Assembly: GCA_014359475.1 (NCBI GenBank)
Contig: JACIZI010000014.1
Location: 22,393-86,392, forward strand
DNA: 64,000 nucleotides
DNA from: Marinobacter sp.
GTDB taxonomy: Bacteria; Pseudomonadota; Gammaproteobacteria; Pseudomonadales; Oleiphilaceae
Direction of reading: 5' to 3'
The stretch's first letter is position 1. Every line of letters starts with the position of its first letter. This document shows positions 1 through 64,000 of the stretch, piece after piece. Both the position numbers and the translations under genes were made by a program. The notes under the pieces are model-generated. The model saw only the letters and a list, made by a program, of their open reading frames with translations, had not been told where the DNA came from and ran no database searches.

Positions 1-224
1 AGAATGGCGCTACTTCGGCCCTGTATTCGGTCGGCCACGCCAAATACCACGGTACCGCCACCACCATTGGCCATGCACACGGCCATCTGAACCACGGTTT
101 TTACCGCGTTGTCCCGACTTTTCAGATCCCACTGTTTGAAATCGAGGTCCTGGTCTTCCAGTTCGTCGGCTATGCAGTGGTCCAGCTCTGGCAACAGAGC
201 CTCGATGTTGGCGGCGGTTCGCAT
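1..224 (-). CDS. AlbA_2/Schlafen-type ATP-binding protein, N-terminal part (BREX-associated)
   Basis: Only the first 74 or so codons are present; the gene runs off the left edge. The reading frame begins at ATG 224, 17 bases after the brxC stop, with an AAGAG ribosome site. It shows the ExxDLDFKxW pattern near residue 24 and an ANGGGGTVVFGV stretch near residue 55, the hallmark of the AlbA_2 (Schlafen AAA_4) domain. Genes of this family are found between brxC and pglX in a common type 1 BREX layout, so it probably belongs to the same operon. The exact role in BREX is not established. Confidence 0.75.
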   Translation of the reverse strand, partial: MRTAANIEALLPELDHCIADELEDQDLDFKQWDLKSRDNAVKTVVQMAVCMANGGGGTVVFGVADRIQGRSSAI

Positions 225-241
225 GATGTCTGTCGCGCTCT

Positions 242-3200
242 TTATTTGACGGAAATCGGACCTTTTTCCAGGGCCGTTTTAAGCTGATCTTTCACTTCTT
301 CCGCCCAGGCATCAACGTCTGCCTCGGTTTTCAGCGTGCGGCGTGGTACCGATACAAACTGGATTTCCGGCTCGCACAACTCCGCTGCCGCGACTGCTAC
401 GTTGTCAAAACGGCTGGGTAGCGCGGCTACCCTGTCTGCGAACATGCCCAGTGAGCATTGGTCCAGGGTGTTCAGTACTTCATCGGTAGACTGAACGGCC
501 ACTTTCGGCTGATCAGCCAGGGTCAGCTTCTGTTCGGACAGTAACTGGTTACGCTGCTCTGGCTCCAGCTGCTTCCAGTTTGCGTCTGCCTCCAGGCGTT
601 TCATGCCCTGTTCGTGCCGGGCCTGGTAGTCCTGATTCAGGGTGTTCAAGGCTTCGCGCAGGCTTTGGGTCAGGCTGGTGATCAACGGGTTGATCGGGTC
701 CGGCTCTTCCAGCAGTTGGCGCTGTTGTTCGATGGTGTCTACCTGGGCACGGTACACCTCGGCATCGGCCAGAGCGGATGCGTGGTTTACCAGGCGTTTG
801 AGAACCATCCAGCTAGGCCAGCGCTGCTGGATTTGTTCTGCCAGTTTCTCCCAATGCTCAATGCTTTGAACGAGTTGTTCCCGGCAGTTATAAAGGGCCA
901 GCAGTTGCTCGTTACCCGTTGTCAGGCGGATATCGTCAAGGAAGCGGGTGTCCGGGCGTTCGGGTTTGGGTGCTTCGCCACCGGCTTTATTGGCCAGGTC
1001 ACTGACTTTCTGCAGGAACGATGGCACGTGCGCCAGTTCTTCGCCCTGCTTGGCGGATACACCCACTTTCTGGAGCACTTTGCGGATCTGGATACGCTGC
1101 GGTGTGGAGACATTGGCGGACTCCACTTTGAACATGGTTTTACCAATGCTCTTGCGCTCCAGTGCGGAAGGCTCGATGGGTTGCCCACGGTCGTCCTGGG
1201 CCCGGATGATTCCGGCCACCAGCAGTACCTGAAGGCCGCCATCCACCGCATCCCGGGACCAGCCGAAATCTTTCCCTTCAAAGTGAGCGCGTATGTCTCC
1301 ACCTTTTTTGCCACCGGCAATGAATCCCAGAACGGCTTTACAGACCGGATTCTTGCCAGGCTCACCATCGTCACCGACGGCTTTGAGAGCATCCGGTGCG
1401 CCTGTCTTCGCTTTTTCGTAGGCTTTTTGCCAACCGCTGTGGTCAGCAATATGGAAGTTGGGGTACAGGCGTTGCAGCGAGTTGTTTGCCGCTTCCAGCA
1501 CCATTTCCTGCAAATTGTTACCGAGGATTTCATTGCCACCACCCTGGAAGACCCGGGCGCCGGAGAAGGCTTCGCTGAGCAATTCCCGGATTTTGCCTTC
1601 GGCGGTCTGTTTGGTGGTTTCCATGGCCGCTTTGGCTTCGGTGCCTTCCGGCGTGTTGGGGGAGCCACGCTTATCCAGAGTGGCGCTGGCCGCTTTGTAA
1701 TCGATCAGGTGATGGCGCAGGTCATCCGCTGAACGCTTGGGGATAAACACAAAAACGGTAGGCGACTGGTTCCCGGCTTGCCGTGCATCGGCCCGAACGG
1801 AGTTTTCATCACTGCTCCAGCCATCACGTACCCACACACAGATACGCTCGTTGGCATCCGCCGGTAGCTGGGCATCAAACACCGGGTAGATATCCCGGGT
1901 AACCTTCGCGTCGCCCTGCATCAGCGACAGTTTGCGCGCGACCTCACCGAACATGCGGCGGATGCGGTCGTCCCGTTCTGCGTGAATGCGATGGGCTTCA
2001 TTGGAGAGCGCGGAACGCTGGCTGAGGAATTCGTCGGTCCAGGCGGAGCTCTCTTCAGTCTGGATGCGGTATTCCTCGCCCACTTTCATCAGCAATTCGC
2101 AATGATCCAGCAGGCCAGGCAGCTTGCTGCGCAGGCTGCTGCTACCACTGGACAGATCTTCTACCAGCAGATCTGCCAGTGAATCGACGTTCGCGCGAAT
2201 GCCGATCTCATTGTTCTGGCCGCCCAGCTTGTTGATCAGAAACACCAGGCCGCAGGCGCGGGCCATCAGGCGCTGGTCTTCCGTGCCTTTTATCCAGCTC
2301 ATGGTTTTTTCATGAACCTTGCGGGGCAGAATTCGGGCCTGCAGCAGTTTGTCTGCGGAATCGAAGTAAAGGTAATCCGCCGGTACCACATGGCCGAGTG
2401 GATCATCCAGATTGGTCTGGATGACTTTGTGAATCATGCTGAGCTGGTTACGCAGCTGACTGTCGGTGCCGGTCTGGTCCAGTATTCTCAGGGTGTTTTC
2501 CCAAAAGCGACGACGCACCGGCAAGATCGGGTAGTCCTGGGGGAAGTAAGGTAGGTCATCCTGCCGGTGGCCAATGGTTGTGCCCGCCAGGTGCCGGGAA
2601 ATTTCGCCCAGGTTGGTTTGAAGAACCTGATCAATCGGCCCTTTGGCTTCGGGCTTTTTGGCGAGAATGACTTGCCGGATAACAGCATCGACATCGGCAT
2701 CAGACAGCTCAACACGGATAGTGAAGCGCCCTTCGAGTTTCTTCAGATTGCTCGTGCCGGTTACCGCTGTCTGGCCAGTGCCAATGAAGAGCAGCTTGCC
2801 ACCGAAGTTTTTACAGCAGGCCTCGACCGCTTCCTGCACTGCAATAGAGCGTTGGCTGTCTTCACCAATGAACTGCTGAACTTCGTCCAGTACGATCAGG
2901 GTAAGCGGGAATTTGCCATCTGTGGTCAATGCCTGGCGAATGGCCTTGAGCATGTCGTCGCTGGAAATGTCCTGAACGAATGGATACAGGTTGTTCAGGG
3001 TTTCCACGCAGGACGCCGGTGATGTAAACAGTGCCGGCTTTGCCTGTACCAGGGCTTCGTGCAGGCCTTCGGCCACGTAGAAGTTATCCAACTCTTCCTG
3101 CCAGTCGTAGCCGTTGGATTCGACACTCTGGCGTACCTGGTCGTAAATGCCTTCGTGCTTCAACCACATCACAAACCGGGCGACCGGGTACTGTTCCGGC

Positions 3201-3679
3201 AGCCCTGCCGATTTGAACAGAATACGCAGTAGCGCAAGCCGTACACTACCGTTCGCGCCGGAGCCCAGGGTTCCGGATGCCGCATGCAAGCCACCGTGGC
3301 GCTTGGCTTGTACGCTCAGCTCTTTGAGGTGTTCACTCACGCCTTGTGGCAGTTTGGCGATGCCCCGGGCAGTAGCGCCGTCTTCAAACTCTGCATCTAC
3401 CCAAAGCGCCCTCAGCATCTTGACCAGATGGGATTTACCAGAACCGTAGAACCCGCTGACCCACACCGCCGGCTGTTGAGCCTGTTCGATGTTCTTCAGG
3501 TAGGTTTCCAGAATGTGGGACATGCCTTTTTCGTACTGGCCGTCACACACGAAAGTCTCCAGCTCGTAACGGAGTACCGCCAGGGCATGGCTTGTGGTTT
3601 CGTCGTTAACACTGGCCACACCTTCGTTGACCAGTTTGCGGGTGGTCGGATCTTTCTGATAAATCTCACGATTCTTCAT
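242..3679 (-). CDS. brxC: BREX ATPase BrxC
   Basis: BrxC is the large P-loop ATPase of BREX, a phage-defence system that methylates host DNA and blocks phage replication. The 1145-residue length fits the family (about 1200). Walker A GFYGSGKSH lies near residue 78 and a Walker B-like segment LIVLDEVQQFIG near residue 265. The N-terminal KDPTTRKLVNEGVASV stretch is typical. The start is ATG 3679, preceded by GAGG; an in-frame TTG two codons upstream is less likely. It follows brxB by 15 bases, so the genes are cotranscribed. It appears intact with no frameshift. Confidence 0.95.
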   Translation of the reverse strand: MKNREIYQKDPTTRKLVNEGVASVNDETTSHALAVLRYELETFVCDGQYEKGMSHILETYLKNIEQAQQPAVWVSGFYGSGKSHLVKMLRALWVDAEFEDGATARGIAKLPQGVSEHLKELSVQAKRHGGLHAASGTLGSGANGSVRLALLRILFKSAGLPEQYPVARFVMWLKHEGIYDQVRQSVESNGYDWQEELDNFYVAEGLHEALVQAKPALFTSPASCVETLNNLYPFVQDISSDDMLKAIRQALTTDGKFPLTLIVLDEVQQFIGEDSQRSIAVQEAVEACCKNFGGKLLFIGTGQTAVTGTSNLKKLEGRFTIRVELSDADVDAVIRQVILAKKPEAKGPIDQVLQTNLGEISRHLAGTTIGHRQDDLPYFPQDYPILPVRRRFWENTLRILDQTGTDSQLRNQLSMIHKVIQTNLDDPLGHVVPADYLYFDSADKLLQARILPRKVHEKTMSWIKGTEDQRLMARACGLVFLINKLGGQNNEIGIRANVDSLADLLVEDLSSGSSSLRSKLPGLLDHCELLMKVGEEYRIQTEESSAWTDEFLSQRSALSNEAHRIHAERDDRIRRMFGEVARKLSLMQGDAKVTRDIYPVFDAQLPADANERICVWVRDGWSSDENSVRADARQAGNQSPTVFVFIPKRSADDLRHHLIDYKAASATLDKRGSPNTPEGTEAKAAMETTKQTAEGKIRELLSEAFSGARVFQGGGNEILGNNLQEMVLEAANNSLQRLYPNFHIADHSGWQKAYEKAKTGAPDALKAVGDDGEPGKNPVCKAVLGFIAGGKKGGDIRAHFEGKDFGWSRDAVDGGLQVLLVAGIIRAQDDRGQPIEPSALERKSIGKTMFKVESANVSTPQRIQIRKVLQKVGVSAKQGEELAHVPSFLQKVSDLANKAGGEAPKPERPDTRFLDDIRLTTGNEQLLALYNCREQLVQSIEHWEKLAEQIQQRWPSWMVLKRLVNHASALADAEVYRAQVDTIEQQRQLLEEPDPINPLITSLTQSLREALNTLNQDYQARHEQGMKRLEADANWKQLEPEQRNQLLSEQKLTLADQPKVAVQSTDEVLNTLDQCSLGMFADRVAALPSRFDNVAVAAAELCEPEIQFVSVPRRTLKTEADVDAWAEEVKDQLKTALEKGPISVK

Positions 3680-3694
3680 GAACAACCTCTTTCC

Positions 3695-4243
3695 TTAATC
3701 CTTGTCTGCGGTTATCGGTACTGCGAGATAGTTCCACCCGTCGTAACCGTCCAATAACCGGTAATTGTTGTTTTCATAGCTGCCGGGAAACAGGACCAAC
3801 AGCCGCCCCTCAACCAGGGGAGCCAACTTATCCACAACGTCTTTGACCTTGAGAAAACCGAAAAGCGAGCCAACACCCTGGACAGCCACTACGGTGTTGT
3901 CGTTTGCATTTGTTTCTTTGAGAACCCGCTCGAACTCGCTCACGATATAGTCCAGATACTTGGGCAAGACCGTGGCCAGCAGGTGCGGCTTCTGGAAATA
4001 GCTCTTTGCGTACCGCTGGGTAGCCAGCCAGCCTGCAAAGGTGTTGGTCAAATCAAACAGAACCCATTCGTGACCCGCCTGCCGGGTAACAATTTCGAAT
4101 TCGTCTGCCCGGGCTCTGAGCCAGCGCTCTTCGTTTTCGTTGTAAACGCAGAAAACCACCCGCTGGGCTGCGGCGGCATCATCCCTCCAGGGGATAGCAA
4201 TGTGCCGTCCGTACGATTGAATCAGGCGCTTAACCCTGCTCAC
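3695..4243 (-). CDS. brxB: BREX protein BrxB (DUF1788)
   Basis: This 182-residue protein matches the DUF1788/BrxB family: a basic N-terminus, the segment WRDDAAAAQRVVFCVYNENEE-like start, and a C-terminal VLFPGSYENNNYRLLDG motif near residue 155 that is characteristic. BrxB is an essential small component of type 1 BREX, of unresolved biochemical role. It starts with GTG at 4243, overlapping the end of brxA by 14 bases, which suggests translational coupling. Confidence 0.9.
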   Translation of the reverse strand: MSRVKRLIQSYGRHIAIPWRDDAAAAQRVVFCVYNENEERWLRARADEFEIVTRQAGHEWVLFDLTNTFAGWLATQRYAKSYFQKPHLLATVLPKYLDYIVSEFERVLKETNANDNTVVAVQGVGSLFGFLKVKDVVDKLAPLVEGRLLVLFPGSYENNNYRLLDGYDGWNYLAVPITADKD

Positions 4244-5018
4244 GCAACCACTCCTGTTCCTGCTGATTGATCAGGTTGGGGAAAAGCACTTCGATCACAT
4301 CCCCCACCCGCTTGTAGGTTATCCAGCCCCTGCGTGACGCCTGCTCGGCCAATTCGATGGTCTTTTCCCGAGAGCAGTCCAGCAGCTTGGTGTATTCCGT
4401 TCTGAACAGGCCTTGTCCGCGCGCACCGGCCAGGTAGCCCAGCAGCAGTGCGTAGGCCGCGCTACCTGCCGTGGGTGCCGCTTGGTTGCGAACTTTCTTG
4501 TTTCGCCCGGTGAGATGCCCGGATTTGGTCCAGCTGGAGTTGATGTTCTGCGCTGTGGATTTCAAAGTAGCTTTGCTGAACCGACCCGGCTCCAGGCTAT
4601 CGATCAGTTCCTCTAGCGACTCACGGGTAATGACTGAGCCTTCGGGAGCCTTGAGAATCATTGGTGCGCTGGCACGGAAAATAGAGTCCCTGGCGTAGGT
4701 AGCCAGCAGCGCCAGCATCGGGCGACCTGCTTCATCTCGCTGCCAGAAATAAAGCAGAGCACGGAATAGCACATGGGCTGTGTCCAGAGAATAAAGCTCA
4801 GCCAGGTGCTTGTAGGTCAGGAGTCGGGTTCTACCAGAGCGTTTGCCCAGACAGTTGTCTTCCTCAATCGCACGTAGGTAATCAGCCTTTGTAGCGTCCG
4901 CACGGTTTACGTAATCGAGCAGAGCTGTGAGCTCGTCCAGCATCATGGTGCGGGAGCTGTGAGTGCCGCCACGCTCAAACCGGAACCCGAAGCGGGCAAG
5001 TTGTTTCTCGTCAGGCAT
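4230..5018 (-). CDS. brxA: BREX protein BrxA (DUF1819)
   Basis: The product (262 residues from ATG 5018) belongs to the DUF1819/BrxA family, a small helical DNA-binding protein of type 1 BREX. The N-terminal FGFRFERGGTHSSRTMML segment, in which the conserved GGxHxxRTMML pattern is seen, is diagnostic. The start at MPDEKQ is preferred because upstream codons overlap the preceding HTH gene; the ATG lies 2 bases before that gene's stop region (stop 5011-5013), giving a coupled overlap. It is the first recognised BREX core gene of the operon. Confidence 0.9.
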   Translation of the reverse strand: MPDEKQLARFGFRFERGGTHSSRTMMLDELTALLDYVNRADATKADYLRAIEEDNCLGKRSGRTRLLTYKHLAELYSLDTAHVLFRALLYFWQRDEAGRPMLALLATYARDSIFRASAPMILKAPEGSVITRESLEELIDSLEPGRFSKATLKSTAQNINSSWTKSGHLTGRNKKVRNQAAPTAGSAAYALLLGYLAGARGQGLFRTEYTKLLDCSREKTIELAEQASRRGWITYKRVGDVIEVLFPNLINQQEQEWLREQG

Positions 5019-5214
5019 TGGCGTTATTCCCGTCGCTGGCACCGCCGCTGCGTACCCAGGCATCTACTTCATCCTTTTTGAACTTCCAGGCTCTGCCGAC
5101 ACGGTGGGCGGGCATTGCTTGCCTATCAATCCACCGGTAAATCGTATCGCCACTTACGCCAAGGTATTTCGCGATTTCACTCACTGACAACCATCGGTCG
5201 TCCAGTTCCGTCAT
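5011..5214 (-). CDS. Excisionase-family helix-turn-helix protein, first gene of BREX operon
   Basis: A 67-residue protein with a single MerR-like HTH_17 domain (LSVSEIAKYLGVSGDTIYRW followed by the wing HRVGRAWKFKKDEVDAWV). Such domains occur in phage excisionases and in small regulators. It overlaps brxA and sits directly downstream of the BREX promoter, so it is most likely an autoregulator of the operon; an excisionase role for the element is also possible. It is not the WYL-type BrxR seen in other BREX loci. Confidence 0.8.
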   Translation of the reverse strand: MTELDDRWLSVSEIAKYLGVSGDTIYRWIDRQAMPAHRVGRAWKFKKDEVDAWVRSGGASDGNNANA

Positions 5215-5289
5215 TTGCTCACTCCCCGCTTTTAGTTTGAGCTTTCACACGCTATGGCCTCCCTGGCGGTGCCCATATGGGTAGGAACC

Positions 5290-5318
5290 AATATATAGCC
5301 TGTGATTACACCTAACAA
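5290..5318 (-). promoter_or_regulatory. Sigma70 promoter of the BREX operon
   Basis: On the minus strand a -35 box TTGTTA (5318-5313) and a -10 box TATATT (5295-5290) are separated by 17 bases. Transcription would start near 5283, giving a leader of about 70 bases before the HTH gene. Prediction by eye only. Confidence 0.5.
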
Positions 5319-5439
5319 CCGTATTGTCAGGCATAGAGCGGAAGTGGCGGGAAAAAAGAGGTTTCTTGAGGGTACTCTCATGGTACGACAGCGAGTGTCG
5401 CCTAACAGGCTGGCGTGAAATTTTATGTGGCGCTGAGGG

Positions 5440-5459
5440 TTCTTTCACATGTGAAAGAA
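5440..5459. promoter_or_regulatory. Palindromic operator 1
   Basis: A perfect 20-bp palindrome with core CTTTCACATGTGAAAG. The identical 16-bp core recurs 41 bp away (centre to centre, about four helical turns), as expected of paired binding sites for a dimeric repressor on one face of DNA. A half-site like CTTTCACA is also seen near 5242. The regulator is unknown. Confidence 0.65.
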
Positions 5460-5477
5460 ATTTCGCTGGGCGGGTTT

Positions 5478-5503
5478 CAAAACTTTCACATGTGAAAGTT
5501 TTG
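5478..5503. promoter_or_regulatory. Palindromic operator 2
   Basis: A perfect 26-bp palindrome containing the same CTTTCACATGTGAAAG core as the one at 5440-5459, extended by AAAA/TTTT flanks. It lies upstream of the rightward TTGACG hexamer at 5516, so it may control transcription to the right as well as BREX to the left. Confidence 0.65.
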
Positions 5504-5704
5504 GGCTGACAGCTGTTGACGGTAGTTATCAGAGGTTGACCAGAAAATTATCAAAATATTGATTTTAAAGGAATTTAAATTTTTATACGGAACGGGCTCT
5601 TTCCGCCCTTTTTGGGCAATTCCAGAGGCAAGGGTTTGAAGTGGACCCCGAAATTTGGACAGGTACCTAAGCTCTGATTCATCATCTCCACAAGGAGGAG
5701 AATC

Positions 5705-5989
5705 ATGAGCAAGAAACGCAAGCAATACAGCGCATCATTCAAGTCCAAAGTCGCCCTGGCCGCCCTCAAGGGCGACCAGACCACATCCGAAATCGCCGCT
5801 CGTTTCCAAATCCACCCTACCATGGTCAGCACTTGGAAGCGCGAGCTGCTGGAGAATGCTTCGGACCTCTTCGAAGGCAAGAAAAAGTTCGGCAAGCAGT
5901 CCAACGAACCCAGTTCTGACGAGCTTTACCGTGAGATCGGTCGACTGACGGTGGAACGCGATTTTTTGTCGCGCAAGCTCGATCAGTAA
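5705..5989 (+). CDS. IS3-family transposase OrfA
   Basis: 94-residue OrfA with the helix-turn-helix typical of IS3 elements (ASFKSKVALAALKGDQTTSEIAARF...MVSTWKRELL) and a C-terminal leucine-zipper-like helix (ELYREIGRLTVERDFLSRKL). It binds the IS ends and, by frameshifting, supplies the N-terminus of the OrfAB transposase. A strong AAGGAGGAG ribosome site precedes ATG 5705. Confidence 0.93.
   Translation: MSKKRKQYSASFKSKVALAALKGDQTTSEIAARFQIHPTMVSTWKRELLENASDLFEGKKKFGKQSNEPSSDELYREIGRLTVERDFLSRKLDQ
5962..5968 (+). promoter_or_regulatory. Probable programmed -1 frameshift heptamer (T TTT TTG)
   Basis: In the orfA frame the codons read GAT TTT TTG, giving the X XXY YYZ slippery pattern. The orfB frame is -1 relative to orfA and is open from 5935, so a slip here yields an OrfAB fusion as in other IS3 elements. 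A_AAA_AAG is the commoner heptamer in this family. The position and frame are seen directly; that slippage occurs is an inference. Confidence 0.55.
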
Positions 5990-6003
5990 GCCGTCAACAG
6001 CGG

Positions 6004-6837
6004 TTGGCGATGATCGAGCGTGGTCATCCCCAAGTCAGCATTTCGCGCCAGTGTGAGCTGCTCAAACTGAGCCGCTCATCGGTGTATTACGTCCCTCGTG
6101 AACAGTGTCAGGAGGATCTGGATCTGATGTATCTGATTGACCAGCAGCACCTGGAAACGCCGTATTACGGCTCTCGCAAGATGCGTGTTTATTTGCAGCG
6201 CAAGGGCCATCAAATAAATCGCAAGCGGGTGCAGCGGCTGATGCGCACCATGGGCATTCAGGCTGTATATCCACGCCCCAGAACCAGCATTCCGGGCGAC
6301 GGGCACAAGATCTACCCGTACCTGCTCAAGGGGTTGAAGATCGACCGCCCCAACCAGGTGTGGGCAACTGACATTTCGTATGTGCCGCTGGCTCGGGGCT
6401 TCATGTATCTGGTCGCCATCATCGACTGGTACAGCCGCAAAGTGTTGTCCTGGCGGGTCTCCAATACCATGGACACAGACTTCTGCATTGATGCCCTGGA
6501 GGAGGCCCTACAGCGCCATGGAACGCCGGAGATCTTCAACACCGACCAGGGTGTCCAGTTCACCAGTGAGGCCTTCACAAACGTTCTCAAAGATCATGGC
6601 ATCCGGATCAGCATGGACGGCAAAGGCTGCTACCATGACAACATCTTCGTGGAACGGCTCTGGCGCAGCGTCAAACACGAGTGCGTCTACCTCACAGCCT
6701 TCGAGGATGGACAGCACTTAAAGCAGGCGCTCCACCGGTACTTCCGGCATTACAATCAGACCCGGTACCACCAAACCCTTGATTACCAAACGCCCGATGA
6801 GGTGTACTACGGGCAACCCATAGCCTTGGCAGCCTGA
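6004..6837 (+). CDS. IS3-family transposase OrfB (DDE integrase catalytic domain)
   Basis: About 277 residues with HTH_21 (near residue 45) and rve integrase core. The DDE triad is visible: TDISYV (first Asp near residue 123), NTDQGVQF (second Asp near 182), and VERLWRSVKHE (Glu near 218), followed by the HYNQTRYHQTLDYQTPDE tail. Independent starts are TTG 6004 or ATG 6010, but the functional product is probably the frameshifted OrfAB. Confidence 0.93.
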   Translation: MAMIERGHPQVSISRQCELLKLSRSSVYYVPREQCQEDLDLMYLIDQQHLETPYYGSRKMRVYLQRKGHQINRKRVQRLMRTMGIQAVYPRPRTSIPGDGHKIYPYLLKGLKIDRPNQVWATDISYVPLARGFMYLVAIIDWYSRKVLSWRVSNTMDTDFCIDALEEALQRHGTPEIFNTDQGVQFTSEAFTNVLKDHGIRISMDGKGCYHDNIFVERLWRSVKHECVYLTAFEDGQHLKQALHRYFRHYNQTRYHQTLDYQTPDEVYYGQPIALAA

Positions 6838-6962
6838 GCCAGGGAAACACTGGGTCATAGCTTAGGGACACCATCAGGTTGTCCAACTGATTGGGTCCAC
6901 CTCAGTTTTCAAGGCTCTGGTTTATCTTATTTCTCGTTGTTTCACACACGAGGATCAAAAGA

Positions 6963-7298
6963 ATGAAAGAGCAGCTAGTACCAACGAAAGCTAGTGATAC
7001 CACCAACAGCATGATCTTGCAGGAACTACATCAACTGAGGACGTTGGTTGAACGGCAAGGACAGTTGAACAAACCAGTTCTTAGCGTTGAAGAATGCGCG
7101 GAACTTCTGGGGCTTTCAACCAGCTACCTCTACCGCCTGACTTCGGAAAAGCGCATCCCATTCTATAAACCGAATGGTAAAAGAATTTTTTTTCATAGAG
7201 ACGAAATTCTCGGCTGGGCTTTATCTGAGCGGATAACACCAGATGGAGAGCTACGGGACACAATTCGCTCTCATGCACACAAAGCCCGGCGCAGATAA
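6963..7298 (+). CDS. Excisionase-like helix-turn-helix protein
   Basis: A 111-residue protein with a central HTH_17 domain (LSVEECAELLGLSTSYLYRLTSEKRIPFYKPNGKRIFFHRDEILGW, residues about 42-86) behind a coiled helical N-terminus. ATG 6963 is chosen because upstream in-frame codons come from the IS end. It sits 12 bases before repA. Such genes in integrative elements are often recombination directionality factors or regulators of rep expression; which applies here is unknown. Its native promoter was probably displaced by the IS. Confidence 0.75.
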   Translation: MKEQLVPTKASDTTNSMILQELHQLRTLVERQGQLNKPVLSVEECAELLGLSTSYLYRLTSEKRIPFYKPNGKRIFFHRDEILGWALSERITPDGELRDTIRSHAHKARRR

Positions 7299-7310
7299 GC
7301 GGTGGCAGGC

Positions 7311-8225
7311 ATGATCGCGGGAAAAGATTTTATTCAATTTATAAACCGGCTAGACCCTAATCTAAGAGAAGGGGCTTTTGCTCACTGGCCAATGAGTATT
7401 CATGGGTCCTTTGATGAGAAACCGCCTGCGCTAAAGTTTCTCCTGCCAGGGATGATATCTGGCTCAGTAGGGGCTCTTGTAGCCCCTGGTGGGGCTGGAA
7501 AGTCGATGCTGGCATTGCAGATGGCCACCTGGCTCGTTACTGGCGCAGATACCTTAGGGCTTGGACCAGCCACAGTGACTAATGCTGCTGTCGCCTATTT
7601 GACTGCCGAAGATCCACTGCTCGTACTAGCGCATCGATTACATGCTCTCGGTCAGCAGTTATCCACAAGGCAACAGGAGTTATTAGCCGAAAACCTCTTT
7701 TTGATGCCACTGGAGGGATTTCGCCCAAATATTGGTTGTAATAGCTGGCTCAGTGCGCTGGAAAGTCTGGCCGGGGAATCTGACTTGTTAATTTTAGATA
7801 CCCTGCGTCGTTTTCATGATGCTGATGAAAATTCCAGCTCGGAAATGTCGGAAATCATCTCAAGATTGGAAGCCATAACTGCTCGAACGGGCTGCTCTGT
7901 ACTGTTTATACACCATGTAAATAAAGGATCCACTCAAACTTTCGGAACCGATCAACAACAGGCAATACGGGGGTCTTCAGTTCTGTCAGATAACGTGAGG
8001 TGGCAGGCGTACTTGGCCCCAATGACTGGAAAGGAAGCGGAAAGCTTTCGAATCAACGAGCAAAACCGGACCAAATACGTTCGGTTCGGTTTGAGCAAGT
8101 GTAATTATTCTGCAGGCCTTCCAAGCGAGAACTGGCTAATTCGATCAGAAGGAGGTGTTCTTCTACCAACTGCGTTACACCGAAACACAGTGCCAATGAG
8201 GAGGCCACGCCGTGCCTCAATTTGA
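7311..8225 (+). CDS. repA: IncQ-type RepA-like helicase (AAA_25 ATPase)
   Basis: 304 residues of the RecA-like RepA helicase family, the hexameric helicase of IncQ plasmids. Walker A APGGAGKSMLALQMA is near residue 60, Walker B LLILDTLRRFHD near 160, and the sensor-like SVLFIHHVNKGS near 195. A GTG three codons upstream (7302) is an alternative start. It overlaps repC by 14 bases. In the element it would unwind DNA from the iteron origin located after repC. No repB-type primase gene is visible in the window. Confidence 0.85.
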   Translation: MIAGKDFIQFINRLDPNLREGAFAHWPMSIHGSFDEKPPALKFLLPGMISGSVGALVAPGGAGKSMLALQMATWLVTGADTLGLGPATVTNAAVAYLTAEDPLLVLAHRLHALGQQLSTRQQELLAENLFLMPLEGFRPNIGCNSWLSALESLAGESDLLILDTLRRFHDADENSSSEMSEIISRLEAITARTGCSVLFIHHVNKGSTQTFGTDQQQAIRGSSVLSDNVRWQAYLAPMTGKEAESFRINEQNRTKYVRFGLSKCNYSAGLPSENWLIRSEGGVLLPTALHRNTVPMRRPRRASI

Positions 8226-9039
8226 CCTCACTCATGTGCGCCATGATCATTATCACTGTCTGGCCCCCGGGCTTTTTAGCACAGCTCGTAACGAGGCGCG
8301 AAAGTCAGGAAAACTGGATGTGGTATATGAATTCAGCGGTGGTAATCGCATTGAATTCTCTGGTCCTGAGTCCTTGGGGGTTACCGAGCTTCGGGTACTC
8401 CAAGGATTGGTTGCAATGGCTGGTCCCGCAGAAACGTCACTTGAACTGCCGGTAGAATCTCCATCACCACTGGGTATGTCGCTTCGATCGATGTTGGAGT
8501 TAAAAGGGTATGCTTCTAACCAATCGGCGATTGCTGTCAAAAGCAGTCTACGTAAACTTGCCTATGAAATCGGGCTATCAAATACGAGAGATACGAATAC
8601 AATCCGAGCTGCCATCGAACGCCTGTGGAAAGTGTCCGTTATCGCTCAGATAAATGGCCGACGAGCAGGTTTTCGACTACTGGCAAATTATTCAAGCAAT
8701 AGCCGAGATGGAAGCCTGTTTGTCGCTTTAAACCCCTTTCTAACAAACGCGGTACTCGGTAACGGTCGACACGTTCGGATCCCGATGGGAGAAATCCGGA
8801 AAATTAGAGACGACCGAACCCGCTTAGTCCATCAATGGCTATGTGCTTGGGTTGATAGCGGTAAATGCCGCCAAGTCTCGTTAGCGAGGGTAAGCAGTGT
8901 TCTCTATCCAGATCCCTGTGGCCCTGAAACACACCGAAAAAGACTCACACGATCACGAAAAGCGTTATTGGAACTCAACGAAATCGGCTGGCAGGCAAGA
9001 GAGTACGCCAAGCAGAAGTTCGCCGTAATGCGCCCCTAA
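8212..9039 (+). CDS. repC: IncQ-type replication initiator RepC
   Basis: The 275-residue product shows two winged-helix regions and the RepC signature RTRLVHQWLCAWVDSGKCRQVSL near residue 205, in the part that binds iterons in IncQ plasmids. It starts with GTG 8212 inside the end of repA, after GAGGAGG. The three iterons begin 4 bases after its stop codon, the expected initiator-origin arrangement. RepA plus RepC here indicate self-contained replication of the excised element. Confidence 0.85.
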   Translation: MPQFDLTHVRHDHYHCLAPGLFSTARNEARKSGKLDVVYEFSGGNRIEFSGPESLGVTELRVLQGLVAMAGPAETSLELPVESPSPLGMSLRSMLELKGYASNQSAIAVKSSLRKLAYEIGLSNTRDTNTIRAAIERLWKVSVIAQINGRRAGFRLLANYSSNSRDGSLFVALNPFLTNAVLGNGRHVRIPMGEIRKIRDDRTRLVHQWLCAWVDSGKCRQVSLARVSSVLYPDPCGPETHRKRLTRSRKALLELNEIGWQAREYAKQKFAVMRP

Positions 9040-9043
9040 TCAC

Positions 9044-9105
9044 TATCACGATATTGGTCCCAAACTATCATGATATCTGTCCCGCGATATCACGATATTG
9101 GTCCC
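9044..9105 (+). repeat. Three iterons, presumed oriV of the element
   Basis: Three direct copies of an 18-bp unit TATCACGATATTGGTCCC start at 9044, 9066 and 9088, exactly 22 bp apart. Copies 1 and 3 are identical; copy 2 has TATCATGATATCTGTCCC. Spacing and location next to repC match the iterons of IncQ oriV (RSF1010 has 20-bp iterons with 22-bp periodicity). RepC binding is inferred. Confidence 0.85.
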
Positions 9106-9166
9106 ACCCAGGTTTAATGAACGCCTTTCATACCAAGGGCTCCAGAGTATTTCAGATTTCGATCTA

Positions 9167-9213
9167 AGATTATCTAAATAATCTACATGCGTGGGCTCGC
9201 TCCTCCCGGAGCC
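9167..9213. other. Two small hairpins beside the iterons
   Basis: AGATTAT and ATAATCT (9167-9173 with 9178-9184) and GGCTC with GAGCC (9194-9198 with 9209-9213) can form stems. IncQ origins carry hairpin primase sites (ssi) near the iterons, so these may be equivalents; the second could instead be a terminator for the integrase gene. Weak evidence. Confidence 0.3.
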
Positions 9214-9226
9214 AGCCCTTGCCATT

Positions 9227-10390
9227 TCAATATCCACTGGAAGGTAGCGGTTCTGATAATACGTCAGGGAACTGGATCATCGCCTCGCGCTGCTTAGTTT
9301 CGATGATATCTGCATATATTTCGGTAGTCCGAAGCTCTGAATGGCCTAGAAGACGTGATACAGAGTAGATATCCACACCCCTGGAAAGCTGTATAACGGC
9401 GAATGTATGCCTGGCACTGTGGAAAGTGATTTTTTTCGTGATCCCGGCCTTCATAGCCCATCTCATCAGCTCCAGGTTGTGCCAGCTGCTATATTTCAGG
9501 CCTTTAAACACCCGGTCCTGTGGATCCGAGGGTGGGCCCATTAGAGACACTGCCGTTTTATTCAGATCCAAGTATTGCAGTCCTTTGGTTTTTTTTTGTC
9601 TGAACACCAATCGATAGCCATCATAAAACCGCTCGACTTCTCTCCAGGTTAGCTTTTGTACATCGGACCAGCGTAAGCCGGTACATGCTGAGAACAGAAA
9701 CGCTTTCTTCAATACCTCATACCGGCATTCGGCTTTCGCCAAAGCTCGTAGCTCGTCTTCCGTGAGGTACACCCGTCGATTATTCTCTGGCTTGATAGTT
9801 TTTACTCGACGGACCGGGTTGTCACGAATGAGACCTTGTTGTTCCGCCTGATTTAAGGCTGCACGAACTTTATTGAAATAAGCGCTTTGAGTATTGGAAC
9901 TCAGAGGTGAGGAGCTTTTGGTTCTAGCCGTGTGGATAAGATAATGGCGAAATGCTTCGAGAAAGGTTTGATCGACCTCCTCAAACGTCAGGTCTGGCAG
10001 CTTGTGGAAAACTTTCAGGTGCTTGAGTGTGGATACCCAAACTGAATGGTTACTTTGGCTTCCTTCTGCCTTCTCATCCGTGATGGACTGGAAATAATCG
10101 AAGAAGCTGGCCTTCAGCTGACTTGTGCCGGACAAACCGTGCTTGCCGGTTTCATATTCATAAAGGCGTTTTGCGCGAATTGCTTCAGCTGCGCGCTCGG
10201 CTTCCTTGTTGTGATGACGCTGCGCAGGCGTTCTGGGTTTGTCATATAGGAACAAATCCAAGGGTTCCCGAGATCGCTTATGCCGGCGCTTGCCAGTCTC
10301 CGGATCTGTGTAGGAACCGCCGTAGTAAACCAGGCGAATCGCCCTTTTCCCATCGCTGTCTGCTTCTCGAACTTCAATGCTGATTTTCAT
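9227..10390 (-). CDS. Tyrosine recombinase (integrase) of the mnmE-inserted element
   Basis: 387 residues from ATG 10390, chosen because GGAG lies 6 bases before it; an ATG four codons upstream (10402) is the alternative. An N-terminal arm-binding region (VYYGGSYTDPETGKRRHKRS) is followed by a SAM-like core-binding domain (about 95-200) and the catalytic domain. Catalytic residues are visible: Arg in GLRWSDV, HSARH, the His of LLGHSELRTTEIY and its Tyr. It reads away from mnmE and would integrate and excise the element at the mnmE 3' end. Confidence 0.93.
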   Translation of the reverse strand: MKISIEVREADSDGKRAIRLVYYGGSYTDPETGKRRHKRSREPLDLFLYDKPRTPAQRHHNKEAERAAEAIRAKRLYEYETGKHGLSGTSQLKASFFDYFQSITDEKAEGSQSNHSVWVSTLKHLKVFHKLPDLTFEEVDQTFLEAFRHYLIHTARTKSSSPLSSNTQSAYFNKVRAALNQAEQQGLIRDNPVRRVKTIKPENNRRVYLTEDELRALAKAECRYEVLKKAFLFSACTGLRWSDVQKLTWREVERFYDGYRLVFRQKKTKGLQYLDLNKTAVSLMGPPSDPQDRVFKGLKYSSWHNLELMRWAMKAGITKKITFHSARHTFAVIQLSRGVDIYSVSRLLGHSELRTTEIYADIIETKQREAMIQFPDVLSEPLPSSGY

Positions 10391-10405
10391 CTTTTTCTCC
10401 ATGTG

Positions 10406-10452
10406 TACCCCGAGAGTCCCCCAAGACCATACTTCGGGGTACTCTCGGGGTA
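10406..10452. repeat. Inverted/direct TACCCCGAGAGT repeats upstream of the integrase
   Basis: TACCCCGAGAGTCCCC (10406-10421) is mirrored by GGGGTACTCTCGGGGTA (10436-10452), which itself contains two tandem copies of the GGGGTA unit. Clusters like this next to an integrase start and the attachment site resemble arm-type integrase binding sites; they may also autoregulate the integrase. Function inferred from position. Confidence 0.5.
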
Positions 10453-10558
10453 AATCATCGAGAAAAATGGAAAGACAAAAACAGCGAGAAAGAACAAAAC
10501 CCTTTATAAACAGTTACTTGATTTACTTTTAGTTGCTGTAGATAACCCTTTTTTTACC

Positions 10559-10582
10559 ACTTCACTTCCCAATGCAAAAACT
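10559..10582 (-). other. Presumed chromosomal attachment site (mnmE 3' end)
   Basis: The last codons of mnmE (encoding FCIGK and stop; TGCATTGGGAAGTGA) coincide with the region where SGI1 and similar elements recombine in trmE/thdF. The integrase gene lies next to it. The element restores the mnmE reading frame. The partner copy is outside the window, so the exact core cannot be fixed. Confidence 0.5.
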
Positions 10583-11932
10583 GCTGAAAATCTTGCCCAG
10601 AAGTTCGTCCGGCGTCAGATGACCGGTGATTTCCCCCAGGGCATCCTGGGCTGCGCGAAGGTCTTCAGCCAGCAACTCTCCGGCCCCGTAACCCTCAAGC
10701 TGGCTCTGCCCCTGAACCAGAAGATCCCTGGCGCGCTGCAGTGCGTCCAGATGCCGGCGGCGGGCAAGAAAGCCGCCTTCGGTGGTGGTGACAAAGCCCA
10801 TGCATTGCTTGAGATGATCCCGAAGCAGGTCGATACCTTCCGCACCTTTTGCGGCAATGCGCAGTACCGGCACCTCTGATCCCCCTGGCTGGTCCAGGCC
10901 GACCTCTTCTCCGGTCAGGTCCACCTTGTTGCGGATCACTGTGAGGGGCGCATTGGCCGGGAGCCGGTCGATGAAGTCGGGCCAGATATCGTGTGGCTCG
11001 GTCTTGTTGGTGGTGGTGGCATCCACCATCAGCAGAATGCGGTCTGCATGGCGGATTTCATCCCAGGCCCGGGCGATACCGATCTGCTCCACTTCGTCCG
11101 GACTGTCCCGCAGGCCGGCGGTGTCAATAATGTGCAGGGGCATGCCATCGATATGAATATGCTCCCTCAGTACGTCCCGCGTGGTGCCTTCAATGGCGGT
11201 CACAATGGCGGCTTCCCGGCCGGCAAGTGCATTGAGGAGACTGGATTTTCCCGCATTGGGCCTACCGGCAATAACCACTTTCATGCCATCCCGCAGAATG
11301 CTGCCTTGCTGGGCCTCTGCCAGAATGGTCTCCACCTGTTCCAGCAGACCCTCCAGGTCCCCGGCGACCTTGCCATCAGCCAGAAAGTCGATTTCCTCCT
11401 CCGGAAAATCAATGGCGGCTTCCACATAAATTCGCAGATGGGTAACGGCGTCCACCAATGCGTCAATCCGCTGGGAAAATACCCCTTGCATGGAGCGTAC
11501 AGCGCACCGGGCCGCCTGTTCGGAGCTGCTTTCAATCAGATCCGCAATGGCTTCGGCCTGGGCCAGGTCCAGCTTGTCGTTCAGGAAGGCTCTTTCAGAA
11601 AACTCGCCGGGCCGGGCCAGGCGGGCGCCCAGTGTGCAGACCTCCCGCAGCAAAAGATCCAGGATCACGGTACCGCCGTGACCCTGGAGTTCCAGTACGT
11701 CTTCGCCGGTGAAGGAGTGGGGATTGGGAAAAAACAGGGCAATGCCTTCATCGATCAGACCAGCTTGGTTATCGAGAAAAGGTCCGTAATGGGCATAGCG
11801 TGGTCGGGGCTCAAACCCGAGCATGCGCCGGGCAATGGCGCCGGCGTCAGGGCCGGATACCCGTACAATACCGACTCCGGCCTGTCCCGGTGCGGTGGCG
11901 ATGGCGGCGATGGTATCAGTACTGTGCATCAT
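10562..11932 (-). CDS. mnmE: tRNA modification GTPase MnmE
   Basis: 456 residues. MnmE with MnmG installs the cmnm5 group on U34 of several tRNAs. The N-terminal formyl-THF-binding domain ([21 protein letters not shown]), the G domain with [16 protein letters not shown] (near residue 222) and DTAGLRD (near 270), and the C-terminal FCIGK motif are present. ATG 11932 (or 11929) is the start; a longer frame reads back into the yidC terminator. It follows yidC with a terminator between them. Its 3' end is the integration site of the element to the left. Confidence 0.97.
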
Positions 11933-11953
11933 GATGTTTCCCCGGAGCACAAA

Positions 11954-11984
11954 CAATAAAGGCTCCACCGGGGAGCCTTTATTG
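11954..11984. terminator. Bidirectional hairpin terminator between yidC and mnmE
   Basis: A perfect 13-bp stem (11954-11966 with 11972-11984) with a 5-base loop; arms begin CAATAAAGGCTCC. T-rich ends flank the GC core on either strand. It would separate the rpmH-yidC transcript from mnmE. Confidence 0.8.
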
Positions 11985-12005
11985 AGAGTCAGGCCTTCAG
12001 GCCGG

Positions 12006-13709
12006 TCAGTATTTCTTTTTGGCAGTTTCCGCTTCAATCTTGCGGGTAATGTACCACTGCTGGGTAATCGACAGAATATTGTTGGTCAGCCAGTAGAGTA
12101 CCAGACCTGCCGGGAACCACAGGAAGAACACGGTGAAGACCACCGGCATCAGTTTCATGATCTTGGCCTGCATGGGATCCGGGGGAGTCGGGTTGAGACT
12201 CATCTGGATCATCATGCTGGCACCCATGAGGATTGGCAGTATGAAATAAGGATCCATGACAGACAGATCGTGTATCCACAGGATAAAGGGCGCATGACGG
12301 AGTTGTACACTCTCGAACAGGACCCAGTACAGGGAGATGAACACCGGCATCTGGACCAGAATTGGCAGGCAACCGCCCAGGGGATTGATCTTCTCACGCT
12401 TGTACAGGGCCATCATTTCCTGGGACATGCGTTGACGGTCATCCCCGTACAGTTCCTTGAGCCGGGTCAGCTGCGGAGCCACCGCCCGCATCTTCGCCAT
12501 GGAACGGTAACTGGTGGCGGACAGGTGGAAAAACACCGCCTTGACCAGAACCGTCAGCAGAATGATAGCGACACCCCAGTTGCCCACCAGGCCGTGGAAC
12601 CATTCCAGAATGATAAACAGCGGCAAGGCTATAAAGAACAGGAAACCAAAATCCACCGTGCGGTCAAGGTTGGGGGCTACCGCTTCCAAACGATCGATGA
12701 TCTTGGGTCCGACATAGGCCCGGGCACCGACTTCGGCAGTCTCACCCGGGGCTACGGAGGTTGTCGGATAAACAAAGCCCATCACATAGAGGTTGCCACG
12801 GCGGGTGGTCTGAAACTGGGCCGGAGTGTCCTGGTCCGGGATCCAGGCAGTCAGGAAATAGTGTTGCAGGAATGCCAGCCAGCCGCTGGTGACCGTACGG
12901 TTGACGGGATTCTCGCTCAGGTCGGAAAAATCGTACTTTTCGTAGGGATCTTCCGGTGTACTGACCACCAGACCGAGAAATGCCTGAATACCAAACGAAT
13001 TATTGGTCGTCGGATCGCCCGACTGGTCGCGCACAATCTTGCCTGTCATGTTGGCCTGGAATGGCTGATCTGAGTTGTTATCGATCAGATAACGGACATC
13101 CACTTCATAACTGTTGCGTTGTAAAGTAAAACGCTTGGTAATGGTGACACCAGTGTCGGTGGTGTAGGCCAGGTCGATGGTTAATTCGTCCTGGCCTGGC
13201 TGCAACTGATAAGCGGTCTGACTGGCTTTGAATACCGGAGAAGCACCGTTACGGCGGCTGTCGATGCCGTCCCTGCCGATCAAGCCGCTTTCCAGGATGT
13301 ACGTTCGGCTGGGGCCGGTGGTCAGCAGCTTCAGCGGTTCTTTGCTGTTCAGCGATTTGTCGTAGTTGAGCAACGAACTCTCGACCAGATTACCGCCCAC
13401 CGGATTAATTTTCAGCTGCAGGACATCCGTAGTCACAGTAATCAGGTTGGCAACGGATGCAGCCGGGTTGCTGCTGGCCTCAGTGGCCGTTTGCGGAGTG
13501 GTGAACTCACCTTCATTGCTTTGTGAACCGCTGGCCGGAATTGAAAATTCGCCCTGTGCTGCTTCCGCTGCGGTGGATTCCGCCGGGGCTGCCTGTTGAG
13601 AAGTTTGTGTGGTAGCCACTGGCTGGTTGTAATCTTCGTTCCAGGCAAGAACCATCAGATAACTGACAATCGCCAGCCCGGCAAATAAAACAATGCGTGG
13701 AATATCCAT
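12006..13709 (-). CDS. yidC: Membrane protein insertase YidC
   Basis: 567 residues. YidC inserts proteins into the inner membrane alone or with SecYEG. An N-terminal TM anchor ([21 protein letters not shown]), a large periplasmic beta domain (about 60-350) with a low-complexity Gln/Ala/Ser linker, and the conserved 60KD_IMP core follow, including [22 protein letters not shown] and [12 protein letters not shown]. The C-terminus is Lys-rich. It follows yidD by 4 bases in the rpmH-rnpA-yidD-yidC unit. Confidence 0.98.
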
Positions 13710-13713
13710 AGGG

Positions 13714-14007
13714 CTACTGTACTTTTTGGTTCAGATTTTGTGTTTGGTCCGCGTTTTCGTGGTGGTGACAAGAACCACAACAGGACCGGTTTGCTGTACC
13801 CGGTACCGGATCATACCCGTGTTTACCCCAGGGATGACACCGTAAAATACGCCGTAGTCCAAGGCTGGAACCCTTCAGGGTACCGTGGGTTTGGATGGCT
13901 TCGATGGTATATTGGGAACAGGTCGGGGTATAGCGGCAATGACTGACCATCATCGGACTGATGGCGTACTGGTAGAAACGGATAAGCAGTAGCAGCAACT
14001 GGCGCAT
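13714..14007 (-). CDS. yidD: Membrane protein insertion efficiency factor YidD
   Basis: 97 residues with the YidD core: [34 protein letters not shown], then [19 protein letters not shown]. YidD is a small membrane-associated protein that helps YidC. Its ATG overlaps the rnpA stop by one base. The C-terminal tail (about 25 residues) carries an unusual CCGSCHHH cluster that could bind metal. Confidence 0.95.
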
Positions 14008-14411
14008 CAGGCTTGCCCTTTTCCGGATTTCCCCGAGGAGTCCGGATTGCCGGAGATGGCCCGGGATTTTCTTTTCAGCCTGCCCCAGAGATCGTCGAGC
14101 AACTCACGGACTTGCGGGTTGCCAAGTTGGGCCAGACCCTGACGGCCAAGCACAATAATATCCAGAGCCGGAATGTCGGTACGGAGCCTGAAGGTCTCCC
14201 GGACCTGTCGTTTGATCCGGTTACGCTGCACTGCGTGCTTCAGGTTGCGTTTCGCAAAAACCAGACCGACCCTGGCATGGCCCAGTGAATTGGGTGTTGC
14301 CAGGATCAGGAAATTGCGGTGCGGAACCCGTATCTGCACATCGTCAAAAACCCTGCCGTAGTCACCTGGAGTCAGCAGGCGGGCCGACTTGGGAAACGCC
14401 AGAGGTTTCAT
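14007..14411 (-). CDS. rnpA: Ribonuclease P protein component
   Basis: 134 residues. RnpA is the protein subunit of RNase P, which matures tRNA 5' ends. The N-terminal [17 protein letters not shown] and the RNR motif [18 protein letters not shown] (near residue 57) are diagnostic. A basic, Ser/Gly-rich tail extends past the fold. It lies 11 bases after rpmH and is coupled to yidD. Confidence 0.97.
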
Positions 14412-14422
14412 CCGGGAATGTC

Positions 14423-14557
14423 TTATGCGGACAGACGGGCACGGCCTTTGGCGCGGCGACGGGAAATCACCTTACGACCGTTGGCAGTGGCCATACGGGC
14501 ACGGAAACCGTGAACGCGCTTACGCTTCAGGACGCTGGGTTGAAACGTTCTTTTCAT
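14423..14557 (-). CDS. rpmH: 50S ribosomal protein L34
   Basis: A 44-residue, highly basic protein: it opens MKRTFQPS, has [13 protein letters not shown] in the middle and ends ARLSA. All are typical of L34. It heads the rpmH-rnpA-yidD-yidC unit, diverging from dnaA across oriC. Confidence 0.97.
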
Positions 14558-15185
14558 GGGAATGCTCTCACATTGCGAGTGTTGAATTCGGTACTGGCCG
14601 GAAAATATACAGCCGAAACAGGAGCGGCATTCTATGCAACTTCCGGGTGAATATCAACGGTCCTGTGGCCTGTTTGCGAGATGTGCGGAGCAGGGACAGG
14701 CAGTAATTAATTCAGTAAGAAGGTTTTTAATCTTTTAAGGATTATATATTACTGTTATTACGCACGGGTTTTTCTGTGGATAAGCATTTTTTAGTCCTTA
14801 ATTTCAGTACATTGCCTTTGTGATGAGATTGTTGGTAAGGCGCACTGAGCCCTGTTGATAAGGCGATGACCGATTGTGAACAAGAAGGATCAGCAGGAAA
14901 GGGCAAGTTATGCCACGATGGACACACAGGTTGCCAACAAGGCTGAGGGCGGGTAATGCACATCCGGCTGTGGATAAGTCTTTGCGGGAAATTTTCTGTA
15001 CACAAGGCTGTAGGTAAGTTGGTAGTAATCTGATTTGGTTTATAAAAGATATCCACAGCCTGTTCATGACCCTGTTTCTGTGCTTTCAACCTGAGGCTGG
15101 CTCGGGTTAGAATCCGGTGTTCAGCCCGGTTCCCGATGGAGTTGTCGGGAACACTCAGATGTGTGGCCTTGGAGGCGAGCAAGTC
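14558..15185. other. oriC: rpmH-dnaA intergenic region containing oriC
   Basis: This gap between divergent rpmH and dnaA is the Pseudomonas-type chromosomal origin. DnaA boxes seen: TGTGGATAA at 14775-14783 and 14969-14977 (perfect, minus), TGTTGATAA at 14853-14861 and ATATCCACA at 15049-15057 (one mismatch each), with weaker TGTTGGTAA (14830) and TGTAGGTAA (15009). An AT-rich tract at 14703-14760 is the likely unwinding element. A candidate dnaA promoter is TTGGTA (15019) with TATAAA (15041), spacer 16; another -10 TAGAAT is at 15108. An AGGAGGT-like GGAGG (15173) precedes the dnaA GTG. Confidence 0.88.
14629..14657 (-). promoter_or_regulatory. rpmH promoter
   Basis: On the minus strand, -35 TTGATA (14657-14652) and -10 TAGAAT (14634-14629) with a 17-base spacer, about 72 bases before the rpmH ATG. 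A good match to the sigma70 consensus. Confidence 0.65.
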
Positions 15186-16640
15186 GTGCCGAATACAGTC
15201 TGGCATCAGTGCCTGGAAGTGCTCCGGGAAGAGTTTCCTGCTCAACAGTTCAATACCTGGCTCAGACCGCTCCAGTCGGATCAGCGGGAGGGGCAGCTGG
15301 TGTTGTTTGCGCCTAACCGGTTTGTGATGGATTGGGTCAATGAGAAATACCTGCGACGCATAGAAGAAGTATTAAAGGACCTGCTGGGTGGCCAGGCGCC
15401 TTCGGTGGGCATGAAAGTGGGCTCGGCACCGAAAGTGGAAGAGCCGGTAAGGCGTTCGTCGGATCCTGCACCGGGCCGCGTTACCGAGGAAGAAAGAAAC
15501 AGCCGGGTCACGGAAGAAGAGCGAGGGGTGGCCGCAGCGGTCCCCAAGTCGTCCGGCGCCGCGCCGACAGGCAGCAGGGAGCCATCCCGGAGGGTGCAGG
15601 TAGAGGGCGATATAAAGCATCAGAGTTTCCTGAATGACGGCTTCACCTTCGACACCTTCGTTGAGGGTAAGTCCAACCAGCTTGCCCGGGCTGCATCCAT
15701 GCAGGTGGCCGAGAATCCGGGGGGTGCCTATAATCCGCTCTTTCTGTATGGCGGCGTGGGTCTTGGTAAAACCCACCTGATGCATGCTATCGGCAATGAG
15801 ATTGTCCGCCGGAATTCCAGGGCCAAGGTGGCATACCTGCGTTCAGAGCGTTTTGTGGCGGATATGGTCAAGGCGCTGCAACTCAACGCCATTAATGAAT
15901 TCAAACGCTATTATCGGTCGGTGGATGCGCTGCTGATTGATGACATCCAGTTCTTCGCCCGCAAGGAACGGTCTCAGGAGGAATTCTTTCACACGTTCAA
16001 TGCCTTGCTGGAAGGCGGCCAGCAGGTAATCGTCACCTGTGACCGGTTCCCGAAAGAAATTGTGGATATGGAGGAGCGGCTCAAATCCCGTTTCGGCTGG
16101 GGTCTGACGGTCATGGTCGAGCCACCGGAGTTGGAGACACGGGTGGCGATCCTGATGAAAAAAGCCGAGCAGGTTAATGTGCGGCTCAGCAGTGAAGCGG
16201 CTTTTTTTATTGCCCAGAAAATCCGGTCAAATGTACGTGAGCTTGAAGGCGCGCTGCGTCTGGTGATAGCGAATGCTCACTTCACCGGGTCTGAAATTAC
16301 TCCGCCGTTTATCCGTGAGAGCCTTAAGGATCTGCTGGCTCTGCATGAAAAGCAGGTGAGCATCGACAATATCCAGCGTACTGTGGCGGAGTACTACAAG
16401 ATCAAGGTGGCGGATCTGTTGTCCAAGCGCCGCACCCGCACCGTTACCCGTCCGCGGCAGATGGCCATGGCCATGGCCAAGGAACTGACCAACCACAGCC
16501 TGCCGGAAATCGGCGATGCCTTCGGTGGGCGTGACCATACAACGGTGTTGCATGCCTGCAAGAAGATTGTCGAACTGCAGGAGACGGATCCGGGAATCCG
16601 TGAAGATTATCAGAACTTTATGCGACTGCTGACGAGCTGA
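15186..16640 (+). CDS. dnaA: Chromosomal replication initiator DnaA
   Basis: 484 residues from GTG 15186, chosen because the protein then begins just before the conserved [25 protein letters not shown] and a GGAGG lies upstream; ATG 15159 is possible. Domain I (1-85), a variable domain II (about 85-145) with two RVTEEER units, the AAA+ domain with Walker [14 protein letters not shown] (near 180) and [10 protein letters not shown] (near 245), and domain IV with RDHTTVLHA (near 455). It binds the DnaA boxes immediately upstream. Confidence 0.98.
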
Positions 16641-16680
16641 TGATAGGTAACTTTTAACTCATTAAAGAACCCTGAGTGCC

Positions 16681-17784
16681 ATGAAACTGACGATAAGCCG
16701 TGAATCCCTGCTGACACCGCTCCAGTCCATTTCCGGGGTGGTGGAACGTAAACAGACCATGCCGGTGCTTTCCAATGTGCTGCTGGAAGCCGAGGAGAAT
16801 ACCCTTACCCTGACCGGCACCAATATGGAAGTGGAACTGGTGGCCCGGGTCACGCCGGTGCACGTGGATCAGCCGGGACGCATTACAGTCCCCGCCCGTA
16901 AATTGTCGGATATCTGCCGTGCTCTGGGGGATGAGGCGCCGATCGAGCTTTCCCTGGAAGGGGACCGGTTGCATCTGCGTTGCGGAGCCAGTCACTTTAC
17001 GCTTTCTACCCTTCCGGCGGAGCATTTCCCGAATGTGGAGGATGATGCGGAAAGTTTCCGCCTGGAGTTGCCCCAGAAGGAGCTGGAACGAATGCTGGAT
17101 GCCACTGCGTTCGCCATGGCACAGCAGGATGTTCGTTATTACCTGAACGGGTTGCTGCTGGAAGTGGACAGCGGACATGTGCGCACGGTCGCCACGGACG
17201 GTCATCGCCTGGCCATGGCCCGTTTGGCGATGGACACCGGCTGTGCCAATCCCCTGCAGGTGATTGTGCCCCGCAAGGGCGTACTCGAACTGGCGCGGCT
17301 GCTGGAAGATGTGGAAACAACCGTTACACTGGTGATTGGCGACAATCATCTGAGGGCGACGATCGGTGCTTATACCTTCACGTCCAAACTCATCGAAGGC
17401 AAGTTCCCGGATTACAACCGGGTGATTCCGCGCGGCGGCGACAAGGTGGTGGTGGCGGACCGCACCACGTTGAAAAATACTCTGCAGCGTGCGGGCATCC
17501 TGTCCCACGAGAATATCCGCGGGGTGAGGCTCAGTCTGTCGCCCAACCAGCTGGAAATTTTCGCCAACAACCCGGATCAGGAGCAGGCTGAAGATGCGCT
17601 TCCGGTGGAGTATCAGGGCGAATCACTGCAGATCGGTTTCAATGTAGGCTATCTGGTGGACGTAATGAGTGCGCTGGATGACGACCAGGTGAAAATCACC
17701 CTGTCCAATCCGAATGCCAGTGCGCTGATAGAAGGGCCCGGGGATGATCGGTGTCTTTACGTGGTTATGCCCATGCGGCTCTGA
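16681..17784 (+). CDS. dnaN: DNA polymerase III beta subunit (sliding clamp)
   Basis: 367 residues, the normal length. The clamp opens MKLTISRESLLTPLQSISGVVERK and ends in the conserved YVVMPMRL. Three clamp domains of about 120 residues each are expected. It follows dnaA by 40 bases as usual, but is followed by an ABC1-kinase gene rather than recF. Confidence 0.98.
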   Translation: MKLTISRESLLTPLQSISGVVERKQTMPVLSNVLLEAEENTLTLTGTNMEVELVARVTPVHVDQPGRITVPARKLSDICRALGDEAPIELSLEGDRLHLRCGASHFTLSTLPAEHFPNVEDDAESFRLELPQKELERMLDATAFAMAQQDVRYYLNGLLLEVDSGHVRTVATDGHRLAMARLAMDTGCANPLQVIVPRKGVLELARLLEDVETTVTLVIGDNHLRATIGAYTFTSKLIEGKFPDYNRVIPRGGDKVVVADRTTLKNTLQRAGILSHENIRGVRLSLSPNQLEIFANNPDQEQAEDALPVEYQGESLQIGFNVGYLVDVMSALDDDQVKITLSNPNASALIEGPGDDRCLYVVMPMRL

Positions 17785-17866
17785 GCCGGGCCAGTTGGCA
17801 GGCAGATGCAGAAACAGGTGACTTAAAGGATACGCAGAATCCATGGTCTGGAGCAGGAAGGCAATC

Positions 17867-19138
17867 ATGTCGACAGTGAGTAACAGCATTAAAGGTGCCC
17901 TGCGGATTGGTCAGACGCTGACCGTGCTGGGCCGCACCGGGGTAAACTGGTTGCGCGGCGAACGCCCGCCGGTTCCGCGGCTACTGCGCGAGACGTTTGA
18001 ATCCCTGGGCGCGACTTACATCAAGCTCGGGCAGTTTATTGCGAGTTCCCCGACATTTTTCCCTAAAGAATATGTGGAAGAGTTCCAGTACTGTCTGGAT
18101 CGCACCCCCAGTCTGCCGTTCCCTGTTATCCGCAATATTATTCTTGAGGAGCTGGGCCGGCCCCTCGACGAAGTGTTCTCCGAAATTGATCCGGTCGCCC
18201 TGGCTTCCGCCTCCATCGCCCAGGTGCATGCGGCAAGGCTGGTCACCGGCGAGGAAGTGGTGATCAAGGTGCAAAAGCCGGGGGTTGAAAATATCCTGCT
18301 GACGGACCTGAACTTTCTCTATCTTTCAGCGAAGATTATCGAGACGCTGGCACCAAAACTTTCCTGGACATCCATGTCCGGCATCGTTGAGGAGATTCAG
18401 CGCACCATGATGGAAGAATGCGATTTCATCAAGGAGGCCAACAACCTCAAGGTGTTCCGCCGTTTCCTTCACGACACCCATAACGAAGAAGCCACGGCAC
18501 CGCTGGTTTATGAACAGGCCAGTACCCGTCGTATTCTTACCATGGAGCGTTTCCATGGCGTGCCGCTCACGGACCTGGAAAGCATTCGCGGTTATGCGAG
18601 GGATCCGGAGCATACACTGATTACGGCCATGAATACGTGGTTTGCCAGTCTTACCCAGTGTGAGTTCTTTCATGCGGACGTTCACGCGGGCAATCTGATG
18701 GTACTGGAGGATGGGCGCGTAGGGTTTATTGATTTCGGTATTGTCGGGCGCATTAAGCCGGACACCTGGCAGGCAGTCAGTGATTTTATCTCAGCCATCA
18801 TGGTGGGTAATTTCGAAGGCATGGCGGATGCCATGGTACGTATCGGAATTACCAGTGGAAACATTAACGTGGACAGGCTTGCGGATGACCTGCGCCGTTT
18901 GTACACGCAGATGGACAGCATGGTGCCGAACGACATGTCTTACCAGGCGGACCAGGCGGACGACGATGTGAACCACATTCTGATGGATATGGTGAAGATC
19001 GGTGAAAGCCATGGCCTGCATTTCCCCAGGGAATTTGCATTGTTAGTGAAGCAATTTCTCTATTTTGACCGGTATGTGCATATCCTTGCCCCGGAGATGG
19101 ATGTGTTCATGGACGAGCGACTGCACATGTTGCACTGA
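17867..19138 (+). CDS. ABC1/UbiB-family atypical kinase inserted between dnaN and recF
   Basis: 423 residues from ATG 17867, preceded by AGGAAGG; an ATG at 17843 would add 8 residues. ABC1/ADCK hallmarks are present: KxGQ motif YIKLGQF, Ala-rich loop ASASIAQVHAA, lysine in VIKVQKPGV, HADVHAGNLMV and IDFGIVG. It is shorter than UbiB (about 540) and lacks UbiB's C-terminal pair of membrane helices. UbiB proteins support ubiquinone synthesis; the substrate here is unknown. Its position in the origin cluster is unusual. Confidence 0.88.
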   Translation: MSTVSNSIKGALRIGQTLTVLGRTGVNWLRGERPPVPRLLRETFESLGATYIKLGQFIASSPTFFPKEYVEEFQYCLDRTPSLPFPVIRNIILEELGRPLDEVFSEIDPVALASASIAQVHAARLVTGEEVVIKVQKPGVENILLTDLNFLYLSAKIIETLAPKLSWTSMSGIVEEIQRTMMEECDFIKEANNLKVFRRFLHDTHNEEATAPLVYEQASTRRILTMERFHGVPLTDLESIRGYARDPEHTLITAMNTWFASLTQCEFFHADVHAGNLMVLEDGRVGFIDFGIVGRIKPDTWQAVSDFISAIMVGNFEGMADAMVRIGITSGNINVDRLADDLRRLYTQMDSMVPNDMSYQADQADDDVNHILMDMVKIGESHGLHFPREFALLVKQFLYFDRYVHILAPEMDVFMDERLHMLH

Positions 19139-19421
19139 TCGCTAATTTTCGCAGGGTTTTGTACACTGGGAAAAACCCCGGGCCGGGTCAGACGAAAGAG
19201 TGAGCCACTGCGTTAGTACGAAAACGGCGCATATTTGCCCGGCCCATTGGTTATATGGAACCATCATGCGCCTCAGGATTGAAAAAATCCTGGCGTGCTT
19301 TCCCACCTTGCCCGGGACGATTTTGCTTGAGTTCCGCGGGCAGCCGGGGAAGCACCAGAGCACCCAGCCAGTGTATATTGGCTTTTTGTGACCCTTGCAT
19401 TTCCGTTGGTTCAGATCCCTT

Positions 19422-23023
<3,602 letters not shown>

Positions 23024-23051
23024 TCCCGGGCACACTGCCCTGCAGTCAAAA

Positions 23052-23093
23052 GCCCAATAAAAAAGGCACCCGGAGGTGCCTTTTTTATTGGGC
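23052..23093. terminator. Bidirectional terminator after gyrB
   Basis: A perfect 19-bp stem (23052-23070 with 23075-23093) with a 4-base CGGA loop, GC core GGCACC, and A6/T6 tracts. It can end gyrB transcription and the opposing VC0807-family gene. Confidence 0.95.
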
Positions 23094-23116
23094 GCTGTGC
23101 CTGGTGTACCTGACGT

Positions 23117-23872
23117 TCAGCGGTCTTTGGTCGTGGACTTTCCGGACCCTTGTTCTTCGTGGAGGTGGGGAGCCATCGCCTCTTCCAGGGTGAAGCCGGT
23201 AAGCTTTCGGATTGACCGCCAAAGGTAATAGAAAATGCCGATCATCATTACCATGGATGGAATGGCAATCATCGGATAACTGACCAGGGTCATCTGCCCC
23301 AGCTCTTCATTGAACGCCTGGGTACCGGAGGGGCTGGTAACAATCCATTTGGCCAGAACATAGTTCATTATCGCAGAAAACAGAAACGTCCCGGCCAGAA
23401 AATAGGTGGCTTTCATTAAGCGCGCTTCAAATTCAGCGACCCTTCCGTTCTCTTTCAGCACCGTGTGAATCTTGTCCACATCCAATACCTTGGGGTTATA
23501 CAGCAAAGTACGCACCAGGGGGTATTTGGTACGGGTGGAAACCAGCACCGCCAGACCGATGATACTGGGGATCGCGGCTTCCTTGATCGCCAGCCACTGT
23601 GGGCTCAGCTCCATCAGGCCGATACCGCCGGTAAGAGCGACACTGATCAGCCCCAGCAGCGCGATAAAGTTCTTCTTGTGGTAGCGAACCAACTCGAACA
23701 GCCCCCAGCCCAGCGGGAAGGCGAGCCCGATCACCAGGGCATTGACCCGGCCGAGATCCTCATCACCGCTGAATTTCATCAGAATGACCGAGGGAATAAT
23801 GATACTGACCAGCAGATCCACCCAGGGTCTGGGTTTATGGTCCGGAGTACGGGATTCGGGAGATGAGGTCAT
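23117..23872 (-). CDS. VC0807-family membrane protein
   Basis: 251 residues from ATG 23872. About six membrane segments are visible (for example LLVSIIIPSVILMKF, ALVIGLAFPLGWGLFEL, FIALLGLISVALTGGIGLM, MIAIPSMVMMIGIFYYLW) with a charged cytoplasmic C-terminus. It resembles the VC0807 family, whose function is unknown. It converges on gyrB. Confidence 0.75.
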   Translation of the reverse strand: MTSSPESRTPDHKPRPWVDLLVSIIIPSVILMKFSGDEDLGRVNALVIGLAFPLGWGLFELVRYHKKNFIALLGLISVALTGGIGLMELSPQWLAIKEAAIPSIIGLAVLVSTRTKYPLVRTLLYNPKVLDVDKIHTVLKENGRVAEFEARLMKATYFLAGTFLFSAIMNYVLAKWIVTSPSGTQAFNEELGQMTLVSYPMIAIPSMVMMIGIFYYLWRSIRKLTGFTLEEAMAPHLHEEQGSGKSTTKDR

Positions 23873-23969
23873 GGCTTTGCCTGTGGTTACCAACGAACGA
23901 CTGAGAACGCATGTTCAGCCGGGAAGCTTCTCAGGCAGTATACGATGAAACGGGGGGCTGTCGAAACGC

Positions 23970-23999
23970 TCCGGAACCCCTGTTTGAAGAGGTTCCGGA
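23970..23999. terminator. Hairpin downstream of gabT
   Basis: TCCGGAACC (23970-23978) pairs with GGTTCCGGA (23991-23999), with partial pairing inside. It lies 18 bases after the end of gabT on the minus strand. There is no T-tract, so termination is uncertain. Confidence 0.4.
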
Positions 24000-24016
24000 C
24001 CCAGTAACGGGGCTGA

Positions 24017-25336
24017 TCAGGCCCCGGCTTGTTTCAGGCTTTCCTCCAGGATGGAGAGGCCCTCTTCCAGCACCTCATCCTCGATGGTGACAGGCATCAG
24101 GAACCGCAGGGTATTGCCGTACATGCCGCAGCTCAGCAGAATCAACCCCTTTTCCTTGGCCTTGGCGGTTACCGCAGCAGCCAGTTCCGGCTTGGGTATG
24201 TGGTTGTCCTTGCTGTCCACCAGTTCGAACGCGGCCATGGGGCCCAGGTTACGTACATTGTCCACGTGGGCGAACTGCTCCTGCCACTGATCAAAACAGA
24301 CTCGCAGTTTCTTACCCAGCCGCTGACTCTTGCCCAGAATGTCCTCTTCCTCGAACACATCAAAGACCGCCAGGGCTGCGGCACAGGCAGTGGGGCTGCC
24401 GGTATAGGTGCCGCCCAGGGAGTTGGGTCCCGAAGCATCCATATGCTTGTCGGTGCCCACAATGGCGGAAATCGGCATGCCGTCGGCCATACTCTTGGCC
24501 ATGGTGATCATGTCCGGCTCAACGCCGCTGTGCTCGATAGCAAATAGCTTGCCGGTGCGTCCGAAGCCGCTTTGCACTTCGTCGACGATCATCAGCATGC
24601 CATGCTCATCGCAAATCTCGCGGATTTTCTTCAGGAAGCTGGCCGGGGCAGGATAAAAGCCCCCCTCACCCAGCACCGGTTCGATGACGATGGCCGCAGT
24701 GTCTTTAGGGTTGGCATCGGTCTTGAGCACCATTTTCAGCCCCCGGATGGCTTCATCCTCGCTGACGCCATGATAAGGAACCGGATAGGGCGCGCGGAAC
24801 ACCGTGCCCGGCATGGGACCGAAATCCGTGGCGTAGGGGTTCACCTTGCCGTTCATGGCCATGGTCATGAAGGTACGGCCGTGGTAACCGCCGTCAAAGC
24901 AGATCACGTTGGTTTTTCCGGTCGCGGCCCGGGCGATCTTGAGCGCGTTTTCCAGCGCTTCTGCCCCCGAATTCGCCAGCATCACTTTCGCGTGCCCGCG
25001 CACCGGAGCCACATTACTCAGCTTCTCCGCCAGTTTCACATAGCCCTCATAGGGCATGACCGTCTGGCAGGTATGCATGAGCTTGTCCAGCTGCGCCTTG
25101 ACCGCTTCCACCACTTTCGGGTGACGGTGGCCGATGTTCAGTACACCAATACCGCCAGCAAAGTCGATCATCCGTTTGCCGTCGGCATCCCAGAGTTCGG
25201 CGTTACGCGCGTGGTCGGCGAACTGCGTGTTCGGGCTGGCTGCGCCCGCTGCCACGTACTTTTCCTTGAGTGCCTGCAATTCTTTGTTGCTCACCTTGGC
25301 GTTCCCCCTGGCATCTGTTTTTGAGAAGAATGTCAT
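24017..25336 (-). CDS. gabT: 4-aminobutyrate aminotransferase-type class III aminotransferase
   Basis: 439 residues of the PLP-dependent class III family. Seen are the N-terminal WDADGKRMIDFAGGIGVLNIGHRHP, the GAEALENALKIAR motif, the cofactor-pocket segment IVDEVQSGFGRTGKLFA (near 240), and MAKSMADGMPISAIVG with the PLP lysine (near 267). Best matched to GabT, converting GABA and 2-oxoglutarate to succinate semialdehyde and glutamate. No gabD succinate-semialdehyde dehydrogenase is adjacent, so the substrate is an inference. Confidence 0.88.
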   Translation of the reverse strand: MTFFSKTDARGNAKVSNKELQALKEKYVAAGAASPNTQFADHARNAELWDADGKRMIDFAGGIGVLNIGHRHPKVVEAVKAQLDKLMHTCQTVMPYEGYVKLAEKLSNVAPVRGHAKVMLANSGAEALENALKIARAATGKTNVICFDGGYHGRTFMTMAMNGKVNPYATDFGPMPGTVFRAPYPVPYHGVSEDEAIRGLKMVLKTDANPKDTAAIVIEPVLGEGGFYPAPASFLKKIREICDEHGMLMIVDEVQSGFGRTGKLFAIEHSGVEPDMITMAKSMADGMPISAIVGTDKHMDASGPNSLGGTYTGSPTACAAALAVFDVFEEEDILGKSQRLGKKLRVCFDQWQEQFAHVDNVRNLGPMAAFELVDSKDNHIPKPELAAAVTAKAKEKGLILLSCGMYGNTLRFLMPVTIEDEVLEEGLSILEESLKQAGA

Positions 25337-25457
25337 GCTCAGTGTAAGTGCTACCGGTCAGGGACACAAACCGCCTGGGCCATTACCTGACACTTGAGCT
25401 GCGGGAAGGCTCGTCGTAGAGTAACCCGTTTGTTCCACCCCTTCGGCGACTGCCCCC

Positions 25458-27161
25458 ATGGACCACGATGCACCTGCACAGCCACCCCGGGCTGCAAGTC
25501 TGGATAATCCGCTCTATTACCTTGATAACATGGAAGTGGTGGTGCGCTGGGTGCATGACCACCACCGGGATCTGTTGACCGATGAGGAAGCCGGGCAAGT
25601 GGCGCATTTTCTGCAACTCCCCGTGGCTTCCAGGGCCTTGTTGACCCGCATGATCATGCGCACCGGCGAGTTCTTCCGCCCCGACCGGCTGCATTATCCG
25701 GAATTACCGGAAAGGGAAGCAACGGCGCTCGCGCCCCTGAGGAATCAGCCATGGCTGGAGGTCGACCCCGTCCTGGATCCGGGCACCCTGTTCCGCCTGT
25801 TTACCCTTGCGGAACTCCGCCCTTCGCTTGAACCCCTGCTTGAGAAAGCCGGTCTGACCGGCCAGCCGACCAAGGCGGCCATGCTCGATGTCCTGAAGAC
25901 CACCAGCCAGGAGCCCAGGCCAGTCCACGAATGGCTGGGCAAAACGGCTCCCCCGGTGATCCGGCTGACCTGCATGGCCCTCTTTGACCGACTGCGTCTG
26001 ATGTTCTTTGGTAATCTGCGCCAGAGCTGGTCTGATTTTGTGCTGGTGGAGCTGGGCCTGCAGGTCTACGAGCCGGTGACCTTCGGGCCGGAATCCAGAG
26101 CTTTCCAGACCCGGGAGGAAGTCGACACCTATCTGCTGATGCACCGCTGCCGGGAGCGTCTGGACGAAGGTGAAGAGCCGGCACGGATCTGGCAGGATAT
26201 TCCCCCGGCTCCCGTCAATCCATGGCTGGCTGCCCGGCGTGACCGGTTGTTGCTGGAACTGGGCCGGTTGGCAGAACGTCAGGGAGACCGGGCTTTGGCT
26301 CTGGAAGCCCTGGCTACCAGCCACCACCGGGATGCCCGGCTCCGGCATTTACGACTGCTGGAACGCATGAAACGCCATGAGGAAGCCTGGCAGATCCTCC
26401 AACCCGCCCTGCGGGAGCTGCGTTCAGACCGGGAGCATGTGGGGTTGGCCAGAATACAAAAACGACTGGCCCGGAAGCTGTCGCTCGAGGTTTTGGAACA
26501 GACGGAAACCGTAATACCCGAGTCGCGCCTGGTGCTCGCCAATCCGGGCCAGCTACCGGTTGAACATGTGGTGGCGGAGCATGTCAGGCAGGATCACCAG
26601 CCGGTGTTCTATGTGGAGAATATCCTGTTCAACGCCCTGTTTGGTCTGCTGTTCTGGGAGGCCATCTTCCATCCGGTGGCGGGTGCTTTCTTTCATCCGT
26701 TCCACACCGGTCCGACCGATCTCACGCAAGGGGACTTTTACGAGCGCCGAAGAACGCGCTTCGATAAACTTTTTGCCACCCTGGGCAGCGACGAATACCG
26801 GCGAATCATCCGCGGCAACTGGCGCATGAAACAGGGCATCAGTAATCCCTTTGTGATCTGGCCGGTGGTCACCGAATCCCTGCTGGAACTGGCCATGGAT
26901 TGTATACCCCCGACACACCTGGATGCGGTATTCCGGCGATTGCTGGTGGATGTGAAGGAGCACCGCTCCGGCTTCCCCGACCTGATCGGCTTCCGGCCCA
27001 AGGCAGACGACCCGGCTCGCCAATACCACCTGATTGAGGTGAAGGGCCCGGGAGACCGGTTGCAGGATCACCAGCAAGGCTGGCTGACGTTTTTTCTGGA
27101 CCTGGGGGTCGATGCGCAAGTATGCCATGTCAGCTGGGATCCAGGATTGGTCAGCCCATGA
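25458..27161 (+). CDS. FAN1-like VRR-NUC domain nuclease
   Basis: 567 residues. The C-terminal VRR-NUC nuclease shows GFPDLIGFRP (near 507) and HLIEVKGPGDRLQDHQQGW (near 525), the PD...ExK catalytic pattern of bacterial FAN1 homologues. The N-terminal region is helical with a SAP-like segment (about 110-160), then TPR-like repeats (about 265-330). FAN1 is a structure-specific nuclease for DNA crosslinks. Its stop overlaps the next gene's start (ATGA), so nuclease and helicase are cotranslated. Confidence 0.88.
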   Translation: MDHDAPAQPPRAASLDNPLYYLDNMEVVVRWVHDHHRDLLTDEEAGQVAHFLQLPVASRALLTRMIMRTGEFFRPDRLHYPELPEREATALAPLRNQPWLEVDPVLDPGTLFRLFTLAELRPSLEPLLEKAGLTGQPTKAAMLDVLKTTSQEPRPVHEWLGKTAPPVIRLTCMALFDRLRLMFFGNLRQSWSDFVLVELGLQVYEPVTFGPESRAFQTREEVDTYLLMHRCRERLDEGEEPARIWQDIPPAPVNPWLAARRDRLLLELGRLAERQGDRALALEALATSHHRDARLRHLRLLERMKRHEEAWQILQPALRELRSDREHVGLARIQKRLARKLSLEVLEQTETVIPESRLVLANPGQLPVEHVVAEHVRQDHQPVFYVENILFNALFGLLFWEAIFHPVAGAFFHPFHTGPTDLTQGDFYERRRTRFDKLFATLGSDEYRRIIRGNWRMKQGISNPFVIWPVVTESLLELAMDCIPPTHLDAVFRRLLVDVKEHRSGFPDLIGFRPKADDPARQYHLIEVKGPGDRLQDHQQGWLTFFLDLGVDAQVCHVSWDPGLVSP

Positions 27162-29422
27162 AAGTCGCCGTACGCACTCTGTGTGAATTTGCCGCCCGGA
27201 CGGGTGATCTGGATTTCCGCTATACCCCGGCGCCGGCAGCCGGGGAAGGCGTACGGGGCCATCAGGCGGTCGTCGCCAATCGGCCTTCCAGCTATAAAAG
27301 TGAGTACTCGCTTACCGGTAACTGCTTGGGAATAGAAGTTTCCGGAAGAGCGGACGGCTATTGCCCACAGCAAACACGGCTGGAGGAGATCAAGACCCAC
27401 CGCGGCGATGTGTCCCGCATCCGGGCGCATCAGCGGGCTCTGCACCGGGCGCAACTGCGTGCCTATGGGGCACTGCTTTGTCGGCAGGAACAGCTCGACC
27501 GGCTGGAGCTGGTACTGGTCTATTACGACATTGGCCGCGGGAAGGAAACCCCGGTGCGGGAAACCGCCACAGCCGCCCAGCTATGGCGGGAACTTGAACA
27601 ACTGTGCCGCCGCTACAGGCTTTGGGCAGAGCAGGAGGATCGACACCGGGAACAACGGAATACCTGGTTGGATAACCTGGCTTTCCCTTTTGACGATTTC
27701 CGCGCCGGACAGCGCGCCCTGGCGGAAACCTGCTACCGCAATGCCCTGCAAGGCCAGGCGCTGCTGCTGGAAGCACCCACCGGGCTGGGCAAGACCCTGG
27801 GCACATTGTTCCCCTCCCTGCGAGCCATGCCCCGGGCCGGACAGGACCGGCTGTTCTACCTGACTTGCCGCAACACCGCCCGTCAACTCGCCCTGGACGC
27901 GCTGCGCCAGTTGCGTATTGAGCGGGACAGGCCGCCCCTGAGGGTGCTGGAACTGGTGGCCAGGGACCATGCCTGCGAACATCCGGACAAGGCCTGCCAC
28001 GGGGACTCCTGCCCCCTGGCAAAGGGCTTCTTTGACCGCCTGCCGGACGCCCGTGCTGAGGCAGTGCAGACCGGTGGCCTGTTGGATCATGAGACCCTCG
28101 CCCGCATTGCGGGAGGTCATGGCATCTGCCCCTATTTCCTGGCTCAGGAGATGGCCCGCTGGTGCGATCTGGTGATTGCCGACGTGAACCGGATGTTCGA
28201 CCAGAGCGCCCTGCTCCATGCCCTGATTCGCCAGAACGGATGGCGGTCTGCCTTGCTGGTGGATGAAGCCCACAACCTGGTGGACCGGGCGCGAGGCATG
28301 TATTCCGTATCCCTGCACCAGCAGCGCCTGCTTAAGCTGCGCAAGACCGCGCCAAAGCCACTGCAGCCAGCCCTCGGTGGGGTCGGGAAGGCCTGGCAGA
28401 CCCTGGGCCGGGAACAATCCGAGGCAGGCAGTACGCCGGTCTTTCTGGAAGGGCTGCCTCCGGCGATATTGCCGGCTCTGCAACGCTTGGTATCGGCTGT
28501 GACGGATTATTTCGCGGATAATCCACCGGATCTGGCCCTGCAGGAGCTGCTGTTCGAATCCATCGCCTTCATGAAACTGGCGGACAGCTTTGGTGAGCAC
28601 TCCCTGTGTGAATTCCACAAACCCGCCCGTGGCCGGGCCAGACTCACTATCCAGAACCTGGTGCCGGCGGACTTTCTGGCACCGCGATTCGAGTCCGCTG
28701 ATTCTGCGGTATTGTTCTCAGCTACCCTGAGCCCGGGAGTCTATTACCGGGATCTGCTCGGCATGCCGGAGGACAGTCGCTTTCGTTCCCTGCCGGGGCC
28801 TTTCCGGGCCGAGCAGTTACAGGTGCAGTTCACTCCCCGGATCAGCACCCGCAAAACCGAGCGGTCACAGTCTCTGGAACCGATAGCGGATCTGATTGCG
28901 GATCAGTATCGCAGAAGGCCAGGCCATTACCTGGCCTTTTTCAGCAGTTTTGATTACCTGCAGGCGGTCAGTGAGACTCTGGGTCACCGCCATCCGGATA
29001 TTCCCCGGCGGGACCAGCAGCGCTTCATGTCTGCAGAGCAGCGCCAGGCTTTTCTGGCGGGCTTCCGGCACGATGGTGGCGCTGTGGCTTTCGCCGTGCT
29101 TGGTGGTGTGTTCAGCGAGGGCATTGATTTGCCGGGGGACCAGCTCATCGGGGCTTTCGTAGCGACCCTGGGGCTACCCCCTTTTGATCCCTGGCACGAA
29201 GTTCTCAGGCACCGCCTGGAGCGGCGTTTCGGCCAGGGATATGATTATACCTACCGGATTCCCGGTCTGCAGAAGGTGGCCCAGGCGGCAGGTCGGGTGA
29301 TTCGCACCCCGGAAGACCGGGGGGTGATATGGCTGATCGATGATCGTTTCATGCAGCCGATGGTACGCAGGATGCTCCCTGCCTGGTGGTTTCCGGAGAC
29401 CCCGGACGCATCAGCAGATTGA
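27158..29422 (+). CDS. XPD/DinG-like iron-sulfur DNA helicase with N-terminal nuclease motif
   Basis: 754 residues. A PD-(D/E)XK-like motif (GRADGY near 63-68, then LEEIKTHRG near 75-83) forms an N-terminal Cas4-like region. The helicase part shows Walker A APTGLGKTLGTLF (near 205), DEAH box VDEAHNLVDRARGMYS (near 367), and motif VI QAAGRVIRTPEDRG (near 709). Cysteines in ACEHPDKACHGDSCP, GICPYF and RWCDLV (272-334) are likely to bind a 4Fe-4S cluster. ATGA coupling to the FAN1-like gene suggests a joint role in DNA repair. Confidence 0.85.
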   Translation: MKVAVRTLCEFAARTGDLDFRYTPAPAAGEGVRGHQAVVANRPSSYKSEYSLTGNCLGIEVSGRADGYCPQQTRLEEIKTHRGDVSRIRAHQRALHRAQLRAYGALLCRQEQLDRLELVLVYYDIGRGKETPVRETATAAQLWRELEQLCRRYRLWAEQEDRHREQRNTWLDNLAFPFDDFRAGQRALAETCYRNALQGQALLLEAPTGLGKTLGTLFPSLRAMPRAGQDRLFYLTCRNTARQLALDALRQLRIERDRPPLRVLELVARDHACEHPDKACHGDSCPLAKGFFDRLPDARAEAVQTGGLLDHETLARIAGGHGICPYFLAQEMARWCDLVIADVNRMFDQSALLHALIRQNGWRSALLVDEAHNLVDRARGMYSVSLHQQRLLKLRKTAPKPLQPALGGVGKAWQTLGREQSEAGSTPVFLEGLPPAILPALQRLVSAVTDYFADNPPDLALQELLFESIAFMKLADSFGEHSLCEFHKPARGRARLTIQNLVPADFLAPRFESADSAVLFSATLSPGVYYRDLLGMPEDSRFRSLPGPFRAEQLQVQFTPRISTRKTERSQSLEPIADLIADQYRRRPGHYLAFFSSFDYLQAVSETLGHRHPDIPRRDQQRFMSAEQRQAFLAGFRHDGGAVAFAVLGGVFSEGIDLPGDQLIGAFVATLGLPPFDPWHEVLRHRLERRFGQGYDYTYRIPGLQKVAQAAGRVIRTPEDRGVIWLIDDRFMQPMVRRMLPAWWFPETPDASAD

Positions 29423-29436
29423 CCCTTCTGCTGTTC

Positions 29437-31011
29437 TCAGGCATCAGGGAACGCGGTCCACTCCTCGACCCATGTGCGGCTGGTTCGAGGATTGATCGCA
29501 CCCGGGTAATCTGCCGACTCGTCGAAAAACTCGGACTGGGGCGGGCGTTTGGCCGGCTTGTTGCCAGCCAGTCCCCTTGCCCGAAAGTGTGGCGCTGTTT
29601 CATGGCTGGCAGAGGAATGCAATGCGCTTTCCATCAGAGTGCTATTCCATTCACCCGCCTGAAGCAACCATTCACCCTCCCGGAAGCCGTAATCGTCGTC
29701 TTCGGACTCCTGTTTACCCGGTTCCTTTGCCAGACTGCCGGTGTTGGCTAACAGGTTGTGGGAGAAACTCAGCTTGTCCATGGCCACCAGGGATCTGACC
29801 TCGTCCCGGGTATCCAGCGCTTCAAGAGCAAAGCTGTCGATAATCATGTTGTGGAAATGTCCCCCGGAACCCTCGCGGAGCAGGATGGCGCGGTGTTGCT
29901 TTGCAGAGCGACCGCCGCCGTGCAGAGTGACGTTAAAGAAGGTGGGTTCAGAACGGGGCACGGCATTGTGATCCGAGCCATTGTTGTCGCCTTCAAAGCC
30001 GTTATCGCCGACATCACCGTGTTGCTGAATAATGGCGAACTGGACCTTGCCATTCCATCCCCAGTCCCAGTCTACGCTGTCATCGGCGGCACCCGTCACC
30101 AGAACATGTTGCAGGTTTACTGTACCACCGAATATTTCGATCCCGTCATCCAGTGCCCGGTGCACCTGTACATGATCAATGAGGGTATTGGAACCGCAGC
30201 CTCCCAGGGTGAGGCCGTTCAGCTCGTTGTTCCGATAGACCTCAAAGCCGGCAAACTCAATGCGGGTATACTGCAGCACCCCGCAGCTGTGTTCGGGATC
30301 CGATCCTCCAAACCGGCCCCGCAGCTCATCACCGGGTAGGCCCTCGATAGCCGCATCCATCTGATTGACCGGGGCTTTGCCCAGTAATACGACACCGCCC
30401 CAGTCGCCTCTCTGCCGCGTGCCTTCGGCTCGGTGGCTGGTGAAGACGACCGGTTGTTCGCGGGTTCCCCGGGAAAGCAGCTGACTGTCCCGGGTGACCA
30501 CCAGGGCGGATCCCCTTTGACCCTCAATGATGGCCCCCGGCTGGATTGTCAGGTGGGCATTATCCACATAAATCACGCCGTCCAGAATATAGCGCCGCCC
30601 CGTTTCCCATACGGTGTCTGAAACAATGTCCTGGGTGATACGGACAACCCGGTTTTCAAATGCTGTGAAACCAACCACGGCCGCAACAGCGACTCCCAGA
30701 ATGGGAATCAGCGCCAGCCGGTAGCGTGCCTTCGAACTCGAGGGGCGGCTTTCCGGGGTGTTACGAGGGCTTTCATGGGATGTCCTGGCGACAAAGGATT
30801 GGCCGTTGTCATTTTCCATTATCTCCCGGGCCAGCGCCTGGAGCTCGGGGGTACCCTTGTCTTTGACCCGTCGCAGCACATCCGCCCGGTAAGCCGGTTC
30901 CCTGAGAAGTGCGTTGAGGTGTACGAAATCGATGCCGTGACAGTGTCCTTTGTCCACGCTCCGCTTGAGTTTCCAGAGTTTTTCTACCAGCAGGGAGGAT
31001 TGATCGGACAT
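29437..31011 (-). CDS. Membrane-anchored beta-helix protein, function unknown
   Basis: 524 residues. An N-terminal cytoplasmic part (1-95) is followed by one TM segment (about 97-118, LALIPILGVAVAAVVGFTAF) and a large periplasmic region with parallel beta-helix repeats: GVIYVDNAHLTIQPGAIIEGQ, LNGLTLGGCGSNTLIDHVQVHRALDDGIEIFGGTVNLQHVLV and similar. No enzyme active site is recognised. It converges with the helicase gene (14-bp gap). The N-terminal half suggests a partner in the cytoplasm; this is an inference. Confidence 0.6.
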   Translation of the reverse strand: MSDQSSLLVEKLWKLKRSVDKGHCHGIDFVHLNALLREPAYRADVLRRVKDKGTPELQALAREIMENDNGQSFVARTSHESPRNTPESRPSSSKARYRLALIPILGVAVAAVVGFTAFENRVVRITQDIVSDTVWETGRRYILDGVIYVDNAHLTIQPGAIIEGQRGSALVVTRDSQLLSRGTREQPVVFTSHRAEGTRQRGDWGGVVLLGKAPVNQMDAAIEGLPGDELRGRFGGSDPEHSCGVLQYTRIEFAGFEVYRNNELNGLTLGGCGSNTLIDHVQVHRALDDGIEIFGGTVNLQHVLVTGAADDSVDWDWGWNGKVQFAIIQQHGDVGDNGFEGDNNGSDHNAVPRSEPTFFNVTLHGGGRSAKQHRAILLREGSGGHFHNMIIDSFALEALDTRDEVRSLVAMDKLSFSHNLLANTGSLAKEPGKQESEDDDYGFREGEWLLQAGEWNSTLMESALHSSASHETAPHFRARGLAGNKPAKRPPQSEFFDESADYPGAINPRTSRTWVEEWTAFPDA

Positions 31012-31196
31012 TACTTCTGCTCCGTTGGTATGAGAGCCTCTTTTTACACCTTTAATGTTAAGGAATTATGTCAGTATGGGGCGTAATGGCCCTGCCCGGA
31101 TGCTCCCGGAGCAGCAAAGTGGGGGTGGGGGACGGCATGGGGAGTTTGATCGGTCATCCTCACAGGCATCCGGTAGCAAGTAAGCCATGGTCCTTC

Positions 31197-31202
31197 TATA
31201 AT
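31197..31202 (+). promoter_or_regulatory. Consensus -10 box (TATAAT) 7 bases before an ATG
   Basis: A perfect TATAAT ends seven bases before ATG 31210, so transcription would start at or next to the start codon. The -35 region 17 bases upstream (TAGCAA) is weak, and no ribosome site precedes the ATG. This suggests a leaderless mRNA, or that the -10 match is fortuitous. Confidence 0.4.
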
Positions 31203-31209
31203 CTTTTTT

Positions 31210-31923
31210 ATGAAAAAGCTGATCCTGAAGTTAAATGACCGAAGCCCTGAGACGCTCTCTATGAAGCGCCTCGGGCAGTACATTGCCCATCTCTCTGACA
31301 TGCTCGGAGAAGTGGAGCATGTGCATTTTGGCTCGGTCAGCAAGGGCAGCGCCATGCTGAATGTGGATATTGAAGACCTCCACTATCACAAGGTTCTTAC
31401 CCATGTGCGGGAAGTGCCAAATGGCATGGGCACAAAAAAACAGCTATTGGCACATCGTAGCCTGAAGCAGCTTATGGATGAGGATGGCACAGGAGGTGCG
31501 ATTTTGAACGATGCGGATACTCCAATACTGTCGTTCAGGAAGCGGCCGGACGATGAAAAGCCCCTGATGGTCAACAAGTCGGGTTCCGTACAGGGACGTT
31601 TGTACCGTGTTGGCGGCAAAGACGACACAATAGCAGTGAGCCTGGAAGGCGCTAACGGCGAAACGCTGCGTTGTGAGGCATCCATCGATATCGCCCGAGG
31701 GCTGTCATCATTGCTGTTCAAGCAGGTTCGGGTCAGTGGCCAGGGAACCTGGGAGCGCTTGCCGGAAGGTGGCTGGAGGCTCAAAAAGTTAAAGATTGAA
31801 TCCTACCAGGAGCTGGATATGGCCAGGGTGGGTGATGTGGTCGGCCAACTTCAGTCGATTGGTGGTTTGAAGTGGGCGGATATGGAAGACCCGCACGGAA
31901 TAGCCAGGGATCTGAGAGGCTGA
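31210..31923 (+). CDS. Hypothetical protein, not recognised
   Basis: 237 residues, soluble, charged, without signal or TM segments. I do not recognise the family. Conserved-looking parts are SMKRLGQYIAHLSDMLGEVEHVHFGSVSKGSAMLNVDIED (18-55) and a second beta-rich domain (about 125-200, GRLYRVGGKDDTIAVSL). ATG 31210 lacks a ribosome site; ATG 31261 is an alternative start. It stands next to the XRE/PIN pair in an accessory stretch and may belong to it; this is an inference from position. Confidence 0.7.
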   Translation: MKKLILKLNDRSPETLSMKRLGQYIAHLSDMLGEVEHVHFGSVSKGSAMLNVDIEDLHYHKVLTHVREVPNGMGTKKQLLAHRSLKQLMDEDGTGGAILNDADTPILSFRKRPDDEKPLMVNKSGSVQGRLYRVGGKDDTIAVSLEGANGETLRCEASIDIARGLSSLLFKQVRVSGQGTWERLPEGGWRLKKLKIESYQELDMARVGDVVGQLQSIGGLKWADMEDPHGIARDLRG

Positions 31924-31983
31924 TTTGAGATTATTAGTCGACAATAACATCCTGATCCAGGTCCTTGCCCCGAATAAAACGGG

Positions 31984-32013
31984 TCCCGGTTCGGGCCCCC
32001 ACCCGAGCCGGGA
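31984..32013. terminator. GC-rich hairpin after the unknown gene
   Basis: TCCCGGTTCGGG (31984-31995) pairs with CCCGAGCCGGGA (32002-32013), one wobble, 6-base loop. It lies 60 bases after the preceding stop codon. No T-tract follows, so it is a candidate terminator only. Confidence 0.45.
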
Positions 32014-32120
32014 ATCCTTCCCAAGAAAGCCTTTTCGACTCTCCTGATTCACCTTCTATGCATGCTTTGCTCGAAAAGCACTACATATTGTGTGTTCATG
32101 TAACAAATCTACATATCAGG

Positions 32121-32148
32121 TTGACAATCGTCAAGCATAAACTAGAAT
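32121..32148 (+). promoter_or_regulatory. Promoter and operator of the XRE/PIN pair
   Basis: A -35 box TTGACA (32121-32126) and -10 box TAGAAT (32143-32148) are 16 bases apart. The -35 box lies inside the inverted repeat TTGACAATCGTCAA (32121-32134), and GTCAAC recurs at 32150 and 32164. An XRE repressor binding here would block its own promoter. Confidence 0.6.
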
Positions 32149-32185
32149 CGTCAACCAACAGTTGTCAACGTTAAGGAAGAAAGCC

Positions 32186-33277
32186 ATGTTGCATGATCGG
32201 TTGCGTCGTGCACGAGTCCTGAAAAATATGTCCCTACAGCAGGTTGCTGACCAACTCGGAGACATCACCAAACAGGCTCTGTCGAAATATGAGCAGGGTA
32301 AGGATGCGCCCAATTCAACTCGCTTGATTCAGCTGGCGGATGCGTTTGGCGTGAATCCGGAGTACTTCTTCCGTTCAGATTCCGTAGAACTGGGCGAAGT
32401 GGATTTTCGAAAGCACTCTGCGTTCGGCAAGAAGCAGCAGGAGGCGGTAAAAGAACAGGTACGTGAACATTTGGAACGCTACCTGGCCGCTGAGCGCTTG
32501 TTCGATAACGAGAACGACGGCAAAGGCTTTGCCAAATGGCGAGAGCACTTCCGAGTATCGAATACCGACGATATCGAAAAAGCTGCGGAGAGCCTTCGGG
32601 AGGAATGGCACCTTGGCACTAATCCCATCGCCAATCTCACCGAAACTCTGGAAGAGAACGGGATCAAAGTGGTTGGTCTTGCTGCTCACGAAAAGTTCGA
32701 TGGGTTGTGCGCGGTAGTCAATGATGGCGCGGATGCTGTTATCGTCAGCAACACTTCTCGGCCGGGAGAACGTCAACGGTTCAATTTAGCCCACGAACTC
32801 GGTCATCTGGTAATGGACATCCCTAGCGACATCCATGGTACTCGTGATGAAGAGAGCTGGTGCCACCGATTCGCAGGTGCCTTTTTGTTCCCGGCCAGCC
32901 AGGTTCGGGCCACCTTTGGCAGTCATAGGAGCCGGGTGCTTTTAAAAGAGTTCCTGTTGGCCAAGGAAGAGTGGGGAGTGTCCATCCAAGCACTACTGCG
33001 ACGCCTTTACGATTTAGGAATTGTTCAGCAGGGTTTTTACCAGAATACTTTCCGAATCTGGTCTTCCCGTGGTTATCGTAAAGTCGAACCCGACAAACTA
33101 CCAACCGAAAAATCTTTCCGCTTGAGCCAACTCGTATATCGCGCATTGGCCGAAGGATTGATTACTCCCTCCAGGGCGTCGGAATTGCTGGATATAGATC
33201 TTGGAGAGATCGAAGAAGACATGGCTAATGGACAAGCAGGTGATGGCGCCGATGCCTTCGAAGATTCTCGTCTCTGA
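32186..33277 (+). CDS. XRE regulator with ImmA/IrrE metalloprotease domain
   Basis: 363 residues from ATG 32186 with AAGGAAG upstream. The N-terminal XRE HTH (LRRARVLKNMSLQQVADQLGDITKQALSKYEQGK, 4-60) is joined to a zinc metalloprotease domain (about 150-260) with the HExxH motif NLAHELGHLVMD near residue 203. Such fusions control phage, mobile-element and toxin-antitoxin genes by cleaving repressors. Its end overlaps the PIN gene, so the two are cotranscribed. Confidence 0.9.
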   Translation: MLHDRLRRARVLKNMSLQQVADQLGDITKQALSKYEQGKDAPNSTRLIQLADAFGVNPEYFFRSDSVELGEVDFRKHSAFGKKQQEAVKEQVREHLERYLAAERLFDNENDGKGFAKWREHFRVSNTDDIEKAAESLREEWHLGTNPIANLTETLEENGIKVVGLAAHEKFDGLCAVVNDGADAVIVSNTSRPGERQRFNLAHELGHLVMDIPSDIHGTRDEESWCHRFAGAFLFPASQVRATFGSHRSRVLLKEFLLAKEEWGVSIQALLRRLYDLGIVQQGFYQNTFRIWSSRGYRKVEPDKLPTEKSFRLSQLVYRALAEGLITPSRASELLDIDLGEIEEDMANGQAGDGADAFEDSRL

Positions 33278-33746
33278 CACCAACATCTGGATCGACCTGC
33301 ATCACAGTAACCTGCTGGAAAAAGTATTTCAGTTGCCTTACCAATTCGTTACAACGGATTTCGTCTGGCAGGAGCTTCGGAAACCGCCTGGCCAGCACTT
33401 AGAAGATCTCGGGCTCACGATTGAGATACTGAACGGTGATGAAACTCAGGAATTGTTTGCTCTCAGACAGTCTCTGAACAACTCCTCCCTGGCCGATGTT
33501 TCCTGTTACTTCGTCGCCAGTGAGCGAGGTTGGACGCTGCTGACCAATGATCGCGCCTTGCGCAAGTCCGGACGGCAGGCATCGCTCGATGTGAGGGGCA
33601 TACTCTGGATACTGGATGAGTTAGAGCAGCACGAGGTTCTATCAACCACCGACCTATTCCTGGCATTGACGGCAATGCTCGACGCCGGCGCCCGGTTGCC
33701 AGAGGATGAATGCAGGATGCGGTTGGCGAAGTGGCGGGAGGACTGA
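33228..33746 (+). CDS. PIN-domain protein, probable toxin-like partner of the XRE-ImmA/IrrE gene
   Basis: 172 residues from ATG 33228; ATG 33243 and 33252 are other starts. The PIN nuclease fold shows VSDTNIWIDL (catalytic Asp near 16), a Glu in WQELRKPP, and SLADVSCYFVASERGWTLLTNDRALRK with acidic residues in the expected places. PIN proteins are often toxins of type II systems cutting RNA. It overlaps the XRE gene. Whether the pair is a true toxin-antitoxin module is an inference. Confidence 0.8.
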   Translation: MDKQVMAPMPSKILVSDTNIWIDLHHSNLLEKVFQLPYQFVTTDFVWQELRKPPGQHLEDLGLTIEILNGDETQELFALRQSLNNSSLADVSCYFVASERGWTLLTNDRALRKSGRQASLDVRGILWILDELEQHEVLSTTDLFLALTAMLDAGARLPEDECRMRLAKWRED

Positions 33747-33818
33747 TATACGAATTTCCCGCCAGCGCTGTTAACTGAAATGGGATCTCTGGACAGATCC
33801 AGCGGTGGTATCCTTTAC

Positions 33819-34279
33819 CTAACCCGCTGCGGCATCTGCAGATGCGGGCTTCGTCCGATCCAGTGCGTCGAAAATCCCCTCAACCACCTTGTCTTTTCCC
33901 GCAAACAAAGCCTCCGGCCCGCCCGCATGAATCGAGGTGAACGGCGGCTTGTAAAGCGCAGAGGGCTCGATCACACCGCGAGACGCCAGCTGTTCAATGA
34001 CGGTCTCAACGAACCGAATCTGAGAGCCCGTCAGGCTGCTAGGCTGCGAACAAAATAAGGTAGCGAAGGCGCGCCGGTTCTCTCCAGCAATCCGGACAGA
34101 AGGGTTTTGCCATCGTCTTCCCCCAGTCGAATCAGCATTGCTTCGAGCGCTTCCAGATCCTGCTTGGTTATAGGCTTGTTAGTTCTGAGACGATGGATAA
34201 CTAGGTTGTCCAGGTGGCTCATCAAGTATTCGCGCACCTTCTTTTCATACTGGACGCTGGTCATCCTCGGCATGGGCAC
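33819..34279 (-). pseudogene. hsdR: Remnant of type I restriction subunit HsdR (C-terminal end)
   Basis: Two pieces of one EcoEI_R_C-type HsdR tail are joined by a break. The first (34279-34031) encodes YEKKVREYLMSHLDNLVIHRLRTNKPITKQDLEALEAML and ends at a stop near 34031; the second (about 34020-33819) reads SQIRFVETVIEQLASRGVIEPSALYKPPFTSI in another frame. About 20 family residues between them are missing. The gene's large N-terminal part is absent. No hsdM or hsdS is near. Confidence 0.75.
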
Positions 34280-34292
34280 TTAGGTGGGTTTA

Positions 34293-34310
34293 TGTACCCA
34301 ACCTGTACCC
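34293..34310. repeat. Paired TGTACCC repeats downstream of tRNA-Pro
   Basis: TGTACCC occurs at 34293-34299 and 34304-34310, 11 bases apart. GTACCC repeats next to tRNA 3' ends are common arm-type integrase sites. With the hsdR remnant they suggest an old island insertion at this tRNA; no integrase gene remains. Confidence 0.4.
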
Positions 34311-34321
34311 AGCCGGAAACG

Positions 34322-34349
34322 AAAAAGGGCCCACCCGAAGATGCGCCCT
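34322..34349 (-). terminator. Terminator of tRNA-Pro
   Basis: On the minus strand a stem beginning AGGGC pairs with GCCCT around a TTCG loop, followed by TTTTTC. It is 14 bases past the tRNA CCA end. Confidence 0.7.
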
Positions 34350-34363
34350 AAGTCGTTGAAATC

Positions 34364-34440
<77 letters not shown>

Positions 34441-34537
34441 ATCAACGGCCGGTATTATACGGATCGGCGGCTATTTTGCTACCCCCGTCAGGGAAAAAGC
34501 ATCCGTATCATCCGCAGACCGGCCGGTGGTTGCCCTG

Positions 34538-36619
34538 TTACCCGGCGGTGGGCAGCAGGGAGATGTCGGCAACCCGCAGGAACAGGTTGCGCAGGCGGTT
34601 GAGCAGGGCCAGGCGGTTGTTGCGCACGGCTTCGTCGTCTGCCATGACCATGACTTCGTCGAAGAAGCGGTCGACCGGCTCACGCAGCTGCGCCAGGGAA
34701 CGCAGTGCGCTGCTGTAGTCCCCCTGTTCGAACAGCGGCAGAACGGCCTGTGCCTGCTGTTCCACCTGCTCGGCCAGGGTTTTCTCCCCGGCCTCCTGCA
34801 ACAGGCTGGTATCCACGGCTTCGCCGATGTTGTCCCCGCCCTGCTTGGTGAGGATGTTGGATACCCGCTTGTTGGCACCGGCCAGGGCCTGGGCTTCGGG
34901 CAGCTGGCGGAAGGCCTCCACGGCCTTCACCCGGCGATCGAAGTCCAGCGGCCTGGTGGGACGGCGGGCATGTACCGCCAGGTAGACCTCGGCACCGATA
35001 CCCTGCTCGTCGTAATGGGCGCGGAAGCGCTCCAGCATGTAGTCCACCACGGTGCTGGCGGTGTTCTGTTCGGTCAGTACCGTGAAGTTTTCCGTGGCCC
35101 ATTCGCACAGGGTCTGCAGGTCCAGCGGCAGTTCCCGCTCGATGATGATCCGCAGCACACCCAGGGAGGCGCGGCGCAGGCCGAACGGATCACGGGTGCC
35201 GGAGGGCGGCTGGTTGATGCCGAACAGGCCCACCAGGGAGTCGATCCGGTCGGCGATGGCCACGGCACAGCCGGTCAGGGTGCCAGGCAGGTCGTCGCCG
35301 GCAAAGCGGGGCATGTACTGCTCGTTCAGGGCTTTGGCGACCTCTTCCGGTTCGCTGTCGTGGCGGGCGTAGTATTCGCCCATGACGCCCTGCAGGTCGG
35401 TGAACTCCAGTACCATCTCGGTGACCAGGTCGGTTTTCGCCAGCATGGCAGCCCGTTCGGCCAGGGCCGGGTCGCTGTCGATGGCTTCGGCAATCTTCTT
35501 CGCCAGCGCCGCCACCCGCACGGATTTGTCGTGGATGCTGCCCAGCTTTTCCTGGAACACGATCGGCTTGAGGGCCTCAATGCGGTCTTCCAGGCGGGTC
35601 TTGCGGTCGGTTTCATAGAAGAAGGCCGCATCCGACAGGCGCGGACGGATTACCTTTTCATTACCGGAAATCACCTGCGCCGGGTCCTTGCTTTCCAGGT
35701 TAGCGACGGTGATGAAGTGCGGCAGCATGCGGCCGTTGTTGTCCACCACGTGGAAGTATTTCTGGTGCTCCTTCATGGAGGAGATCAGCGCCTCGGCGGG
35801 GACTTCCAGAAAACGTTCCTCGAAGTTACCCAGCAGTGGCACCGGCCACTCGTTGAGTGCCGTTACTTCGTCCAGCAGGTCGTCGTCGATCACCGCCTGG
35901 CCATTGCTCTGCTGGCCGGCAATGGTCGTCACGCCGGCGCGGATCTTCTCCCGGCGCTCGGCGAAGTCCGCCAGTACCTTGCCCTCTTCCCTGAGCACCA
36001 GCTCGTAGTCGTTGGGGGTTGGAACAATCAGTTCCTTGGGGCAGTGGAAACGATGTCCACGGGTGGTATTACCCGGAATGAGGCCCATAATCGGGGCATT
36101 CAGCACCTTGTTTCCGTACATCAGGATGATCCAGTGTACCGGGCGGACAAATTCGGTGCGGTGGGCACCCCAGCGCATACGTTTGGGAATCGGCAGGGCG
36201 GCCAGGGACTGGTCCACCAGCTCCGGCATCAGTTCCACCGTGGGTTTGCCCTTTTCCACGGTGCGGTAAACCACCCAGGCACCCTTGTCGGTTTCCAGGG
36301 TGTCCAGCTGGTCCGGCGTTATGCCCAGTGAGGTGGCGAAACCGGTGAGCGCCCGGGTCGGGTTGCCGGCATCGTCAAAAGCAGCCTTGACCGCCGGGCC
36401 GCGTTTTTCCACCGGCTTGTCCGGCTGGGCATCGGCCAGATCCCGCACCCGCACCGCCAGACGGCGGGGAGCGGCGAAGGTTTCCAGCTTGCCGAAAGCC
36501 ACGCCGGCCGCTTCCAGTCCCTGGGCGATGCCCCGGGTGAAGGCATCGGAGAGGGGCTTCAGGGCCTTGGGTGGCAGCTCTTCGGTGCCGATTTCAACGA
36601 GAAAATCCTGTGTTGCCAT
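34538..36619 (-). CDS. glyS: Glycine--tRNA ligase beta subunit
   Basis: 693 residues, the usual length. With GlyQ it forms the alpha2-beta2 enzyme that charges tRNA-Gly. The opening [22 protein letters not shown], the motif TRGHRFH with [11 protein letters not shown] (near 190), and [18 protein letters not shown] (near 325) are typical. The C-terminal HD-like and anticodon-binding parts follow. It starts 3 bases after glyQ ends. Confidence 0.97.
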
Positions 36620-36621
36620 GA

Positions 36622-37647
36622 TTATGCGTTCCCTTGTGCCTTCTGCGCCTTGTTACTCTTTTTCCTGCCTTTGCCGGTGTTCTTTTCCGCCTCTTGTCGG
36701 GCGGCGGCAATGACTTCCTGGCGCAAGGCTTCCGGTGCCAGCGGGAAGCCCAGCTCCAGGCGGCTGTTGAAATAAGCCTGGGCGACGGCCCGGGCCAGCG
36801 TACGCACGCGCAGAATAAAGCGTTGACGCTCGGTGACCGAGATAGCGTGACGGGCATCCAGCAGGTTAAATGTATGGGAGGCCTTAAGAACCTGCTCATA
36901 GGCGGGTAAAGCCAGGCCGGCTTCGATCAGGCGCTGGCTCTCGCGCTCGTAAACATCAAAGCTGTGGAACAGGAATCCGGTGTCCGCGTACTCGAAGTTG
37001 TAGGTGGACATCTCCACTTCGTTCTGGTGGAACACGTCCCCGTAGGTGACCACGCCGTCCGGCCCTTCGGTCCATACCAGATCGTAGACACTGTCCACCC
37101 CCTGCAGGTACATGGCGATGCGCTCCAGACCGTAGGTCAGCTCGCCGGTGACCGGGAAGCATTCCAGACCACCCACCTGCTGGAAGTAGGTGAACTGGGT
37201 GACTTCCATACCGTTCAGCCAGATTTCCCAGCCCAGGCCCCAGGCCCCGAGGGTGGGGGATTCCCAGTTGTCCTCCACAAAGCGGATGTCGTGCACCAGC
37301 GGGTCCAGCCCCAGGGCGCGCAGGGAGTCCAGGTAGAGTTCCTGGATATTGTCCGGTGACGGCTTCAGTACCACCTGGAACTGATAGTAATGCTGCAGCC
37401 GGTTGGGGTTCTCGCCGTAACGGCCATCGGTGGGTCGGCGGCTGGGCTGGACATAGGCGGCATTCCAGGTTTCCGGCCCGATGGAGCGCAGGAAAGTGGC
37501 GGTGTGGAAGGTGCCCGCGCCCACTTCCATGTCGATCGGCTGCAGAACCACGCAGCCGTGATCGGCCCAGAATTTCTGCAGGGCCAGAATCAGGCCCTGG
37601 AAGGTTTTGATATCCCCGATGCTGTTGTTCGTTGCCTTGTCTGTCAC
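36622..37647 (-). CDS. glyQ: Glycine--tRNA ligase alpha subunit
   Basis: 341 residues. The opening [40 protein letters not shown] and [23 protein letters not shown] segment are diagnostic of the catalytic alpha subunit. It begins with GTG 37647. The C-terminus carries an extra basic Lys-rich tail (about 30 residues, [20 protein letters not shown]) beyond the roughly 310-residue core. The glyQS pair is an operon. Confidence 0.96.
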
Positions 37648-37785
37648 GACGATTGCCTGTTGCTCGATCTGTGAGTGGCACCCGGCCGAGAGCTCCGGGC
37701 ACTGGGAAAGCGCGCATTATACGCTGCTGTAAGCGGTATTTCTAAACGGCCTTTACATCCTTGTTTCCGGGGCCTGAACGGACGA

Positions 37786-39159
37786 TCAGAAGAAAGTCAG
37801 CCCCACCTGGAACAGCTTTTCCACATCCCGCACCCGGGATTTGTCCACCAGGAACAGAATGACGTGGTCGTCGGGCTGGATACGCAGGTGGTCGTGGGCG
37901 ATCAGTACCTCGTTGTGGCGCACGATGGCCCCGATGGTGGTGCCCTTCGGCAGGGGGATTTCATCCAGCCGGCGACCCACTACCCGGGACGACTTGTGAT
38001 CCCCGTGGGCAATGGCCTCGATGGCTTCTGCCGCGCCCCTGCGAAGTGAGTGAACATTTACTACGTCTCCTCGCCGCACGTGCGTGAGCAGGCTGCCGAT
38101 GGTGGTCTGCTGTGGCGAGATGGCGACATCGATATCGCCGCCCTGGATCAGGTCTACGTAATCCGGGTTGTTGATCAGGGTCAGTACCTTGCGGGCACCC
38201 AACCGCTTTGCCAGCAGCGAGGCCATGATGTTGGCCTCGTCATCGTTGGTGACCGCACAGAACACGTCGCTGTTCTCGATGTTCTCTTCCAGCAGTATGT
38301 CCTTGTTGGCGGCATCCCCTTCCAGCACTACGGTCTTGCGCAGGCTTTCCGAGAGTATCACGCAGCGCTCATGGTCCCTTTCCAGCAATTTGACCTGATA
38401 ATGGTTCTCAAGGCTGTGGGCCAGCCGGTAACCGATGTTGCCGCCGCCGCAGATAAAGATCCGTTTGTAGGGCTTCTCCAGGGGCTGCAGCTCGCTCATT
38501 ACTGAGCGGATATTGTTGCTGTCGGCGATAAAGAAGACTTCGTCACCCTCCTCGATGACCGTATCCCCCTGGGGAGTGATGGCCCGGTCCTTGCGGAAAA
38601 TGGCGGCTACCCGGGTATCGATGCGGGGCATGTGAGTACGCAGATAGGACAGTTCGTGGCCCACCAATGGTCCGCCTTTGGTGGCCTGAATCGCCACCAG
38701 CCGCGCCAGGCCCTTGGAAAATTCCAGCACCTGCAGGGCACCGGGGTACTGAATCAGCCGGGTGATGTGCTTGGTGACCAGATGTTCCGGGCTGATCAGC
38801 ACGTCGATGGGAAAACCGTTCTCGCCAAACAGCTCCTTGCGGGCCAGGTAGGCGCCGGCCCTTACCCGGCTGATCTTGGTGGGGGTCTTGAACAGCACGT
38901 TGGCAACCTGGCAGGCCACCATGTTGGTCTCGTCACTGTTGGTGACGGCAATCAGCATGTCCGCATCGGCTCCGCCGGCCTGGCGCAGTACGGAAGGATA
39001 GGAGCCGTGACCCTGCACGGTGCGGATATCCAGCCGGTCCTGCAGCTCCCGCAGGCGGGCACCGTTGTTGTCGATCACAGTGATGTCGTTGGCTTCGTTG
39101 GCCAGATTTTCCGCCAGTGTGCCGCCGACCTGACCGGCGCCCAGGATGATGATCTTCAT
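37786..39159 (-). CDS. trkA: Trk potassium uptake regulator TrkA
   Basis: 457 residues: two RCK modules. NAD-binding [14 protein letters not shown] (residues 7-20) opens the first, [14 protein letters not shown] (near 239) the second, each followed by a TrkA_C domain (for example [25 protein letters not shown] near 390). It is the cytoplasmic gating subunit of the Trk K+ transporter. Its ATG overlaps the rsmB stop (ATGA). Confidence 0.97.
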
Positions 39160-40457
39160 GGTTTGGCTCGCTCCAGTACCGCGTAGAAGAAACCGTCATG
39201 GCTGGCGGCATCAGGCAACAGCTGCCGCCCTGCGCCGGTATTCACGCCCCAGGGTGCGTCCGGCTCGACCAGTTGGGCATCTTTTTGTGTCTTGAGGAAT
39301 CTCCGGATTATACGGTGATTTTCCTGGGGGAACACCGAACAGGTGGCATAAACCAGCCGGCCCCCGGGTTTCAGGATCTGCCAGCACTGTTTCAGCAGGC
39401 TCAGCTGGATATCCGCCAGCGGGGTAATATCGGTCTCCCGGCGCAACAACTTGATATCCGGGTGGCGACGGATCACGCCGGTGGCGCTGCAGGGCACATC
39501 CAGCAGAATCCGGTCGAATGGCTGTCCGTCCCACCACTGGTCGATGGCTCCTGCATCGGCCTGCAGCACAGTGGCATGCAAATCCAGTCGATCCAGATTT
39601 TCCCGGATGCGTGGCAGCCGCCCGGCGGATTCATCTATGGCTACTACCTCCGCCAGTTGCGCTTCGCTTTCCAGAATGGCGCAGGTTTTCCCCCCCGGGG
39701 CGGCGCAGGCATCCAGCACCCGTTGTTCCGGGGCCAGGTCCAGCAGTGTGATGCAGAGTTGCGCGGCCTCATCCTGCACGCTCACCACACCATCGGCAAA
39801 CCAGGGCAGCTGATCCACCGGTACCGGTGTGGCTAACTGGATGCCGTGGGGGGCAAAGCGGGTGGGATTGCCCTGCAGGCCCGCCTTTACCAGTTCGCCC
39901 TGGTAGGCTTCCCGGCTCATGCGCCGGGCATTGACCCGCAGGGTCATGGGAGCCTGGGCATTATTGGCTTCCAGTATCGCCTGCCAGTGTTGCGGCCAGT
40001 TATGGCACAGCTTTTCAATCATCCAGTCCGGATGGCTGTAGCGGGCGGAGGGGGTGTCATTTTCCGGTTCCCCTTCCCTTTCGGCGGCGCGCAATATGCC
40101 GTTGACCAGCCCGCTCAGTTGCGGCTTGCCGAGGGCCTTGCAGGCTTCCACCGACTCGTTGATCACCGCATAGGCGGGATGTTGGCTGAAGCGCAGCTGG
40201 AACAGCCCCGCGAGAGTCAGCAGATGAACGTCGCGGTCGTTCCTGCGCAGGGGCTTGTTGAGGCGTTGGCGGATCTCCGCATCCAGCCGGTGAAACCAGC
40301 GGCAGCAGCCATAGCACAGGGCCTGCAGTGCCGGTCGCTCACTGATCCCGAGCTGTGCCTGGGCTTCCGGTAACGCCTGGGAGAGGGACTGGCCCTGCTC
40401 CACCGCCAGCAGGGTCTGAGCTGCCAGGGCGCGCAGTGGCAGGCGGGCCTGTCCCAT
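39156..40457 (-). CDS. rsmB: 16S rRNA (cytosine-967-C5)-methyltransferase RsmB
   Basis: 433 residues. An N-terminal NusB-like RNA-binding domain (1-140) precedes a SAM-dependent domain with [14 protein letters not shown] (near 250), [18 protein letters not shown] (near 315) and the catalytic-Cys [15 protein letters not shown] (near 365). It methylates C967 of 16S rRNA. Start overlaps the fmt stop by one base (TGATG). Confidence 0.97.
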
Positions 40458-41395
40458 CAGTGCAGCTCCTGGCCGGGCAGCAGTAGCTCGCGGCCGCCAT
40501 TGATCAGGTCATTGACCGATTGGGCGCGGCTGCCGGGCAGTTGCAGGCGCAGGATGCGCAGGGTCTGCTCGCCGCAGCGTACATCTACCCCCTCCCGGCT
40601 GCGCCGCAGGATGGTGCCCGGTGCTTCGGCCGAGCCATCTTCCTGCAGCACTTCGGTCTGGTGGATGCGTATTCGCTGATTGTCCAGGTCGGTGTAGGTG
40701 CCGGGCCAGGGATTGAAGGCCCGTACCAGATTGTGGATATCCCGGGCCGGGGCCTGCCAGTTGATATGCCCGTCCTGCTTGCTGAGTTTGTGGGCATAGC
40801 AGGCCTGGCTGTTGTCCTGGGGTTGCGCTTTGAGCTCTCCAGCCTGCAAGGACTTCAGTGCCGCCACGATGGCCTCGCCCCCGAGCTCCGCCAGCCGGTC
40901 ATGGAGGCTGCCCCCGGTGTCTTCATCGGTAATCGGAGTGGTTCGTGTCAGCAGCATATCGCCGGTATCCAGCCCTTTGTCCATCTGCATGATGGTGATG
41001 CCGGTTTGCCGGTCACCGGCGGCAATGGCCCGCTGGATGGGTGCGGCACCACGCCAGCGTGGCAGCAGAGAGGCGTGTATATTCAGGCAGCCCCGGGTGG
41101 GAATCGCGAGTACTTCCGGTGGCAGAATCAGCCCATAGGCCGCCACAACCATCACGTCCGGGGCCAGTGCCCGAAGTTCTTCCTGTGCCTCGGTGGTTTT
41201 CAGGGATTCCGGCTGGAACACCGGCAGCCGGTGAGCCAGCGCCACCTGTTTGACCGGGCCCGGCACCAATTGGCGGCCGCGACCGGCGGGCCGGTCCGGC
41301 TGGGTATAGACCGCGGTGACCGGGTAATCATTATCCAGCAGGGCCTGCAAGGCGGTGGCGGCAAAATCCGGAGTTCCGGCAAAGACTATTCTCAC
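40457..41395 (-). CDS. fmt: Methionyl-tRNA formyltransferase
   Basis: 312 residues, the family length, from GTG 41395, just before RIVFAGTPDFAATAL. A longer frame would run into the upstream terminator. Fmt formylates initiator Met-tRNA using 10-formyl-THF; the catalytic loop NIHASLLPRWRGAAPIQRA (near 110) is intact. It is transcribed with rsmB and trkA behind def, but a hairpin terminator separates it from def. Confidence 0.95.
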   Translation of the reverse strand: MRIVFAGTPDFAATALQALLDNDYPVTAVYTQPDRPAGRGRQLVPGPVKQVALAHRLPVFQPESLKTTEAQEELRALAPDVMVVAAYGLILPPEVLAIPTRGCLNIHASLLPRWRGAAPIQRAIAAGDRQTGITIMQMDKGLDTGDMLLTRTTPITDEDTGGSLHDRLAELGGEAIVAALKSLQAGELKAQPQDNSQACYAHKLSKQDGHINWQAPARDIHNLVRAFNPWPGTYTDLDNQRIRIHQTEVLQEDGSAEAPGTILRRSREGVDVRCGEQTLRILRLQLPGSRAQSVNDLINGGRELLLPGQELH

Positions 41396-41439
41396 GGAGG
41401 ACGCTCTCTCGGACACCACTTGGGTGTGCAGTGAATATG

Positions 41440-41463
41440 AAAAAACCGGGCCTGTGACCCGGT
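41440..41463 (-). terminator. Terminator between def and fmt
   Basis: On the minus strand ACCGGG (41463-41458) pairs with CCCGGT (41450-41445) around a 7-base loop, followed by a T-tract. It lies 35 bases past the def stop. It may be partial, or fmt may have its own promoter. Confidence 0.7.
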
Positions 41464-41496
41464 CTGTCAAAATATCAGTCAGTGATCGCTGGCAGC

Positions 41497-42000
41497 TCAG
41501 GCACTTTTCTTGTGCAGCTTCTCCAGCTTTTTGCGAATCCGGGTGCGCTTCAGGCTGCTCAGGTAGTCCACAAACAGCTTGCCGTTGAGGTGGTCCATTT
41601 CATGCTGGATGCACACCGCCAGCAGGCCTTCGGCTTCCAGCTCAAAGGGATTACCGTCACGATCCAGGGCGCGGATACGGCAATGCTCGATCCGGTCAAC
41701 ATCTTCGAAGAAGCCCGGTACCGAAAGGCACCCTTCCTGCAGCGGCTGCAGGTCACCGTCCAGCACCTCCACTTCCGGGTTGATAAACACCCGCGGCTCG
41801 CTCTTGTCCTCGGACAGATCCATCACGATGATCTGTTTGTGTACGTTCACCTGAGTGGCCGCCAGCCCGATGCCCGGCGCATCGTACATGGTCTCGAACA
41901 TGTCGTCGATCAGCTTGCGGATGTCGTCGGTCACTTCCGGCACCGGCCTGGCGATGGTGCGCAGGCGCGGATCCGGGTATTCGAGTATATTCAGTATCAT
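41497..42000 (-). CDS. def: Peptide deformylase
   Basis: 167 residues. It removes the formyl group from nascent proteins. The three metal motifs are clear: [10 protein letters not shown] (45-54), EGCLSVPG (88-95) and [12 protein letters not shown] (131-142). It is divergent from tsaP, the usual arrangement in this lineage. Confidence 0.98.
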
Positions 42001-42286
42001 GTCACTCGGTCTTTTGCTCGGTGAAAACTGGTTGCCGGTGTCACAGTTTGTGACGGGCAGCTTTGTTATTATTATCTCTCAAGTTCATCATTGAGTACAA
42101 ACTGACCAGTCGATAGTCAGAATCTCTTGAACGAAACATGGAATTTACCCGAAGAACAAAAGATAACATCACAATCGGCGTGACATCTTCTATAGTAAGA
42201 GGATAAAACCCTGGGTCCGGGCGCAATACCCGTGTCAGGTAAACCGATAAGAATCCGATAAAGGCACGCGATCAAGGACTTATACA

Positions 42287-43303
42287 ATGAGGAAACTGCT
42301 GTATGCTCTGGCGGCCAGTCTGCTGCTGGTCACCTTTACGGCCCAGGCGGCCCCGGAGTTCAGGTCCGACCACCCTGAGCGTTACACCGTGGTCAAGGGT
42401 GATACACTCTGGGATATTTCCGGCCGGTTTCTCAATAATCCCTGGTACTGGCCGGAAATCTGGCACGTCAATCCGCAGGTAAAGAATCCGCACCTGATCT
42501 ATCCGGGAGATGTGCTGGCACTGGTTTATATTGATGGCGAGGCGCGGGTCACCAAGGTAACCAGCCGCGGCGTGGAAAAACTCTCGCCCCAGGTGCGCTC
42601 GGAGCCCCTGAACACGCCGATTCCCGCCATTCCCCTGGATGCCATCAGCAGTTTCCTGAGCGAAGCCCGCATTGTCGATCCGAAGACTCTGGAACAGGCA
42701 CCCTACGTGCTTGAAGGGGAAGACGGCCGCATCATCACCGGTGCCGGCGATCGGGTCTATGTGCGCGGTGAGAAGCCGGCAGACAAGGTTGGCATCTACC
42801 GCCGCGGCAAGGTGTTCAATGATCCGGAAACCGGTGAGTTTCTGGGTCTGGAAGCCCGCAGCATCGCCCGTGGCAACGTAACAGCAGAGAACGGTGACGT
42901 GCTGACGGTGAGCATCACCCGCTCCAGCGAGGAGGTCCGCATCGGCGATCGCCTGCTGGTGCAGGAAGACCGTCGCATCAACACCCAGTTCCAGCCCAGC
43001 GCACCGGCCCGGCAGGTGGAAGGTCAGATGATCTCCGTGGAAGATGGTGTGAACCAGATCGGCCAGTATGATGTGGTGGCGATCAACCGCGGTACCCGGG
43101 AGGGGCTGGAGGCCGGCAATGTGCTGGCGGTATTCCAGGCCGGCAACCTGGTGCGCGACCCGATCACTGATGAAACCATCGAGCTGCCCTCCGAGCGTGC
43201 CGGCCTGCTGATGGTGTTCCGTGCTTATGAAAAAGTCAGCTATGGCCTGGTGCTGCAGGCGAGTCGCGTGCTTTCCATTGGTGACAAGGTCCGCAATCCC
43301 TGA
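42287..43303 (+). CDS. tsaP: LysM-domain protein TsaP (type IV pilus secretin-associated)
   Basis: 338 residues with a Sec signal peptide (1-21, MRKLLYALAASLLLVTFTAQA). A LysM domain (about 31-85, YTVVKGDTLWDISGRFLNNPWYWPEIWHVNPQ...LIYPGDVL) binds peptidoglycan; the C-terminal domain (about 100-335) is that of TsaP. It is the ortholog of Pseudomonas PA0020, which anchors the PilQ secretin ring. Gene order def/tsaP/dprA is conserved there. Confidence 0.88.
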   Translation: MRKLLYALAASLLLVTFTAQAAPEFRSDHPERYTVVKGDTLWDISGRFLNNPWYWPEIWHVNPQVKNPHLIYPGDVLALVYIDGEARVTKVTSRGVEKLSPQVRSEPLNTPIPAIPLDAISSFLSEARIVDPKTLEQAPYVLEGEDGRIITGAGDRVYVRGEKPADKVGIYRRGKVFNDPETGEFLGLEARSIARGNVTAENGDVLTVSITRSSEEVRIGDRLLVQEDRRINTQFQPSAPARQVEGQMISVEDGVNQIGQYDVVAINRGTREGLEAGNVLAVFQAGNLVRDPITDETIELPSERAGLLMVFRAYEKVSYGLVLQASRVLSIGDKVRNP

Positions 43304-43423
43304 ACTGACCCGCCAAATAATCAGTCGATGAGCAGGGGCCAACAGGACGGCCCTTTGTTGTCCCCGGGAGCGGGGTGCCCCTTCCGGCATCCCGCCCGCT
43401 CTTATATGCCAAGGATGGAGTCA

Positions 43424-44656
43424 ATGCCCGAACCAACCCTTTCAGTTTCGGAAAAACCTTTCTCACTGTTTGATCAGCCCGCCGCTGCCTGGCTGATGCT
43501 CACCCGGTTGCCGGGTTTCGGTCTGCAGACCCGGCAGGTGTTTCTGGACCAGGTGCAGGATGCCGGCACCCTGCTTGCCATGAGTGAGGGCCCCTTGCGT
43601 TCCCTGGGTATACGCCGTGAGGCAAGGGAGGTGGTGCTGGCCTGGCAGTGCCGGGACCGCAAGCATCCGGTGATTCAGGAAGTATCGGAGCTGTGGCAGC
43701 AGGTATCTGCCTTGGGGCTGGACTTACTGTGCTGGTCCGATACCGACTATCCCGAGCCGTTGCGCCATATCCACGATGCGCCGCTGCTGCTGTATCTCCG
43801 GGGCCAGCGGAAACTGCTGGGGCGGGAGCAGGTGGCGATTGTGGGCAGCCGTAATGCCACCAGGGCCGGTCTCGCCCATGCCCGGGATTTTGCCGCCGCC
43901 ATCGGCGAGGCAGGCTATGTTGTTACCAGCGGGCTGGCACTGGGAGTGGACGGTGCGGCCCACGCCGGTGCCCTGGACGCAGGCCATCCGACCCTGGCAG
44001 TGATCGGTACCGGCCTGGATATTCCCTACCCGAGCCAGCACAAGGTTCTGGCGGAGCGCATTGCAGAGCTCGGTTTGCTGGTGTCTGAGTACCCACCGGG
44101 TACGCCTCCCCGGGCCGGCCATTTCCCCAAACGCAACCGCATCATCAGTGGCCTCAGCCACGGCGTGCTGGTGGTTGAGGCGAGCCGCCGCAGTGGCTCC
44201 CTGATCACCGCCCGGCTGGCCATGGAGCAGGGTCGGGAGGTGTTCGCCATTCCCGGATCGGTGCATAACCCTCTGGCCCGGGGCTGCCACGATCTGATCC
44301 GCCAGGGTGCCAGGCTGGTGGAAACCATGGAGGATATTCGCGAGGAGCTGGGTGCCTGGTGGTCCGGGCCTCTGGTGGCAGCAACGACCCCTAAGCCGAA
44401 ACCAGCGCCTGCCCCGTTATCGTCTGCTCTGAATCTGCCGGATGCCGTGCCGGAGCAGACGGAACCGGGTCTTCCCGATCATCTGGCACAGCGTGAAATC
44501 GCGGTGCTGGAGGCTTTAGGGTATGATCCCCGGTCTACGGACGAGCTCTGTGAGGCCACCGGCCTGCCCGCCGATCAGCTGATGCAGTCGCTGTTGCTGC
44601 TGGAGCTGGATAATCTGGTGGAAGCAACCCCCGGAGGTTATCAGAAGATCGTCTGA
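43424..44656 (+). CDS. dprA: DNA processing protein DprA/Smf
   Basis: 410 residues from ATG 43424; ATG 43406 and 43415 are other starts. The Rossmann-like domain shows VAIVGSRNATRAGLAHARDFA and GYVVTSGLALGVDGAAHAGAL; FPKRNRIISGLSHGVLVVEA follows. A Pro/Ala linker leads to a C-terminal winged helix (about 345-410). DprA loads RecA onto incoming DNA in transformation. Adjacent to a pilus protein, it fits a competence role. Confidence 0.96.
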   Translation: MPEPTLSVSEKPFSLFDQPAAAWLMLTRLPGFGLQTRQVFLDQVQDAGTLLAMSEGPLRSLGIRREAREVVLAWQCRDRKHPVIQEVSELWQQVSALGLDLLCWSDTDYPEPLRHIHDAPLLLYLRGQRKLLGREQVAIVGSRNATRAGLAHARDFAAAIGEAGYVVTSGLALGVDGAAHAGALDAGHPTLAVIGTGLDIPYPSQHKVLAERIAELGLLVSEYPPGTPPRAGHFPKRNRIISGLSHGVLVVEASRRSGSLITARLAMEQGREVFAIPGSVHNPLARGCHDLIRQGARLVETMEDIREELGAWWSGPLVAATTPKPKPAPAPLSSALNLPDAVPEQTEPGLPDHLAQREIAVLEALGYDPRSTDELCEATGLPADQLMQSLLLLELDNLVEATPGGYQKIV

Positions 44657-44684
44657 ACCGATGATGCGGATAGCCGGATACTCA

Positions 44685-45260
44685 ATGGCAGACGAACGAC
44701 ACTCCCTCAGCTCATGGCAACAACTTATGGCCCGGCGGGTGCTGGCAGCCGGCGGTGTCATCGCCTATCCCACCGAGGGCGTCTGGGGATTGGGCTGTGA
44801 CCCCTGGGACCGGCAGGCGGTGGAGCGTATCCTCCACCTGAAGCAACGTCCCGAAGCCAAGGGCATGATCCTGGTGGCCTCCTCCGTGGATCAGGTAGCG
44901 TTCCTGCTGGAACGGATCCCCGCTTCCTTGCGTGACCAGGCTTTGCGACACTGGCCCGGTCCGGTGACCTGTCTGATTCCGGATCCCGATGGCCAGGTGC
45001 CGGAATGGGTGCGCGGTAAACACAACACCATTGCAGTGCGGGTCAGCGATCATCCCGTGGTTCGTTCCCTGTGCGAGGCAGCGGGCTACCCGCTGGTTTC
45101 CACTTCCTGCAACCCCGCCGGCCGGCCACCGGCACGGACTTCCTGGCAGGTGAGGCGGTATTTCAACGACCGGCTGGACTGGCTGGTGCCCGGTGCACTG
45201 GGAGGCAATCGCCAGCCCAGCCGTATACTCGACATTTCTTCCGGAACCTGGCTCAGATAG
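44685..45260 (+). CDS. tsaC: L-threonylcarbamoyladenylate synthase TsaC (YrdC)
   Basis: 191 residues from ATG 44685. TsaC makes threonylcarbamoyl-AMP for the t6A37 tRNA modification. [18 protein letters not shown] (near 25), [19 protein letters not shown] (near 48) and [15 protein letters not shown] (near 90) match the YrdC fold. It lies 28 bases after dprA and 8 bases before hemF. Confidence 0.95.
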
Positions 45261-45268
45261 AGGTAGTG

Positions 45269-46195
45269 ATGACAAACAGACCCGACAGCGAAGCGGTTCG
45301 GCAATACCTGCTCGAATTGCAGGAGCATATCTGCCGGCAACTGGCGGAGACCGACGGTGTAAAAGGCTTCGAGAAGGACCAGTGGGACCGCCCGGAAGGT
45401 GGCGGCGGTATCAGCCGGGTGATCAGCGGCGGTGGCGTGTTTGAAAAGGGCGGTGTGAATTTCTCCCACGTCATGGGTGAGCAGATGCCCCCTTCCGCCA
45501 CCGCCCACCGCCCTCATCTGGCCGGTGCCCCCTGGCAGGCAATGGGTGTGTCGCTGGTACTGCATCCCCACAACCCGTATGTGCCCACCACCCACGCCAA
45601 TGTCCGGTTCTTTGTCGCCACGCCGGAGGACGCGGAGCCGGTCTACTGGTTTGGCGGCGGCTATGATCTCACCCCCTGTTACGGCATTGAGGAAGACTGT
45701 GTGCATTGGCACCGGGTGGCCCGGGATGCCTGCGCGCCCTTCGGGGAGGATGTATATTCCCGCTACAAACAGTGGTGTGACGAATACTTCTATCTGAAGC
45801 ACCGGGACGAACCCCGGGGTATCGGTGGTCTGTTTTTCGATGATCACAATACGGGTGATTTCGACCAGGACTTTGCCCTGATGCAGTCGGTGGGTGACAG
45901 CTTCCTCGAGGCTTACGATCCGCTTGTGCGCCGGCGCAAGGATACCCCCTACGGCGAGCGGGAGCGTGAGTTCCAGCTCTATCGCCGGGGCCGGTATGTG
46001 GAGTTCAACCTGGTATACGATCGGGGCACCCTGTTCGGCCTGCAGTCTGGCGGCCGTACCGAGTCGATTCTGATGTCTCTGCCGCCGCTGGTGAGCTGGG
46101 AGTACAGCCGTGCAGAAGCCCCCGGCAGCGAGGAGGCCCGTCTGAAGGACTATTTTCTTACCGGCCGTGACTGGCTGGCGGAAATGCCGGAATGA
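45269..46195 (+). CDS. hemF: Oxygen-dependent coproporphyrinogen III oxidase
   Basis: 308 residues from ATG 45269. It converts coproporphyrinogen III to protoporphyrinogen IX in heme synthesis. [25 protein letters not shown] (near 45), [21 protein letters not shown] (near 90), [10 protein letters not shown] and [31 protein letters not shown] (near 245) are conserved. It ends 11 bases before aroE and provides heme also for the cox cluster below. Confidence 0.97.
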
Positions 46196-46206
46196 AGGAG
46201 GGAACC

Positions 46207-47034
46207 ATGCACAATGATCTCTACGCGGTAGTGGGGAACCCCATCTCCCACAGCAAGTCGCCAAGAATTCACAGCCTGTTTGCCAGCCAGACCGGGGAAC
46301 CGGTGGAGTACACGGCGATACAGCTCAGTGCCGGTAATTTTGAGTCCAGAATAAGAAGTGAATTTGATCACGGCTGGAAGGGGTTCAATGTAACCGTACC
46401 TTTTAAAGAGGCGGCCTGGAATATAGCTGAGGTCCGCACTACTCGTGCTGAGAAGGCCGGCGCGGCAAATACGTTGTATCTGAACGAGAACGGACAGCTT
46501 ACCGCAGATAATACGGATGGCATTGGGTTGGTTACAGATATTCAGAACAATCTGGGATTCAATATTAAGGGTGCGCGGATATTGATTCTCGGTGCCGGAG
46601 GCGCTGTGAGAGGTGTTCTCGGACCCTTGCTTGATGAATGCCCTGCGGAATTGACGATCGCTAACAGGACTGTGGTCAAGGCCGAGGCTCTGGTCGAGGC
46701 ATTCAAGGATTACAGCGGCACCACCCGGCTGAGTGCCTGCGGCTTCGAACAGGCCAGCGGCCCTTTCGATCTCATCATCAACGGCACCAGCGCCAGCCTG
46801 CAGGGGGACCTGCCTCCGGTGCCGCCCTCGGTGATCGGCCCGGATACCCTGGTGTACGACATGATGTATTCCCTTAGCACAACCACTTTTAACCGGTGGG
46901 CGATGGATCAGGGCGCGCGGCATGTGCATGATGGCCTCGGAATGCTGGTGGAGCAGGCGGCCGAATCCTTCTTTGTGTGGCGGGGTGTGCGACCGCAGAC
47001 CCCGCCGGTGATGGAGGTACTGCGCAACGAATAA
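46207..47034 (+). CDS. aroE: Shikimate dehydrogenase (NADP)
   Basis: 275 residues from ATG 46207, preceded by GGAGGG. It reduces 3-dehydroshikimate to shikimate. Substrate motif GNPISHSKSPRIH (10-22), NVTVPFKEAA (near 59), DNTDGIGL (near 100) and NADP site GAGGAVRGVL (near 125) are seen. Base composition in its first half is somewhat more AT-rich than neighbours. Confidence 0.96.
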   Translation: MHNDLYAVVGNPISHSKSPRIHSLFASQTGEPVEYTAIQLSAGNFESRIRSEFDHGWKGFNVTVPFKEAAWNIAEVRTTRAEKAGAANTLYLNENGQLTADNTDGIGLVTDIQNNLGFNIKGARILILGAGGAVRGVLGPLLDECPAELTIANRTVVKAEALVEAFKDYSGTTRLSACGFEQASGPFDLIINGTSASLQGDLPPVPPSVIGPDTLVYDMMYSLSTTTFNRWAMDQGARHVHDGLGMLVEQAAESFFVWRGVRPQTPPVMEVLRNE

Positions 47035-47094
47035 GCCGGTTCACCTGCTAATGGTCTATGCTCTGAATAACATACTGTACAGAATGAGCGGTTG

Positions 47095-47880
47095 ATGGAT
47101 ATTCTGACGCTGGTAGGCCTGCTGGCCGGGATTGTCATTGTCATTGCGGCCATGCTGGCCAACGCCTCGGCATTGACCTTTCTGAATCTGCCGGGGCTGG
47201 CGATTGTGCTGGGAGGCACTTTTGCGGTGACCCTCATCAAATTTCGTATGGGTTCGGTAACCAGCGCTTTTCGGCTGGCCTTTGCCACGGCCTTTACGGA
47301 TCGTGTCGAGCGGCCGGAATCTCTCATCCGGGAGGTGGGTGAACTGGGCCGGGTGGTCCGCAAGGAAGGTGTTCTGGGACTGGAGAACCACGAAACCGGC
47401 AATCCTTTTCTGGCCAAGGCGATCAACCTGTGCGTCGACGGTCATCCTCCGGAGCTGGTGGAAGAAGCCCTGGCCCAGGAAATCGAGCAGATCGGCGAGC
47501 GTTACGATGTGGCGGAGCGGGTGTTCCGGGGCATCGGCGAGTCGGCACCGGCTATTGGCATGCTCGGTACCCTGGTGGGGCTGGTGCAGATGCTCAACAC
47601 ACTGGACGACCCCTCCTCCATCGGCCCGGCCATGGCCATTGCCCTGCTGACCACGCTGTACGGGGCCTTTATCGCCCAGCTGATTGCCTTGCCCCTGGCA
47701 GACAAGCTGCAGCTCAAGGCCGAAGACGAACGTCGCAACCAGTTGTTAATTGCTACCTCCATCCGCAACATCATGCGGGGCGAGAATCCCCGGGTTATAA
47801 CCGAGCTGCTATCCGCCTTTGTTACTCCGGAACGCCGTGAGGGCCTGGCCCCGCAAACGGAGCGGGAACGGGAGGCCTGA
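47095..47880 (+). CDS. motA: Flagellar stator protein MotA/PomA
   Basis: 261 residues from ATG 47095. Four membrane segments: two at 4-45 (LVGLLAGIVIVIAAMLAN) and two at about 155-210 containing APAIGMLGTLVGLVQML and AMAIALLTTLYGAFIAQLIALPLADKL. The closest match is the sodium-type PomA. It forms an operon with the following motB. No other flagellar genes are near. Confidence 0.9.
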   Translation: MDILTLVGLLAGIVIVIAAMLANASALTFLNLPGLAIVLGGTFAVTLIKFRMGSVTSAFRLAFATAFTDRVERPESLIREVGELGRVVRKEGVLGLENHETGNPFLAKAINLCVDGHPPELVEEALAQEIEQIGERYDVAERVFRGIGESAPAIGMLGTLVGLVQMLNTLDDPSSIGPAMAIALLTTLYGAFIAQLIALPLADKLQLKAEDERRNQLLIATSIRNIMRGENPRVITELLSAFVTPERREGLAPQTEREREA

Positions 47881-47884
47881 CACC

Positions 47885-48712
47885 ATGATGGGTATGCGCC
47901 AGGCCCGCCGCCGGGGCAACCAGACACCGGCCTGGATCGTTACCTTCGCGGATCTGGCCACCCTGTTACTGACCTTCTTTATCCTGTTGCTTTCCTTCGC
48001 TGAAATGGATGTGGAGAAATACCGTGCCATGGCGAATTCCATGGCGATGGCCTTCGGCAGCAGTCAGGTGGTGGCGCAAGACGTGGGTGGCTCCCCCCTC
48101 ACCCTGGTGGAATCCGACAGCGTATCGCTACCGGAACCTGTCGACACGCCGCAGGACGAACCTGAGTTTATCGACGAGCGCGCCGCTGGCAAAGCTCTCA
48201 CAAAGGTTGAGCCTGGTGTGGTGGAGCTGACTTCAAGGCTGGTGACGGAGCTGGAGGCAGAAGTGGCCTCGGATCGGCTGACGATAAACTACGAACCGGA
48301 TGAAGTGATTATCCGTTTTTCCGAGGAAGCCACATTCCGTTCCGGAGAAGCGGCCATCAAGCCGGACATGATCCCCATCATCAACCGGGTGGTGCGCGTG
48401 CTGGCTGGCTGCATGGGAGATGTGGTAGTGGCCGGTTACACCGACGACCGGCCCATTTCCAGTGATCGATATCGTTCAAACTGGGATCTTTCCGCGGCCC
48501 GGGCCGTATCGGTGGTCCACCAGTTGGTGCTGAATCGGCAGGTGCCGGCGGAGCGGGTGATCGCCGCCGGTCGCGCGGAGACCCATGCGCTGGTACCTAA
48601 TGATTCAGCAGAGAATCGCGCCCGCAATCGGCGGGTGGAAATCGCCATCCGTAATCCTGAATGTGATGACTCGGTGCCCACGGGGGATCTGCCGGTGGAA
48701 ATTCTCCCCTGA
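47885..48712 (+). CDS. motB: Flagellar stator protein MotB/PomB
   Basis: 275 residues from ATG 47885. The single TM segment PAWIVTFADLATLLLTFFILLLSFAEMD (18-45) includes the ion-binding Asp in TFADL. The OmpA-like peptidoglycan domain (about 140-265) shows VAGYTDDRPISSDRYRSNWDLSAARAVSVV. PomB-type sodium use is inferred from similarity of the TM region. It starts 4 bases after motA. Confidence 0.92.
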   Translation: MMGMRQARRRGNQTPAWIVTFADLATLLLTFFILLLSFAEMDVEKYRAMANSMAMAFGSSQVVAQDVGGSPLTLVESDSVSLPEPVDTPQDEPEFIDERAAGKALTKVEPGVVELTSRLVTELEAEVASDRLTINYEPDEVIIRFSEEATFRSGEAAIKPDMIPIINRVVRVLAGCMGDVVVAGYTDDRPISSDRYRSNWDLSAARAVSVVHQLVLNRQVPAERVIAAGRAETHALVPNDSAENRARNRRVEIAIRNPECDDSVPTGDLPVEILP

Positions 48713-48819
48713 GCGGCCATATTCCCCGCACACAGGTGCTCATGCAGGATTTATATAAGCCGAAGCCCTTCAGCCGGTTATACTGTGCGCCTTCTGAATG
48801 ACGACCAAGGTGAGAGACC

Positions 48820-49137
48820 ATGAGCGGACCGGAAAAACCGAAAATAATCGGCGAGGAGTGGAGCGACGAGCGGGTCCGGAGCTTTCTGGATCTGAAGCCC
48901 TACCGTGAGGATTTGGATGCGGACTATTTCGTGTTGCTCCGGGCCTATGAGTCCATGCGTGCCGAAGACTTTGAGCGCTTCATCAAGTTCTTCGTCGAAT
49001 CAGGACGCAATCTGAATGCGGCAAGCGAGCAGGGAGAGACCATTCTGGACCGGGTCTCCGAGCACCGCCGGAGCGTTGACTATGCCCGTACCCTGGAACG
49101 GGCCGGGGAAAAAAAATCTGCCGGCGCAGGTGCCTGA
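48820..49137 (+). CDS. PA4642-family protein
   Basis: 105 residues with the family pattern KIIGEEWSDERVRSFLDLKPY, DADYFVLLRAYESMRAEDFERFIKFFVESGRNLNA and ILDRVSEHRRS. Function unknown; small, soluble and mostly helical. It has its own ribosome site (AAGGTGAGAG) and a 107-bp gap from motB. Confidence 0.75.
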   Translation: MSGPEKPKIIGEEWSDERVRSFLDLKPYREDLDADYFVLLRAYESMRAEDFERFIKFFVESGRNLNAASEQGETILDRVSEHRRSVDYARTLERAGEKKSAGAGA

Positions 49138-49166
49138 GGCAGCCGGCCGGCAGTCCCTGAGCCCGG

Positions 49167-49622
49167 TTATTCCACGTTGACTTCGATAGCCCTGGGCTCT
49201 TTGGGCTCGGCCTTTTTCAGGTTGAGGGTCAGTACCCCGTCCTGGAAGCTGGCTTTGATGCTGTTTTCATCGACGTTTTCCGGCAGGGTGAAACGGCGCA
49301 GGAAGCTGCCATAGACCCGCTCGATGCGGTGATGCTTTTTGTCGTTGGTTTCTTCCTCGTGCTTGCGTTCACCCTGGATGCTCAGCACACCGTCGTCCAC
49401 GGTGACTTTGACATCCTCTTTTTTCATGCCCGGCAGTTCCGCCTCAATGGTGAAGGCTTCACCGGTTTCCTTGATGTCGACGGCCGGTGCCCAGTCGCTG
49501 CGACTGAACAGGTCCTTGCCTTCCCGTTCACCGTTGGCGCGGGTGAGACCGAACATGCGGTTGTAGCGGTTCATCATGTCTTCGAATTCGCTGACGGGAT
49601 TCCAGCGTGTGATGTTGCTCAT
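49167..49622 (-). CDS. Small heat-shock protein (Hsp20)
   Basis: 151 residues. The alpha-crystallin domain (about 45-140) shows WAPAVDIKETGEAFTIEAELPGMKKEDVKVTVDDGVLSIQGERK and FLRRFTLPENVDENSIKASFQDGVLTLNLKK. A holdase chaperone preventing aggregation. AAGGAGGAG precedes ATG 49622. No clear heat-shock sigma promoter was seen. Confidence 0.95.
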   Translation of the reverse strand: MSNITRWNPVSEFEDMMNRYNRMFGLTRANGEREGKDLFSRSDWAPAVDIKETGEAFTIEAELPGMKKEDVKVTVDDGVLSIQGERKHEEETNDKKHHRIERVYGSFLRRFTLPENVDENSIKASFQDGVLTLNLKKAEPKEPRAIEVNVE

Positions 49623-49843
49623 AGGGAACTCCTCCTTTTTACGAATCTGAGATCGTCTTCAGCTTCGCTCGCGGAACAGCTCCATGCCGGTGGGCCCGTG
49701 CCGGATGGTTATCCGTGAACATCTGCCACTATCCAATGTAGGAGCGGTTGTGGGGTTTTCAAGAGGCCCTGACCCGGGAATTGATCTGCATCAGGGTTTT
49801 GCTGTGGTTTTGGCCCTGTGGCCTGCTGGCTGTGGGGGTTGGC

Positions 49844-49949
49844 CCGCTCGGGGATGGCTTTGCAAAACACGCCCGTGAATACGTCCCTGTAGGGCTCGGG
49901 TCGCGCCATCCCTGGCGCTCCACGGTTTTGCAAAGCCATCCCCGAGCGG
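49844..49949. repeat. Long perfect inverted repeat between hsp20 and the carbonic anhydrase gene
   Basis: Two 25-bp arms (49844-49868 and 49925-49949) are exact reverse complements, opening CCGCTCGGGGATGGC. The 56-base loop has its own stem GCGCCA/TGGCGC. It fills the middle of a 400-bp gap (49623-50024) in which I see no gene. It resembles REP/MITE-type interspersed elements; whether copies exist elsewhere is unknown. Confidence 0.75.
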
Positions 49950-50024
49950 ACCTTGCCAACTTTGGCCGTTAGCGCTTTTGGTGCTTCAGGTCGCACCTGG
50001 CCAGCATGTCGGCGGGAAACGGAG

Positions 50025-50561
50025 CTACTGGTCGTTCAGATACTCGTCCTTCAACTTCACGTAGTTTGCTGCCGTGTATTTGAAGAAGGTTTTTTCTTTC
50101 TCGGTTAACGCACGGGCCTGTTTGCAGGGGGAGCCGACGTAGAGGTGGCCGGATTCGAGGGTTTTGCCCGGGGGTACGAGGCAGCCGGCGGCGATGATGA
50201 CGTCGTCTTCTACCACGGCTCCGTCCATGATGATGCTGCCCATGCCGACGAGCACGCGGTTGCCGATGGTGGCGCCGTGGATGAGGGCTTTGTGGCCGAC
50301 GGTGACGTCGTCGCCGAGGGTGGTGGGCCAGCCGCCGGGGTTGAAGTCGGAGGCGTGGGTTATGTGGATGACGGTGCCGTCCTGGAGGCTGCAGCGCTGG
50401 CCGATGCGGATGCGGTGCATGTCACCGCGTATGACGGTCATGGGCCAGACGGAGCAGTCATCACCCATTTCCACGTCGCCGATGACGACACTGGCGGGGT
50501 CGATCCAGGTTCTCGCACCGAATGTCGGGTTGTACCCCTTGTGAGAGCGTATGTTCGTCAT
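50025..50561 (-). CDS. Gamma-carbonic anhydrase family protein (YrdA-like)
   Basis: 178 residues of left-handed beta-helix (LbH) hexapeptide repeats: ASVVIGDVEMGDDCSVWPMTVIRGD, ...GHKALIHGATIGNRVLVGMGSIIMDGAVV. Possible zinc histidines are in HITHASD (near 82) and GHKALIHG (near 99). The family includes YrdA and CaiE; carbonic anhydrase activity is not assured. Divergent from prlC. Confidence 0.9.
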   Translation of the reverse strand: MTNIRSHKGYNPTFGARTWIDPASVVIGDVEMGDDCSVWPMTVIRGDMHRIRIGQRCSLQDGTVIHITHASDFNPGGWPTTLGDDVTVGHKALIHGATIGNRVLVGMGSIIMDGAVVEDDVIIAAGCLVPPGKTLESGHLYVGSPCKQARALTEKEKTFFKYTAANYVKLKDEYLNDQ

Positions 50562-50662
50562 TATTTACACCTATTGGCAATTACAACTGGCTGTGCGTAT
50601 GTTTGACAGTATCGATTGCAAGTCCTGGCATGGCTGCCAACAGACACTGTAAAAGGGGTTTT

Positions 50663-52708
50663 ATGAACAATCCATTGTTGAGTGATGACCTTTTGCCGAG
50701 GTTCGACCACGTCCGGGTGGAGCACATGGAAGAGGCGATTGACCAGATCCTGAGTGATAACCGGGTGCAGATTGCCAATCTTGCCGGGCAGGAAGACCCG
50801 ACCTGGGACACGCTGGCCCAGCCGATGCAGGGGCTGGATAACCGGCTCAGCAATGCCTGGTCGGTGATTTCTCACCTGAACGGGGTGATGAACACTGACG
50901 AGCTTCGCAAGGTGTACAAAATCTGTCTGGAGAAGCTGACCGAGTACAACACCGAGCTGAGTCAGAACGAGACCCTGTGCGCGGCCTACAAGAAGCTGGC
51001 GGAGCGTCCGGATTTCAAGGAGCTGTCCGAGGCCCAGCGAAAGTCAGTGGAGCATATCCTGCGGGATTTCCACCTGGGCGGCGTGGATCTGCCCGAAGCA
51101 CAGAAAAAACAGTATGCCGCGCTGTCCAGGGAGCTGGCGGAGCTGTCCAACAAGTTCAGTGACAATGTACTGGATGCTACCCAGCACTGGTACAGGCACA
51201 TTACCGATATCGAAGAGCTGGCCGGGCTGCCGGAAAGTGCGATTGAGGGTGCCAGACAGGCGGCGCGCCAGAGGGATCTCGATGGCTATGTGATTACCCT
51301 GGATTTCCCCAGCTTCCACCCGGTGATGACCTACTGCGACAACCGGGACCTGCGCCGGGAAGTCTATGAAGCGTTCGTGACCCGTGCCTCGGACATGGGG
51401 CCGGATGCCGGCACCTGGGATAACACTCCGGTTATGGCGGAGATTCTCAAGCGCCGCCACCAGCAAGCGAAGCTGCTGGGCTTCAACAACTACGCTGAGC
51501 GCTCTCTGGCGACCAAGATGGCCCGCAGCGTCGACGAGGTGCTGGGTTTCCTCAATCAGCTGGCGGAAAAATCCCTTCCCGTGGCGAAGAAGGAAGTCGA
51601 GGAACTGAAAGCCTTCGCCCGCGACGAGCACAGTATGGAGCAACTGGAAGCCTGGGATATCGGCTACTACAGCGAGAAACTGCGCCAGAAACGCTATGAC
51701 ATCTCCCCGGAAACCCTGCGCCCCTGGTTCCCGGTGAACCGGGTCATTCCCGGTCTGTTCCGGGTTGTTGAGAAGCTGTTTGACGTGCAGATCGAGGAAA
51801 AGCCGGAGGTGGAGACCTGGCACCAGGATGCCACAGCCTACTGCATCAGCCGTCACGGGGAGCCGCTGGCCTGGTTCTATCTGGACCTGTTTGCCCGCCA
51901 GGGTAAGCGTGGCGGTGCCTGGATGGCGGACTGCCGGATACGCTGGCGCAACCAGCAAGGCCAACTGCAGCTGCCGGTGGCCCTGCTGACCTGCAACTTC
52001 ACACCACCCGTGGACGGTAAGCCGTCACTACTGACCCACGACGAGGTAACCACACTGTTCCACGAATTCGGCCACGGCCTGCACCACATGCTGACCCAGG
52101 TGGAGGTGCTGGATGTTTCCGGCATCAACGGTGTTGCCTGGGACGCGGTGGAGCTGCCCAGCCAGTTCCTGGAAAACTGGTGCTGGCACAAAGAATCTCT
52201 GGGCCTGATCGCCGCCCACCACGAAACCGGTGAGCCGCTGCCGGATGACCTGCTGGAAAAACTGCTGGCCGCGAAAAACTTCCAGTCCGGTATGGCCATG
52301 GCGCGCCAGCTGGAGTTTTCCCTGTTCGACTTCCGCCTGCACGCGGAATTCTCCGAGCAGGCACCCACCAATCCGTTGGATATGTACCGGCAGGTGCGCA
52401 GTGAGGTTGCCGTTATCGAAGCGCCGGAGTTCAACCGCTTCCCCAACGCCTTCTCCCACATATTTGGCGGCGGTTACGCTGCAGGCTACTACAGCTACAA
52501 ATGGGCAGAAGTGCTGGCCGCCGATGCGTTCTCGCTGTTTGAGGAAAACGGTATCTTCGATGAGAATACCGGAAAGGCTTTCCTGCACAATATCCTGGAG
52601 AAAGGCGGTTCCCGGGAACCCATGGAACTGTTTAAGGCCTTCCGCGGCCGCGAACCGGAAGTGGATGCCCTGCTTAAACAAACCGGCATCACGGACGACG
52701 CTGCCTGA
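50663..52708 (+). CDS. prlC: Oligopeptidase A (M3 metallopeptidase)
   Basis: 681 residues from ATG 50663. The zinc motif LFHEFGHGLHHML near residue 466 is the M3 signature. N-terminal PLLSDDLLPRFDHVRVEHMEEAI is typical of PrlC. It degrades signal and other peptides in the cytoplasm. The yheV gene follows 50 bases downstream, a conserved pair. Confidence 0.96.
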   Translation: MNNPLLSDDLLPRFDHVRVEHMEEAIDQILSDNRVQIANLAGQEDPTWDTLAQPMQGLDNRLSNAWSVISHLNGVMNTDELRKVYKICLEKLTEYNTELSQNETLCAAYKKLAERPDFKELSEAQRKSVEHILRDFHLGGVDLPEAQKKQYAALSRELAELSNKFSDNVLDATQHWYRHITDIEELAGLPESAIEGARQAARQRDLDGYVITLDFPSFHPVMTYCDNRDLRREVYEAFVTRASDMGPDAGTWDNTPVMAEILKRRHQQAKLLGFNNYAERSLATKMARSVDEVLGFLNQLAEKSLPVAKKEVEELKAFARDEHSMEQLEAWDIGYYSEKLRQKRYDISPETLRPWFPVNRVIPGLFRVVEKLFDVQIEEKPEVETWHQDATAYCISRHGEPLAWFYLDLFARQGKRGGAWMADCRIRWRNQQGQLQLPVALLTCNFTPPVDGKPSLLTHDEVTTLFHEFGHGLHHMLTQVEVLDVSGINGVAWDAVELPSQFLENWCWHKESLGLIAAHHETGEPLPDDLLEKLLAAKNFQSGMAMARQLEFSLFDFRLHAEFSEQAPTNPLDMYRQVRSEVAVIEAPEFNRFPNAFSHIFGGGYAAGYYSYKWAEVLAADAFSLFEENGIFDENTGKAFLHNILEKGGSREPMELFKAFRGREPEVDALLKQTGITDDAA

Positions 52709-52758
52709 ACCCGTCAGGACCGGGCCACCAGTGGGGGTGGCCGGTCCGGGAGTGAATT

Positions 52759-53010
52759 ATGTCCAGTATCAAACGTTTCATTGCCGGTGCCATCTGTCCC
52801 CGCTGTGCGGAGATGGACAAGATCACCATGCACATCACCGACGACGGCGACCAGGTTCGCGAGTGCGTATCCTGCGGTTACACGGATGCCCTGTCGGAGC
52901 AGGAGGCGCCTGCCAATCCGGAGCTGGTGACCCGGGTTAACCAGCGGGCTAACAACGACGACCATACCGTCAAACAGGTGGTGTTCTTTAAATCGTCTTC
53001 TGACGACTGA
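52759..53010 (+). CDS. yheV: YheV-family zinc-ribbon protein
   Basis: 83 residues. Two CxxC pairs (ICPRCAEMDK near 13-22 and ECVSCGYTD near 37-45) form a zinc ribbon. The C-terminal VKQVVFFK is conserved. It probably shares prlC's transcript. Function unknown. Confidence 0.9.
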   Translation: MSSIKRFIAGAICPRCAEMDKITMHITDDGDQVRECVSCGYTDALSEQEAPANPELVTRVNQRANNDDHTVKQVVFFKSSSDD

Positions 53011-53043
53011 GCTACCCTGGCAGGCATGTTTCTTGGCCTTGCC

Positions 53044-53430
53044 TCAGTTCTTCATCCTGTATCTGCCCGGGCCCAGGAAAATCACTGCCACCGCGCTCAG
53101 CAGAAAGAAACCCTGCAGCTCCAGTAACCAGCCGCCGTTGCTTTTCAGTGCCATCAGCTGGTGGCTGTGTACCAGGGCGATGGCCACCAGCATGTTGAAG
53201 ACAATCAGCAGGGCACCGATGCGGGTCTGGTAGCCCAGCAACACCATCAGCGGTGCCACCACTTCCCCGATATAGACCCCATAGGCAAGGAATGCAGGCA
53301 GCCCGTGGCTGGCCAGCACCCCCTGAATGAATCCGACGCCGTTAATCAGCTTGGAAATGCCGTGAAACAGCAACAGGGCACCCAGTGTGATGCGGATAAT
53401 CAGTTTTCCCAGGTCGGCATTGTCGAGCAA
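53044..53430 (-). CDS. DoxX-family membrane protein
   Basis: 128 residues with four TM segments, typical of DoxX (LIIRITLGALLLFHGISKLINGVGF, VAPLMVLLGYQTRIGALLIVFNMLVAIAL, LQGFFLLSAVAVIFLG). It seems to start with TTG at 53430, with GGAG upstream; no early ATG is available. Role unclear; often linked to respiration or redox stress. Confidence 0.85.
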   Translation of the reverse strand: MLDNADLGKLIIRITLGALLLFHGISKLINGVGFIQGVLASHGLPAFLAYGVYIGEVVAPLMVLLGYQTRIGALLIVFNMLVAIALVHSHQLMALKSNGGWLLELQGFFLLSAVAVIFLGPGRYRMKN

Positions 53431-53475
53431 GATGGTCTCCGAATATGCAATGAGCTTGCATAATGCTGGTCGGCG

Positions 53476-54120
53476 TCAACTCTTCCCAAGAGCAAAACGG
53501 ATATGGTTCCTTACCAGCAGGTTTTCCCAGTAATCGCGCATCCATTGCCAGGCCGCGTGGTTGACCTGGGCGACAAAGGGGTCGAGATCCAGTTCATAGT
53601 AATCGGGACTGCCGGCTATCTGCAATGCGGTAATGGTCGCCGCCTGGTCCAGTTCGTTGGCAAAGGGCTCGCCGATTAACTGATGGGCCAGCAGGTTGGC
53701 GCGGATGGCTCCCAGGTCGACCAGCTCGCTGGCGCGGGTAGAGCGGTTGTTTTCGCTCATTTCTTCCATCAGCCGGTGACAGAGGTAGGCGCGGATCAGC
53801 AATCCGTCCAGGCCGTCGTACTCGACCAACAACACTGAAGGTCGTGTGAAGAAGCGGGTAGCCGCGTCAATGAGTGGCTGGAACAGTGCTTCATCTCCGG
53901 CCTCTCGGGCACAGGCTCCCACACTCTCGATCAGGCGTGGCGCCAGCTCGATATATTCAACCGCAAACTGAAACAGACATACGGCGGGGTGGCCGCTATC
54001 AACACTGATGCTGGCCGGAAGGCAGGCTGCTTTATTTTCCATGTGCCGGAGAAAGGTTCCGGATCTGGCTTCCTGCCGTCGCGCCTGATCAATGAGTTTG
54101 AGTACCGCCTGTGGTGTCAT
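53476..54120 (-). CDS. Hypothetical protein, not recognised
   Basis: 214 residues from ATG 54120; a longer frame to 54159 is possible but less likely. Mostly helical, acidic, no TM segments or signal. I recognise no family. An AYLCHRLMEEMSENNRSTRASELVDLGAIRANLLAHQLIGEPFANELDQAA stretch (near 105-155) looks conserved. It sits alone between doxX and the cox operon. Confidence 0.65.
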   Translation of the reverse strand: MTPQAVLKLIDQARRQEARSGTFLRHMENKAACLPASISVDSGHPAVCLFQFAVEYIELAPRLIESVGACAREAGDEALFQPLIDAATRFFTRPSVLLVEYDGLDGLLIRAYLCHRLMEEMSENNRSTRASELVDLGAIRANLLAHQLIGEPFANELDQAATITALQIAGSPDYYELDLDPFVAQVNHAAWQWMRDYWENLLVRNHIRFALGKS

Positions 54121-54548
54121 TTCAGCAGATGCCGGTGTCTGTAAAGATTGGGGTGGCAAAGGTGCCTTCCGGGATTCGTGCTGAATTCAGGATTGGCTGG
54201 GCACAGAGGGCCGGAAACCGCGTGACACCCACCTATGAATCTCAGTGTAGACGAGATTTTCCGGCTTGCTGTCCAAATTGTGCTGCCCTGCTCAGTATGT
54301 GAACCAGCTGTCATTTCGAGCGTGACGGGTACTGACTCAGTGCGGAAAATTAATTTACGTTATAACGATATGATTCTTATAGCTTTAACATTTACCCAGA
54401 ATTTTCGTTTTCCTTTGAACTGTGTCTATACTCAGTCCTGTAGTTATCCGTAGACAGGCTTCCACTCTGCTGGTGGTGTGTGTGAGCACCGCGATTGCAG
54501 AGGGATTACCATAAATCCGATAAGAATAACACTCTGTGGAGACACAGC
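54121..54548. other. Upstream region of the cox operon
   Basis: A 428-bp gap without a supported gene. AT-rich from about 54340 to 54450. A -10-like TATACT is at 54427-54432; its -35 (TTCGTT, 17 bases upstream) is poor. It probably holds the coxB promoter and the leftward promoter for the unknown gene. Confidence 0.4.
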
Positions 54549-55673
54549 ATGCGCGTGCACGCGAAGCGGGCGGGTGCCCTTGCGAGCGGACTTATGTTAC
54601 CGGCCATGTCCATGGCGGACTGGACGGTCAACATGTCGCCGGGGGTAACCAGCACCAGTAACGAGATTTTCAGTCTGCATATGACCATCCTCTGGATATG
54701 CGTGGTCATCGGCCTCGTGGTGTTCGGGGTGATGTTCTGGTCCATTATTGCCCATCGCAAATCCCGGGGCCACAAGCCGGCGAATTTTCACGAGAACACG
54801 TTGGTGGAGATCCTCTGGACCATCATTCCTTTAGTCATTCTCGTGGTGATGGCCATTCCCGCCACAGCGACTCTGGTGGATATGTACGACACCTCGGAGG
54901 CGGACATCGACATCAAGGTGACCGGGTACCAGTGGCGTTGGAAGTACGATTACCTGGATGAAGAGTTTGGCTACTTCTCCAACCTTGCGACTCCGCTCGA
55001 CCAGGTTCAAAACCGGCAGGATAAGGGCGAGAACTATCTGCTGGAGGTGGACAATCCGCTGATTGTTCCGGTTGGCAAGAGGGTTCGGCTGTTGCTGACC
55101 GCTAACGACGTTATTCATTCCTGGTGGGTGCCGGCACTCGGCATCAAGAAAGATGCCATTCCCGGGTTTATCAATGAGGCCTGGTTCCAGGTGGACGAGC
55201 CGGGCGTCTACCGTGGCCAGTGTACCGAGCTGTGTGGCAAGAACCACGGGTTTATGCCCGTGGTGGTTGAGGCGGTGCCCGGGGAGGAATACAACACCTG
55301 GCTGGCGGAACAGAAAGCCGCTGCCCGCAAAGAGCGCGAGCTGACCCGGCAAGACTGGACCATGGACCAGCTCATGGCCCGCGGTAAAAAAACCTACCAG
55401 ACGGCGTGCGCAGCATGCCACCAGCCCGATGGCAGTGGTGCGCCTCCCGCATTCCCCGCTCTGAAAGGCAGCGCAATTGCGACTGGCGAGAAGATGGCCC
55501 ATATCGATATCGTGTTGAACGGCAAATCCGGGACAGCCATGCAGGCTTTTGGCGGCCAGTTGAGCGAGGTGGACCTGGCGGCGGTGATTACCTACGAGCG
55601 TAACGCGTGGGGTAATAACACCGGTGACATTGTCACGCCCAAGGAAATTCTGGATTACAAGAACCAAAAGTAA
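54549..55673 (+). CDS. coxB: Cytochrome c oxidase subunit II with fused cytochrome c domain
   Basis: 374 residues from ATG 54549 with a signal-like start. Two TM helices (about 35-60 and 80-100) precede the CuA domain with GQCTELCGKNHGFMPV (near 223). A C-terminal cytochrome c domain has the heme site TACAACHQPDGSGAPP (near 286) and Met ligand candidate. This fusion defines a caa3-type enzyme. First gene of the cox operon. Confidence 0.96.
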   Translation: MRVHAKRAGALASGLMLPAMSMADWTVNMSPGVTSTSNEIFSLHMTILWICVVIGLVVFGVMFWSIIAHRKSRGHKPANFHENTLVEILWTIIPLVILVVMAIPATATLVDMYDTSEADIDIKVTGYQWRWKYDYLDEEFGYFSNLATPLDQVQNRQDKGENYLLEVDNPLIVPVGKRVRLLLTANDVIHSWWVPALGIKKDAIPGFINEAWFQVDEPGVYRGQCTELCGKNHGFMPVVVEAVPGEEYNTWLAEQKAAARKERELTRQDWTMDQLMARGKKTYQTACAACHQPDGSGAPPAFPALKGSAIATGEKMAHIDIVLNGKSGTAMQAFGGQLSEVDLAAVITYERNAWGNNTGDIVTPKEILDYKNQK

Positions 55674-55730
55674 CAGACGCCAGATAATAACGATCACCAG
55701 CCACAAGTTATGGCGGTAACGGGGGTTTTC

Positions 55731-57317
55731 ATGAGTTCGGTTGCAGATACCCACACCCAGGACCACGGCCACCACGGTCCGGCCAAAGGTTTCAGTCGGT
55801 GGTTGCTGACGACAAACCATAAGGACATCGGGACCATGTACCTGGTGTTCAGTTTCACCATGTTCCTCCTTGGGGGAACCATGGCGATGGTTATCAGGGC
55901 GGAACTGTTCCAGCCCGGCCTGCAGATCGTGCAGCCGGAATTCTTCAACCAGATGACCACCATGCATGGTCTGATCATGATATTCGGGGCGGTAATGCCG
56001 GCCTTTGTCGGCCTGGCCAACTGGATGCTGCCACTGATGATAGGCGCGCCGGATATGGCGCTGCCGCGAATGAACAACTGGAGTTTCTGGCTGCTGCCCT
56101 GCGCTTTCCTGATTCTGCTCTCCACCCTGTTCATGCAAGGCGGCGCACCGAACTTCGGCTGGACTGCCTATGCGCCATTGTCCACCACATACGGCCCGCC
56201 CAGTACCACCTTCTTCATCTTTGCAATTCATATCATGGGGATCTCCTCCATCATGGGGGCAATCAACGTGATTGCGACGATCCTTAACCTGCGGGCACCG
56301 GGCATGACCCTGATGAAGATGCCGCTGTTTGTCTGGACCTGGCTGATCACCGCCTTCCTGCTGATTGCCGTGATGCCGGTACTGGCGGGTGTGGTGACCA
56401 TGATGCTGATGGACATCAACTTCGGTACCAGCTTCTTTGATGCCTCCGGTGGTGGTGATCCGGTGCTGTTCCAGCATGTGTTCTGGTTCTTCGGGCACCC
56501 GGAGGTATACATCATGATCCTGCCGGCGTTCGGAGCCATCTCTCATATCATTCCGGCGTTCTCCCGCAAGCCGCTGTTTGGCTATGCCTCCATGGTATAT
56601 GCAGTGGGCGCGATCGCGCTGCTGTCGTTTGTAGTCTGGGCGCACCACATGTTTACCGTGGGCATTCCCATCGTGGGTCAGTTGTTCTTCATGTATGCCA
56701 CCATGCTGATCGCCGTACCTACCGGGGTGAAGGTGTTTAACTGGGTGGCCACCATGTTCCGGGGCTCGCTGACCTTTGAGGCACCCATGCTGTTTGCGGT
56801 GGCCTTTGTCATCCTGTTCACCATCGGTGGGTTCTCCGGACTGATGCTGGCCATCGCCCCGGCGGATTTCCAGTACCATGACACCTACTTTGTGGTGGCT
56901 CACTTCCACTATGTACTGGTGCCGGGTGCTATCTTCGGCATTTTCGCCTCGGCCTACTTCTGGCTGCCCAAGTGGACCGGCCACATGTATGACGAAACCC
57001 TGGCCAAGACGCACTTCTGGCTGTCGTTCATCGGTATGAATCTGGCGTTTTTCCCAATGCATTTCCTCGGCCTGGCCGGCATGCCACGGCGTATCCCGGA
57101 TTACGCCCTGCAGTTTGCCGACTTCAACATGATATCCAGTATCGGGGCCTTCATGTTCGGTGCCACCCAGCTGCTATTCCTGTTTATCGTGGTCAAGTGT
57201 GTGCGTGGCGGCGAGAAAGCACCGGCCAAACCCTGGGACGGGGCGGAAGGTCTGGAGTGGACGGTGCCTTCACCGGCGCCTTACCACACCTTCTCGACAC
57301 CGCCCGAGGTAAAGTGA
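55731..57317 (+). CDS. coxA: Cytochrome c oxidase subunit I
   Basis: 528 residues from ATG 55731; ATG 55710 is an alternative. Twelve TM helices. The CuB and heme a/a3 ligands lie in FWFFGHPEVYIMILP (near 250), VVWAHHMF (near 303) and DTYFVVAHFHYVL (near 384). It is the catalytic subunit that reduces oxygen. Cotranscribed with coxB (57-bp gap) and coxC (47-bp gap); no ctaG between. Confidence 0.97.
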   Translation: MSSVADTHTQDHGHHGPAKGFSRWLLTTNHKDIGTMYLVFSFTMFLLGGTMAMVIRAELFQPGLQIVQPEFFNQMTTMHGLIMIFGAVMPAFVGLANWMLPLMIGAPDMALPRMNNWSFWLLPCAFLILLSTLFMQGGAPNFGWTAYAPLSTTYGPPSTTFFIFAIHIMGISSIMGAINVIATILNLRAPGMTLMKMPLFVWTWLITAFLLIAVMPVLAGVVTMMLMDINFGTSFFDASGGGDPVLFQHVFWFFGHPEVYIMILPAFGAISHIIPAFSRKPLFGYASMVYAVGAIALLSFVVWAHHMFTVGIPIVGQLFFMYATMLIAVPTGVKVFNWVATMFRGSLTFEAPMLFAVAFVILFTIGGFSGLMLAIAPADFQYHDTYFVVAHFHYVLVPGAIFGIFASAYFWLPKWTGHMYDETLAKTHFWLSFIGMNLAFFPMHFLGLAGMPRRIPDYALQFADFNMISSIGAFMFGATQLLFLFIVVKCVRGGEKAPAKPWDGAEGLEWTVPSPAPYHTFSTPPEVK

Positions 57318-57364
57318 TCCGGGCAGGGTAACCAACAACAACGAACAAGCCATCGGAGAGTGTC

Positions 57365-58252
57365 ATGGCGGAAAACCAGACCTATTACGTGCCGGAGCAA
57401 AGCAAATGGCCAATCGTGGCGACGGTTGGCCTGGGGGTGACCCTGTACGGCGCCGCCTCTATCATGGTCAACGGCAATCAGGGCGAACCAACCACCGGCG
57501 CCTGGATTACCTTTCTGATCGGCGCCCTGATTATGGCCTATATGCTGTTTGGCTGGTTCGGGGCGGTGATTTCTGAGAGTCGTGCCGGTTTGTATAGTGA
57601 TCAGATGGACCGCTCCTTCCGCTGGGGCATGAGCTGGTTCATCTTTTCGGAAGTGATGTTCTTTGCCGCCTTTTTCGGTGCCCTTTTTTATGTCCGTGTG
57701 TTCGTGGTGCCCTGGCTGGGTGGTGACGGGGACAGGGGCAGTACCAACATGCTCTGGGAAGGCTTTCAGGCCAGCTGGCCGCTGCTCAACAATCCGGACC
57801 CGCAGGCCTACCCCGGCCCTGAGCACGCGGTCGGTCCGTGGGGGTTGCCGCTGTTCAACACCATTTTGCTGGTGACATCCTCATTTACCGTTACCGTAGC
57901 GCACCATGCTCTTAAGGCCGGGCACCGGACCAAGACAAAACTGTGGCTGGCGGCGACCATTGCACTGGCGGTGGTGTTCATGTTCGTGCAGGCCTATGAG
58001 TATGCCCATGCGTACCAGGATCTGAATCTGACGCTGCAATCAGGCATCTACGGCAGCACCTTCTTCATGCTGACCGGGTTCCACGGGGCCCACGTGATGC
58101 TGGGTACCCTGATGCTGGCAATCATGCTGATCCGCATCATCAAGGGCCACTTCACGGCAGATAACCATTTCGGATTTGAAGCGGCCGCCTGGTATTGGCA
58201 CTTTGTGGATGTGGTCTGGCTGGGACTGTTTGTGTTCGTGTACGTACTTTGA
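57365..58252 (+). CDS. coxC: Cytochrome c oxidase subunit III
   Basis: 295 residues with seven TM helices. FRWGMSWFIFSEVMFFAAFFGALFYVR (near 80), SSFTVTVAHHALKAG and GFHGAHVMLGTLMLAIMLIR (near 240) and AAWYWHFVDVVWLGLFVFVYVL at the end are typical. It follows coxA directly; in Pseudomonas ctaG would lie before it. Confidence 0.96.
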   Translation: MAENQTYYVPEQSKWPIVATVGLGVTLYGAASIMVNGNQGEPTTGAWITFLIGALIMAYMLFGWFGAVISESRAGLYSDQMDRSFRWGMSWFIFSEVMFFAAFFGALFYVRVFVVPWLGGDGDRGSTNMLWEGFQASWPLLNNPDPQAYPGPEHAVGPWGLPLFNTILLVTSSFTVTVAHHALKAGHRTKTKLWLAATIALAVVFMFVQAYEYAHAYQDLNLTLQSGIYGSTFFMLTGFHGAHVMLGTLMLAIMLIRIIKGHFTADNHFGFEAAAWYWHFVDVVWLGLFVFVYVL

Positions 58253-58258
58253 ACGCGA

Positions 58259-58462
58259 TCAGGGGGTCGGATTCAGAGTCAGGCCCCCTTGCCAGAGGGC
58301 AATCAGTATTACCGCGAGAAGCAGTATGCTCAAAGCTACCCGCACCGCCAGGGAGTTAACCACACGGCGGGTCTTGCCTCCGTCCCGGATCAGGAAAAAC
58401 AGCCCGCTGAACAGGCTGACCATAATGGCCAGCATAAGTATCACAATGACCGCCTTGAGCAT
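58259..58462 (-). CDS. DUF2909 twin-TM protein
   Basis: 67 residues with two TM segments (KAVIVILMLAIMVSLFSGLFFLI and ALSILLLAVILIALWQ) joined by a basic RDGGKTRRVVNSLAVR loop. DUF2909 genes sit in cox clusters of this lineage. It converges on coxC (6-bp gap). Function unknown. Confidence 0.85.
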   Translation of the reverse strand: MLKAVIVILMLAIMVSLFSGLFFLIRDGGKTRRVVNSLAVRVALSILLLAVILIALWQGGLTLNPTP

Positions 58463-58510
58463 GCGGATCTCCGTGGTTGAGGTATCAGTCTGAGGTCACT
58501 ATAGCAAAGC

Positions 58511-59257
58511 ATGTCCCCCAGCGGTTCAAATCATCCCCGGCGTTGGCAGCCAAACGGGCGAATACTGATCTTTGCAGGATTCTTCCTGCCCCTGTTGCTG
58601 GCTCTGGGCATCTGGCAGCTGCAGCGGGCGGGGGAAAAGGCGGAATTGATGGAAGGCTGGCAGGATGCCTCGGCTGCCGTCCAGTGGGCCGATAGCAACG
58701 CGGACCAACTGGTCACCGGGCAGCCAGTAGCATTATCCGGACGTTATGACGAGAAACGCTGGTTGCTGGATAACCGCACCCGGGATGGTCGGCCGGGTTA
58801 TGAAGTGCTGAATCTTTTCGTGATCTCCGGGGGGGAGAGGATCGTGGTGAATCGCGGCTGGATTCCTGCGCCCAGGTTACGGAACCAGTTACCGGACGTC
58901 ACGGTGCCCGCGGGTGAGCAACGGGTGATGGGCAGGGTGGCAGACTACCCCGATCCGCCGTTGCTGGGTGCGGCAGCAGGCGCTCCTGCGGGAAGCTGGC
59001 CGCGACGGGTACAGGCACTGCCCCGCCATGCGGCTGCAGAGCAGGCCGGGGTGCTGCTGCCTCCGGTCATTATCCGCCTGGCAGACAGCGACCAGCCCGG
59101 TGCCTACCGTGTTGACTGGGTTCCGGCGCTGATGGGGCCGCGGACACATTACGGATATGCATTGCAATGGTTTTCACTGGCTGTCGCTCTGGTTATATTG
59201 ACAGTCGTTGCGAGTTACCGCCGAACAGGAGCCAATAATGACAAGTACAACGGCTGA
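58511..59257 (+). CDS. SURF1-family cytochrome oxidase assembly protein
   Basis: 248 residues. Two TM helices (about 15-36 and 220-240) flank the periplasmic SURF1 domain, with GRYDEKRWLLDNRTRDGRPGYEVLNLF and VVNRGWIPAP segments. SURF1 helps insert heme a into subunit I. It overlaps the following gene. Confidence 0.92.
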   Translation: MSPSGSNHPRRWQPNGRILIFAGFFLPLLLALGIWQLQRAGEKAELMEGWQDASAAVQWADSNADQLVTGQPVALSGRYDEKRWLLDNRTRDGRPGYEVLNLFVISGGERIVVNRGWIPAPRLRNQLPDVTVPAGEQRVMGRVADYPDPPLLGAAAGAPAGSWPRRVQALPRHAAAEQAGVLLPPVIIRLADSDQPGAYRVDWVPALMGPRTHYGYALQWFSLAVALVILTVVASYRRTGANNDKYNG

Positions 59258-59876
59258 CCACTCTTCTTCCGGGGATACCCCTACTCCCAGCCAGGTTCGC
59301 CGTGGCCGGCGCACAGCACTGTTGCTGTTCGTTATCGGCTTCGGCCCGATGATTCTTGCCACGGTGATGTTCTATACCGGCTGGCTCAACCCTGAAGAGT
59401 ACAGCAACGAGGGCCAGTTGATCACCCCGCCGGTGGCAATCGGGGATCTTGCCCTGCTGGGGCACGACGGGAAACCACTTCAACACCGGTTCGGGGCAGA
59501 ACAGGAAGACCGCAGCTGGTTGCTGATGGTCACAGCGGATCAGTGTAACCGGGGCTGCAAGGAACTGCTTTACCTGGCGCGCCAGGTAAACATTGCATTA
59601 GGCAAGAATGCCAACCGGCTAAACCGGGCGGCCCTGATCGGTTCGGTACCGGCAGGGCCGGACAAAGCCTGGAGCAACGAATACCGGCTCACGGAGCGTT
59701 TGCAACAAGCCCCTGGAAGCAATGCCTGGCCGGAAGCTCTTGGCAGCCGCAGTGAGCCAGCCATTCTTCTGATCGACCCGCTGGGCAATATCATGATGAA
59801 GTACACCAGCGAGCACACCGGTAAGCAGATGCTCAAAGATCTCAAGCACCTGCTGAAACTTTCCACCATCGGCTAG
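59238..59876 (+). CDS. Membrane-anchored Sco-like protein of the cox cluster
   Basis: 212 residues from ATG 59238, overlapping SURF1 by 20 bases. One TM helix (about 25-47, TALLLFVIGFGPMILATVMFY) leads to a thioredoxin-fold domain with a CxxxC pair (DQCNRGCKELL near 98-108), as in Sco copper chaperones, but without the usual Sco His context. It matches the PA0111 position. A copper or thiol role is an inference. Confidence 0.7.
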   Translation: MTSTTADHSSSGDTPTPSQVRRGRRTALLLFVIGFGPMILATVMFYTGWLNPEEYSNEGQLITPPVAIGDLALLGHDGKPLQHRFGAEQEDRSWLLMVTADQCNRGCKELLYLARQVNIALGKNANRLNRAALIGSVPAGPDKAWSNEYRLTERLQQAPGSNAWPEALGSRSEPAILLIDPLGNIMMKYTSEHTGKQMLKDLKHLLKLSTIG

Positions 59877-59898
59877 CGAGAGAACAGGGAGCAGTTAG

Positions 59899-60987
59899 TT
59901 GCAGCATACAGATATAACTCCGCAGATACGCCGCCGCATGGCCCGCTGGTCGCTGTTTGCCTCCCTGTTGGCGGTGGTGGTGATCATGCTCGGTGCCTGG
60001 ACCCGGCTGGTGGATGCCGGTTTGGGTTGTCCGGACTGGCCTGGCTGCTACGGATTCCTTTCGGTTCCCCAGAGTGAGCAGCACATCGCCATCGCCAACA
60101 GCCGCTTCCCGGAAACCCCGGTGGAAGTGGCCAAGGGCTGGCCGGAAATGATTCATCGCTATGCCGCAGGCACCCTGGGTCTGGTGGTGTTCGGGCTGGC
60201 GGGCTTTGCGGTGCGTCACCGGCAAAAAGCCATTCCGCTCAGACTCCCTTTGTGTATCGCCGGTTTTGTGGTTTTACAGGCAGCCTTCGGCATGTGGACC
60301 GTGACCCTGAAACTCTGGCCCCAGGTGGTGGCCCTGCATCTGCTCGGAGGCTTTACGACACTGAGCCTGCTGGTTTTGCTGACCCTCAGGTTGCGCCGAA
60401 GCGGAGCGGCCGGGCAATCGGTGGCACCGGAAGTGACCGGTCCCCTGCGGCGCTGGGTCTGGGCAGGGCTGATTCTGGTGATATTGCAGATCGCTCTGGG
60501 TGCCTGGACGGCGGCCAACTACGCCGCGGTGGCCTGTCCGGAGCTGCCCACCTGTCAGGGTGAATGGTGGCCGGCCGGCATGGATTTCCGGCACGGATTT
60601 GACGTGCTGCAGCAAGTGGGACCCAATTATCTTGGTGGCCAGCTGACCGCCGACGGCCGGGTGGCCATCCATATGAGCCATCGCGTCGGTGCTGTGTTGG
60701 TGGCGGGCTACTTTATGTTCCTGCTCTATCTGCTATGGCGACATCTGGGGCGCACCGCTCATGCGCGCCCGGTGCTGTTACTGGGAGGCGTTCTGGCGGC
60801 CCAGCTGGCGCTTGGCCTGGCCAATGTCTACTGGCAGTTCCCGCTGGCGGTGGCGGTTGCCCATAATGCCATGGGTGCCGCTTTATTGCTGGCGGTCATC
60901 AATGTACTCTGGCGTTTACAACCGCTGCCAGCCACGGCAACCGCCAAAGCCACGTCCGTGACAACAACCAACGAGGTGACGGCATGA
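59899..60987 (+). CDS. ctaA: Heme A synthase CtaA (COX15)
   Basis: 362 residues; the start is TTG 59899 with GGGAG upstream, ATG 59938 is the alternative. Eight TM helices. Paired cysteines are seen in LGCPDWPGCYGF and ACPELPTCQGEW; His residues in MIHRYAAG, ALHLLGG, SHRVGA and VAHNAMG fit heme binding. Converts heme O to heme A. Its end overlaps cyoE (ATGA). Confidence 0.95.
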   Translation: MQHTDITPQIRRRMARWSLFASLLAVVVIMLGAWTRLVDAGLGCPDWPGCYGFLSVPQSEQHIAIANSRFPETPVEVAKGWPEMIHRYAAGTLGLVVFGLAGFAVRHRQKAIPLRLPLCIAGFVVLQAAFGMWTVTLKLWPQVVALHLLGGFTTLSLLVLLTLRLRRSGAAGQSVAPEVTGPLRRWVWAGLILVILQIALGAWTAANYAAVACPELPTCQGEWWPAGMDFRHGFDVLQQVGPNYLGGQLTADGRVAIHMSHRVGAVLVAGYFMFLLYLLWRHLGRTAHARPVLLLGGVLAAQLALGLANVYWQFPLAVAVAHNAMGAALLLAVINVLWRLQPLPATATAKATSVTTTNEVTA

Positions 60988-61895
60988 CCGAACACGCGAG
61001 AACCCTGTCCCACTCAGGTGCTGCATCCGCACAAGCGTCCTGGCGGGATTACCTGGAGCTTACCAAGCCCCGTGTGGTTGCGCTGATGATCCTCACCTCA
61101 GTAATCGGCATGCTGCTGGCTGAGCCAGGCCTGCCTTCCCTGGCGGTTTTGCTGTTCGGTAACCTGGGTATTGCGCTGCTGGCGGGTGGGGCGGCGGTGG
61201 TCAACCATGTGGTGGACCAGAAGATCGACACCGTGATGGCCCGTACCCGCAAGCGCCCGGTGGCCACCGGGCGGGTATCGCCGCTGAGTGGACTGCTGTT
61301 TGCCACGACACTTGCGGTGGCGGGCATGGTGGTGTTGGTCTGGCAGGTAAACCAACTGACCGCCTGGCTTACCCTGGCATCGTTGGTGGGTTATGCCGGC
61401 ATCTACACCCTGTTCCTCAAGCGGGCGACGCCACAGAATATCGTGATAGGCGGTCTGGCCGGTGCCATGCCGCCCCTGCTGGGCTGGACCGCAGTCACTG
61501 GCCAGGTTGAGGGCCACGCCCTGTTGCTGGTACTGATTATCTTCGCCTGGACACCGCCCCATTTCTGGGCCCTGGCCATTCATCGCAAGGAAGAATACGC
61601 CAAGGCCGGTATTCCCATGCTGCCGGTCACCCATGGCAACAAGTACACCGAGCTGCACATCCTGCTGTATACCCTCATATTGCTGGCTGTCAGTCTGCTG
61701 CCGTTTGTCACCGGGATGTCCGGCGGTATCTATCTGATGGGTGCCCTGGCACTGGGCCTGCGGTTCCTGCAATATGCGGTCAGACTACTGCGGGGGGATG
61801 ACCGTCAGGTGGCGCTTGATACCTTCAAATACTCCATTACCTACCTGATGGCCCTGTTCGTGGTGCTGTTGGTGGATCACTTCGTGTTTTTCTGA
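60984..61895 (+). CDS. cyoE: Protoheme IX farnesyltransferase
   Basis: 303 residues with about nine TM helices. The DxxxD motif NHVVDQKIDTVMARTRKRP (near 70) and the second one (IFAWTPPHFWALAIHRKEEYAKAGIPMLP) are present. It makes heme O from protoheme. Coupled to ctaA, which then oxidises heme O to heme A. Confidence 0.97.
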   Translation: MTEHARTLSHSGAASAQASWRDYLELTKPRVVALMILTSVIGMLLAEPGLPSLAVLLFGNLGIALLAGGAAVVNHVVDQKIDTVMARTRKRPVATGRVSPLSGLLFATTLAVAGMVVLVWQVNQLTAWLTLASLVGYAGIYTLFLKRATPQNIVIGGLAGAMPPLLGWTAVTGQVEGHALLLVLIIFAWTPPHFWALAIHRKEEYAKAGIPMLPVTHGNKYTELHILLYTLILLAVSLLPFVTGMSGGIYLMGALALGLRFLQYAVRLLRGDDRQVALDTFKYSITYLMALFVVLLVDHFVFF

Positions 61896-61904
61896 GGAGG
61901 TGTT

Positions 61905-62567
61905 GTGCGGGGCTCTGTGCGCCTGACGGTTGCCATCTTGTTGCTTGTGGTTGTATTGGTGTTTGGTCTGGTGGTTGGCCGTCAGATACTGAGCAGCGGG
62001 GAGCAGAAAACGGCTGCGCCGGAACTCTCCGATATCCGCACCTACGTGTATGAAAAGGGTCGGCCCCTCAGCGATTTTGAACTGGTTAACGAGCAGGGCG
62101 AACCGGTCACCGCCGAGAGTCTCAAGGGTCACTGGACCTTTGCCTTTGTGGGTTACACCAACTGCCCGGATATCTGCCCCGCCACCCTGGCGCAACTGCG
62201 GCAGACCGACAAGCTGCTGGGGGGCGAACTGCCCCGGCCCTGGTACCTGCTGGTTTCCGCGGACCCGGAGCATGACACACCGGAAAAACTTCGTGAGTAC
62301 CTGGCCTTCTTCGGTGAGGATTTCCATGGCTTGACCGGTGATCTGGACACCCTGCGAGAACTGGCGAAAAGTCTGGGTGCGGTATTCATGCACCGTCAGG
62401 TGGACGACCGTCTGCTGGTGGACCACAGTGGCCACCTGGCGTTGCTGAATCCGGATGGCGAAATGATCGCCCTGATGCAGCCGCCCCATAAGCCGGAGCA
62501 GCTGGCCCGGGCCTTCCGGGAAATCTACCAGTGGAGCGCCGCGCGGCGGGATATCAGCGGTGGATAA
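61905..62567 (+). CDS. Sco1/SenC copper chaperone
   Basis: 220 residues from GTG 61905 with GAGGAGG upstream. One N-terminal TM helix then a thioredoxin fold with YTNCPDICPATLAQL (CxxxC near 87-91) and the copper His in LLVDHSGHLALL (near 167). Delivers copper to CuA. Ends the cox operon. Confidence 0.94.
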   Translation: MRGSVRLTVAILLLVVVLVFGLVVGRQILSSGEQKTAAPELSDIRTYVYEKGRPLSDFELVNEQGEPVTAESLKGHWTFAFVGYTNCPDICPATLAQLRQTDKLLGGELPRPWYLLVSADPEHDTPEKLREYLAFFGEDFHGLTGDLDTLRELAKSLGAVFMHRQVDDRLLVDHSGHLALLNPDGEMIALMQPPHKPEQLARAFREIYQWSAARRDISGG

Positions 62568-62649
62568 GCTGTGCTTCGACCCATGTCCAGCTGACTTGGG
62601 GGCACATATCGCTTAAACTGTGCGCCCATTTTCCAACGGGTCCGGGACT

Positions 62650-63855
62650 ATGAGTCATTTCAGTCAACCAGCCAGAGAGACCAGCCTGTTGCCGGTCATC
62701 CTGGCCGGTGCCACTGTGCTGTTGGTCGTCCACGCCCTGGGACGTTTCATTTTCACCCCGCTTCTGCCCTATCTGGTGGCCGACGAGCAGTTCACCGCCG
62801 GCTTCGGCGCCGCGCTGGCCACCTGGAATTACCTCGGCTACCTGATGGGGGCTCTGCTGGCCATCAAATGGCACCGGGTTGACCATATCAAACGACTCTT
62901 GCCGGCCTTTCTGGCCGTGCATGTTATCACCACTCTGGTCATGACCCAGACCGATCAGCCGACCCTGATGATCTTCAGCCGCTGGCTCAACGGCGTGGCC
63001 AACGGCGTGGTGTTTGTACAGGCACCGGCATTGATTCTGGAGTGGCTGGTACTGCGTAACCGCGCTTCCATGAGCGGCCTGGTCTATATCGGCGTGGGCG
63101 TGGGCCTGCTGCTCTCCAGCGGCCTGGTCTCCGGTACAGCGGACTGGCTGGCCGGTGCCGAACGCTGGTGGCCGGCGGCGCTGGTGTCCATCCCTCTGGC
63201 TTGGTGGGGCGTACGACACCTGATAAGGCTCGACGTGCCGGTGCGGATGAACGACAACACCGGCAAAGTGCCGGATACATCGCCCCTGCTCGACCGCGCC
63301 AGCATCCCCCTGTTTCTGTCTTATGCCGGTGCCGGACTGGGCTACATACTGCCCATGACTTTCCTTCCCTTGCTGGCCAATCTCAGCCTGCCGGACGAAC
63401 ACTGGCTGCTGGACGGCACCTGGCTGATCGTCGCCCTCGCCACCATCCCCGCCCCCTGGATCTGGAACCGGCTGGGGGCCACCATTGGCGACCTGCCGGC
63501 CCTGCGCATCAACTTCGCCATCCAGCTGGTCGGCGTCCTGGCGGCCATCCTGTGGCAAAGCCCGACCGGCCTGGTCCTGTGCGCCGCTCTGGTCGGCGGC
63601 ACCTTCCTCGGCACCGTACTGCTCACCCAGCGCATCGGCCGTGCCCTGCACCCCCACCAGGGGCCCCGACTCTCCGCCGCGATGGTCGCCCTCTACGGCT
63701 TCACCCAGATGGTCGGCCCCTGGCTCACCAAACAATGGCTGGAAGGCGGCGGAACCCTCGTCTCCGCCTTCGGCATCGGCGTAGCAGCCCTGGCCTTCGG
63801 CCTGCTGTTCGCGTTCTTCGTTCCCAAACCGGAAGCATGGCATAGCAAAGCCTGA
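62650..63855 (+). CDS. YbfB/YjiJ-family MFS transporter
   Basis: 401 residues, about 12 TM helices. VHALGRFIFTPLLPYLVADEQFT and GFGAALATWNYLGYLMGALLA near the N-terminus, and SRWLNGVANGVVFVQAPAL, are typical of the YbfB/YjiJ family. The substrate is unknown. A separate unit after sco1 (82-bp gap). Confidence 0.85.
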   Translation: MSHFSQPARETSLLPVILAGATVLLVVHALGRFIFTPLLPYLVADEQFTAGFGAALATWNYLGYLMGALLAIKWHRVDHIKRLLPAFLAVHVITTLVMTQTDQPTLMIFSRWLNGVANGVVFVQAPALILEWLVLRNRASMSGLVYIGVGVGLLLSSGLVSGTADWLAGAERWWPAALVSIPLAWWGVRHLIRLDVPVRMNDNTGKVPDTSPLLDRASIPLFLSYAGAGLGYILPMTFLPLLANLSLPDEHWLLDGTWLIVALATIPAPWIWNRLGATIGDLPALRINFAIQLVGVLAAILWQSPTGLVLCAALVGGTFLGTVLLTQRIGRALHPHQGPRLSAAMVALYGFTQMVGPWLTKQWLEGGGTLVSAFGIGVAALAFGLLFAFFVPKPEAWHSKA

Positions 63856-63933
63856 GCGGCGGTCAAATCCTTCACCGACGAACGACCATGGTAAGCTGAG
63901 GATATATCACTGTGTTATGCAAGGTGTGGGGGT

Positions 63934-64000
63934 GTCTCGAATTCTGGTCGAACAAAGGTGTCTGAGCGCAGCGAGTTCTTTGTCGGCCAGAATTCGAGAC
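63934..64000. repeat. Long hairpin at the window end
   Basis: GTCTCGAATTCTGG (63934-63947) pairs with CCAGAATTCGAGAC (63987-64000); pairing continues CGA/TCG and CAAAG/CTTTG. The loop carries GAGCGCAGCGAGTT. Arms are almost identical over about 23 bp. It may be a terminator-like or repeat-element hairpin for the MFS gene. Sequence beyond the window is unknown. Confidence 0.7.

What the first reader, a model, noticed from the sequence alone, without database searches (positions are those of the whole stretch)
1..10574. BREX defence plus IncQ-type replicon in an mnmE-integrated element
Integrase, iterons with RepA/RepC and a BREX operon are side by side at the SGI1-type mnmE site. Defence islands usually do not carry an IncQ-type replication module, so this may be a family of integrative elements that replicate after excision and spread BREX. 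The pieces are seen directly; that they form one mobile unit is inferred.
Basis: partly seen in the sequence, partly recalled or inferred. Interest (0 to 1): 0.75.

Follow-up and report, generated by a model that had tools for sequence, protein, structure and literature searches.

The report
BREX-carrying mobile island with plasmid-type replicon
A Marinobacter genome carries, at the end of the mnmE gene, a mobile DNA island of the type that hitch-hikes on conjugative plasmids; it bears an anti-phage BREX system and, unusually for this family, a replication module of the kind found on small IncQ plasmids.

Summary
The window holds the mnmE-side end of an integrative mobilizable island in a Marinobacter-genus genome: tyrosine integrase, IncQ-type repA-repC with three 22-bp-spaced iterons and an oriV box, and the start of a complete BREX type 1 operon that continues on the same contig to pglX, pglZ and brxL. 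A second att core lies on contig C10 beside phytH, the native downstream neighbour of mnmE. Contig C59 adjoins the left end (matching 8-bp IS66 duplication) and holds a resolvase and MobI. Upstream of xis-repA-repC lie an AcaCD-like operator and an exact 22-bp IncC-type parS site: a relative of the IncC-mobilized MGIVchHai6/SGI1 islands with a different replicon. The set mnmE-int-repC-repA-xis recurs in Ectothiorhodospira marina and Aeromonas simiae (the latter fully bounded, with type I restriction-modification), and these integrases form one clade. BREX is interchangeable cargo: a second Marinobacter genome has it beside repA-repC; A. simiae and six genus relatives with this integrase family do not. 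In this copy an IS3 separates operator from operon, so helper-induced excision and replication are probably impaired. Excision, replication and transfer are inferred, not shown. New variant of a known kind.

The parts
10562..10579 (-). attachment-site core TTTTGCATTGGGAAGTGA at the 3' end of mnmE (mnmE-side end of the island)
   Evidence: the same core (TTYTGYATYGGSAARTRA) bounds islands in five related genomes
10562..12037 (-). mnmE (trmE), host gene, reading frame kept intact
9227..10402 (-). tyrosine integrase (Phage_int_SAM_5 + Phage_integrase), same strand as mnmE
   Evidence: relatives 51-85% identical in 38 loci directly downstream of mnmE (L098-L136 without L127)
9044..9106 (.). three iterons (TATCACGATATTGGTCCCA type), 22-base period, part of the presumed oriV
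9161..9177. oriV box GATCTAAGATTATCTAA, with similar boxes downstream of repC in an IncQ plasmid and in other repC-bearing elements; followed by a GC-rich inverted repeat at about 9191-9218 (seen by eye)
8212..9039 (+). repC, IncQ-type replication initiator
   Evidence: PF06504 3.5e-89; 52.7% identical to the best IncQ plasmid RepC
7302..8225 (+). repA, AAA_25 RecA-like helicase of IncQ type, overlapping repC by 14 bases
   Evidence: 43% identical to the RepA of IncQ plasmid pK433-qnrS
6891..7298 (+). HTH_17 / excisionase-family protein (xis-like), first gene of the xis-repA-repC operon; likely ATG at 6963
   Evidence: homologues convergent with the integrase in relatives
5642..6899 (+). IS3-family insertion sequence (orfA 5705-5989, orfB 6004-6837; family judged by eye) between the operator and the xis-repA-repC operon; absent from sister element G099
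5600..5627 (+). AcaCD-like (FlhDC-family activator) operator, TTTCCGCCCTTTTTGGGCAATTCCAGAG
   Evidence: identical in G099 (L093:5716); published core in PMC5058578
5480..5501 (.). 22-bp parS-like site, AAAC-TTTCACATGTGAAA-GTTT
   Evidence: ParB site of IncC plasmids in PMC10954446
5443..5456 (.). second copy of the 14-bp parS core, without the AAAC/GTTT flanks
5011..5214 (-). 67-aa HTH_17 protein at the head of the BREX operon
   Evidence: 88% identical beside BREX in G099 and G049
4230..5063 (-). brxA
   Evidence: PADLOC BrxA 3.4e-112
3695..4243 (-). brxB
   Evidence: PADLOC BrxB 9.7e-81, Pfam BrxB 3.3e-08
242..3685 (-). brxC
   Evidence: PADLOC BrxC E=0; NF033441 1.6e-294
1..224 (-). start of a Schlafen/AlbA_2 + HATPase_c_4 gene; continues outside the window (C6:20895-22616), followed by pglX, a 1081-aa gene, HEC-01A/B, Septu ptuA/ptuB, pglZ and brxL (C6:5999-20744)

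Best explanation
An integrative mobilizable element related to the mnmE(trmE)-specific MGIVchHai6 and SGI1 islands. Integrase recombines an 18-bp core at the 3' end of mnmE. Entry of an IncA/IncC-like conjugative helper would supply an FlhDC-family activator that binds the operator upstream of xis-repA-repC. Xis would then drive excision; RepC would bind the three iterons and, with the RepA helicase and a primase from elsewhere (host or helper), replicate the circle from oriV; MobI would recruit the helper's relaxase and mating apparatus; the helper's ParB would bind the parS-like sites and help segregate the copies. The cargo is a complete BREX-1 operon with Septu and HEC-01 genes nested inside it. 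In this copy an IS3 element lies between the activator site and xis-repA-repC, so the copy is probably locked or poorly inducible. Shown by sequence: gene set, att copies, iterons and box, operator and parS matches, MobI, recurrence. Inferred: excision, replication, helper dependence, transfer, defence activity.
For: Second att core: C10:53761-53778 and C10:51784-51801, one mismatch each, same orientation as the mnmE copy, beside phytH, which is convergent with mnmE and ends within 10 bases of its stop in relative G019. Cores at both ends bound islands in G046, G020, G045, G084 and G033. C59 adjoins C6: the 8-bp duplication GATCTGTC flanks the IS66 on both sides. C59 carries a resolvase (84-89% to four relatives), a lipoprotein (62-67% to the same four) and MobI (PF19456, 2.4e-19). 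The set mnmE-int-repC-repA-xis recurs in L098 and L099, each with three iteron copies at 21-22-base spacing. Integrases of the repC-bearing islands form one clade, support 100/100. An IncQ plasmid shares the 22-base iteron period and a similar oriV box. The operator scores 17.7 against a best of 15.3 in window 14001-64000. The parS core occurs 44 times in 29 of 39 integrase loci against 0.003 expected for unrelated sequence. A. simiae island bounded by two exact cores, 16.9 kb. Published precedents, passages read: SGI1 replication (PMC7826253, PMC7433901), MobI islands at trmE (PMC7449626), parS hijacking (PMC10954446).
Against: The island is split over contigs C6, C59 and C10; the C59-C10 join is not shown, so C10:53779-77144 being the same element is inferred. 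No RepB primase homologue was found in C6:1-34500, C59 or C10:40000-77144 (tblastn with the IncQ plasmid ORFs), so the IncQ replicon is incomplete. The IS3 insertion breaks the promoter arrangement. The likeness of our box to the IncQ plasmid's own 23-base version is modest: 7 mismatches, as good in 8 of 2000 shuffles. In L098 the operator match beside xis is weak (9.5) and the best-scoring site there (19.5) lies inside repA, so the matrix, built from four published sites, gives false positives. repA of the A. simiae island is split over two frames. No helper plasmid was sought in this genome. Nothing here shows excision of this island.
Confidence: 0.82

Rival explanations
1. A relic: an IncQ-like plasmid fragment captured by an ordinary mnmE island; repA-repC no longer replicates anything and serves at most regulation, or nothing.
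For: No RepB primase homologue in the pieces searched; IS3 between operator and operon; repA split over two frames in the A. simiae copy; the island lies beside a decayed 2-kb sister remnant.
Against: repA, repC, iterons and oriV box are intact here and the arrangement is kept at 47-55% RepC identity in two other genera; the integrases of these islands form one clade; the operator upstream is identical in G099.
Confidence: 0.13
2. The BREX operon is a separate chromosomal defence island that happens to abut the mnmE element.
For: BREX 89-98% identical at PglZ occurs in four other genus genomes, three of which had no hit in the RepC search; in G049 it lies at least 1.3 Mb from mnmE.
Against: MobI and the resolvase backbone lie beyond BREX and att cores lie beyond that beside the native neighbour phytH; G099 has the same BREX-xis-repA junction, 86.9% identical over 741 bases.
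Confidence: 0.04
3. A self-sufficient integrative plasmid that excises and replicates without any helper.
For: It has its own integrase, xis-like gene, rep genes and presumed oriV.
Against: It carries MobI, and its operator and parS sites imitate those of IncA/IncC plasmids; SGI1 and MGIVchHai6 depend on helpers (PMC7449626, PMC7433901, passages read). Relaxase and mating genes were not sought systematically; own proteins gave no BLAST hit to the TraN/TraG of the G033 island.
Confidence: 0.08

Closest known systems
MGIVchHai6-like trmE-specific islands (Rivard et al. 2020, PMC7449626; passages and section 12 read)
   Same: 3'-mnmE(trmE) site, integrase convergent with an HTH_17 xis, MobI, AcaCD-type operators, tandem integration, anti-phage cargo; the paper reports type 1 BREX in yicC-specific relatives
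   Different: There the operon is xis-86(DUF927)-85; here it is xis-repA-repC with a presumed oriV, and repA-repC sit between int and xis (the paper notes only that variable DNA is sometimes inserted there). BREX is here at mnmE.
SGI1 (PMC7826253, PMC7433901, PMC10954446; passages read)
   Same: mnmE site, rep operon under an activator site with iteron oriV, HTH_17 gene ahead of rep, parS mimic near the AcaCD site
   Different: SGI1 rep is Rep_3 (IncN2/N3-like), with MpsA/MpsB and traN/traG/traH. TraN/TraG were not found here by BLAST with the G033 copies; MpsA/MpsB and TraH were not tested.
IncQ plasmid replicon (pK433-qnrS, L162; typed IncQ2 by PLSDB)
   Same: repA-repC order with the same 14-base overlap, 22-bp-period iterons directly after repC, a similar oriV box
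   Different: No RepB/MobA homologue found here; integrated in the chromosome
GISul2 (guaA island; PMC5704250 Table 1, passages read)
   Same: IME with RepA and RepC
   Different: guaA site; the review's main text does not hold the word IncQ. G090 here resembles it by site
BREX type 1
   Same: brxA, brxB, brxC, pglX, pglZ (type B), brxL
   Different: Septu, HEC-01 and a 1081-aa gene sit between pglX and pglZ

Membership tests
MGIVchHai6-like / SGI1-like IMEs at mnmE (trmE) | insertion at the 3' end of mnmE with direct core repeats at both ends | tested here: met
   left copy on a different contig, join not shown
MGIVchHai6-like / SGI1-like IMEs at mnmE (trmE) | tyrosine integrase with a convergent HTH_17 xis | tested here: met
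   homology to the MGIVchHai6 or SGI1 integrase themselves not tested
MGIVchHai6-like islands | MobI gene | tested here: met
   C59:3013-3615, PF19456 2.4e-19; C59 linked by the IS66 duplication
MGIVchHai6-like islands | xis-86(DUF927)-85 operon | tested here: not met
   xis-repA-repC instead (DUF927 in relatives); so it is a relative, not a canonical member
MGIVchHai6-like islands | oriT upstream of mobI | tested here: inconclusive
   an IS256-like sequence (judged by eye) starts just upstream of mobI at the end of C59; oriT not sought further
IncC-mobilizable islands | AcaCD-type operator upstream of xis | tested here: met
   but with IS3 between operator and xis in this copy
IncC-mobilizable islands | helper-dependent excision and transfer | not testable with these tools
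   needs culture work
SGI1 proper | Rep_3 replicon | tested here: not met
   RepC (PF06504) in its place
SGI1 proper | TraN/TraG | tested here: not met
   no BLAST hit of C6 or C10 proteins to the G033 island's TraN/TraG; the unresolved gap is not covered
SGI1 proper | MpsA/MpsB and TraH | not tested
   no search made
IncQ replicon | RepC initiator + RepA helicase + iterons of about 20 bp at a 22-bp period | tested here: met
IncQ replicon | RepB primase | tested here: not met
   the IncQ plasmid's ORFs hit only the repA-repC region in C6:1-34500, C59 and C10:40000-77144
BREX type 1 | brxA, brxB, brxC, pglX, pglZ, brxL | tested here: met
BREX type 1 | phage resistance and site-specific methylation | not testable with these tools
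   needs experiment

The most novel reading that the evidence does not exclude
In mnmE islands the operon slot under the helper-activator operator is a plug-in replicon socket: Rep_3 in SGI1, IncQ-type RepA/RepC-oriV here, and by analogy DUF927 in MGIVchHai6-like islands may be an unrecognized post-excision maintenance module. In addition the defence operon starts back-to-back with the xis-rep operon across a region holding parS mimics (BREX here and in G099, type I R-M in A. simiae), so the helper's ParB and activator could switch the island between defence and mobility. Against the DUF927 part: deleting gene 86 or 85 did not change mobilization of MGIVchHai6 (PMC7449626), though maintenance after excision was not what that assay measured.
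Probability: 0.3. Interest if true: 0.72.

Novelty: new variant of a known kind. Interest (0 to 1): 0.55.

Why it matters
It indicates that helper-hijacking islands can exchange whole replicons while apparently keeping the same control sites (activator operator, parS mimic) and integration site, and that one such backbone carries a large BREX/Septu/HEC-01 defence block. The parS core of IncC plasmids in 29 of 39 integrase loci, nearly all beside mnmE, suggests that dependence on IncA/IncC-like plasmids is widespread in marine and environmental Gammaproteobacteria, and it gives a direct test of whether replication after excision is a general step in these islands.

Tried and rejected
Rejected: C10:182-199 as the left att (3 mismatches to the exact own core; by my arithmetic about 2.5 such hits are expected in this genome; C10:1-8600 lies beside what looks like an integron integrase with cassettes, judged by eye). 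mnmG as the flank of the left att: mnmG lies at C10:45528 but the cores lie beside phytH. PglZ PF08665 as a whole-genome BREX test (4 of 35 genomes hit): rejected as a control, because the island's own PglZ scores only 17.1 bits, below the 25-bit cut-off, so that search could not see this type; replaced by the own PglZ protein in 124 genus genomes, BrxA/B/C tblastn in 52 loci, BLASTP against six relatives and tblastn on 61 kb around the A. simiae island. The viral-contig scan gave one weak hit (25%). The integrase in the plasmid collection gave no match at 60% identity or more (316 records). Joining C10's right end to C59/C6 failed: C10 ends in a sequence shared with C37 and C23. Whether the 67-aa HTH protein corresponds to gene 85 of MGIVchHai6 was not resolved.

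Print: searches gave no listed paper that, by its listing or the passages read, describes an IncQ-type RepC in an mnmE/trmE island. Several lists were capped (15 of 135, 12 of 26, 12 of 20). PMC7826253 says in general that IMEs may encode RepA or RepC. The library holds only CC0/CC BY/CC BY-SA papers; supplementary files were capped at 0 and not tried. IncQ, IS-family and gene names given 'by eye' are recalled, not from a call.


Full report
What is there. The window is G000:C6:22393-86392; its left edge lies 22.4 kb from the left end of an 86-kb contig. Reading left on the same contig gives the Schlafen/AlbA_2 gene, pglX, a 1081-aa gene, HEC-01A/B, Septu ptuA/ptuB, pglZ and brxL, then a 251-aa protein, a PDDEXK nuclease, a cold-shock-domain protein and an IS66 (by eye) at the contig end. 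This is a complete type 1 BREX set (PglZ type B). The host genus is Marinobacter, judged from named records that coincide with its G-handle relatives.

One unit. In five related islands of the genus the core TTYTGYATYGGSAARTRA occurs exactly at the mnmE end and again 22 to 34 kb away. In this genome that pattern, with up to two mismatches, matches six places against two for the reversed control. The only matches with one mismatch or fewer are the mnmE copy and two on C10 (51784-51801, 53761-53778), all in the same orientation. C10:50793-51728 beside them is phytH, which follows mnmE directly and convergently in G019. The 2 kb between the two C10 cores looks like a decayed sister island: its end sequences resemble the G046 island ends and a toxin-like gene in it is 91-99% identical to genes at the far ends of the G046, G084 and G045 islands. 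The neighbour of C6 is C59: the IS66 is flanked by GATCTGTC on both sides. C59 carries a resolvase, a 135-aa protein, a lipoprotein and MobI; the first three have the strand and order of the relatives' islands. An AcaCD-like site also lies at C10:76673. C6, C59 and C10:53761-77144 add up to about 60 kb. The C59-C10 join is not shown.

The replicon. RepC is 52.7% identical to the best IncQ plasmid RepC; 844 of 72,556 plasmid records have a match, none at 60% or more. RepA is 43% identical to that of pK433-qnrS. The iterons have the 22-base period seen in that plasmid. The box GATCTAAGATTATCTAA lies 121 bases after the repC stop; with at most four mismatches it was found near repC in 9 of the 11 repC loci examined, the own one (from which the pattern was taken) and the IncQ plasmid included; the two misses were L097 and L092. 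Turned round, the plasmid's 23-base version matches ours with 7 mismatches, as good in 8 of 2000 shuffles. No RepB-like primase was found in the pieces searched. RepC is rare: 5 of 163 genomes in the family, own included, and 5 of 369 in a class sample, own included. Several of the other hits lie beside different integrases; in G090 the element follows guaA (by eye) with VirB5/TrbL-like genes, as in GISul2.

The family. A scan of GTDB contigs with the integrase alignment gave 52 loci. In 41 of 52 mnmE lies directly upstream; one more, L127, begins at the core. Of the 52, RepC is found in 2 (L098 Ectothiorhodospira marina, L099 Aeromonas simiae), DUF927 in 21, TraN in 5, and RepA without RepC in 2 (L121, L130), within flanks of at most 10 kb and often less. 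Integrases of own, L098 and L099 form one branch with support 100/100 in a tree of 36 rows (of the 52 loci, L120, L127, L131 and L136-L149 are not in it). The L098 contig ends just upstream of xis, so its cargo is unknown. The A. simiae island is bounded by two exact cores (16.9 kb). It carries int, repC, a repA split over two frames, xis, a type I R-M set (by eye), a resolvase 74.5% identical to ours, and a HipAB-like pair (by eye); none of the own BREX proteins hit it.

Control sites. A matrix from four published AcaCD sites puts its best hit in window 1-10574 at 5600-5627 (17.7); the best in window 14001-64000 is 15.3. The same 28 bases stand in sister G099, 64 bases ahead of the xis ATG; L099 has a site of 17.8 upstream of xis, L098 only a weak one of 9.5, with its best hit (19.5) inside repA. 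PMC5058578 gives the AcaCD core as GCCCAAAATGGGC, a -10 box 22-24 bp downstream, and for S004 an ATG 66 bp downstream. Here the IS3 (5642-6899) sits between operator and operon. The palindrome TTTCACATGTGAAA occurs at 5443 and 5484, the latter with AAAC/GTTT flanks at 5480-5501. PMC10954446 reports that IncC ParB binds such flanked sites and that SGI1 mimics them; the 14-bp core alone was not bound. The core occurs in 29 of 39 integrase loci (44 copies; 0.003 expected for unrelated sequence; control palindromes at most 1 copy; the loci are related, some nearly identical, so they are not 29 independent events) and seven times in the first 50 kb of IncA plasmid pRA1.

BREX as cargo. The own PglZ has relatives (89-98%) in 4 of the other 123 genus genomes searched. 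In G099, contig C24 holds BrxA/B/C at 97-99% next to xis, RepA and RepC at only 52-58% (the RepC match is the 46 residues before the contig end), and contig C68 holds PglX (82%), PtuA/B, PglZ and BrxL. The block and the replicon therefore have different histories. G099 is 72% complete and shows no close integrase, so its insertion site is unknown. The six genus genomes with related integrases are not among the PglZ hits. In G049 the block lies at least 1.3 Mb from mnmE.

How it most likely works, and what is inferred, is set out in Best explanation. The literature supplies the SGI1 and MGIVchHai6 precedents (passages, plus section 12 of PMC7449626). PMC8409611 names IncFII RepA and TrfA as alternative replicons in dusA and yicC relatives. 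The words RepC and IncQ do not occur in the main text of PMC8409611, PMC7433901 or PMC9035990, nor in PMC7449626 by the counts.

Verdict. A real mobile island, bounded on both sides though not yet closed, in a known family, with a replicon not seen in print for mnmE islands in the searches made.

Noticed in passing
C10:51784-53778 (L008, outside the window): A 2-kb decayed sister island seems to lie in tandem between two att cores next to phytH; similar remnant genes follow mnmE directly in G120 (L064).
   Followed up: partly
L073/L135 (Marinobacter lutaoensis T5054, G033): An SGI1-like island with TraN, TraG and (by eye) FlhDC-like genes at mnmE, followed in tandem by the start of a second island.
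   Followed up: partly
L121 and L130 (Salinimonas chungwhensis, Alteromonas indica), about 17.7-19.4 kb: mnmE islands with an IncQ-like RepA whose overlapping partner is a 256-aa protein; the L121 copy has no Pfam or NCBIfam match: perhaps a third kind of initiator.
   Followed up: partly
29 of 39 integrase loci (L098-L136): The 14-bp parS core of IncC plasmids is conserved exactly in distant environmental islands, with five copies in L121 and L130 and seven in L129.
   Followed up: yes
L091 (G090), L095 (G402): repA-repC with an IncQ-like oriV beside another kind of integrase and VirB5/TrbL-like genes; in G090 directly after guaA (by eye).
   Followed up: partly
window 5356-5395 and 10423-10462: A 40-base imperfect repeat around GGGTACTCTC ahead of the integrase and upstream of the BREX side: possible integrase arm sites.
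   Followed up: no
C10:1-9749 (L006): An integron-type integrase beside what looks like a cassette array, on the same contig as mnmG.
   Followed up: no
C10:54623-65511: An RND efflux pump with TolC-like protein and two TetR-like regulators, phospholipase D-like and LpxR-like genes (all by eye) lie inside the inferred insertion.
   Followed up: no
L044 (G044), just after mnmE: The first bases after mnmE (about 28) match our island's int-side end and then diverge; contig ends 357 bases on.
   Followed up: no
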